This document shows, piece by piece, positions 1 through 35,624 of a DNA stretch of 35,624 nucleotides. Source of the stretch: a bacterium (lineage in GTDB: Bacteria > Cyanobacteriota > Vampirovibrionia > Gastranaerophilales > UBA9971). Location of the stretch: assembly GCA_037147175.1 (NCBI GenBank), contig JBAWVS010000026.1:1-35624 (forward strand), written 5' to 3'. Position numbers and translations under genes: made by a program. A model generated the notes under the pieces. The model had not been told where the DNA came from. It searched no databases and worked only from the letters and a program-made list of their open reading frames with translations. How positions within the stretch are numbered: the first letter of the stretch is position 1; the number at the start of each line of letters is the position of its first letter.

Positions 1-248
1 CTAGTGCGGGGCAATTTAAAATTAAATTTGATGGGATTAATAACGCAGTTCCAATAATTGTTTTTATACTAATAAATTTGTAACAAGATATTAATCTGTA
101 TGATATAAGACTTGAATTCGTTGCAATTTGTTCCTTTTAAGGCTTTTAACCTCAACAAATAAATATAATAAAAAAAATTTGATTAAAGTTTCCCTGAACA
201 TCTGACGAAAAATAATTTGGTAGAGATATGTGAAACAGGGAGTAAATC

Positions 249-446
249 ATGACAAATAATTCGATGCAAAGTTATTCGGCTTTTATTTATGAAGTAAAAG
301 ACAGATATATGGCTGAATGTTCAACGCTCCGTGTAGTAAGTTCGGGGATTACACCTCTTGAAGCTATAGAAAACCTTAAACAAGAAATTCACCAGACTTT
401 TAATGATTTTGATATTCAAATAAAACCTGTTTTTGAAAGAAGATAA
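249..446 (+). CDS. Orphan HicB-like small protein
   Basis: The 65-aa product looks like the N-terminal partial RNase H-like fold of HicB antitoxins: a strand (YSAFIYEVKDRYMAEC), a turn around SSGIT, then a helix (PLEAIENLKQEIHQTF) matching the family's 'G.T.eEA..nl.e.i' pattern. The ATG follows a GGGAG ribosome-binding site at 238-242. HicB proteins normally neutralise the mRNA interferase HicA, which is encoded next door. No HicA-like ORF (short, with a G-H dsRNA-binding motif) lies on either side here, and there is no C-terminal DNA-binding domain. It may be a stand-alone HicB-fold protein rather than half of a toxin-antitoxin pair. The fold call rests on pattern only. Confidence 0.6.
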   Translation: MTNNSMQSYSAFIYEVKDRYMAECSTLRVVSSGITPLEAIENLKQEIHQTFNDFDIQIKPVFERR

Positions 447-556
447 ATTCTGAATTATGCTAATTTTTTTAATTTCTTCTCTTTCTAGCAATTTTTTTCA
501 TTTTCTGTTTTTACTATAATAGTAGAAATTTATTAAGAATTGGTAGATAAAAAATA

Positions 557-1210
557 ATGAAAACAAATGCAATTAGCTTTGATGGAAATAATTCTTCTTC
601 CAAAACAGCAAATAAAAAACCAAATAATACCAACAAGCCCTTTATTCTGGCGGGGACTGCGGCTATAGGAGCTATTAGCGGAGGAAGATATGCACTCAAA
701 AATCCTTCCGAGTCTACTATAAAAAAAATATCCGAATTAAAACCTAATATACAAGAATATTATACAGCCTTTCTTCAGTGTTTTAATCTTAATAAGGCTG
801 ATGAGTTTCTTAAATCAAATAATATAAAAAAAGAAACACACGAAAATGTTACCAATGTTGTCAACAGTATTAATAACCTCTTGATAAAAGAAGAAGAATT
901 AAAGCTTCTTACAAATACACCAATTAAAGAAAGAGTTAAATCCATTAAAACAGCCTTAAGTGAAGCTAATCAATCACATTTTGCTTTTTGGCAATCTTTT
1001 AATAAGTTGGGGAATTTAAAAGAGCTTAATGATATTGGTATTTTAAATTATGAAAATTATCAAAAGCTACTCCAAGCAGCAAAACAAAAAGGTAAAAATT
1101 TTTCAAAAATTATAATAAAACCAATATTAAAAGGCGCAAGTCTTGGTGCTGGAATTGGCATTTTAATAGGATTGGGAATAAATTCTTTAATAAAATCAAA
1201 AAAAGATTAA
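557..1210 (+). CDS. Hypothetical protein with two glycine-rich hydrophobic segments
   Basis: I do not recognise this 217-aa protein. It begins MKTNAISFDGNN, followed by a Ser/Asn/Lys-rich linker. A first hydrophobic stretch covers residues about 28-47 (AGTAAIGAISGG) and a second covers about 190-212 (GASLGAGIGILIGLG). Both have glycine-zipper spacing. The 140 residues between them are charged and probably helical. The C-terminus ends in lysines (SLIKSKKD). A GGTAGA sequence precedes the ATG, and a TATAAT lies at 515-520. The gene converges on the debranching-enzyme gene with only 5 nt between the two stop codons. A membrane-associated protein is likely; its function is unknown. As I recall, short N-terminal 'I.F.G' motifs recur in many unrelated-looking proteins of gut Melainabacteria, which would fit this organism, but I cannot check that here. 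Confidence 0.75.
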   Translation: MKTNAISFDGNNSSSKTANKKPNNTNKPFILAGTAAIGAISGGRYALKNPSESTIKKISELKPNIQEYYTAFLQCFNLNKADEFLKSNNIKKETHENVTNVVNSINNLLIKEEELKLLTNTPIKERVKSIKTALSEANQSHFAFWQSFNKLGNLKELNDIGILNYENYQKLLQAAKQKGKNFSKIIIKPILKGASLGAGIGILIGLGINSLIKSKKD

Positions 1211-1215
1211 TTTGT

Positions 1216-3372
1216 TTACTTTCTTATAATTACATCGAGTTTTCCGCGTTTTTCAGGAACAGCTATTACAAGCCCGCTGCTTGATTTGTTAAATTCCAGA
1301 TCAATAAAAGACTTACCTATTCGTATATTTTTAATTTTTAAAGAATCCAGCCATTCAGGAATGACGGGGTTAAGTATTCTAAGCTTGTTGCTTTGCGCAT
1401 CAGGCTCCATATTAAGCATAGATTGAATTAATAAAAACATACTGGCTGCCGCCCATGCCTGCGGGTTACAGGCAACAGGATAACTCACAGGAGGATCCAA
1501 TATTCTAAATTGCCTTGAAAATCCGCAAAAAAGTTCGGGAAGCCTTTTATAATACATAAGCCGCGCTGCTTCAAACAAAGCTGTAGTGATTTTAAGAACC
1601 AAATCGAGTTTCCCTATTTTTGCAAGCCCTGTTGCGATTATACTATTATCATGAGGCCATATTGAACCGTTATGATAACTCATGGGATTATAAGAAAGAC
1701 AATTCTGGCTTAATGTTCTAATGCCCCAACCGCTGAACATGTCTTTTTGAAAAAGTCTTTCCGCAACCAGTTCTGCATAATACTGATCAAGAATACCTGA
1801 TTCAAGTAGGTGACCTGCGTTAGAAGTTATAACTTTAAGCTGTTTCCCGTATTTATCCAGAGCAAGGGCATAATACTGCTTATCTTCCATCCAGAACGCT
1901 TTATGAAACTTTTGTTTAAAGTCTCTTGCTTTGACTATCAATCTTTTTGATAAAGCTGTATCATCCATAAATGCTGCCAATTTTGCCATTTTTACCATTG
2001 CGGAATAAAAATATCCCTGTACTTCAACAGAAGCTATCGGGGGCTCGGCGATTTTTCCGTCTTCGTGCATGTGAGAATCCCAGGAATCTTTCCAAGATTG
2101 ATTTTCCAGCCCTTTTTCACTTTTTTGCAAATAAGAAGCAAATCCTTCATACAAAGCGTAGTTTTCCATCCAGTTAAGACAAGCAAGCGCATTATTCCAA
2201 AGCTTTTCAAGCGTCTCTCTATCATCTGTCCATTTAAAATATTCATACAGCAAAATTATCCATAAAGGCGTTGCGTCAACTGTTCCATAATAAGCACTAT
2301 GGGGAATTTCGTTGCTCCTTGCAAGCTCTCCAAACCTTATTTCGTGTAAAATTTTCCCCGGTTCTTCATCTCTCCAATGATTTACTTCTTTGCCCTGAAA
2401 CCTTGCAAGCGTTTCCAAAACATTTTTGCCTAAATCAGGGTTAAGTATTAAAGACTGACGTGCTGCAATAATACTGTCTCTGCCAAACAAAGTGGTATAC
2501 CACGGGATTCCTGCCGCTATATATTCGCCGTAAGTAGCTTTTGTAACAAGCATATTAATATCTTTATAACTTCTTTGAATCATTTCATTAAAATCTTCGT
2601 TATTTGCTTTAAAATTGGTTGTCGAATTATTCCAGTCTTTATCATCAACTATAGCCAAATCAAGCGCATCGTTAAAATCTTCTGCAAGAAACTTTTTTGG
2701 CAGATCCGCGGTAGATTTGAGATTAATTTTATATTTTATTTCCAGTTTTGACGCAGGATCAATTTTGAACTCGTATATAACTTTTCCGCCTTCTATTGAT
2801 ACAGGCACAGGCAAATGACCATTTACAAAACTTATTTCTGTATCCATAACAGCACCGGTTACATCAAGATATGAAAAAACAAGTTTATTATGATCGGAAG
2901 ACAAAATTTCTTTTTCTCCATGCTTATCAGAAGTAATATTTCTAACTTCAAAAATATCCAGAAAATCTGCTTCAAAGAAAAATTCCAGATGAATTCCCGC
3001 TTCGAAGAAATTATAATTGGCAAGGGTTATAGTCTCGAAATAAGCCCCATAAATTATGCTTTCACGCTTAATTTGAATAGTTTCCTGAGGAATAATTCGC
3101 CCGGGGTTCAAATTATCTTTTAAATTCGCGTTTGTGCCTATTATAATAGAGGAATGTCCTGTTTCTGTCGAAGAAGACAGTACTATTGGATGTGTACCAT
3201 TTATTTTGACTTCAAGACGACTCAGAAAACGAGTATCCCCAAAATATAGACCATACCCAGAATTATTTCCGCTCAAAACATTTCCGTTGGCGTCAGTTAC
3301 AAGGAAGATATCATTATGCTTTATTGTCCTTCTTACGGGACTAAAATTTTCGCCTTCTATATTAACGGACAT
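1216..3372 (-). CDS. Amylo-alpha-1,6-glucosidase / glycogen-debranching family protein
   Basis: A predicted cytoplasmic glycoside hydrolase of 718 aa. Residues about 1-230 form the N-terminal beta-rich domain of bacterial debranching enzymes (start SVNIEGENFSPV, with the typical GYGLYFGDTRFLSRLEV). Residues about 270-715 form the six-hairpin (alpha/alpha) glycosidase domain, with AGIPWYTTLFGRDSI, the W-rich SWKDSWDSHMHEDG segment, MSYHNGSIWPHDNS and ACNPQAWAAAS. Family members hydrolyse alpha-1,6 branch points in glycogen-like glucans, but related enzymes act on other glycans, so the substrate is inferred. I chose the ATG at 3372 because AGAGAAAAG precedes it at good spacing. A TTG 15 nt further upstream overlaps that ribosome-binding site and is less likely. 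No other glycogen genes are nearby. Confidence 0.85.
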   Translation of the reverse strand: MSVNIEGENFSPVRRTIKHNDIFLVTDANGNVLSGNNSGYGLYFGDTRFLSRLEVKINGTHPIVLSSSTETGHSSIIIGTNANLKDNLNPGRIIPQETIQIKRESIIYGAYFETITLANYNFFEAGIHLEFFFEADFLDIFEVRNITSDKHGEKEILSSDHNKLVFSYLDVTGAVMDTEISFVNGHLPVPVSIEGGKVIYEFKIDPASKLEIKYKINLKSTADLPKKFLAEDFNDALDLAIVDDKDWNNSTTNFKANNEDFNEMIQRSYKDINMLVTKATYGEYIAAGIPWYTTLFGRDSIIAARQSLILNPDLGKNVLETLARFQGKEVNHWRDEEPGKILHEIRFGELARSNEIPHSAYYGTVDATPLWIILLYEYFKWTDDRETLEKLWNNALACLNWMENYALYEGFASYLQKSEKGLENQSWKDSWDSHMHEDGKIAEPPIASVEVQGYFYSAMVKMAKLAAFMDDTALSKRLIVKARDFKQKFHKAFWMEDKQYYALALDKYGKQLKVITSNAGHLLESGILDQYYAELVAERLFQKDMFSGWGIRTLSQNCLSYNPMSYHNGSIWPHDNSIIATGLAKIGKLDLVLKITTALFEAARLMYYKRLPELFCGFSRQFRILDPPVSYPVACNPQAWAAASMFLLIQSMLNMEPDAQSNKLRILNPVIPEWLDSLKIKNIRIGKSFIDLEFNKSSSGLVIAVPEKRGKLDVIIRK

Positions 3373-3542
3373 ATTCTTTTCTCTCAATCTATAATTTCAT
3401 TATAAATTTACAGTAAGATTTTTGATATTACACAGGTAATTATCCTTTTAGATATTTAATATTATAAAAACATATTGAAAATTTCGGCAAATCTAAAATT
3501 CAAGAATAAGATATAATAAATAAAAAATAAGGAGATAAAAAA

Positions 3543-3956
3543 ATGAAATTTTTGACAGAATATTTATGGTTTAACACCACAAAACACAGAGAATATATCA
3601 ATATCACCGCAGAAGTCGACAGAGTCCTCAAAAAAAGCGGTATAGCCGAAGGAATGATTCTTGTTTCCGCTATGCATATTACGGCAGGAGTTTATGTTAA
3701 TGATGCAGAAAACGGTTTAATTCAAGACATAGACAAATGGCTGGAAGAGTTAGCCCCTTTCAAGCCTGATTACAAACATCACCATACAGGCGAAACAAAC
3801 GGCGACAGCCATTTGAAAAATCTTTTAATCGGACATGAAGTAATTGTTCCCGTAACAAACGGAAAGCTTGATCTGGGAACATGGCAGCAGATTTATTATG
3901 CCGAATTTGACGGACAAAGAAGAAAAAGACTTCTTATAAAAGTTATGGGTGAATAA
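3543..3956 (+). CDS. yjbQ: YjbQ family protein (UPF0047)
   Basis: The 137-aa protein has the hallmarks of the compact YjbQ/UPF0047 family: an [14 protein letters not shown] segment, [15 protein letters not shown] with clustered histidines, and [19 protein letters not shown] near the end. Family members form trimers with a metal-binding histidine site. Some have weak thiamine phosphate synthase activity in vitro, but the physiological role is unclear. Length is normal for the family. An AAGGAG sequence lies about 8 nt before the ATG. The gene converges on exbD with an 8-nt gap and appears to be transcribed alone. Confidence 0.9.
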
Positions 3957-3964
3957 GTTAAAGA

Positions 3965-4366
3965 TTAATTTTCCATTACGGAAACACTGGCAACTCCGGC
4001 AGTTTGTGCAGCGTCCATTACTTTTACGACTGCCTCATGAGTAGATTCTTGAGCTGCTTTTATGAGCAATCCGTCTTTTTTTTCTTGATAAGCCGTTTTT
4101 ATTGCCTGTAATAAACTATCTGAAGAAACCGCATGGCCGTCAATAGAATACTGACCAGATTGTGCTACATCCACAGTAATTATTTTAAATTCTTTTTGTT
4201 GTTTTTCTGCTTCATGCTGGCTTGGAACAGTTAAATTCAAACCCTGCTGATCAAGCAGCGGCGCAATTACCATCATTATGATAAGCAAAACAAGAAAAAT
4301 ATCCGTTAAAGGCGTTATATTTATCTCTGTAAAAGCATCACGCTGTTTTCTTTTTCTGGAGCTCAT
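3965..4366 (-). CDS. exbD: ExbD/TolR family protein, second copy
   Basis: A 133-aa inner-membrane anchor with a short cytoplasmic N-terminus (MSSRKRKQRDAF), one transmembrane helix at about residues 18-40 and a periplasmic ExbD domain. The helix carries the conserved Asp of the ITPLTDIFLVLL motif, the proton-conducting residue of ExbD/TolR. With ExbB it would convert proton flow into movement of TonB. It is the last gene of the tonB-exbB-exbD-exbD operon, 10 nt after the first exbD, with AAGGAT before its ATG. Its periplasmic part differs strongly from the first copy, so it may form hetero-oligomers with it or serve a different partner. Confidence 0.9.
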   Translation of the reverse strand: MSSRKRKQRDAFTEINITPLTDIFLVLLIIMMVIAPLLDQQGLNLTVPSQHEAEKQQKEFKIITVDVAQSGQYSIDGHAVSSDSLLQAIKTAYQEKKDGLLIKAAQESTHEAVVKVMDAAQTAGVASVSVMEN

Positions 4367-4376
4367 GATTTATCCT

Positions 4377-4883
4377 TTATTGAGGAAGTTCTACAGTGTG
4401 TCTATCTTCAGGAGGTTGAGTGTTCGAACTCAAACTTTTATCAGGAGGAGTCGTTTCCAGGTCACTTTGCTGTTTTCGAGAAAGCGGTTCTCCTGCTACT
4501 GTAAGTTTTTCATAACCGGCTTCTTGAGCAGCTTTCATCACGCTCATAATATATTTTGTTTTTGTTTGACCGTCAGCTTTTACAACAACTTTTTTGTCTT
4601 TTGCCTGTGCAAGCATAGACGTAAGCTTTTCAGCCAGTTGAGTTTCATTTACAGATTCGGAATTTACATAAAATCTGGCATCTTTAGTAATGGCAACAGT
4701 TACTTCTTTTTCATCAACACTCAGCCCGCTGTTAATTGACGGCAAAATAATATTGTTATCAACTTTTTGAAACATTGGAGCAATTACCATCATTATGATT
4801 AACAACACCAAAAAGATGTCTGTCAAAGGAGTGATGTTGATTTCTGTGAATAAATCTTTTTTTCCCGAAGATTGTATAGCCAT
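4377..4883 (-). CDS. exbD: ExbD/TolR family protein, first copy
   Basis: This 168-aa protein has the same layout as the downstream copy: a short cytoplasmic segment, a transmembrane helix with TEINITPLTDIFLVLL including the conserved Asp, then the periplasmic ExbD fold. The last ~35 residues are a polar tail (SDLETTPPDKSLSSNTQPPE) that the second copy lacks. The membrane segments of the two copies are essentially identical in protein sequence, but their codons differ at many positions. That indicates long-term purifying selection rather than a recent duplication. AAAAGGT precedes the ATG, and exbB ends 14 nt upstream. Confidence 0.9.
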   Translation of the reverse strand: MAIQSSGKKDLFTEINITPLTDIFLVLLIIMMVIAPMFQKVDNNIILPSINSGLSVDEKEVTVAITKDARFYVNSESVNETQLAEKLTSMLAQAKDKKVVVKADGQTKTKYIMSVMKAAQEAGYEKLTVAGEPLSRKQQSDLETTPPDKSLSSNTQPPEDRHTVELPQ

Positions 4884-4897
4884 TTTAAAGTACCTTT

Positions 4898-5584
4898 TTA
4901 TAATTTAGGAATAAATGCACCCTGAATTGCTTGTTGAGATTGTTGAGGCTGATTTTGCGCTGCAATTTCAACATCTTCATCTTTATCAACAAAACTAAGG
5001 AACAATAGCTTGATTAATTGAAAATCATCTTCATATCTTCTAACTATAGACTGGAATGAATTATATGCAATAACAGCTACAATAGCAACACCAAGACCAA
5101 ATGCTGTCGCTATAAGTGCAGAACCAATACCAAGAGCTACTGCTGCGCTTTGGTTTCCTTGTGTAGCGAGATCACCAAAGGTATAAAGAATTCTTACAAC
5201 TGTTGCAAACAGGCCGAGAAACGGTGCTACCCCACCTACTGTACCTAAAATTGTAAGATGTTTTTCGAGTTTTCTTACAGCAAGGCTTGTTGAAATATCA
5301 AATGACTTTTCAAAACCTTTTTTTTGTACTGCAAGAACTCTGATTCCTTCTTCTGCAACTTCTCCTACAACGCCGCCAAGTTGTGCGCTGAGGCTTTGTG
5401 CTGCATCAAGATTGTTTTTTTGCAATTCTCTTTGTAATCTCTGAATAAATTGAATTACATCTCTTTTATTTGCGTTATAAAAGGAAATTCTGTTGATTAT
5501 TACCGCCACTACAAGGATTGAAGTTAAGACAATCGGTAATAATACCAGCCAGTCTTGTTGAATTGCGTTTGTCATTACGTTCAT
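4898..5584 (-). CDS. exbB: ExbB/TolQ/MotA family proton channel
   Basis: A 228-aa polytopic inner-membrane protein with three predicted helices, at about residues 13-33, 108-135 and 150-175. The last two contain the family signature (LTILGTVGGVAPFLGLFATV and ALIATAFGLGVAIVAVIAYN), and a long cytoplasmic loop separates the first and second helices. It should form the pentameric channel that ExbD plugs and TonB engages. The C-terminus is Gln-rich. AGAGGG lies about 9 nt before the ATG at 5584; a second ATG three codons later is less well placed. It sits between tonB (57-nt gap) and exbD (14-nt gap), so co-transcription is very likely. Confidence 0.9.
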   Translation of the reverse strand: MNVMTNAIQQDWLVLLPIVLTSILVVAVIINRISFYNANKRDVIQFIQRLQRELQKNNLDAAQSLSAQLGGVVGEVAEEGIRVLAVQKKGFEKSFDISTSLAVRKLEKHLTILGTVGGVAPFLGLFATVVRILYTFGDLATQGNQSAAVALGIGSALIATAFGLGVAIVAVIAYNSFQSIVRRYEDDFQLIKLLFLSFVDKDEDVEIAAQNQPQQSQQAIQGAFIPKL

Positions 5585-5641
5585 TTTATTAAACCCTCTT
5601 TCATCTGAATAAATTGTTTTTTATTAAATTAGACATAAAAA

Positions 5642-6724
5642 TTAATAACGTGAACCTCCTACAGAGAATACATTATAGTCAAAAGTGAACTGAATATCTA
5701 TATCGTTTCCCTGATATTCAGGAGGCAACGGTCTAAAAGGCGCACTCATTCTTACAGCTTCCAATGCTGCATCATCAGCTTCACCGACTGTTGAAGATTT
5801 ACTAATGTTTAATCTTAATAATCTGCCGTCCCTGCTTACTTTAAAGAGAAGCACAACACGTTTACTTTCGTTTCCTCTGGGCGGATGCCAATTTCTTTTG
5901 ATTCTTCTTTGAAGTTCTCTCATGTAAGGACCAAAATCAGGTTCTTTAATTGCATCTATACCGGGCGATCCGTTAGGATTTCCCGGGCCGGGATTTCCGG
6001 GGTCTCCACCTCCTACGGAATAGCCTGAACCTCTCGATCCTCTGGAACTTCCGCTTCTTCCACCGTTAGACATTAAAGGAGAAGGATCACCGCTCGGTGA
6101 TGACGTTCCTATAGGTCCTGTGGTAACAGGTCCTCCCATAGGTGTAACTGCCCTTGGAGCTTTTACTCTGGGAGCCGCTATAGAAAACGGGTTGTGTGCC
6201 GTTAATCTTGGAGGAGATGCTGGCCTAGGCTGAAAAATCGGTCTTGGAGGAACTCGCGGTGTTTTAGGCGCCGGTTTTGACATTGCAGTATGACGCGGCG
6301 CAGTCCTTTGAATCGGTTTTTGTTCAGCAGCAGTACGCTGTGGCGCACTTGGTCTTGAAACAGGAGTAGGCTCAGAAATTTTCTTGGTAGGATCGTGTTT
6401 TCCACCTGCCCTGGAATTTCTGTCAGCTCGTAATCTTGTATTTTTGTTTATTGGAGGCTGTTCTTTATTGTTTACTATTACAAATTCAATATCTCTGGGT
6501 TTAATTTCCGGCTTTGGAAACAAATTAAGATTAAGCCCGAAAAATGCCAGTACAGCAATTAAAAGCCACACCAAAAAAGGTATTAAAGGATGTGCAACAC
6601 CTGAAATCACAAGTGCCTTTTTAAGAGGGAAGTTTTCTTTGTCTTCTCTTAATAGAGCTGAAATTTGTTCTTTTTGTTTTTGCAGATCATCCTGATCGGT
6701 TTTATTTTCTAAAATGCTTCCCAT
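5642..6724 (-). CDS. tonB: TonB family energy transducer
   Basis: The 360-aa protein has a cytoplasmic N-terminus of about 45 residues, which is longer than usual. One transmembrane helix follows (about 48-66), then a Pro/Arg/Ser-rich periplasmic spacer (about 90-260) containing a Gly/Ser stretch. The C-terminal TonB/TolA-type domain (about 265-355) includes YMRELQRRIKRNWHPP and AALEAVRMSAPFRPLP. TonB transmits energy from the ExbB-ExbD motor to outer-membrane transporters. It heads a four-gene operon with its motor proteins. No TonB-dependent receptor or Pal/TolB gene is in the window, so whether this is a nutrient-uptake system or a Tol-like envelope system cannot be decided from context. 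GAGAAG precedes the ATG. Confidence 0.88.
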   Translation of the reverse strand: MGSILENKTDQDDLQKQKEQISALLREDKENFPLKKALVISGVAHPLIPFLVWLLIAVLAFFGLNLNLFPKPEIKPRDIEFVIVNNKEQPPINKNTRLRADRNSRAGGKHDPTKKISEPTPVSRPSAPQRTAAEQKPIQRTAPRHTAMSKPAPKTPRVPPRPIFQPRPASPPRLTAHNPFSIAAPRVKAPRAVTPMGGPVTTGPIGTSSPSGDPSPLMSNGGRSGSSRGSRGSGYSVGGGDPGNPGPGNPNGSPGIDAIKEPDFGPYMRELQRRIKRNWHPPRGNESKRVVLLFKVSRDGRLLRLNISKSSTVGEADDAALEAVRMSAPFRPLPPEYQGNDIDIQFTFDYNVFSVGGSRY

Positions 6725-6920
6725 TAAAACTTCTCGCTAATCTTGTAGAAAATGAGTTCAAACTTTTCAAGACAACAAAATTGTTTTTCAAGCCTTCACT
6801 CCCGCTTTGCGTGATTCCCCATCTGTGCTAAAATTCATTTTCGCACTATAAGTGTAAAGTTTAGCATAATATGAATTTTAATCACAATTGACCGATAGGT
6901 TAAGTAATAATATTTAAGAT

Positions 6921-6953
6921 AATACGATGTCAGGTAATGCCCGACATCGTATT
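6921..6953 (-). terminator. Hairpin terminator after the exported-protein gene
   Basis: An inverted repeat with 11 perfect pairs (AATACGATGTC / GACATCGTATT), then one mismatch and two G-C pairs around a short loop. It starts 10 nt past the stop of the gene ending at 6963. On the minus strand it is followed by an A/T-rich tract (ATCTTAAATATT) rather than a clean T run, so it is a plausible but imperfect intrinsic terminator. It separates that gene from the tonB operon. Confidence 0.6.
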
Positions 6954-6962
6954 CCTTAATTT

Positions 6963-7778
6963 TTAATAGTTATAATTATTATAATTATTATTGTTGTTGT
7001 TAGACTGACTTCCGCTGACGGTAAGAGGCTGATCAAGTATTATGTCAACAGGCTGGCCTGCTTCCAAATAAACATCGTTTCCTTTTTGAACTCCGCTTCC
7101 CAGAAGACCTAAGCCACCGCCGACTCCGGTCATGATTGCAGTTCCTTTGCCTTTATTACCGCCTGAAACAGCGCTTCCTATCAATCCGAGAAGAGCGCCT
7201 GCACCTGCGCCAATAGCAGCATTTTTACCGGCATTCACAACGCGTCCGCCTGTAGTTCCTCCGGACAAAACACCTGTTCCGTCACTTGTAACAAGCTTTC
7301 CTGAAACAGGAACTCTTTGTCCGTTTGGAAGATTTGCATTATTAAACATAATTTTTAATTTACCGTATCCACCTGCATATCCTGCTTTTTGAGCAATAAC
7401 GGCATTACCCTGAATACTTGTTCCCGCAGGAAGAACAGCTACTCCATTAAAATAATAAGGCTGATTCAAAGTAAATACTACAGGATCACCGGCTGTTAAG
7501 TACTGAGTGCTTATTGCGGTTGTCGGTGCAACACCGTTTATAACGCTTCCTGCCGGAACGGTTGTAACACTACCCTGTAAAGGAGGTAAATTATAACCAT
7601 TCTGATAATTATTTTGGGACTGGCCTGAATATCCGGGATTATAGTTATAACCGGAATTTACTTTTTTATTTATTGGTTTTACGTAATTGTAATTTTGTGC
7701 AAACGCAGGGCTGATTACCGAAGCAAGTACCAAGCAAGCTAAACTTTGTGCTGTTAAAGATTTTAATCCTCTTTTCAT
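6963..7778 (-). CDS. Exported glycine-zipper protein, paralogue of the 8082-8657 product
   Basis: The 271-aa protein has a clear signal peptide (MKRGLKSLTAQSLACL...SPAFA, cleavage before QNYNY). Asn/Tyr-rich segments follow, up to about residue 65 and again at the extreme C-terminus. The middle part (about 75-175) has the pattern PAGSVING, TAGDPVVFTL, VLPAGTSIQG, LPNGQRVPVSGKL. A glycine-zipper segment (about 185-230, AAIGAGAGALLGLIGSAVSGG) and a closing EAGQPVDIILDQPL strand complete it. The neighbour at 8082-8657 repeats the same motif order without the zipper. The layout faintly recalls the beta-barrel cores of VirB10-like proteins, but I would not assign function. It is probably periplasmic or outer-membrane associated. 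AAGGAG lies 7 nt before the ATG. Confidence 0.85.
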   Translation of the reverse strand: MKRGLKSLTAQSLACLVLASVISPAFAQNYNYVKPINKKVNSGYNYNPGYSGQSQNNYQNGYNLPPLQGSVTTVPAGSVINGVAPTTAISTQYLTAGDPVVFTLNQPYYFNGVAVLPAGTSIQGNAVIAQKAGYAGGYGKLKIMFNNANLPNGQRVPVSGKLVTSDGTGVLSGGTTGGRVVNAGKNAAIGAGAGALLGLIGSAVSGGNKGKGTAIMTGVGGGLGLLGSGVQKGNDVYLEAGQPVDIILDQPLTVSGSQSNNNNNNYNNYNY

Positions 7779-8081
7779 AAAATTCTCCTTTTCAATTCTT
7801 ATTGTTCTTTTAAAACTTTTTCTTTCAACAGTCTTTCTACATAATATTACGATTTATCTTTGTAAATGGTTCAATTTCATCATAATATTTTTATAAATTT
7901 CAATTTTATTATGCCTATTTTAATAGTTTAAGTATAGCTTAAAGTCAAAATTTCGTACAAGAGTTTTACACTAATTCACGTGATAAATTTGTTATTAAGC
8001 ATAAATATATTTAAACATGTTTTTCTATAATTTTTCAAATTTTAGTTGAATTTTTATAAATATCAGATCCTGATTAAATTT
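7779..8081. other. 303-nt AT-rich intergenic region
   Basis: This gap between the two exported-protein genes, both on the minus strand, contains no ORF worth reporting. It is very AT-rich. It holds the 5' leader and a possible promoter of the 6963-7778 gene and a small imperfect palindrome at about 7928-7944 (TTTAAG...CTTAAA). I see no strong terminator for the upstream gene and no RNA gene. Confidence 0.6.
7838..7866 (-). promoter_or_regulatory. Possible sigma-70-type promoter of the exported-protein gene
   Basis: On the minus strand a TTTACA box (7861-7866) is followed after 17 nt by TATGTA (7838-7843), about 60 nt before the start codon at 7778. The -35 matches consensus at five of six positions, the -10 at only three. 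In so AT-rich a region such matches are easily found by chance. Confidence 0.3.
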
Positions 8082-8657
8082 TTATAAATTTGATTCAGGC
8101 TTAATTGCAAGATCATTGTCAAGGACTATTATAAATTCTGTTCCGGCAGAAATAATTTTTTCTTTCCCCATTGCTCTTGATCCTGATTCAATAAGTTGTA
8201 CAATTACGCCTGTAGTTTCTGTATAATGCGGAATTTTTCTGTAAGAAACTCTTCTGGTAATTTCTCCGCCTATGATTCCTCGTCCGTCAAAACTCCAAAC
8301 ATGAGCAGAAATATCTGTTCCCCATCCGTCCGGTAATTCAAGATATTCAAAGTTTATCTGAACAAATCCGTTCTTTCCTTCCCTCGCTTTTTGAGATTGG
8401 AGAACCTGACCGATTAACAATGATTTTTTAGGAATATAAGTAATTTCACCGATTTTTACATCAAAAGGTATAAGCAGATAAACTTTATCGCCAATTTTGC
8501 TGTTAAGCGATGAAAGCCTGTTTTGCAACACTCCTTTTAACAAAGTTCCTGCCGGAAATACCGCATCGCCTGAATGAGAATTTTTTTGACATAATCCGGC
8601 TGAATTAAGCGAAAAAACTAAAAACAAAACCGCAAAAATATATTTAAAAGCTTTCAT
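8082..8657 (-). CDS. Exported protein sharing a domain with the 6963-7778 product
   Basis: The 191-aa protein begins with a signal peptide (MKAFKYIFAVLFLVFSLNSAGLC). It then shows PAGTLLKG, KIGDKVYLLIP, YIPKKSLLIGQV, LPDGWGTDIS and, at the end, SAGTEFIIVLDNDLAI. The same motifs occur in the same order in its neighbour, so the two look like diverged paralogues or share a recurring exported beta-domain. The Cys at the end of the signal region is not in a clear lipobox, so lipoprotein status is doubtful. AGGT precedes the ATG. No function can be assigned. It starts 67 nt after miaB ends and may be transcribed with it. Confidence 0.8.
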   Translation of the reverse strand: MKAFKYIFAVLFLVFSLNSAGLCQKNSHSGDAVFPAGTLLKGVLQNRLSSLNSKIGDKVYLLIPFDVKIGEITYIPKKSLLIGQVLQSQKAREGKNGFVQINFEYLELPDGWGTDISAHVWSFDGRGIIGGEITRRVSYRKIPHYTETTGVIVQLIESGSRAMGKEKIISAGTEFIIVLDNDLAIKPESNL

Positions 8658-8724
8658 TTTGCATATTACCTGTTAAATTTACTCTAATAAAAATATACTT
8701 TTATTTTTAAATTAGTCAATCAAA

Positions 8725-10041
8725 TTAAAGCTTGATTCTTCCTTTTAAACACCATATAGAAGCTTCTGTGATTTCAACATCAACATGTTTTCCGATTAAT
8801 TCCTTTGAACCTTTGAAATGTGTAAGTTTGCCGTTTCTTGTCCGCCCGCTAAGACGTGTGCCGTCGCTTTCTTCTTTAAAATTATCGGGAAGCACTTCCA
8901 AAATCCTACCCACGTACTTCTCATTTGATTTAACGGTCGCTTCTTTTGTTTTATCAAAAAGGATATTAAGTCTGCGTTTTTTTTCTTCATAAGCAATTTG
9001 CTCTTTCCAAACAGCTGCGGGAGTTTGTTTTCTCGGCGAGTATGCTGCCGTATTGCACTGATCAAAAACAACTTCGTCTATTATAGAAAGTGTTTCATTA
9101 AACTGCTCTTCTGTTTCTCCCGGAAACCCCGCTATAAAATCAGAGGTTATTGCAACATCAGGAATTTCTTTTTTTATTTTGTTAACCAGCACCAAAAATT
9201 CTTCTCTGGTGTAAGGTCTTTTCATTTTGGCAAGAACCTCCGTGCTTCCCGACTGCATCGGAAGATGGAAAAATTCGCAGACTTTCTCAAGGTTTTTGAC
9301 GGTATAAATAAGTTCATCAGTGATATCCGAAGGATGAGAAGTCATAAACCTGATTCTCAAGAGCCCATCAAGTCCGTTTAATTCCCTTAAAAGGCTGGAA
9401 AGATTAATTTGGGGGTTCTCAAAATCCTTCCCGTAAGAGTCTACAGTTTGACCGAGCAGAGTAATTTCTTTATATCCCTGACTGATAATCTCTTTTGCCT
9501 CACGAATTATATCTTCAGACGGTCTGCTCCTTTGCCTTCCTCTTGTATAAGGTACAACGCAGTAAGTACAAAAATAATCACACCCTTCAATGATAGGAAG
9601 CCACGCTGAAAGCCCTTCCTGTCTTCGAGAATAAAAATTTTCTTCTGTTTGATAAGGAGTTTTAAGTATTGAGCAGACTTTATCTTTTTCAGAAAGCTGA
9701 TTTATAAGTTTTGGAAGTTCTTCTATATTATGCGTCCCGAAAATCAAATCCACCTGCGGTGATCTTTTAAAGATTTTTTCTTTTGTTTGCTGCGCAATGC
9801 AGCCGCATACAGCTATTTTGACATTAGGATTAGCTTTTTTAAATTTTTTCCAGATGCCAAGATGGCTAAAAGCTTTGTTTTCAGAAGCTTCTCTTATGCT
9901 ACATGTGTTCATTATGAGCAAATCTGCCTCTTCTCTCAAAGTAGTTTCTTTATACCCTTGTGTTTCGAGAATGCCTAGGATTTTTTCCGAGTCCGACTTG
10001 TTCATCTGACAGCCGAGTGTTTCTATATAGACCTTTTTCAT
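8725..10041 (-). CDS. miaB: tRNA-2-methylthio-N6-dimethylallyladenosine synthase MiaB
   Basis: The 438-aa enzyme adds the methylthio group to i6A37 of tRNAs reading UNN codons. The N-terminal UPF0004 domain has the three auxiliary cluster cysteines at residues 11 (GCQMN), 47 (NTCSIREAS) and 81 (CGCIAQQ). The radical-SAM domain has C154, C158 and C161 in GCDYFCTYCVVPYTRGRQRS. A TRAM domain ends the protein (ISGRTRN-like segment LSGRTRNGKLTHF). Its substrate is made by MiaA, encoded at 22447. I chose the ATG at 10041, giving MKKVYIETLGCQMN, which matches the family start. A TTG nine codons upstream lacks a ribosome-binding site. Confidence 0.95.
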   Translation of the reverse strand: MKKVYIETLGCQMNKSDSEKILGILETQGYKETTLREEADLLIMNTCSIREASENKAFSHLGIWKKFKKANPNVKIAVCGCIAQQTKEKIFKRSPQVDLIFGTHNIEELPKLINQLSEKDKVCSILKTPYQTEENFYSRRQEGLSAWLPIIEGCDYFCTYCVVPYTRGRQRSRPSEDIIREAKEIISQGYKEITLLGQTVDSYGKDFENPQINLSSLLRELNGLDGLLRIRFMTSHPSDITDELIYTVKNLEKVCEFFHLPMQSGSTEVLAKMKRPYTREEFLVLVNKIKKEIPDVAITSDFIAGFPGETEEQFNETLSIIDEVVFDQCNTAAYSPRKQTPAAVWKEQIAYEEKKRRLNILFDKTKEATVKSNEKYVGRILEVLPDNFKEESDGTRLSGRTRNGKLTHFKGSKELIGKHVDVEITEASIWCLKGRIKL

Positions 10042-10351
10042 TATTATTTTATTACTCTTACCAACCAATATTCAGCAATAAAATTATAGCTTAACCATAT
10101 TTATACTCAAATTTTTTAAGAGACTCTTATGTTAAAAACATATTATAGCCTTTCACGTTCTTTAACTTCAATTACCAATTAATTTTCTTATTGTCATGTT
10201 GAGCAAAGCGAAACATCTGTTCCTTTTGGGTTTTAAGCTTAAATGCATTTTTGGACAGATTCTTCGGACTAAAGCCCTCAGAATGACAATACCGGTATTC
10301 ATATGGATTTTGACTATCTGGGAGATTCACGTTATTTAGAGTATTTTTTGA
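10042..10351. other. 310-nt intergenic region carrying a dispersed repeat
   Basis: There is no gene between miaB and the epimerase gene. The region holds the miaB leader and the paired repeat element at 10190-10290. The rest is AT-rich sequence without recognisable structure. Confidence 0.7.
10190..10290. repeat. REP/BIME-like dispersed element 1, two facing hairpins
   Basis: Two structured units face each other. The left unit (10190-10218, plus strand) has stem ATGTT/AACAT at 10196-10200 and 10212-10216, an internal GA/GA, an inner GC/GC pair and an AAA loop. The right unit (10257-10290, read on the minus strand) has stem ATTCT/AGAAT, internal GA/GA, inner GGGC/GTCC and a TTTA loop. Both units start with ATTGTC, so the element ends are inverted repeats. 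The right unit recurs at 22407-22444 and related units occur at 13557 and 15966. Confidence 0.75.
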
Positions 10352-11350
10352 CTATACCCCGTAAAATTCCCTATACCATTTAACAAACTCGTGAACACCG
10401 TCTTCGATTTTTGTTTGAGGCTTATAACCATAATCTTTCATTAATTTTGAACTGTCTGCCCAGGATTTTTCGATCTCTGCCGGCTGAATAGGCACAAAAT
10501 TAATTATCGCTTTTTTCCCCAACTCTTTTTCAATACACTCTATATAATACATTAAATCTACCGGTGAATTATTACCGATATTGTATATTTTGAAAGGAGC
10601 CACAGCACTTTTATCATTGTCATTTTCTTCTGCAATAACAGGAACTTCGCCCAAAGCTGTTAAAACAACTCCTTTTGCAATATCTTCAACATAAGTAAAA
10701 TCACGCTTCATTTTACCAAAATTATGTACGTTTATAGGTTTACCTTCGATTATATTTTTAACAAAAATAAACAACGCCATATCAGGTCTGCCCCAGGGGC
10801 CATAACAATTAAAAAATCTTAATCCTGTTATAGGGATTGAAAAAAGATGAGAATAAGAATGTGCCATCATTTCATTTGCTTTTTTTGTCGCACCATAAAG
10901 ACTCAAAGGGTGATTACAAGAATCTTTTTCACTTTGCGGCATTATTTTAGAACCGCCGTATACAGAAGCAGTAGAAGCAAAAACAAGATGTTGTACATCA
11001 TTATCCCTGCAACCTTCAAGTATATTAAGAAATCCTGTAATATTTGAGTCAACATACGCCTGCGGCTTTTTTAAACTATAAGTAACACCTGCCTGAGCAG
11101 CAAGATTTATAACTCTTTGAGGTTTATGTTCTCTAAAAACCCTATCGATATTAATTTTATCAGCTAAATTAATTCTTTCTTCTTTAAAATTTTCAAAAGC
11201 TTTTAACTTATTTAAACGGGCTTCTTTAAGATTAACATCGTAATAGTCATTTACGTTGTCAATTCCTATAACAGCATGACCCTCTTCAAGCAATTGTTTT
11301 GCGACAAAATACCCGATAAATCCTGCTGTTCCCGTAACAAGAATTTTCAT
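10352..11350 (-). CDS. UDP-glucuronate 4-epimerase-type NAD-dependent epimerase
   Basis: The 332-aa short-chain dehydrogenase/reductase has the NAD-binding motif GTAGFIG near the start (residues 7-13), DNVNDYYDVNLKEARL typical of the UDP-glucuronate 4-epimerase subgroup, the catalytic YGATK, and GRPDMALFIFVKNI with KMKRDFTYVEDIAKG. It probably interconverts UDP-glucuronate and UDP-galacturonate for surface polysaccharide. The ATG at 11350 overlaps the dehydrogenase stop by one base (TAATG) with GGAG 7 nt upstream; an ATG 12 nt earlier would destroy that spacing. Translational coupling with the dehydrogenase is expected. Substrate preference is inferred from subgroup resemblance. Confidence 0.88.
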   Translation of the reverse strand: MKILVTGTAGFIGYFVAKQLLEEGHAVIGIDNVNDYYDVNLKEARLNKLKAFENFKEERINLADKINIDRVFREHKPQRVINLAAQAGVTYSLKKPQAYVDSNITGFLNILEGCRDNDVQHLVFASTASVYGGSKIMPQSEKDSCNHPLSLYGATKKANEMMAHSYSHLFSIPITGLRFFNCYGPWGRPDMALFIFVKNIIEGKPINVHNFGKMKRDFTYVEDIAKGVVLTALGEVPVIAEENDNDKSAVAPFKIYNIGNNSPVDLMYYIECIEKELGKKAIINFVPIQPAEIEKSWADSSKLMKDYGYKPQTKIEDGVHEFVKWYREFYGV

Positions 11351-12579
11351 TAAAGTCTCCATAAAATTATATTTTCAGGCTTTTGTGTTTTATCAAGTAT
11401 ACCCTTAATATCGGCGACAATTGCCGTCTTTTTTAAATCAATAAATTCCTCTATTAAACTCCACCCTTTAATTTTATATTCATCATGGGCAACCGCTAAA
11501 ACAATAATATCCGATTTTTCAAGACTTGATTGCGGCAAAAACGGGTCATGAGTTTGCACTTTATAGCCCCACTCTTTAAATTCCCTGATTATATCGTAAG
11601 ATTTTGAATTTCTTGTATCAGGAACATTTTCTTTGAAAGTTAAACCAAAAACAGTTACAGTACCTTGAATTTTGTTGTTTATAGCCTGTTTAATAATATT
11701 TTGTGCGATCCAGCCGCCCATATTATCGTTAATTTTTCTGCCCGAAAGTATAACTTCTGATTTATATCCGAGCTGTTCTGCTTTGTATGTTAAATAGTAA
11801 GGGTCTACACCAATGCAATGACCTCCGACAAGTCCGGGTTGAAAGTTTAAAAAATTCCACTTGGTCGAGGCTGCTTCCAAAACTTCTTTTGTATCGATGT
11901 CCATTTTTTTAAAGATAATTGCAAGTTCATTCATAAAAGCAATGTTAATATCTCTCTGAGTATTTTCAATAACTTTTGCAGCTTCAGCAACTTTAATAGA
12001 ACTCGCTTTATAGATTCCGGCTTTCACAACACTCTGATACTGGGATGCCACAATCTCTAAAGCCTCATCAGACGAAGCCGACACAACTTTTTTTATGGTT
12101 TCAAAACGATTATTTTTATCACCGGGATTAATTCTTTCAGGGCTAAATCCCGCTTCGAAATCCTGTTTGAATTTCAGGTTTGATATTTCTTCCAAAATCG
12201 GCACACAAACATCTTCTGTGCAGCCGGGATAAACTGTAGACTCGTAAACAACAATGTCACCTTTTTTCAAGACAGTTGCTACGGTTTTTGTGGCGCTAAT
12301 CAATGGCGTTAAGTCAGGCGTATTCATTTTATCAACAGGAGTCGGCACGCAGATTATATAAAAATCAGCATTTTTTATGGCTTCAATATCATCGGTAAAA
12401 TTAACTCTTGAAGTTTTGAGTTCGCTTGATTCAACTTCATTAGTACTGTCAAAACCCTGTTTTAATTCGTTAATTCTATTTTTGTTAATGTCAAATCCGA
12501 TTACTTCTGTAACTTTGCCAAAGGCAACCGCAACAGGTAAGCCTACATATCCTAATCCTATAACTGAAATCTTTTTCAT
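11350..12579 (-). CDS. UDP-sugar 6-dehydrogenase (TviB/WbpO-like)
   Basis: This 409-aa member of the UDP-glucose/GDP-mannose dehydrogenase family has an N-terminal Rossmann motif (IGLGYVGLPVA, residues 6-16), CVPTPVD, ESTVYPGCTED and SPERINPGDK. The active-site cysteine lies in LVGGHCIGVDPYYLTYKA, and the C-terminal UDP-binding domain has TFKENVPDTRNSKS. The ERINPGDK and GHCIGVDPYYL forms are those of the subgroup oxidising UDP-N-acetylhexosamines (TviB, WbpO), so a UDP-HexNAc uronate is more likely than UDP-glucuronate. It is paired with an epimerase, as in Vi antigen and many capsule loci. The region upstream has no strong ribosome-binding site. Confidence 0.87.
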   Translation of the reverse strand: MKKISVIGLGYVGLPVAVAFGKVTEVIGFDINKNRINELKQGFDSTNEVESSELKTSRVNFTDDIEAIKNADFYIICVPTPVDKMNTPDLTPLISATKTVATVLKKGDIVVYESTVYPGCTEDVCVPILEEISNLKFKQDFEAGFSPERINPGDKNNRFETIKKVVSASSDEALEIVASQYQSVVKAGIYKASSIKVAEAAKVIENTQRDINIAFMNELAIIFKKMDIDTKEVLEAASTKWNFLNFQPGLVGGHCIGVDPYYLTYKAEQLGYKSEVILSGRKINDNMGGWIAQNIIKQAINNKIQGTVTVFGLTFKENVPDTRNSKSYDIIREFKEWGYKVQTHDPFLPQSSLEKSDIIVLAVAHDEYKIKGWSLIEEFIDLKKTAIVADIKGILDKTQKPENIILWRL

Positions 12580-12644
12580 AGTTCAAATTGTACCATATTT
12601 TCTTTTTCAAGAACACCAAAAACATTCTCTCAAAAAGCGGAAAA

Positions 12645-12655
12645 TGGTATATAAT
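12645..12655 (+). promoter_or_regulatory. Possible extended -10 promoter of the 12688 gene
   Basis: TATAAT lies at 12650-12655 with a TGG just upstream (12645-12647), in the 108-nt divergent gap between the dehydrogenase and the Rossmann-like gene. No good -35 is present. The distance to the ATG at 12688 is suitable. Confidence 0.35.
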
Positions 12656-12687
12656 AAACTAAAAAGATATCAAAAGGAGTTTTATGT

Positions 12688-13092
12688 ATGAATTACGATG
12701 AAATACTCGAGTATTTAAAAAAGAAAAAATTACAAAAACACATAAATAAGCTGGCAAAAACGTACAAAAATAAAAAAGTGCTTATTTATGGAGCAGGTTT
12801 GTTTTTTAATGTAATACAGGAAAATTATGACCTTTCAATTCTTAATATTGTCGCAATTTCAGATAATAAATTTGAAAAAGAAGAACAATATAAAGGTATA
12901 AAAGCAATACCTCCTTATGAAATTAAAAATGCTGATTTTGACGTTATGATTATTGCAACGTTTGAACCTGAATATATAGAGGATTATGCACAAAAAGATC
13001 TCTATCCCGAATGCGGCAAGTTCAAAATAGATTCCTTTAACAATTACAATTTAAAAGATTTTATCGGCGATGTTATAGCTTGTTTTAGTTGA
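12688..13092 (+). CDS. Rossmann-like nucleotide-binding domain protein
   Basis: The 134-aa protein starts with a Lys-rich helix. It then shows KVLIYGAGLFFNVI, a Rossmann-type strand-loop-helix with GAG, followed by IVAISDNKFEKEEQYKGIKAIPPYEI and a FDVMIIATFEPEYI strand. This is the arrangement seen at the N-termini of sugar O-acyltransferases (PglD type) and FlaA1-like nucleotide-sugar enzymes, where such domains bind cofactor or sugar nucleotide. No catalytic domain follows, so it is either a single-domain protein or a remnant of a larger one. It is divergent from the UDP-sugar genes, which suggests a link to polysaccharide synthesis. AAAGGAG lies 8 nt before the ATG. An overlapping ATG at 12684 opens only a five-codon frame. 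Confidence 0.7.
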   Translation: MNYDEILEYLKKKKLQKHINKLAKTYKNKKVLIYGAGLFFNVIQENYDLSILNIVAISDNKFEKEEQYKGIKAIPPYEIKNADFDVMIIATFEPEYIEDYAQKDLYPECGKFKIDSFNNYNLKDFIGDVIACFS

Positions 13093-13201
13093 GATTATTT
13101 TAAAGATAAAAGATAAATATCGTGCTCAAATATGTGCAGAAACCTTCCCAGAATATATGAAACAAGCCTGTTTATCTAAAATAGCCACATTGCACTAATT
13201 A

Positions 13202-13556
13202 TTATGACTTACCTAAAAGGCTATCAAGTGCTTCAATTAATTGTTTACGCTCGTCTCTTCCGTCAGTTCTAAACCTCAATATCGGCAAATCATATTTATT
13301 AAGAATTTCATTCTTCATCGCATCACGCTCTGATTGTCGTGTTCCTTCTGCGTGAAATTTTACGCCATCTACCTCTACTACAAGCCGTGGCGATTTATCT
13401 ATTGCGTCGAAAATAAGAAAATCTACATGCGTTAATATATTCATCGCATTTCATTTAGAGCATTACTTGCTTGCTCATATACATCAGGCATTACATCAAA
13501 AACTTGTTCGGTAAATCTTTATGAAGTTTCAATAATTCTGATCCTGTAACAGTATA
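13202..13556 (-). pseudogene. Decayed gene with a PD-(D/E)XK-like C-terminal nuclease domain
   Basis: The intact 80-codon end (13202-13444) encodes THVDFLIFDAIDKSPRLVVE, then VDGVKFHAEGTRQSERDAMK and YDLPILRF. This is the DUF2726/DUF559-type endonuclease-like domain that often ends helicase-nuclease proteins. Just upstream the sense continues in another frame (FTEQVFDVMPDVYEQASNAL, then a TGA), and before that in a third frame (LYTVTGSELLKLHKDLP). So at least two frameshifts have broken it. Coding similarity stops where repeat element 2 begins, at 13557. The short ORF from 13444 could still be translated, but it starts inside the domain and has no clear ribosome-binding site. Confidence 0.72.
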
Positions 13557-13636
13557 GAGGCTTTAGACTCGACACGGCAATCCATTTTATTTTTATAGAT
13601 TGCTTCGCTATACTCGCAATGTCGATTTTGGATATT
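13557..13636. repeat. REP/BIME-like dispersed element 2
   Basis: About 80 nt that align closely with element 3 (15980-16060): GAGGCTTTAGACTCGA, CAATCC, an AT-rich centre, then GATTGCTTCGCTA and CTCGCAATG. On the minus strand the right end forms the unit with stem ATTGC/GCAAT, GA/GA and an inner G-U pair where element 3 has G-C. The left terminal part present in element 3 is missing here, and the left edge abuts the pseudogene. Confidence 0.72.
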
Positions 13637-13746
13637 TAGCTTATAGATTTTTGACTTTCCTAAAAAAATCATTAAATAAAAACATGCAGCTTTTATTTCC
13701 TCTTAATAGAGGTTATAGAATTATGTAAATTTTTAGAAAATAGATA

Positions 13747-13765
13747 GTAGAGGGAAAATCTCTAC
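13747..13765 (+). promoter_or_regulatory. Small hairpin just upstream of the fliJ ribosome-binding site
   Basis: A six-pair stem GTAGAG/CTCTAC closes a seven-base loop, and the AAAGGA ribosome-binding site of fliJ begins directly after it. A second five-pair hairpin (CCTCT/AGAGG) lies at 13699-13712. They could influence translation or mRNA stability, but both are short. Confidence 0.3.
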
Positions 13766-13777
13766 AAAGGAAGAAGT

Positions 13778-14266
13778 GTGCCTTTTAAATACAGACTTGA
13801 AAAAGTCATTAAATACAGAATACAAAAAAGAGATGAACAGCTTAATGTCGTAATAGAAGCTCAAAGAGAAGTCCAGAGGATTCAAGCAGAGATAAATAAA
13901 AATAAAAACAGCGTTGCGCTCCTCCGAAAATCTATTTATTCCGCACACCACACGCTTATGGAAAATTATGACACCTACATAAAACACCTTGATGAAATAA
14001 TCGCTCAACTTGAAATCAAAAAACAGGAAGCCATAGATATCCTTAATGAAGAAAAAGAAAAACTCGCAGAACTGGAAAAAGCTGTAAAAGTTCTTGAAAA
14101 ACATAAAGAAAAAATGCATGAACAATACAAAGAAGAAGAAAAAAAAGCTGAAATGAAAATACTTAACGAGATTGCAGGACAAAAACACTACGCTAAGATG
14201 CTGGAAAAAATCAAAGATCAGCTTGAAGAAGACGAAGAAGAAGGAATGATGCAGGATGAAAATTGA
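13778..14266 (+). CDS. fliJ: FliJ-like flagellar export coiled-coil protein
   Basis: The 162-aa protein is nearly all coiled coil, rich in Glu, Lys and Gln. It begins PFKYRLEKVIKYRIQKRDEQ, the typical FliJ opening (F.YrLe.vl.yR...ed). FliJ is a soluble part of the flagellar type III export apparatus that sits in the FliI ATPase ring. The start is a GTG with AAAGGA about 8 nt upstream. Length fits the family (about 140-160). The downstream gene overlaps it by 11 nt. fliI, usually next to fliJ, is absent. The family call depends on the N-terminal pattern plus the flagellar neighbour, since coiled coils are low in information. Confidence 0.72.
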   Translation: MPFKYRLEKVIKYRIQKRDEQLNVVIEAQREVQRIQAEINKNKNSVALLRKSIYSAHHTLMENYDTYIKHLDEIIAQLEIKKQEAIDILNEEKEKLAELEKAVKVLEKHKEKMHEQYKEEEKKAEMKILNEIAGQKHYAKMLEKIKDQLEEDEEEGMMQDEN

Positions 14267-15065
14267 ATCAAAGATTGAATCCAAAATTGAAGAAAATATT
14301 CCAATACAGGTCAATAATAACAAAAACCAGGATAATAACAGAGCTAATGGAGTGAAGTCAACTTCTTTGAACTCCAAATTTTCTGATTTTGCAGCATATC
14401 TCCAAAAACCAGATGGAAACAAAAAAAATACAACTGATGAAGAAAAAAATATTCTAAATAACTTTCAAGTTTTAATGCCTCAGGAAAAAAACACAGAAGC
14501 ATTAAAAACTTTGAAAAAACTTTCCGAAAAAGAAAATATTTTAGTAAAAATACACAATATTGATGCCATAAAGCTTTTTATGCGTAAAAAAGAAAATTTA
14601 AAATCTTTTGATAAAGATACCGTAATAAATTTAGATAATTTCAAGAAGAAAGATATTGATTTTTTGAGAAACTGCTTTGAAAATCCTTCCATCAGCTTGA
14701 ATAATTTAAATCATCAAAATTTTCAGGCAAATTTAACCGTTCAAAATCAGGATAATCAAGTTTCTTACAAAAGTTTTGATGTATCAAAGGGTCTGTTTAA
14801 TTTAATGGAATATTCTTTCAAATCCCAAAAACCTGTCAGGCTGGATTTTAATGGAAATTCTTCCGTTATATTAAAAATGAATAATAACGGAAAACTTATC
14901 GCCGAGTTTGTTTCTAACGATAAAGCAATGGAATACGCTCTTAAAAGCAGTATCCCTAATCTTAAGGACAAGCTGGATTCAGAAGGCATACCTTATGAAG
15001 AAATTTTTTACAAAGATAATTCCAAAAATAATAACAAAAAACAAAATAAAGGAGGTAATCAATGA
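14256..15065 (+). CDS. Candidate divergent FliK (hook-length control) protein
   Basis: The 269-aa protein is Asn/Lys-rich and mostly low complexity. The first 70 residues look disordered. Only the region at about 190-255 has a defined pattern: SQKPVRLDFNG, VILKMNNNGKLIAEFVSND, KSSIPNLKDKLDSEGIPYEE. That resembles the C-terminal domain of FliK, which measures hook length and switches export specificity (strand, strand, helix, with '..L...L...G' at the end). Position agrees: it overlaps fliJ by 11 nt and the hook/rod gene by 4 nt, as fliJ-fliK-flgD/E do elsewhere. It is shorter than most FliK proteins. A structure-based comparison is needed to accept it. Confidence 0.5.
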   Translation: MKIESKIESKIEENIPIQVNNNKNQDNNRANGVKSTSLNSKFSDFAAYLQKPDGNKKNTTDEEKNILNNFQVLMPQEKNTEALKTLKKLSEKENILVKIHNIDAIKLFMRKKENLKSFDKDTVINLDNFKKKDIDFLRNCFENPSISLNNLNHQNFQANLTVQNQDNQVSYKSFDVSKGLFNLMEYSFKSQKPVRLDFNGNSSVILKMNNNGKLIAEFVSNDKAMEYALKSSIPNLKDKLDSEGIPYEEIFYKDNSKNNNKKQNKGGNQ

Positions 15066-15880
15066 ACGATTCCTTTGTAACGGCCATCAATACCCAGCGG
15101 GTAACAAAAGATTGGATGGATCAAATTGCAGTAAACCTGAGTAATGTTTACACACCCGGTTATAGAGAAATAAACGGCACTTTCCAGTCATTTCTGAACG
15201 GTTCAACTTTAGATGAAATAAGGGTAAAGACTACTCAAGGTAAATCAATGCCGGGAACTTCCCCTGAAAATGTCTTTCTGGAAGGACAGGGATTTTTCGT
15301 AACCAAAAGACCCGACGGAAACATTTTATACACACGTCTTGGTGAATTTACTTTTGACAGGGAAGGTGTTTATAAGACAAAAGAAGGCTATAACGTACAG
15401 GGTTATATTTTAAACGACAAAGGTGAAGTTCAGGCAGGAATAAAAGACCCTAACGCAGGAAGAGCAGAAGACAACCTTGCAGCAATTCCCACTACTGATA
15501 TAAAACTTTGGATTGATCCAAGCAACGGCAAATATTTAGGCAAATACGAAGAATTTGAAATAAAAGGCGATGGCGTTCTTTATGGTAAAGCCGACAAAGG
15601 AAAAATTAAAGTTCCTTTATACAAAATTTCTGTTATGAATTTCCATAACCCTGCTGCAATGACACAGGTTAAGGAAGGTTATTATATTGAAAACGAAGCC
15701 TCCGGAAAACCTGTTATCGGCAGAGGCGAAGTCAGGGGCTTCCTTCTTGAATCTTCAAACGCTGATATGAAAGGAAATATTACTTATTTCCAACAGGCAA
15801 AACTTCAGCTTGATATGGCTAATAAACTCGTCAGCACAAATAAACAGCTTCTTGAAGAAGCTTTAAAGTTGCTGCAATAA
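15062..15880 (+). CDS. Flagellar hook/rod protein of the FlgE/FlgF/FlgG family
   Basis: The 272-aa axial protein has an N-terminal D0-type segment (VTKDWMDQIAVNLSNVYTPG, cf. the usual 'iaNNlANvnT.Gyk'), then GQGFFVTKRPDGNILYTRLG and FTFDREGVYKTKEGYNVQGY, both hallmarks of the family. Its C-terminal D0 helix (AKLQLDMANKLVSTNKQLLE) packs with the N-terminal one. Length favours a rod protein (FlgF or FlgG, about 250-265) over the larger hook protein FlgE, but the subtype is not certain. GGAGG precedes the ATG, which overlaps the previous stop (ATGA), indicating translational coupling. The N-terminal motif is unusually diverged. Confidence 0.83.
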   Translation: MNDSFVTAINTQRVTKDWMDQIAVNLSNVYTPGYREINGTFQSFLNGSTLDEIRVKTTQGKSMPGTSPENVFLEGQGFFVTKRPDGNILYTRLGEFTFDREGVYKTKEGYNVQGYILNDKGEVQAGIKDPNAGRAEDNLAAIPTTDIKLWIDPSNGKYLGKYEEFEIKGDGVLYGKADKGKIKVPLYKISVMNFHNPAAMTQVKEGYYIENEASGKPVIGRGEVRGFLLESSNADMKGNITYFQQAKLQLDMANKLVSTNKQLLEEALKLLQ

Positions 15881-15965
15881 GCTAATTATCTGTTAATATT
15901 TTTATCCGTAGAACCTACGCCTTTTTCTCCCCTTTAAGTAACTCCAATTGTCAGTTAAATTTATG

Positions 15966-16048
15966 CGTCATTGGGCAAAGAGGCTTTAGACTCGAAGCAG
16001 GCAATCCGTTTTAATTTTATAGATTGCTTCGCTATGCTCGCAATGACG
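15966..16048. repeat. REP/BIME-like dispersed element 3
   Basis: Ends CGTCATTG (15966-15973) and CAATGACG (16041-16048) are exact inverted repeats. The right unit, read on the minus strand, has stem ATTGC/GCAAT, GA on both sides (one extra A), inner GC/GC and an ATA loop. The left unit contains GAGGCTTTAGACTCGAAG, matching the minus-strand right unit of element 1. It sits between the convergent flagellar and transporter genes, where it could also end transcription. No other gene fits in this gap. Confidence 0.75.
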
Positions 16049-16064
16049 ATTTTAGATATTCGAG

Positions 16065-17609
16065 TTAATTAAGCGTTTTGCCTTTTTCTTTGACGGTAAG
16101 TGTAATAATGGCTGCGATTAGTACAGAAATTCCGCCTACGATAAATGCATATTCCCAATGATGAGCCATTCCTCCATTTACAGACATTGGGCTTTTATTA
16201 ATTAAAAACCCTATAGCCACAGAAGTTAAGAGCTGAGGACCTGCGATAAACAGGTTAAATTTCCCCATAGCAGAGCCTTCTGTTCCGACCTGAATATGTT
16301 CTGTAAGCAAAGCAAACGGTAAAGCCAGAATCGAAGCCCAACCCAAACCTATTACACCCATAAAAACAAATACGGGAAGTGTAGACTTTGCAATAAATGC
16401 TAATCCCAGAAAAGACAAGCCCATTGTCGTTAATGATGCCGCATGCACGTTTTTCTTTCCGAATCTGTTGCATAAATACCCTAATGGAAGTGAAACAAGA
16501 AAGCATACTAAATTAAGCAGTGCAAATGCTCCGCCGGAAATGTTTGTTGCCTGAAGAATTTTAGCATTGAAAGAAGCCTTAATTGCCTCTGTAGCGGCTG
16601 AAAGATCAGGGATTTGATAAATATTATGTACGACATAATTGTTAAAATAAATAAAAAGACTCATCATTCCAAGCCATGTAAAAAACTGAACCGCACAAAG
16701 CTTGAAAATTTCTTTTGATTTAAAACTCATAAGCGCCATACCGAGCATTGGAACGCTTGTTATTAATACGAATAAAGATAAAAGATTAATCACCGAATCT
16801 TTATTTGAAAGATCAAATTTACCTGTTAAAAATATAATTCCCATAACAAAAAGTGAAATTAGCGCACTGATTCCAAAGTTTTTAGCAGGCTCTAATGCGC
16901 TTTCTTTCTGCGAATCATTTTTCTTAAGCTTTGTATTCTCTTTTGTTGTAAGGCTTGTGTAAAGAATACATACTGTAAAAGCAATTGCAGCCATTATAAA
17001 TTGTTGGTAAATAGACATTTGATAGCCCGTTAAAAGCTTAACAGCGAGCGGAGACCCGAAAGAAATTACTGAGCCGAGTCCTATTGCAAAACTCAGGTAA
17101 GAATTTGCAACAGCGTGTTGTTCTTGTGGCGCAATATCAGGAATTAAAGCCCTGTAAGGTCCCTGACTTATATTAACGCTGGCATCAATTATCCAAAGAA
17201 CTGCTGCCGCTAAAATAATCGCAGGAATCCCAATTTTTGTTGCTATAGCAAGAGAATTAGGAAAAGCAAGAAGGGCTAAACTTCCTATAATTGCACCTAC
17301 AATCAGAAAGGGTCTTCTTCTGCCGATTTTTGTCATAATATTATCGCTTATTACACCGATAATCGGCTGAACAAGAATGCCTGTAATAGGACCCGCAAGC
17401 CACATCAGACCAAAGATTAACGGTGTTGCACCAAGAGGTTCTGTAACTCTGCCGGAAAGTCCTATTTGCATTGACCATGCGAATTGCAAACCGAAAAAAC
17501 CTATACAAAGATTCAGCAATTGTTTTACAGAAAGTTTTTCGGGTTTATTTTCGTTTGACTTTGAAATAACTTCAGTTATTACTTCTATTTTTTCCTGAAC
17601 ATCAGCCAT
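16065..17609 (-). CDS. MFS sugar transporter of the SLC45/GPH-like type
   Basis: The 514-aa protein has about twelve hydrophobic helices and a polar N-terminal tail. After the second helix it carries GVISDNIMTKIGRRRPF, the MFS loop 2-3 motif as found in sucrose/maltose:cation symporters (SLC45, plant SUC). Further features are NISQGPYRALIPDIAP in the fourth helix region and GYLCNRFGKKNVH in the second half. It probably imports a di- or oligosaccharide with a cation; substrate unknown. The C-terminus ends in KEKGKTLN. GAGAGGG lies 6 nt before the ATG. It follows serS on the same strand with a 59-nt gap. Confidence 0.83.
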   Translation of the reverse strand: MADVQEKIEVITEVISKSNENKPEKLSVKQLLNLCIGFFGLQFAWSMQIGLSGRVTEPLGATPLIFGLMWLAGPITGILVQPIIGVISDNIMTKIGRRRPFLIVGAIIGSLALLAFPNSLAIATKIGIPAIILAAAVLWIIDASVNISQGPYRALIPDIAPQEQHAVANSYLSFAIGLGSVISFGSPLAVKLLTGYQMSIYQQFIMAAIAFTVCILYTSLTTKENTKLKKNDSQKESALEPAKNFGISALISLFVMGIIFLTGKFDLSNKDSVINLLSLFVLITSVPMLGMALMSFKSKEIFKLCAVQFFTWLGMMSLFIYFNNYVVHNIYQIPDLSAATEAIKASFNAKILQATNISGGAFALLNLVCFLVSLPLGYLCNRFGKKNVHAASLTTMGLSFLGLAFIAKSTLPVFVFMGVIGLGWASILALPFALLTEHIQVGTEGSAMGKFNLFIAGPQLLTSVAIGFLINKSPMSVNGGMAHHWEYAFIVGGISVLIAAIITLTVKEKGKTLN

Positions 17610-17668
17610 AAAAACCCTCTCTTTGAATTTATATATACCTGAAATCGATTCGGATTTTTTATAAATAT

Positions 17669-18955
<1,287 letters not shown>

Positions 18956-19030
18956 CTAAATTACTTACTCAGATAAAATAATTATATTATGAAATTTATT
19001 AGACAGATAAATATTTTTTATTTCATGCAT

Positions 19031-19666
19031 TTATTTTCTTGCAAGATTTAATAGTGAAATAACTTCTTTGTCGGTTACCTGCTCAAAATCACAATAATAC
19101 TGACCAACCGCAAAAAAATCAGGTGGTTCACGAAGGCAAATAAACTCGTCAACTTCCTCACGGAACTTATTGGCAGTATCTTGAGGACTTACAGGGACAG
19201 CGAGGATAATTTTTTCAGGAATCATCTGCTTTACAGCTAAAACAGCCGCTCCTGCCGTAACACCTGTAGCAAGCCCGTCATCAACTATAATCACTGTTTT
19301 TCCGCTCAAATCAAGCGGAGGCAAGTTGCCGCGATAGAGTTTTATTCGTCTGTTCATTTCTACGGTCTCACGCTTGATAATTTCTTCCATCTCATCTTTA
19401 GAAATCCCCAGAAATCTAATTGCATCAAGGTTGAGTATGCGGACATTATTCGGTGCAATGGCACCAATTCCCAATTCGGGCTGAAAAGGACTTCCCAACT
19501 TTCGGGTAATCATTACATCCAGAGAAGCCTTGAGTATTTTTGCCACTTCATAGCCTGTAACTACGCCACCTCTGGGCAAAGCAATGATTATCGGATTTTC
19601 GTCTTTAAATTTTATTAATTTCTCAGCGAGTTGTCGTCCGCCATCCTGCCTATTCTTAAAAAGCAT
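19031..19666 (-). CDS. Phosphoribosyltransferase-domain protein
   Basis: The 211-aa type I phosphoribosyltransferase fold has the PRPP-binding motif VIIVDDGLATGVTAGAA (residues 125-141), preceded by an ALPRGGVVTGYEVA strand-loop (29-42) and LGSPFQPELGIGAIA (57-71). This subgroup is annotated only by fold; its substrate is unknown. The gene starts 3 nt after the hydrolase stop, with AAAGGA overlapping the end of that gene, so the two are co-translated. As I recall, other bacteria encode the same two domains as one fused protein, which would mean a shared function. Confidence 0.85.
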   Translation of the reverse strand: MLFKNRQDGGRQLAEKLIKFKDENPIIIALPRGGVVTGYEVAKILKASLDVMITRKLGSPFQPELGIGAIAPNNVRILNLDAIRFLGISKDEMEEIIKRETVEMNRRIKLYRGNLPPLDLSGKTVIIVDDGLATGVTAGAAVLAVKQMIPEKIILAVPVSPQDTANKFREEVDEFICLREPPDFFAVGQYYCDFEQVTDKEVISLLNLARK

Positions 19667-19669
19667 CGA

Positions 19670-20320
19670 CTATTCCTTTTTTAAAAACTTTAAAAACCAA
19701 TTTGCTGCCTGTTTTGCAACTTCTTCCAAAGCCCCCGGCTCTTCAAAAAGATGTGTGGCTTTGGGGATTATGGATAATTCTTTTGTGCAGTTAATTTTTT
19801 TCAAAGCATATTGATTCACATCAATAACAAAATCGTCATTTTCACCAACTATCAATAAAATTGGGGTTTCAATTTCTGCTAATTGCTTATCAGCCAGATC
19901 AACCCTTCCCCCTCGAGAAACTATCGCCGAAACATTAGCTTTTTCTTTTGCTGCTGATATAACAGCAGAAGCTGCTCCGGTACTTGCGCCAAAATAACCG
20001 ATACTTAAATCTTTTGTTTCTTCAGTTTCCTTAAGCCACTTAGTTATTCCGATTAAACGCTCAGAAAGCAAATTTATGTCAAATCGACTCTCATAGATTA
20101 AATCCTCCTGTTTTGTCAATAAATCCACCAGAAGAGTCGCCAATTTTTCTTTTTGCAATATTTGAGCAACAAAATTATTTCTCGGGCTAAATCTACTGCT
20201 TCCGCTGCCATGTGCGAACAAAACCAAACCTGATGAATTTTCAGGAACCGTTAATTCACCTTCAATAACAACTGAATTTATTTTTATGTTTACTGTTTTT
20301 TTGATTTCTTTTTCCGGCAT
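19670..20320 (-). CDS. Alpha/beta hydrolase, dienelactone-hydrolase-like
   Basis: The 216-aa hydrolase has VLFAHGSGSSRFSPRN (oxyanion region, about 33-48), the nucleophile elbow GASTG (Ser113), GENDDFV (Asp162 or Asp163) and ATHLFEEPG (His190). This is a complete Ser-Asp-His triad. No signal peptide is present. I chose the ATG at 20320 because GGAGG stands 7 nt before it; an in-frame ATG at 20350 has no such site. It is directly followed by the phosphoribosyltransferase gene and lies 74 nt after mnmG. Substrate unknown. Confidence 0.85.
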   Translation of the reverse strand: MPEKEIKKTVNIKINSVVIEGELTVPENSSGLVLFAHGSGSSRFSPRNNFVAQILQKEKLATLLVDLLTKQEDLIYESRFDINLLSERLIGITKWLKETEETKDLSIGYFGASTGAASAVISAAKEKANVSAIVSRGGRVDLADKQLAEIETPILLIVGENDDFVIDVNQYALKKINCTKELSIIPKATHLFEEPGALEEVAKQAANWFLKFLKKE

Positions 20321-20370
20321 GACTAAACCTCCGTTGGTTAAGTATGGCAATAAAAATAGAATTTATTAAC

Positions 20371-20384
20371 TCGCCAAATGGCGA
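20371..20384 (-). terminator. Weak hairpin after mnmG
   Basis: TCGCC/GGCGA forms a five-pair stem with a four-base loop, 11 nt past the mnmG stop. On the minus strand no T run follows. It may attenuate or stabilise rather than terminate. Confidence 0.25.
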
Positions 20385-20394
20385 AAAATCAGGA

Positions 20395-22281
20395 TTAAAC
20401 TTTTGTTTTTGTGCGTCTTCTTGCTTCCAGAATTACCATGAGGATAGAAATATCAACAGGGTTAACCCCGCCTATTCTCGAAGCCTGCGCAAGATTTACA
20501 GGGCGGATTCTTGACAATTTATCTATTGCTTCCTTAGAAAGCTGGAAAATTTCTTGATAATCAATATTTTCAGGAATTTTTGTCTTCTCAAGCTTATCCG
20601 CCTGCTCTATTTGAGAGTTTTGTCTTTCTATATAGCCGGAATACTTAAGATTTACTTCTACATTCTCATAAATTTCCCTTGAAAGTGCAATTTCATGCGC
20701 TTTAGAGTCAACTTTTTTAATCGCTTCATAATTTAAATTCGGTCGCTTAATTAATTCTGCAAGCGTGTAGCTAAGTTTCATTTCTTCGCCGTATTCAGCA
20801 AGGGTTTTGTTTATTTCTTCGTTCGGCTTAATTCTTGTATTTTCGAGCCTGTGCGTCTCTTCCTGAATAGATTTTTGTTTTTCCTGAAAAAGCTTCCATC
20901 TTTCATCATTTATCAGCCCAATTTCTCTTCCCAGAGGCGTAAGCCTTTCATCTGCATTATCCTGCCTTAATATAAGCCTGTATTCTGACCTTGAAGTAAG
21001 CATTCTGTATGGTTCATCCATTTCTTTTGTTACAAGATCATCTATAAGTGTTCCTGTGTAGGAACTGCTTCTTGACAAAACAATTAATTCTTTATTTTCG
21101 CTATATCTGGCGGCATTAATTCCTGCAATAAGTCCTTGCGCTGCTGCTTCTTCATATCCGCTTGTTCCATTAACCTGTCCACCGCAAAATAAACCGTTTA
21201 TTTTTTTTGTCATCAACGAGTGTGTAAGCTGAACAGCAGGAATATAGTCATACTCAACCGCATAAGCAGGTTTTAGGACAAAAACTTCTTCAAGTCCCGG
21301 CAAAGATCTCAGCATTTTTAGCTGAACATCGGCAGGAAGGCTTGTTGAAAAGCCCTGAACGTAAGTTTCATAAGTGTTTTTTCCTTCCGGCTCAATAAAT
21401 ATATGATGAGATTCGTTGTGGGCAAACCTTACAACTTTGTCTTCAATAGAAGGGCAGTAACGAGGACCTTTACCACCGATAAGTCCTGCATACATCGGCG
21501 ATTTATCAAGATTTGCAAGTATTATATCGTGAGTTTGTTTTGTTGTCCTTGTCAAATAGCAAGGAATTTGTTCTCTTACAGGTCTGTTAGGCTCAAAAGA
21601 AAAGAAATTGAGCTGTTTATCTCCCGGCTGAACGATTAATCTGGAAAAATCAATAGTTCTTGCATCGACTCTGGCAGGAGTACCTGTTTTTAGTTTTTTT
21701 ACAGTAAAGCCCAGCTTAATAAGAGCCTCAGAAAGCCCGTTTGCCGGCATTTCTCCCAATCTTCCCGCTGAAAAAGACTGTAATCCTATAAAAATCTTTC
21801 CGTTAAGTGATGTTCCTGTCGTTAAAACAACTGCTTTAGCTTTGTATTGCAACCCCAGTTCGTCTATAACACCGCAAATTTTGTCATCGTTAACAATCAA
21901 ATCAACTACAGTACATTGCTTAATCTGCAAATTTTCCTGTTTTTCCAGTAATTCCCTGACAAACTTCATATATTCTTTTTTGTCTGATTGCGCCCTCAAA
22001 GCTCTAACAGCAGGTCCTTTACTTAAATTAAGCATTTTCATCTGCAAATAAGTAGCATCGGCTGCAATCCCCATAATTCCGCCAAGCGCATCTATCTCCC
22101 GCACAAGATTAGACTTTGCAGGTCCGCCTATGGCAGGGTTGCAAGGCATCATTGCCAGATTTTCTATATTTAAACTTGTTAAAAGTGTTTTAGCACCAAG
22201 TTTTGAAGCTGCCATCGCCGCTTCACATCCGGCATGACCGCCACCTACCACTATCACATCATATTCAAAAGTTGTATTCAT
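20395..22281 (-). CDS. mnmG: tRNA uridine-5-carboxymethylaminomethyl modification enzyme MnmG
   Basis: The 628-aa FAD-dependent enzyme works with MnmE on the wobble uridine (U34). The FAD dinucleotide-binding motif VVGGGHAGCEAA is at residues 11-22, followed by the family's MMPCNPAIGGPAKSNLV, GPRYCPSIEDKVVRFA and LFCGGQVNGTSGYEEAAAQG. The C-terminal MnmE-interacting domain ends with LSRIRPVNLAQASRIGGVNP. Length is typical. GGAAG lies before the ATG and overlaps a possible 30-codon ORF that ends 2 nt upstream. Confidence 0.97.
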   Translation of the reverse strand: MNTTFEYDVIVVGGGHAGCEAAMAASKLGAKTLLTSLNIENLAMMPCNPAIGGPAKSNLVREIDALGGIMGIAADATYLQMKMLNLSKGPAVRALRAQSDKKEYMKFVRELLEKQENLQIKQCTVVDLIVNDDKICGVIDELGLQYKAKAVVLTTGTSLNGKIFIGLQSFSAGRLGEMPANGLSEALIKLGFTVKKLKTGTPARVDARTIDFSRLIVQPGDKQLNFFSFEPNRPVREQIPCYLTRTTKQTHDIILANLDKSPMYAGLIGGKGPRYCPSIEDKVVRFAHNESHHIFIEPEGKNTYETYVQGFSTSLPADVQLKMLRSLPGLEEVFVLKPAYAVEYDYIPAVQLTHSLMTKKINGLFCGGQVNGTSGYEEAAAQGLIAGINAARYSENKELIVLSRSSSYTGTLIDDLVTKEMDEPYRMLTSRSEYRLILRQDNADERLTPLGREIGLINDERWKLFQEKQKSIQEETHRLENTRIKPNEEINKTLAEYGEEMKLSYTLAELIKRPNLNYEAIKKVDSKAHEIALSREIYENVEVNLKYSGYIERQNSQIEQADKLEKTKIPENIDYQEIFQLSKEAIDKLSRIRPVNLAQASRIGGVNPVDISILMVILEARRRTKTKV

Positions 22282-22283
22282 TC

Positions 22284-22376
22284 TTATACTTCCAGAAGTT
22301 TCTTTTCATCAAATTCAATTTCTGCCGCTTTTAATTCTTTTGCTAATTTATTGTGCCATCCACAATGCCTATCCAT
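22284..22376 (-). CDS. Possible 30-codon ORF or gene remnant before mnmG
   Basis: An open frame begins MDRHCGWHNKLAKEL, continues KAAEIEFDEKK and ends in TAA 2 nt before the mnmG ATG. It lies between repeat element 4 and mnmG. Composition looks protein-like (amphipathic Lys/Glu helix) and the pattern C-G-W-H...EIEFDE faintly recalls the glutaredoxin active-site helix and following strand, but the second Cys is His. There is no ribosome-binding site before its ATG. It could be a truncated remnant, a leader peptide overlapping the mnmG ribosome-binding site, or chance. Confidence 0.3.
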   Translation of the reverse strand: MDRHCGWHNKLAKELKAAEIEFDEKKLLEV

Positions 22377-22406
22377 AGCAATATAATTCTGCTATTATTC
22401 ATAAAT

Positions 22407-22444
22407 GGGACAGATTCTTCGTGCTAAAGCACTCAGAATGACAC
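22407..22444. repeat. REP-like dispersed element 4, single unit
   Basis: One unit, read on the minus strand: GTC, stem ATTCT/AGAAT, GA/GA, inner GTGC/GCAC, loop TTTA, then CTGTCC. It matches the right half of element 1 outside the inner stem, where both arms differ together and pairing is kept. It begins 2 nt past the miaA stop codon and may serve as the 3' end of that transcript. Confidence 0.75.
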
Positions 22445-22446
22445 CT

Positions 22447-23382
22447 TTAGTGCTTAAGATATTCTTCAACTATTTTATCAACTATTGTAACACTATCAAT
22501 TTTATCAATAAAAAACCAATTAATCTTCTTATTTGCTCTAAACCACGTAAGCTGCCTCTTTGCAAACTTTCTGGTATTTTGCTGAATCTTTGCAACTGCT
22601 TCTTCGAGTGTGTAAATTCCGTCAAAATACTCGCAAATCTCTTTATATCCCAGAGTTTTTAATAAAGAAACTGTTCGTCCGTATTTTTTTATAAGGGTTT
22701 CTACTTCTTTAATCAGCCCTTGTTCCAACATTATAACTACTCTGCAATTTATTCTTTCATAAAGAAGCTCTCTGTCTTCGGCATTTAAGCCACAGTAAAG
22801 CACGTCATACTCAGATTCTGAAACTGTTTGACTTTCTGACATTTTTTGACCTGATATTTTTTGAACCTCAAGCGCTCTTATAATCCTAAAAGAATCATTA
22901 GGCATGAGCTTTTTAGCCATTTCAGGGTCGGATTCCTGAAGTTTTTTATAAAGGGCTTCTTTTCCTTTATTTTTGACCAGATCTTCCATTTCCTGCCGAA
23001 AATCCTCGTCAGGATCAACATCAGGAATATTTAAGCCTTCAAGAAGCGCTTTTATATAAAATCCCGTTCCTCCAACGATTATCGGTACTTTGTTTTTATT
23101 AAGAATTTCTTTGATTTTTTCTTCAGCTTCTTTTTTATATTTGCCGACAGTATAAGTTTCTGACGGAGATTGAATGCTTACAAGATAATGCTGGATTCCT
23201 GCCGTCTCTTCTTCTGTTGGTTTGGCTGTTCCAATGTTAAAATCCTTATAAACAAGTCTTGAATCAGCAGAAATTATCTCTCCATTCAGTATTTTGGCAA
23301 TTTGAATAGCGATATTTGTCTTTCCTGAAGCTGTAGGACCAACTATGGCAATTAATTTTGGTTTTTTACAGAGATTATTCAC
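22447..23382 (-). CDS. miaA: tRNA dimethylallyltransferase MiaA
   Basis: The 311-aa enzyme transfers a dimethylallyl group to A37, making i6A, the substrate of MiaB (8725-10041). Visible motifs are the P-loop GPTASGKT (15-22), SADSRLVYKDFNIGTAKP, VGGTGFYIKALLEG, the arginine-rich FRIIRALEV and, near the end, QNTRKFAKRQLTWFR. Length is normal. The start is a GTG with GGAT upstream at long spacing; no better in-frame start exists. Confidence 0.96.
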   Translation of the reverse strand: MNNLCKKPKLIAIVGPTASGKTNIAIQIAKILNGEIISADSRLVYKDFNIGTAKPTEEETAGIQHYLVSIQSPSETYTVGKYKKEAEEKIKEILNKNKVPIIVGGTGFYIKALLEGLNIPDVDPDEDFRQEMEDLVKNKGKEALYKKLQESDPEMAKKLMPNDSFRIIRALEVQKISGQKMSESQTVSESEYDVLYCGLNAEDRELLYERINCRVVIMLEQGLIKEVETLIKKYGRTVSLLKTLGYKEICEYFDGIYTLEEAVAKIQQNTRKFAKRQLTWFRANKKINWFFIDKIDSVTIVDKIVEEYLKH

Positions 23383-23552
23383 TTATAATCTTTATCCTTT
23401 TTTAAATTGCCCTCTGCAAAGGTTTCGTAATATTTTACACACATATTAAAGAATTAAAATGACTGAATTTACAAGCCTCAAACAAGCAAAATCTTTAATC
23501 ATAAACAGGGTAAAAATATAAAAACCGTAGCTCAGAATGAAGTTCTTTTTAA

Positions 23553-23576
23553 CTTGTTTTTTTAGAAAAAAACAAG
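23553..23576. repeat. Perfect A/T-rich palindrome
   Basis: CTTGTTTTTTT and its exact complement are separated by AG. It lies 34 nt past the stop of the six-helix protein gene, at the end of the pilus operon, within the 227-nt gap before miaA. The symmetric A and T runs could act in termination on the minus strand, but the loop is only two bases and the stem is A-T rich. Confidence 0.4.
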
Positions 23577-23609
23577 TACAGTTAAAGGGATGCATACGAT
23601 TTTACAAAC

Positions 23610-24416
23610 TTACCTGTATCTTTCAAAGTATAAAAAAGTCATCATCGTATAATAAACTATAACATAGGCAAAAAGCATCAGAGTCAATAACTGGCTCAAA
23701 ATATTTTCACCCAACATAAAATTTAAAACAAAAATAAAAATAAAGCTTATCAACATTAAAGTAAATATTAAAAATGTGTTTATCGGATCATTTAAAACAG
23801 CCTTTATGCTTGAAATAAATGCACTCACGGGGTTTTTATTTTCAACGACAACAAACTGCGTCCACAGCATAGTCAAATAAGAGAAAAACCCGACAAAAGA
23901 CATATCAATCGCCGCTATCTTAAAAATTCTTATTTTATCCGCATGACTAATTTTATTCCAGAAATTTAAAAAATCGGATTTTGTACTAAGCGTTTGAGGA
24001 AGATTTTCAAGCGAAAAACTTTTAAAAGTCCCTAAAAAATGAAAAATTGCTGATTCAACCAAATTTACAAACAAAATAAAAATCAAAATTCCCCAAAATA
24101 TTTTTTGAAAATATTTTCCTACTCCGGGAAAAAATTCTTTATATAAATTCAAGGAATTTAAAGTTTTTTGCTCATCTGAAATGTTTTCATTATTGGTATT
24201 TTCCAGACACATATGGAACATATTAAGCCAGCCTGAAAGAAAAACACTCTTTAATGCCAACACTGCAACTATTACAAAAGGATTTATGCCGCCTGGAGAT
24301 AATACAACAACAACAAGCAAAAGAAACATTAAAAACGGCATTATCAAAACCTGATTAATTTTAACAATATTAAAAGTTCTAGGGATAAGTTTATTAACGA
24401 GGATTTGAGTTTTCAT
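23610..24416 (-). CDS. Six-helix membrane protein at the end of the pilus operon
   Basis: I do not recognise this 268-aa protein. Hydrophobic stretches at about residues 22-40, 46-66, 105-127, 167-190, 213-234 and 238-262 predict six transmembrane helices. A soluble loop rich in Asn, Glu and Lys lies at about 70-100 and another at about 130-165. There are no catalytic motifs and no signal peptide. It starts 5 nt after the 105-aa gene and no promoter intervenes, so it is very likely expressed with pilB, pilC and the secretin. A role in pilus assembly is inferred from position only. Confidence 0.75.
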   Translation of the reverse strand: MKTQILVNKLIPRTFNIVKINQVLIMPFLMFLLLVVVVLSPGGINPFVIVAVLALKSVFLSGWLNMFHMCLENTNNENISDEQKTLNSLNLYKEFFPGVGKYFQKIFWGILIFILFVNLVESAIFHFLGTFKSFSLENLPQTLSTKSDFLNFWNKISHADKIRIFKIAAIDMSFVGFFSYLTMLWTQFVVVENKNPVSAFISSIKAVLNDPINTFLIFTLMLISFIFIFVLNFMLGENILSQLLTLMLFAYVIVYYTMMTFLYFERYR

Positions 24417-24421
24417 AGATT

Positions 24422-24739
24422 TTAGTTTTCTTTTACGGGTCTAATTAAAACTATCGAGTCAAGGTTAATCTGGATAAAATCATTCAGTTCAACTGCTCTT
24501 TCAGGATAATGTTTGTTGGTAATTTCTGCATCCTTAATTGCCATGAATCGCTTTTTGCCGTTAAGAATATCCGATAAAACCCTGTTCTTTTTGCCTGTTT
24601 TAGGCATAAAAACAAAACCTTTAATTTCATAATCTTTTGTTACTACATAAACTTTTTCAGACCAAAAGCCTGATATTGTTGATTTTATAAAATCATCTTC
24701 ACTAAAATCATCTTCACTAAAAAAAACTTCATTAGACAT
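24422..24739 (-). CDS. Small soluble protein in the pilus operon
   Basis: The 105-aa protein opens with a duplicated SEDDF/SEDDF acidic motif, caused by a 15-nt tandem repeat. The core reads VYVVTKDYEIKGFVFMP, RVLSDILNGKKRFMAIKDAE, then NLDSIVLIRPV: a small beta-rich domain. The 'RlsD.LN....F....da' pattern is reminiscent of the DUF6812 type, a call I hold weakly. It sits 24 nt after pilC and 5 nt before the six-helix protein. It may bind or regulate part of the pilus motor; function unknown. Confidence 0.72.
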   Translation of the reverse strand: MSNEVFFSEDDFSEDDFIKSTISGFWSEKVYVVTKDYEIKGFVFMPKTGKKNRVLSDILNGKKRFMAIKDAEITNKHYPERAVELNDFIQINLDSIVLIRPVKEN

Positions 24740-24763
24740 ATTGCTTTTCCTTTTTGCTTTTTC

Positions 24764-25996
24764 CTAACCCATATTTGCATAAGCTTTGAAAAGAGGGAGA
24801 TATAAAGACAATGCAAGTACTAGAACTATTGCACCAATTACAACAAATAAAATAGGCTCCATCATTTTACTTAAAATATCAACTATGCGATCAACTTGAT
24901 CGTCTACATAAACACCCGCCATTTCTAGCATTTCTCCAAGAGAACCTGATTCTTCACCTGTCGAAATCATACACATTACAATTCCGGGAAGTACTTTAGA
25001 ACTCTTTAATGCAGCAGAAAGAGATTTTCCATATTGAACATCAACAGCAACTTTTTTTAAAGCATCGTGCAGCACAATATTTGTAACCGTAAGATTTGCA
25101 AACAACAAACTGTCTACCAACGTAACACCTGCCTCAAATGCCACTGTCAAAGCAGTAATAAAGTTTGAGAGAGAAGTAAACCTCAGAAACTTTTCAAACA
25201 CAGGTATATTTAATCCAATTTCATCTAAAATTTTTCTCGATGTCGGCCATGTAAAAATATAATATATTGAATATCCTGTTGAAAGAAAACCAAGAGGAAC
25301 AGTATACCAATATTTTTTCATAAACTCCCCGACAGTTATCAAAACTGTCGTTAAAAGAGGAAGTTCTATGCCCATTTGTGAATACATTCCCTTAAATGCA
25401 GGAAATACAAACATCAACATTACTGTTACTACAATCATTGCAAGAATTATGACAAATACAGGATATGAAAGAGTTGAAACAACTTTACTTTTTAATTTAT
25501 CCTGCTTGTCGAGCAAAAAAGAAATTCTTTTTAGTGTTGACTCGAGCTCTCCACTCTCTTCACCTGCTCTTACAAGACCTATATACACCTGATCAAAAGA
25601 TTCCGGAAATTTTGATATCGCTTCACTTAATCCTCCACCTGCCAGTACAAGTTTTCTGAGCTCTATTGAAAGATTTTGAATATTACGGCTTTCGGAATTC
25701 ATTTCTATGAAAAACAACGATTCTACAAGAGAAATACCGGATTTTGCAAAAGTATAAAGTATATTTGTAAAATCAATTTGCTCACGCATACTTAATTTAT
25801 TTACTTTAACTTTTTTATATGTTTTTCTTTTTTGAGTGGTGTTTCGACTGAGAGTAACGCCTTCTTCTTCAACTTTAATAGGCATATATCCCTGTTTTCT
25901 CAAAAGATCTCTTGCTTCTTTGAGAGAATCAGCTTCAATTTTGCCCTGAACCTTTTCTGATCCGTTTTTTAGCGATTTATGAGTAAAGATAGCCAT
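24764..25996 (-). CDS. pilC: Type IV pilus/type II secretion platform protein PilC/GspF
   Basis: The 410-aa inner-membrane platform protein has an N-terminal soluble segment (AIFTHKSLKNGSEKVQGKIE) followed by two copies of the T2SSF domain. The first (about 70-200) carries FAKSGISLVESL and GLVRAGEESGELESTL; the second (about 272-400) carries AFEAGVTLVDSL and MISTGEESGSLGEML. Transmembrane helices are at about 178-199, 225-248 and 380-402. It couples the PilB ATPase to pilin extraction. Encoded 88 nt after pilB. Confidence 0.93.
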   Translation of the reverse strand: MAIFTHKSLKNGSEKVQGKIEADSLKEARDLLRKQGYMPIKVEEEGVTLSRNTTQKRKTYKKVKVNKLSMREQIDFTNILYTFAKSGISLVESLFFIEMNSESRNIQNLSIELRKLVLAGGGLSEAISKFPESFDQVYIGLVRAGEESGELESTLKRISFLLDKQDKLKSKVVSTLSYPVFVIILAMIVVTVMLMFVFPAFKGMYSQMGIELPLLTTVLITVGEFMKKYWYTVPLGFLSTGYSIYYIFTWPTSRKILDEIGLNIPVFEKFLRFTSLSNFITALTVAFEAGVTLVDSLLFANLTVTNIVLHDALKKVAVDVQYGKSLSAALKSSKVLPGIVMCMISTGEESGSLGEMLEMAGVYVDDQVDRIVDILSKMMEPILFVVIGAIVLVLALSLYLPLFKAYANMG

Positions 25997-26084
25997 ATTA
26001 GTCCCGGTTCCTTGTTATTCTCAGCAATTTCATACGTTTACAATCATAATAGTATAGTTTATCTGCTGTGAGAATCTATTTATA

Positions 26085-28187
26085 TTAATCATTAACTACG
26101 CCAAGAACGCGTACAAATTCCGAAATAGAAATATCTCCATTGACTATTGCATCAAGTCCGCCTCTTTGCAATGTTTTCATTCCGCAATTTATAGCAGTTT
26201 CTTCAATTTCATGATCTGCAGCACCTTTTGATATCATTTTTTTGATTTCTCGGCTAACCACAAGCACTTCATAGATGCCCATTCTTCCCACAAAACCTGA
26301 ATTATTACACGAATCACAACCAACCGACTCATATATTTTTTGTTTTTTAAAGAATTGCATATCTTCTTCTGATGAAGCAATAAATTTTAATTCTTTATCA
26401 GTCGGCTGATAAACTCTTTTACAATAAGGACATAGTTTTCTCACAAGTCTTTGAGCTATTATACCCTCAAGAGCTGTTGCTACCAAATGTGCGGCAGCAC
26501 CCATTTCTGTAAGACGTACAACAGTTGCAGCTGCGCTGTTAGTGTGAAGAGTACTTAAAACAACGTGTCCTGTAATTGACGCATGAATTGAAGCTTCAAG
26601 GGTTTCAAAATCTCTTATCTCCCCTATCATTACTACATCGGGATCTTGTCTCAAAATAGCCCTTAAACAAGAAGCAAATGTAATATCTGCTCTAGGATTA
26701 ACCTGAACTTGGCTTATTCCATCCAATTTAATTTCAACAGGGTCTTCAATCGTTGTTATATTTATTTTTTCATCGTTCATTCTATTAAGAATAGAATAAA
26801 GTGTTGTTGTTTTACCGCTTCCTGTCGGACCTACCGCCAAAATAATACCATGAGGCTTATTTGTCATCAGTTCTATTTTTTCAAGATCTTCCTGGACGGC
26901 TCCAGCCAATTGTAATTTGTTATCACCTTTTTGAACTTTAATATCGGGCGCAAGAATCCTTATAACCATTTTTTCTTTTTGGTTAACCGGTAGTGTGCTA
27001 ACCCTTAAATCATAAGTTCTGTCATTATATTTTAACGAAATATGTCCGTCCTGAGGTCTTCTGTGTTCAGCAATATCAAGCTTTGCTATAACTTTCAAAC
27101 GAGACATTACGGCAGACTCAACTTTTTTAGGGATGTCAAGTACTTTTTGCAGAATACCGTCAGTTCTATAACGTACTATATAGCCGTCAAACATTGGTTC
27201 AATATGAACGTCACTTGTTTTTCTATCTATAGCATCAGTAATGATTGAACTTGCAAACTTTGCAACGATGTTAGAATCATCTTCAAGTTCTCTTTCAAAT
27301 TGATCCCATAAATTATCTTCATCGCCTATATCACTTTCTTCATGATTAATTTCTTTGAGAAGTTTATCCGTTTCTCTGACAGTTTCAAAGAAATTTTTCA
27401 TGCATCTTTCATACTCTATATGAGTAAGAATTAATGGATAAGGTTTAAGACCTGTAATATAAATAATATCGTTTAAAACCTGTTTATCGTTTGGATTAAC
27501 CATTCCAAGAAAAAGAGTTTTACCGTCCGTTCTAATAGGAACAACTTTATTTTCTTTAATAAAGTCTTCCGGTAAAAGGTTTATAACGCTGCGGTCAATC
27601 TCAAGCTCTTTTGACTGTACAGTATTTATACCTTGTTGCTTTGAAAGAGCCTTTCTTAGCTGATCAACAGTTATAAAATTTAATTTTACCAGTACAGAAC
27701 CTATTGGGGTACCTGATTGTTTACTGTGAAAAAGAGCCTCTTCAAGCTGTTCTCTTGTAATAAATCCGTCATCAATAAGCTGATCTCCGAGTCTTTTCTT
27801 GAGAGAGCTGTCAACTGGTGTCAACGCCTGTCTTGAAGAATTCGGAAATGCTACAACTTCACTTTCTTCAGGCTTAAGAGCAACCGTATTCAGATTTAAC
27901 GGAATAGGTGGTTCTTGAAATTTATCTCTGAAAAAACTAAAAAGTTCTTCAAATTGTTCTTCTGTTAAAGGAACGATTTTGGGTTTCAATCTCGTCTTCG
28001 TAACAATTTTTGTTAATACAGGGTTTCTTTTTTCTTGATTGTTTGCATCTACAATACCGACAAAAAGAAATTCTCCCTGTTTATTTATAGGAATAAATTT
28101 TTCTTTTTTAATTTCTTCAGCAAGAAACATTCCGAGATATTCAACATTTATACTGTTTCTTATTTTTTCTGCGACTTGATCAGTCAT
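26085..28187 (-). CDS. pilB: Type IV pilus assembly/type II secretion ATPase PilB/GspE
   Basis: The 700-aa hexameric ATPase has Walker A GPTGSGKT (453-460), an Asp box TIEDPVE (479-485), Walker B RQDPDVVMIGEIRD (513-526) and a His box HTNSAAATVVRL (548-559). The zinc tetracysteine is C586, C589, C624 and C627. The N-terminus is extended. A full MshEN-like domain lies at about 130-270 (GDQLIDDGFITREQLEEAL, PIGSVLVKL), and a shorter related segment precedes it at about 1-95. MshEN domains bind cyclic di-GMP in several species, so pilus extension may respond to it here. The second messenger link is inferred. Confidence 0.95.
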   Translation of the reverse strand: MTDQVAEKIRNSINVEYLGMFLAEEIKKEKFIPINKQGEFLFVGIVDANNQEKRNPVLTKIVTKTRLKPKIVPLTEEQFEELFSFFRDKFQEPPIPLNLNTVALKPEESEVVAFPNSSRQALTPVDSSLKKRLGDQLIDDGFITREQLEEALFHSKQSGTPIGSVLVKLNFITVDQLRKALSKQQGINTVQSKELEIDRSVINLLPEDFIKENKVVPIRTDGKTLFLGMVNPNDKQVLNDIIYITGLKPYPLILTHIEYERCMKNFFETVRETDKLLKEINHEESDIGDEDNLWDQFERELEDDSNIVAKFASSIITDAIDRKTSDVHIEPMFDGYIVRYRTDGILQKVLDIPKKVESAVMSRLKVIAKLDIAEHRRPQDGHISLKYNDRTYDLRVSTLPVNQKEKMVIRILAPDIKVQKGDNKLQLAGAVQEDLEKIELMTNKPHGIILAVGPTGSGKTTTLYSILNRMNDEKINITTIEDPVEIKLDGISQVQVNPRADITFASCLRAILRQDPDVVMIGEIRDFETLEASIHASITGHVVLSTLHTNSAAATVVRLTEMGAAAHLVATALEGIIAQRLVRKLCPYCKRVYQPTDKELKFIASSEEDMQFFKKQKIYESVGCDSCNNSGFVGRMGIYEVLVVSREIKKMISKGAADHEIEETAINCGMKTLQRGGLDAIVNGDISISEFVRVLGVVND

Positions 28188-28228
28188 TTTTATTACCTTT
28201 TATTTTAATTTTATATTTTTTTTATTAA

Positions 28229-30235
28229 TTATATAGATTCTACTTTATCATCTTTGATTATTCTTGGAGTTATCATAAAAATCAATTCCGATCTGCTTTT
28301 GGTGGTAGATTGATTTTTGAACAGAACACCAACAACTGGTAAATCAGCTAAGATAGGAGCTTTTGACTGTGCATTTGTTTCACTTTCCTGTATTAATCCT
28401 GCTATTACAAGAGTTTCTCCATCCTTAATGCTGAGGTTTTTAGCTTCAAAATCTCTGCTTCTTGTTAAAGTTCCTCCATAACCGTCATCACCTTTTACTG
28501 AACTGTAAGACGGTTTTAGGTCAAATGTAACATAACCGTTAGGAGAAATTTTAGGAGTAAAAGTAAGACTTATCCCTACTTTTCCGGGTATTATTGTTGT
28601 GGTAGAAGTAGTTGCAGTACTTGTAGTGGTATCTGTTTTAATACTTGCAACGATATCTTCATTTATATTTATTGTAGATTGTTCATTATTTGAAGCAATC
28701 ATTCTTGGATTTGAAAGAATACGACCTTTACCGTTTGTAATAATACTGGTAATTACTGTAGAGAAATCTCTGGCTTTAGGAAAAGCTAAATTTGCTCCCG
28801 AAGGATTTATCAATGTTAAAGCTCCGGATTGTCCTGATAACCCGGGAACCCCCGCTTGTCCCGGAACAAATGGAGTTGTTGCAGTTGCAGGTATCCCTGC
28901 AACACCTGGTGTTGCAGGAGTTCCGAGTGTTTTTGCCGAAAAACCAAGAGAATCTGTTCCGGCACTGTTTATCCATTCAGTTGATAATATTTTTGAGCCG
29001 TCTTCGCTAAGTTCGATAATAGAGATTTCAAGATAAACCTGCGGCTCTTTTTTATCAAAGTTTTTTATGATTTCCTGAGCAAGATTAACCTGCTCCTGTG
29101 TTCCTCCAAAAATAGTTATCTGATTTAATCCGGGATCAGCAAGCACCATATAAGAAGATGTTGAAAATGGCGAAAGATTTTGACCTCCGGAACTTGAACC
29201 TGAAGAAGTACTAGAACTGGAACTTGAACTTGAGCCGGAACTTGAAGTTGTTCCTGACCCCGAAGTTGAGCCGGAACCACTGGCAGAACCGGAACAAACT
29301 GTGGTCAACTGGCTTCCTGATGTTGAACCGCTTGTTGAACTACTTGCTGCAACACTTGATGAACCTGTTGTGGCAGCATTTGTATTTTGAAATACAGTCA
29401 TACATATCTTTGAAGCAAGAGTAGTCGGAGCCGCATAATTTACAGTAAATGTATTTACCTGAGGTTTGGTATCAAGGTGGGCTATAACCTTTTTTGCCAG
29501 TTCATAGTCGCTGTTTTTACCAAATATATAAATTTCGTTTGAACTTGGATTTGATGTAACAATAGCAGCTTTGCTTATATCAGGTTTATTTAAACTAAAT
29601 ATATTACTGTTCAAAAAGTCTGCAACTTTTTGTGCGTCTACGTATTTAATTTTAATAGGTTTAATTTCTGTTTTATTAAGTCCTAATTCACTTGCTTTGG
29701 CATTTGTCGCAACAATTAAAGTATTTCCGTCCTGCCAGTAAGATAACTGTTTTATAGTCATTATATATTCAAAAGCTTTGTTTACAGTCACATTTACAAG
29801 ATCAAGGCTTATTTCCCCTTCACTGTCTTGACCGCCTGATACACTTCCTGCCGTGGTAGTATTCATTCCTGAAGGCACTGTTCCCAATGCTCCTGCGGTT
29901 GATGTAGATCCTCCTACAGAAGAGTCGATGATTATATTTTTCTTTGCTTTATCTGCAAGCATTCTTAAAACTTGTCTTAAATCTGATTTTGAAAGACATA
30001 AAGTAACTAATTGTTCTTTATTGTCAATTTTTATTCCGCCTTTTAACTTTATGCTGGAAGAATCCGGATTAATTAATTTTTTGGATTCACTACCTGCTGT
30101 TACAGTACTTATTCCTCTCAAAGGAACAATTTTTATTGGCAAGCTAGCCGCAGTAGCAACAGACTCCAACCCAAAAAGTCCGGCAATCATCATTGCCAGC
30201 ATTTTTGTTAACATTTTTTTTCGGTGATTTATCAT
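28229..30235 (-). CDS. pilQ: Secretin of a type IV pilus/type II secretion system (PilQ/GspD)
   Basis: The 668-aa outer-membrane channel subunit has a signal peptide (about 1-30, ending ATAAS). An STN/N0-like domain (about 70-175) is interrupted by a Ser/Thr/Gly insert at about 106-140. Ring-building N domains span about 190-265 and 360-395. The secretin core (about 398-660) contains VYLEISIIELSEDG, GRILSNPRMIASNNE, VGISLTFTPKISPNGYVTFD and LADLPVVGVLFKNQ. Two unusual inserts stand out: a Ser-rich stretch at about 288-350 and a Pro/Gly, collagen-like stretch at about 436-470 inside the secretin domain. AAGGAG precedes the ATG. Confidence 0.93.
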   Translation of the reverse strand: MINHRKKMLTKMLAMMIAGLFGLESVATAASLPIKIVPLRGISTVTAGSESKKLINPDSSSIKLKGGIKIDNKEQLVTLCLSKSDLRQVLRMLADKAKKNIIIDSSVGGSTSTAGALGTVPSGMNTTTAGSVSGGQDSEGEISLDLVNVTVNKAFEYIMTIKQLSYWQDGNTLIVATNAKASELGLNKTEIKPIKIKYVDAQKVADFLNSNIFSLNKPDISKAAIVTSNPSSNEIYIFGKNSDYELAKKVIAHLDTKPQVNTFTVNYAAPTTLASKICMTVFQNTNAATTGSSSVAASSSTSGSTSGSQLTTVCSGSASGSGSTSGSGTTSSSGSSSSSSSSTSSGSSSGGQNLSPFSTSSYMVLADPGLNQITIFGGTQEQVNLAQEIIKNFDKKEPQVYLEISIIELSEDGSKILSTEWINSAGTDSLGFSAKTLGTPATPGVAGIPATATTPFVPGQAGVPGLSGQSGALTLINPSGANLAFPKARDFSTVITSIITNGKGRILSNPRMIASNNEQSTININEDIVASIKTDTTTSTATTSTTTIIPGKVGISLTFTPKISPNGYVTFDLKPSYSSVKGDDGYGGTLTRSRDFEAKNLSIKDGETLVIAGLIQESETNAQSKAPILADLPVVGVLFKNQSTTKSRSELIFMITPRIIKDDKVESI

Positions 30236-30274
30236 TATTCACTCCTTAACAGTGTTAAGATCATTCTTTTCATT

Positions 30275-30925
30275 CTACAAACCATTTATATTAATAGAAG
30301 GAAGTCTGTAGCCCGTTCCTCCAAAATTTTGATTACCTCTTACTACAGGATCATAATTAATATCATTCTGTCCTATAACCTGCCCAACGCTAACATTATA
30401 TTTATTATTGCCACAGCTGATGGTTACTTTGTTTTTTGTTACTCTTTCAATATAAAAACCATATATAGAATCATTTTGACGAACCATATAATCTGCGCCT
30501 TTAACATTAATAATAGCAACAGAATTTCCGCTCGGGTCATAAAGAATGCCATTAACTTTTGCCTGCATCAGATTTTTTAATTGATTTTCCGCATTCGGAT
30601 CAAACATCGGTGGAGAAGGAATATCTGCAGGAATTGCCAAATCCCCGTTAACCATACTAAATTTTTTATAAGGTTTAAAAGGGTTTTTTCTTCCAAAATT
30701 AACGACATTTACAACAACCATTTCATCGTTTCTTTTTGAAGCCGAAGAATTTTTTTTACTACTCTTTAAAGAAGCCGCAGAATACTTTGCCGCATTTTTT
30801 TGTTTTTCTGTCATTTTATTGGAAAGACCACTTGATTGTGCCTGCAAACAGAACGACAACGTCAGATATGTTATTGAAAAAACACCCGCCAGAAGAATTT
30901 TAAGTCTTTTTTTTCTAATCATCAT
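30275..30925 (-). CDS. PilP-like pilus assembly protein
   Basis: The 216-aa protein has an N-terminal signal or membrane anchor (about 8-28) and a Lys/Ser-rich linker with GRKNPFKPY. A compact beta domain (about 115-190: VNGILYDPSGNSVAIINVKG, YMVRQNDSIYGFYIERVTKN, VSVGQVIG) matches the HR/PilP pattern 'l.Gi....g..rAlv..g...y.v..Gd.i.....v..I....V.v'. PilP is an inner-membrane lipoprotein or anchored protein that contacts the secretin. As first gene of the operon, 39 nt before the secretin gene, it fits that role. A GspC-like protein is the alternative. The ATG has no obvious ribosome-binding site. Confidence 0.7.
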   Translation of the reverse strand: MMIRKKRLKILLAGVFSITYLTLSFCLQAQSSGLSNKMTEKQKNAAKYSAASLKSSKKNSSASKRNDEMVVVNVVNFGRKNPFKPYKKFSMVNGDLAIPADIPSPPMFDPNAENQLKNLMQAKVNGILYDPSGNSVAIINVKGADYMVRQNDSIYGFYIERVTKNKVTISCGNNKYNVSVGQVIGQNDINYDPVVRGNQNFGGTGYRLPSININGL

Positions 30926-31092
30926 AAGTTTTACACATACTATCTTTCAATAAACTTTCACACAGATTATTGTATTAACTATCGAATATATAATTATCCC
31001 TTATTTAAAGTATTTTAATTTTAAGTAGACAATTCATAAGCACATGGTATATTACATAATTAAAACAATTAAAGTAAGTGCCGGTATAAAAA

Positions 31093-32820
31093 ATGAAAAT
31101 CCTTGAAATAATTGCGCCTGTTAGCACTCTTGAAGAAATATATTTTGTAAAAAATACAAAATGTAAAAATATTTATGCTTATCATTCAAATTTTTTAAAA
31201 AAAGCAGGTCATGAAAAACTCATTGATTTTATTAATGTTTCAAAGGATCATAATTTAAATTTTTATATAAATTTCAAAAGCGATATTAAAGAAACAGAAA
31301 TAAAAAAAATCATTGAACTTTTTGAAGTATTAAAAACTCTTGATTTTAAAGGAATCCTTGTTAACAATCCTGCAATACTTGAAATAATTAAAAATACTGG
31401 ATTTTCAGGCAAAATCATAATTGATTCGGGCTTAAATATACATAATTTAACGAGCGCAGAATTTCTTTCCTCTATATACAAACCTCAAATGATAAATATA
31501 ACTGAAGAAATTTATCTTAAAAATTTGCTGAAAATAAAGAAATATACAAATTATAAGATTGCTATTGATGCAAATAATCTTCCATGGATAGCAAAAGAAA
31601 TTATTGAAAACGGAATTGTCGATACAATAATAATAAAAGCCAAATTCAATACCCCAAAAGAACTGACTGAAGGCATTAATTCTATTGTAAAAATACTGGA
31701 ATCTCCTGAAATATATAAGAATCAAAAGCTTCCTTTTAAAAATATTGAGAATTCTCTTTATAAAACAGATCATTTTTCAGGAGAATTCCAAAATTCACGG
31801 GGAAGGACATTTAAATTTTTAGGAAATGTTCATAATTTTAAGTGGGAATATCAAAGATTTTTTCAACCCAAATACAAAAATCTGGAAAAAAACAAGTCTG
31901 TTCCTCGTTTAAACTTAAGATTTACAAGCCTTGATCAAATAAATGAACTCAAAAAATATCTGAAAATACTTAAAAACAACCCCATCAATTCCATAGAATA
32001 CGGCGAGATTTTAAATACTGCCGATTTAGCAAAATACAGTTTTAATAAAATAATTGATAAAGTTAAAAATGAATGCGCAGAATACGGCATAAAACTTAAA
32101 CTGGGAACTCCCCGCGTTTTAATCGAAAGAGATTTTGACAGGGTTTATGAATACACAAAATCTGTTTTAACCCAGGCTCCTTACCCTGATTCTGTTGTAG
32201 TAAACAATTTGGGGTACTGGTGGAGCATAATTAAGGATAAAGACATCAATCTTCCTATTGAAATCGGACAGGGGTTTAATATACAAAACAGCTCATCAAT
32301 CGAGCTTCTTGAAAGTCATCACAGTATAAAAACAGTTGATTTTAGTAATTTTCAAGGGATCGAAAACATAAAACAATCTATAGAAAAATTAGAAGACAAA
32401 ATTCCGTTCCGACAAATAACTATTGCCGGAAATACAAGAATTCCAAGTTCGGGATTATGCCCTTTGAACAGGGAATCTGCGATATTAACACGTCTTTCCT
32501 GCACTGCTCCTTGCCATAGCGGAACTTATGCAATTCAGGACAAAATGATTAAAAAATCATTCCCCATTGCGGTGGATGGATTTTGCAGAGTTCACATGTT
32601 TAAAGACAAAATTCTGGATTTATACAAATACATAAATATTTTTCAAGAAATAGGCATTAATGAATTTGTGATTGATTTTAGCAGTTTGCCTGCAAAATTT
32701 GTCCCTATTTTGCTGAATAAATATTTGGATTCTATATACAATCCAAAATATAAATTTGACTCGAATTTTTTAACAGAAGAATACGGTATTGAAAAATACC
32801 TGTTAAAGAACAATTTGTAA
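31093..32820 (+). CDS. U32 peptidase-family protein with duplicated half domains
   Basis: The 575-aa protein is probably two tandem U32-type TIM-barrel-like modules. The N-terminal half (about 1-200) starts EIIAPVSTLEEIYFVKN, as U32 proteins do, but has no metal-binding cysteines. The C-terminal half (about 270-575) carries C456, C470, C474 and C498 within GLCPLNRES, RLSCTAPCHSGTYAIQDKMI and VDGFCRVHM, the pattern of the [4Fe-4S]-binding U32 family. Characterised relatives (UbiU/UbiV, TrhP, RlhA) hydroxylate ubiquinone precursors, tRNA or rRNA rather than cleaving peptides. The target here is unknown. It is divergent from the pilus operon, and the ribosome-binding site is weak. Confidence 0.82.
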   Translation: MKILEIIAPVSTLEEIYFVKNTKCKNIYAYHSNFLKKAGHEKLIDFINVSKDHNLNFYINFKSDIKETEIKKIIELFEVLKTLDFKGILVNNPAILEIIKNTGFSGKIIIDSGLNIHNLTSAEFLSSIYKPQMINITEEIYLKNLLKIKKYTNYKIAIDANNLPWIAKEIIENGIVDTIIIKAKFNTPKELTEGINSIVKILESPEIYKNQKLPFKNIENSLYKTDHFSGEFQNSRGRTFKFLGNVHNFKWEYQRFFQPKYKNLEKNKSVPRLNLRFTSLDQINELKKYLKILKNNPINSIEYGEILNTADLAKYSFNKIIDKVKNECAEYGIKLKLGTPRVLIERDFDRVYEYTKSVLTQAPYPDSVVVNNLGYWWSIIKDKDINLPIEIGQGFNIQNSSSIELLESHHSIKTVDFSNFQGIENIKQSIEKLEDKIPFRQITIAGNTRIPSSGLCPLNRESAILTRLSCTAPCHSGTYAIQDKMIKKSFPIAVDGFCRVHMFKDKILDLYKYINIFQEIGINEFVIDFSSLPAKFVPILLNKYLDSIYNPKYKFDSNFLTEEYGIEKYLLKNNL

Positions 32821-32856
32821 TTTTATAAATTTAATGTTAATATATTCATAACTCGA

Positions 32857-32883
32857 AAGAGAGTGGGCAACCCCCACTCTCTT
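32857..32883. terminator. Strong hairpin between the U32 gene and rimP
   Basis: An 11-pair perfect stem (AAGAGAGTGGG/CCCACTCTCTT) with loop CAACC, followed by CTTTACTT. It starts 37 nt past the U32 stop and ends 24 nt before the rimP GTG. Most likely a rho-independent terminator for the U32 transcript. Its closeness to rimP means it could alternatively lie in the rimP leader and act there. Confidence 0.65.
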
Positions 32884-32906
32884 CTTTACTTAATTGAGAT
32901 GTCAAA

Positions 32907-33398
32907 GTGCAAAAAGACAAAATAAATAAAACCGAAGTAATCAAAAAAGTTACGCCGGTTATAGAAAAAGCCGCTGAAGAATCAGATTTGATACTTCTGG
33001 AAGTTGATTTTGTAGAAGAATTTGGCAAATGGCATCTTCAAGTATTTATTTATAACCCAAAAGGCGCAACCACTCATCACGATTGTGAAAAAATAACAGC
33101 TCTGTTAGCCGAACATCTCGATTTATTAATACCTATCCCCTATTATCTCGAAGTAAGCAGCCCCGGCACAGAAAGAAAACTTAAATCATCCAAAGAATAT
33201 GAGATTTTTCAAGACAATAGGGTCAAAATCAAACTAAAACAACCAATTAATGAAAATATAAAAGTTTTTGTCGGAACAATTGTTGATTACAACGAAAAAA
33301 ACGGATTAAAAATAAAAACAGAAGAAACAAATCAAATCATCGAAATAGAAGAAAACAATATTTCACAAATAAAACTTGAACCTAAGTACGAATATTAG
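32907..33398 (+). CDS. rimP: Ribosome maturation factor RimP
   Basis: The 163-aa protein is needed for 30S subunit maturation. The N-terminal alpha/beta domain includes LEVDFVEEFGKWHLQVFI and the hallmark YYLEVSSPGTERKLKSSKEY (about 89-108). A C-terminal SH3-like domain follows (FVGTIVDYNEKNGLKIK). It starts at a GTG with GAGATG a few bases upstream. It is followed by nusA after 23 nt, the conserved rimP-nusA arrangement. Confidence 0.94.
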   Translation: MQKDKINKTEVIKKVTPVIEKAAEESDLILLEVDFVEEFGKWHLQVFIYNPKGATTHHDCEKITALLAEHLDLLIPIPYYLEVSSPGTERKLKSSKEYEIFQDNRVKIKLKQPINENIKVFVGTIVDYNEKNGLKIKTEETNQIIEIEENNISQIKLEPKYEY

Positions 33399-33421
33399 AA
33401 CATAAAAAGGAGTAGAGAGAC

Positions 33422-34732
33422 GTGATTAAAGTTGGAAAGGTGCTTCTTGAAGCTACAGAGCAATTAGAAAGAGAAAAAGGTATTCCTAAAGATGCCATAC
33501 TTAGATCTCTTGAGGATGCAATGGTAACAGCCTATAAAAAACACGTAAAAGGTACGCATGTTGCCAACATCTTAGCTCATGTTTATGAAAATAAAGGCGA
33601 AATTGGAGTATTTAGGATAAAAGAAGTTGTTGAAGATGTTCAAAGCGAACACACCGAAGTTCTTCTTGAAGAAGCAAGAAAAGTTTCTCCAAAATGCGAA
33701 ATTGGCGATGAAGTTGAAATTGATGTAACTCCTGCGGATTTTGGCAGAATTGCCGCTCAGTCTGCAAAACAGGTTATAACTCAGAGAATAAGAGAAGCCG
33801 AAAGAAAATTGATTCTTGATGAATTTACAGAAAGAAAAGGAACTCTTGCAACCGGAGTTATTCGACGGGTTGAACCAAGAAATGTTATAGTTAATATTGG
33901 AAGGACAGATGCGGTACTTCCACAAAAAGAGCAAATTCCCGGCGAATATTTCAGGGTTAATGACAGAATCAGAGTCTATGTTCTTGATGTAAAAGAAACC
34001 ACAAAACTTCCTCAAGTGGTAGTTTCACAGGTTCATTCCAGAATTGTTCAAGAATTGTTTGAACTTGAAGTTCCTGAAATTGAAGACGGAATTATAGAAA
34101 TAAAATCAATTTCCAGAGAAGCAGGATACAGGACAAAAATCGCAGTAGCAAGTACAGACGGAAATGTTGACCCTGTAGGCGCTTGCATAGGTCCTAGAGG
34201 AAGCAGAATCCAGACAATTGTCAATGAACTTAAAAATGAAAAAATTGATATTGTCAGATATTCTGATGACCCCGGCGAATATATAACAAATGCTCTTTCT
34301 CCTGCAAGAATTATTTCTGTACATATATATGAGGATTCTCCTCAAAGAAAAGAAGCTCTTGTAGTTGTTCCTAATGATCAATTAAGTCTGGCTATAGGCA
34401 AAGAAGGTCAAAATGTAAGACTCGCTCACAGGCTTACAGGCTGGAAAATTGATATTAAAAGCCTTTCTCAGTATGAACAAATGCAAGATGATTATGACAG
34501 ATATCAGGAAGAACATTATCAGGAATACGATGAAGAACAAGCTGAAACAACTGAAACAACTGAAGTGTCTGAAATAAATGAAATTATTGAAGAAACCGAA
34601 ATTGTCGAAACTGCTCCTGAAGAACCTAAAAAAGCTAAAAAAACAAAAAAAGAAACAGTCGAAGTGACTGAAGAAACAGAGGCTGCCCCTGAGAAACCTA
34701 AAAAAGCTAAAAAAACAAAAAAAGAGGAATAA
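33422..34732 (+). CDS. nusA: Transcription termination/antitermination factor NusA
   Basis: The 436-aa protein has an RNA-polymerase-binding N-terminal domain (about 1-130), an S1 domain (about 137-202, TLATGVIRRVEPRNVIVNIG), KH1 with GACIGPRGSRI (253-263) and KH2 with LAIGKEGQNVRLA (323-335). It lacks the acidic repeats of proteobacterial NusA. Instead, residues about 350-436 form a Glu-rich tail ending in two near-identical Lys-rich segments (KPKKAKKTKKE and relatives) separated by acidic sequence. Start is GTG with AGGAG upstream. Next in the operon is rnpM. Confidence 0.96.
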   Translation: MIKVGKVLLEATEQLEREKGIPKDAILRSLEDAMVTAYKKHVKGTHVANILAHVYENKGEIGVFRIKEVVEDVQSEHTEVLLEEARKVSPKCEIGDEVEIDVTPADFGRIAAQSAKQVITQRIREAERKLILDEFTERKGTLATGVIRRVEPRNVIVNIGRTDAVLPQKEQIPGEYFRVNDRIRVYVLDVKETTKLPQVVVSQVHSRIVQELFELEVPEIEDGIIEIKSISREAGYRTKIAVASTDGNVDPVGACIGPRGSRIQTIVNELKNEKIDIVRYSDDPGEYITNALSPARIISVHIYEDSPQRKEALVVVPNDQLSLAIGKEGQNVRLAHRLTGWKIDIKSLSQYEQMQDDYDRYQEEHYQEYDEEQAETTETTEVSEINEIIEETEIVETAPEEPKKAKKTKKETVEVTEETEAAPEKPKKAKKTKKEE

Positions 34733-34737
34733 TAAAA

Positions 34738-34986
34738 TTGCCCTTTAGAAAATGTATCGGGTGTGCTAATGTTAAAAACAGAACCGAAATGATAAGAATA
34801 ATGAAGCTTTATGATACCGGTGAAATAATTATAAATCCTTCATCCCGACATTTTGGTCGTTCCTCTTATATTTGTTATAATATTGATTGTGTAAACAAAA
34901 TTCTTAAAAAAAATAAACTTCAGAAAATTTTAAAAAAGGAGGTATCTGCAGATATAATAGAATATTTGGAAAAAGTGGGAAAATAA
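34738..34986 (+). CDS. rnpM: YlxR family RNA-binding protein (RNase P modulator RnpM)
   Basis: The 82-aa protein has the family motif RKCIGCANVKNRTEMIRI at residues 4-21, then NPSSRHFGRSSYICYN, equivalent to the usual 'GRGaYvc', and a C-terminal helix rich in Lys. The family binds RNase P RNA in Bacillus, where it has been named RnpM. The only suitable start is TTG, 5 nt after nusA; GAGG of the nusA end lies 10 nt upstream. Position between nusA and infB is the conserved one. Confidence 0.92.
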   Translation: MPFRKCIGCANVKNRTEMIRIMKLYDTGEIIINPSSRHFGRSSYICYNIDCVNKILKKNKLQKILKKEVSADIIEYLEKVGK

Positions 34987-35017
34987 AAACTTAGGTTGAA
35001 ATTAGGAGAAAAAGCTG

Positions 35018-35624
35018 ATGGCAGCAGAAAAAATAAGAATATATGAGTTGGCAAAAAATTTAGAGCTTTCTAATAAGGAAGTGATGGATTTGCTTGACCA
35101 AAAATTAAAGATTACGGCAAAATCCCATGCAAGCACTATTAGCAAAGAAGATGCCGATAAACTTGCCTCTTTAATTACCAAAAAACCGTCTTCTCCCGTT
35201 CCTCAACCAAAAGTTATAAATCAACCTAAACCTGAATCCGAAACCACTAACAAACCTGATAATTCTTTAACACAAAAAGCAGAACCTCAACAACAAATAT
35301 CAAAACCGGCAGAAACAGACCTTCAAAGACAAAAACCTCCGATGGGAAAACCTTACGGGGAAAGACCTGAAGAAAAACAAGAAGGAAGAGATTTTAACAG
35401 ATTCCCGAGACCACAAGGTGATAGACCGCCAATGGGAGGAGGAAGACCGTTTCCTCCGAGACCACAGGGTGATAGACCGCCAATGGGAGGAGGAAGACCA
35501 TATCCTCCGAGACCACAGGGTGATAGACCGCCAATGGGAGAAGGAAGACCATATCCTCCGAGACCACAAGGTGATAGACCGCCAATGGGAGAAGGAAGAC
35601 CATATCCTCCGAGACCACAAGGTG
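35018..35624 (+). CDS. infB: Translation initiation factor IF-2, 5' part (cut by window end)
   Basis: The first 202 codons of infB, truncated by the end of the window. The N-terminal IF2_N domain reads EKIRIYELAKNLELSNKEVM and is followed by LDQKLKITAKSHASTISKED. A Pro/Gln/Lys-rich linker comes next, and from 35405 tandem 17-residue repeats. The GTPase domain lies outside. AGGAG is found upstream of the ATG. It belongs to the rimP-nusA-rnpM-infB operon, 31 nt after rnpM. Confidence 0.93.
   Translation, partial: MAAEKIRIYELAKNLELSNKEVMDLLDQKLKITAKSHASTISKEDADKLASLITKKPSSPVPQPKVINQPKPESETTNKPDNSLTQKAEPQQQISKPAETDLQRQKPPMGKPYGERPEEKQEGRDFNRFPRPQGDRPPMGGGRPFPPRPQGDRPPMGGGRPYPPRPQGDRPPMGEGRPYPPRPQGDRPPMGEGRPYPPRPQG
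35405..35624 (+). repeat. 51-bp tandem repeat inside infB
   Basis: Four complete units (starting 35405, 35456, 35507 and 35558) and a partial fifth cut by the window end. Each encodes PRPQGDRPPMGGGRPYP or a close variant (Phe for Tyr, Glu for one Gly). The units differ at only a few bases. The repeat keeps the reading frame, so copy number can change without breaking IF-2. Confidence 0.92.

Follow-up and report, generated by a model that had tools for sequence, protein, structure and literature searches.

Four elements, intergenic by the listing of open reading frames, lie in the window, the whole stretch of 35,624 nucleotides analysed here. A sequence-only reading of this DNA had described them as paired hairpins, with two units facing each other in elements 1 and 3, and all four are found at the positions it gave. 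The facing units have the layout of a REP dimer, as it had proposed. What is repeated reaches beyond the hairpins it described: the extents of elements 1 and 3 had to be redrawn, as their dimers lie between outer inverted ends of a AACTCGAATTGCC-like sequence. The features are:

10164..10333, no strand: composite element 1, a family B MITE of 170 bp, in which a head-to-head CGTC dimer is enclosed by outer inverted ends
10164..10176, + strand: left outer end of element 1, AACTTCAATTACC
10193..10217, + strand: CGTC-type unit of element 1, stem ATGTT/AACAT, inner stem GC/GC
10258..10287, - strand: CGTC-type unit of element 1, stem ATTCT/AGAAT, inner stem GGGC/GTCC
10321..10333, - strand: right outer end of element 1, AACGTGAATCTCC
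13557..13636, no strand: element 2, a decayed family C copy with a decayed partner beside one unit
13598..13623, - strand: CGTC-type unit of element 2, stem ATTGC/GCAAT, tag TGTC (read as GACATTGC)
15940..16066, no strand: composite element 3, a family C MITE of 127 bp around a head-to-head ATTGC dimer
within 15940..16066: outer ends of element 3, AACTCCAATTGTC / AACTCGAATATCT
15967..16006, + strand: CGTC-type unit of element 3, ATTG../..CAAT, with one stem mismatch
16022..16047, - strand: CGTC-type unit of element 3, stem ATTGC/GCAAT
22407..22442, - strand: element 4, a lone half-element with a GGGACAG tail
22413..22442, - strand: unit of element 4, stem ATTCT/AGAAT, inner stem GTGC/GCAC

The two units of element 1 (10193-10217, +, and 10258-10287, -) are oriented toward one another; its outer ends have diverged, and the target duplication is no longer present. 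The elements resemble one another in sequence: the right half of element 2 is 92% identical to element 3 across 61 nt, and element 4 is 92% identical to positions 10253-10288 of element 1. At the right edge of the window (35354-35608) lies a tandem repeat with a 51-bp spacing, the later copies of which are 94-96% identical, within an open frame.

Judged by named matches, the host lineage appears Gastranaerophilales-like. In the 2.66-Mb genome that contains the window, the pattern GTCATnnnGAG-N6-20-GAnnnATC, in which GTC and AT are fixed and the nnn/nnn arms are free, has 95 matches compared with 0 for the reversed pattern, which rules out a copy number near random expectation. Among the copies in hand the free arms are fully complementary in 65 of 68 matches, and the distinct arms are complementary in 21 of 24 cases against 12.1 after shuffling (maximum 17). 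For 20 distinct 25-mers from this genome and its relatives, 96.4% of cells pair (83.8% when shuffled), and the covariation score, which was not calculated with R-scape and in which relatedness remains in the shuffles, is 0.421 against 0.151, none of 500 shuffles being as high and slid partners giving 0.09 or less. Columns 6 and 22 of these units pair as C-G in 8, U-A in 7, G-C in 4 and G-U in 1. The complementary free arms and the covariation above shuffles thus bear out the earlier claim that the structure, and not the sequence, is kept. The majority of the units in this genome occur in 95-bp head-to-head dimers that join a long unit, ATTCT with an inner stem of the GGGC/GCCC type, to a short one (ATCCT or ATGTT). 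The GA/GA step is not universal: many units adjacent to the nuclease genes described below (ATTCCCGCG..., ATCCTGAACTTGTTTCAGGAT) pair straight through.

The window units belong to the superfamily of CGTC-tagged REPs, which includes Rickettsia RPE-4 and RPE-6 and Neisseria dRS3 (Di Nocera et al., 2013, PMC3733652) and is one of the two large REP superfamilies. The base preceding GTC, which was left free while GTC was fixed by the design of the search, is a pyrimidine (T or C) in 94 of 104 units, and head-to-head dimers predominate. AT was also fixed in the search pattern, and non-AT stems with a CGTC tag occur at two named loci (L390, L391). Members of the superfamily have an uninterrupted stem of 8-9 bp, a loop of 4-5 nt and a short 3' tail that is mostly CCA (PMC3733652). 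The window units depart from this stem, with 5 bp, the GA/GA step and then 2-4 bp, and nuclease-adjacent units elsewhere (ATTCCCGCG, ATCCTCGGG) have it; the 3' tails observed are CTC, CCA, CTA, CTT and CTG. In the 2013 survey no transposase gene, RAYT or other, had CGTC units on its flanks; the enzyme was left open, and these REPs, without a dedicated transposase, were suggested to be perhaps dying out or borrowing enzymes (PMC3733652).

In the genome of the window the flanks of the dimers are repeated as well. Extraction by the outer inverted ends yields 46 distinct TIR-core-TIR composites, which fall into three families, A of 182 bp, B of 169 bp and C of 135 bp, all with AACTCGAATTGCY-like inverted ends, and most of the head-to-head dimers examined sit within these MITEs of 135-182 bp; some (L024, L041) have no outer ends. 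A target duplication of exactly 4 bp, such as AAAT, AATT, ATTT or GATT, is present in 17 of the 46 composites compared with 7.3% of mispaired flanks (p ~1e-8), and 5-bp duplications are found in none of the 46. No autonomous partner appears among the listed matches to the inverted ends in this genome. A genome of the same family (G015) contains an 873-bp element (C16:30914-31786) with a single transposase ORF, an AGTT duplication and AACTCGAATTGCT exact at both ends, identical to the 13-bp ends of the MITEs. The best NCBIfam match of the transposase is IS982 (E 9e-31; 107 bits, the equivalog cut-off being 130), and its Pfam match is DDE_Tnp_1 (E 3.5e-11). Most of the dimers examined are very probably carried in short MITEs moved by a DDE (IS982-like) transposase, which would cut and paste the MITEs in trans and duplicate 4 bp of the target. 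This layer explains local multiplication without a RAYT. In two further genomes (G010, G019; L361-L371), MITEs with the same ends enclose other paired GC-rich hairpins (GCGGCTGGCTTCGCCAGCCGC and others); most have 4-bp duplications, and the orientation of the loop flips between copies (GGCTTCGCC / GGCGAAGCC).

Two units in the genome of the window adjoin small nuclease genes, one of the GIY-YIG type and one encoding an HNH protein with homing-associated repeats. When all GIY-YIG genes of the genome were read, two members of one small subfamily had units; the other five, rejected as partners (plasmid-like, phage-like and UvrC genes), had none. An internally deleted copy (L105) has units on both sides, and at the intact copy just one side has a unit, at a distance of 115 bp. 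Beside the intact gene lies the HNH endonuclease gene (PF18780, PF01844; L071:418-1113, - strand, contig C27), between two inverted ATCCT units ~835 bp apart.

The GIY-YIG subfamily comprises proteins of 95-120 aa (PF01541, E 1.4e-14) with invariant catalytic-type residues. A protein search finds it in 75 of 146 genomes of the order, and a scan of 85,000 species genomes finds at least 566 relatives, from which the best 80, covering ~25 phyla, were taken. Loci were selected by protein only, and the 80 global loci are best matches and not a random sample; some of the genomes are drafts, in which genes may be missed. A unit was defined as GTC, a five-base stem starting with AT, 6-30 nt, the exact reverse complement and C, a strict definition: inspection by eye reveals units with longer loops or non-AT stems at loci that it scores as negative, such as L131, L390 and L391. 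Such a unit occurs within 200 bp of the gene at 87 of 102 usable loci and on both sides at 62 of 102. Within the order the counts are 24/29 and 16/29, and for the global loci (73 usable among the best 80 of at least 566) 63/73 and 46/73. The background density is 0.035-0.052 units per 200 bp. Of 166 other ORFs at these loci, 21 have a unit on either side and 3 on both sides; Fisher tests against them give p values of 5e-34 (either side) and 2e-29 (both sides), which overstate the certainty because the loci are related. Two control gene families in the same genomes, four-helix-bundle (0/30) and DUF559 (0/19), lack units, so that a general flanking of any small mobile-looking gene is ruled out. 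The association between nuclease and unit is real and specific, almost beyond doubt. The CGTC units at these loci, across ~25 phyla, also support the statement of the sequence-only reading that similar palindromes are common in unrelated genomes. The number of units is higher in genomes with the nuclease than in those without it (mean 22.6 vs 11.0, p 0.002, uncorrected for kinship), and 12 unit-rich genomes have no nuclease gene; so weak a relation is expected if units outlive the gene.

Annotated plasmid records name the gene “GIY-YIG nuclease family protein” or “excinuclease ABC subunit C.” CGTC units border it in Rhizobium, Shinella, S. meliloti pSymB, Azospirillum lipoferum 4B and Aeromonas caviae, non-AT CGTC units border it in Novosphingobium and Sphingobium, and a Neisseria gonorrhoeae record has the gene with CGTC units inside a dRS3 array; among these plasmid records, no unit was found at the gene of Rhizobium tumorigenes. 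Several of the named hosts are species in which CGTC REPs were described (PMC3733652), and Sinorhizobium meliloti and Azospirillum lipoferum are CGTC-rich hosts carrying the gene. The S. meliloti pSymB copy is at 1705154-1705438 of CP090106. In A. lipoferum 4B (L388) the gene and its units interrupt the suf operon between sufB and sufC, and in Bradyrhizobium hipponense (L173) at least five identical CGTC dimers follow the gene in tandem, with a period of ~169 bp. The intragenic analysis of the 2013 survey left out hypothetical proteins shorter than 120 aa (PMC3733652), and this is perhaps why the gene was missed. In the literature searched, outside which lie preprints and many subscription papers, no paper connects GIY-YIG proteins with REP, RAYT, REPIN, MITE or palindromic repeats, and novelty is to that extent unproven.

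The nuclease element has a median length of 396 bp. The gap between the upstream unit and the gene is typically 5-40 bp, the gap between the gene and the downstream unit typically 0-35 bp, and the nearest units face inward (+ over - upstream, 55:19; - over + downstream, 60:15). Both flanking units have an identical 5-nt stem at 46 of 65 loci compared with 22.2 expected. One genome (G035) holds two copies at unrelated sites: the similarity between them (98% identity) sets in at the upstream GTC tag and stops at the downstream GAC tag, with unrelated sequence beyond; in another genome (G131) the left boundary also falls exactly at the tag. Target duplications at nuclease elements are not above chance. 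Insertion into palindromes or into larger elements with inverted ends was considered and rejected, as an outer inverted repeat is present in only 2 of 52 elements (38 bp at L129, 11 bp at L119), and the unit tags are thus the usual boundary. At L129 (G055, contig C19) the element lies at the exact centre of the perfect 38-bp outer inverted repeat, recalling the palindromes that surround REP dimers in Halothiobacillus and Anabaena (PMC3733652).

The enzyme and the stem class of its units co-segregate. On the nuclease tree, which has 97 columns and many unresolved forks and for which clustering alone is claimed, stem class (ATTGC, ..CT, ..CC) requires 14 changes against 34.3 when shuffled, and for the global loci only, 9 against 19.0 (minimum 16); the tree thus follows stem class. 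The CC stem group spans Pseudomonadota, Spirochaetota, Nitrospirota, Chlorobiota and one Kerfeldbacteria genome. A single orthologous site, between rimP and nusA, allows a comparison among congeners, which is between species and not base-exact: two carry the nuclease element, two have a compact spacer without a dimer and two have a different element with inverted ends. In G032 (contig C12; L250/L255, L314) the site that the GIY-YIG element occupies in congeners has a gene encoding a four-helix-bundle protein (23S rRNA IVP family) between inverted arrays of GGGAATAAG-type repeats. The arrangement resembles a further small mobile unit that carries a gene, and the protein ends ...IERSE, which is perhaps unit-derived.

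The best explanation is probably that the genome holds both MITE-borne CGTC dimers and units derived from a general nuclease-bearing mobile element. This element would be ordered as YGTC tag, unit, small GIY-YIG nuclease gene, inverted unit and tag, and the dispersed units and dimers would be its non-autonomous relatives, as REPs are of REPtrons. The nuclease may recognise the hairpin of the unit through its stem class and the YGTC tag and cut single-stranded or cruciform DNA at that tag. A new copy of the segment so delimited, whether or not it includes the gene, would then arise elsewhere through template switching or host repair. From the association, the orientation, the tag-bounded copies and the co-segregation we infer cleavage by the nuclease, its position and its role in driving the spread of units. 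GIY-YIG enzymes hydrolyse DNA and do not rejoin it; joining and integration must therefore come from host factors. That the nuclease mobilises the units is reasonably likely, and this small protein is the best candidate for the missing enzyme of CGTC REPs. The broader reading, in which CGTC REPs at large owe their spread to a GIY-YIG nuclease whose gene lies in an element of ~400 bp delimited by the tags, which would be a second and chemically unrelated REP-mobilising system present in most bacterial phyla, is favoured on balance.

The sequence-only reading had attributed the spread of the units to a RAYT/Y1 transposase, and the REP-like dimers and the slightly higher unit counts in genomes with Y1 genes (p 0.04) agree with this. 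The genome of the window has no intact Y1 gene, however: its single Y1 trace, a decayed IS200-type TnpA fragment (C7:22426-22542; L031:1500-1620), falls below the cut-off, has two internal stops and was rejected as a source of units, none being nearby. Y1 genes are present in 44 of 146 genomes of the order, and at 26 usable loci, where flanking units were looked for, none has units on both sides (0/26); a unit within 200 bp occurs on one side at 4 of the 26, always more than 130 bp away. With the lack of CGTC-flanked RAYTs in the published survey (PMC3733652), this makes mobilisation by a RAYT most improbable. The dimers of this genome could also have no history of their own and be nothing more than the hairpins inside an IS982-type MITE, as the other paired hairpins enclosed by same-ended MITEs in G010 and G019 would allow; dimers without outer ends (L024, L041) and the presence of the same units beside GIY-YIG genes across phyla render this very improbable. 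Nor are the units likely to be RNA terminators or stability hairpins that flank the nuclease gene by selection, for instance as insulation. They are intergenic, lie near 3' ends and tolerate G-U pairs, but the two other small-gene families of the same genomes are without them, and tag-bounded copying, MITE duplications and cross-phylum co-segregation of enzyme and unit indicate mobility, so that a role in expression is a very improbable account of the association.

A homing origin deserves closer weighing, since the GIY-YIG fold is one of those of homing nucleases, the gene at many loci just takes the place of the dimer spacer, and the HNH gene with homing-associated repeats also lies between two units. 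Under this reading a GIY-YIG homing endonuclease gene parasitises CGTC dimers that spread otherwise: the nuclease would cut empty dimers and be copied in by repair, with the units as homology arms. Yet a genome usually has 1-4 copies of the gene against tens to hundreds of units, which is the ratio of RAYTs to REPs, and in two congeners that lack the gene rimP and nusA are separated by a compact spacer with no dimer in it. Ratios and site argue mildly against homing. The tag-to-tag copy in G035, which includes its units, points the same way, although dimers could have pre-existed at both sites. Homing is accordingly possible but rather unlikely, and mobilisation by the nuclease is preferred.

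CGTC REPs are among the commonest bacterial repeats, the Rickettsia and Neisseria families included, and their enzyme has been missing since 2013. With a specific and widely conserved partner gene their mobility becomes directly testable, and a protein of ~95 aa together with a hairpin of 25-30 nt makes for an easy assay. Should the nuclease prove to mobilise the units, then REP systems originated two or more times on the basis of unrelated enzymes, and the genes annotated under the two names given above, which number in the thousands, would acquire a function.

The elements described here can be compared with four known systems. With the CGTC-tagged REPs (PMC3733652) they share the YGTC tag, the head-to-head dimers, the intergenic location and the covarying stems, and probably the AT-first stem and the 3' tail; they differ in the internal GA/GA step of the units of this lineage, in the many dimers that lie within MITEs and in the GIY-YIG partner gene, which was unreported there. 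The MITE layer resembles the IS982 family and its MITEs in having one DDE transposase ORF between short inverted ends and non-autonomous copies with identical ends. By contrast, the interiors of the MITEs are hairpin dimers of CGTC units, and the G015 transposase scores below the IS982 equivalog cut-off. Like the products of free-standing GIY-YIG homing genes and UPF0213 proteins (PDB 1zg2, 1ywl), the nuclease has a minimal GIY-YIG domain in which the positions Y, R, H, E and N are invariant, but its gene is REP-bounded and located outside introns and inteins, at unrelated sites. REPtrons, in which RAYT/TnpA-REP genes are flanked by GTAG REPs, also place a single small gene between inverted units, with few gene copies and many units, an enzyme type that matches the unit type and no target duplication seen. 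The gene product here, however, is a GIY-YIG nuclease and not an HuH tyrosine transposase, and the tag is YGTC and not GTAG or GTGG.
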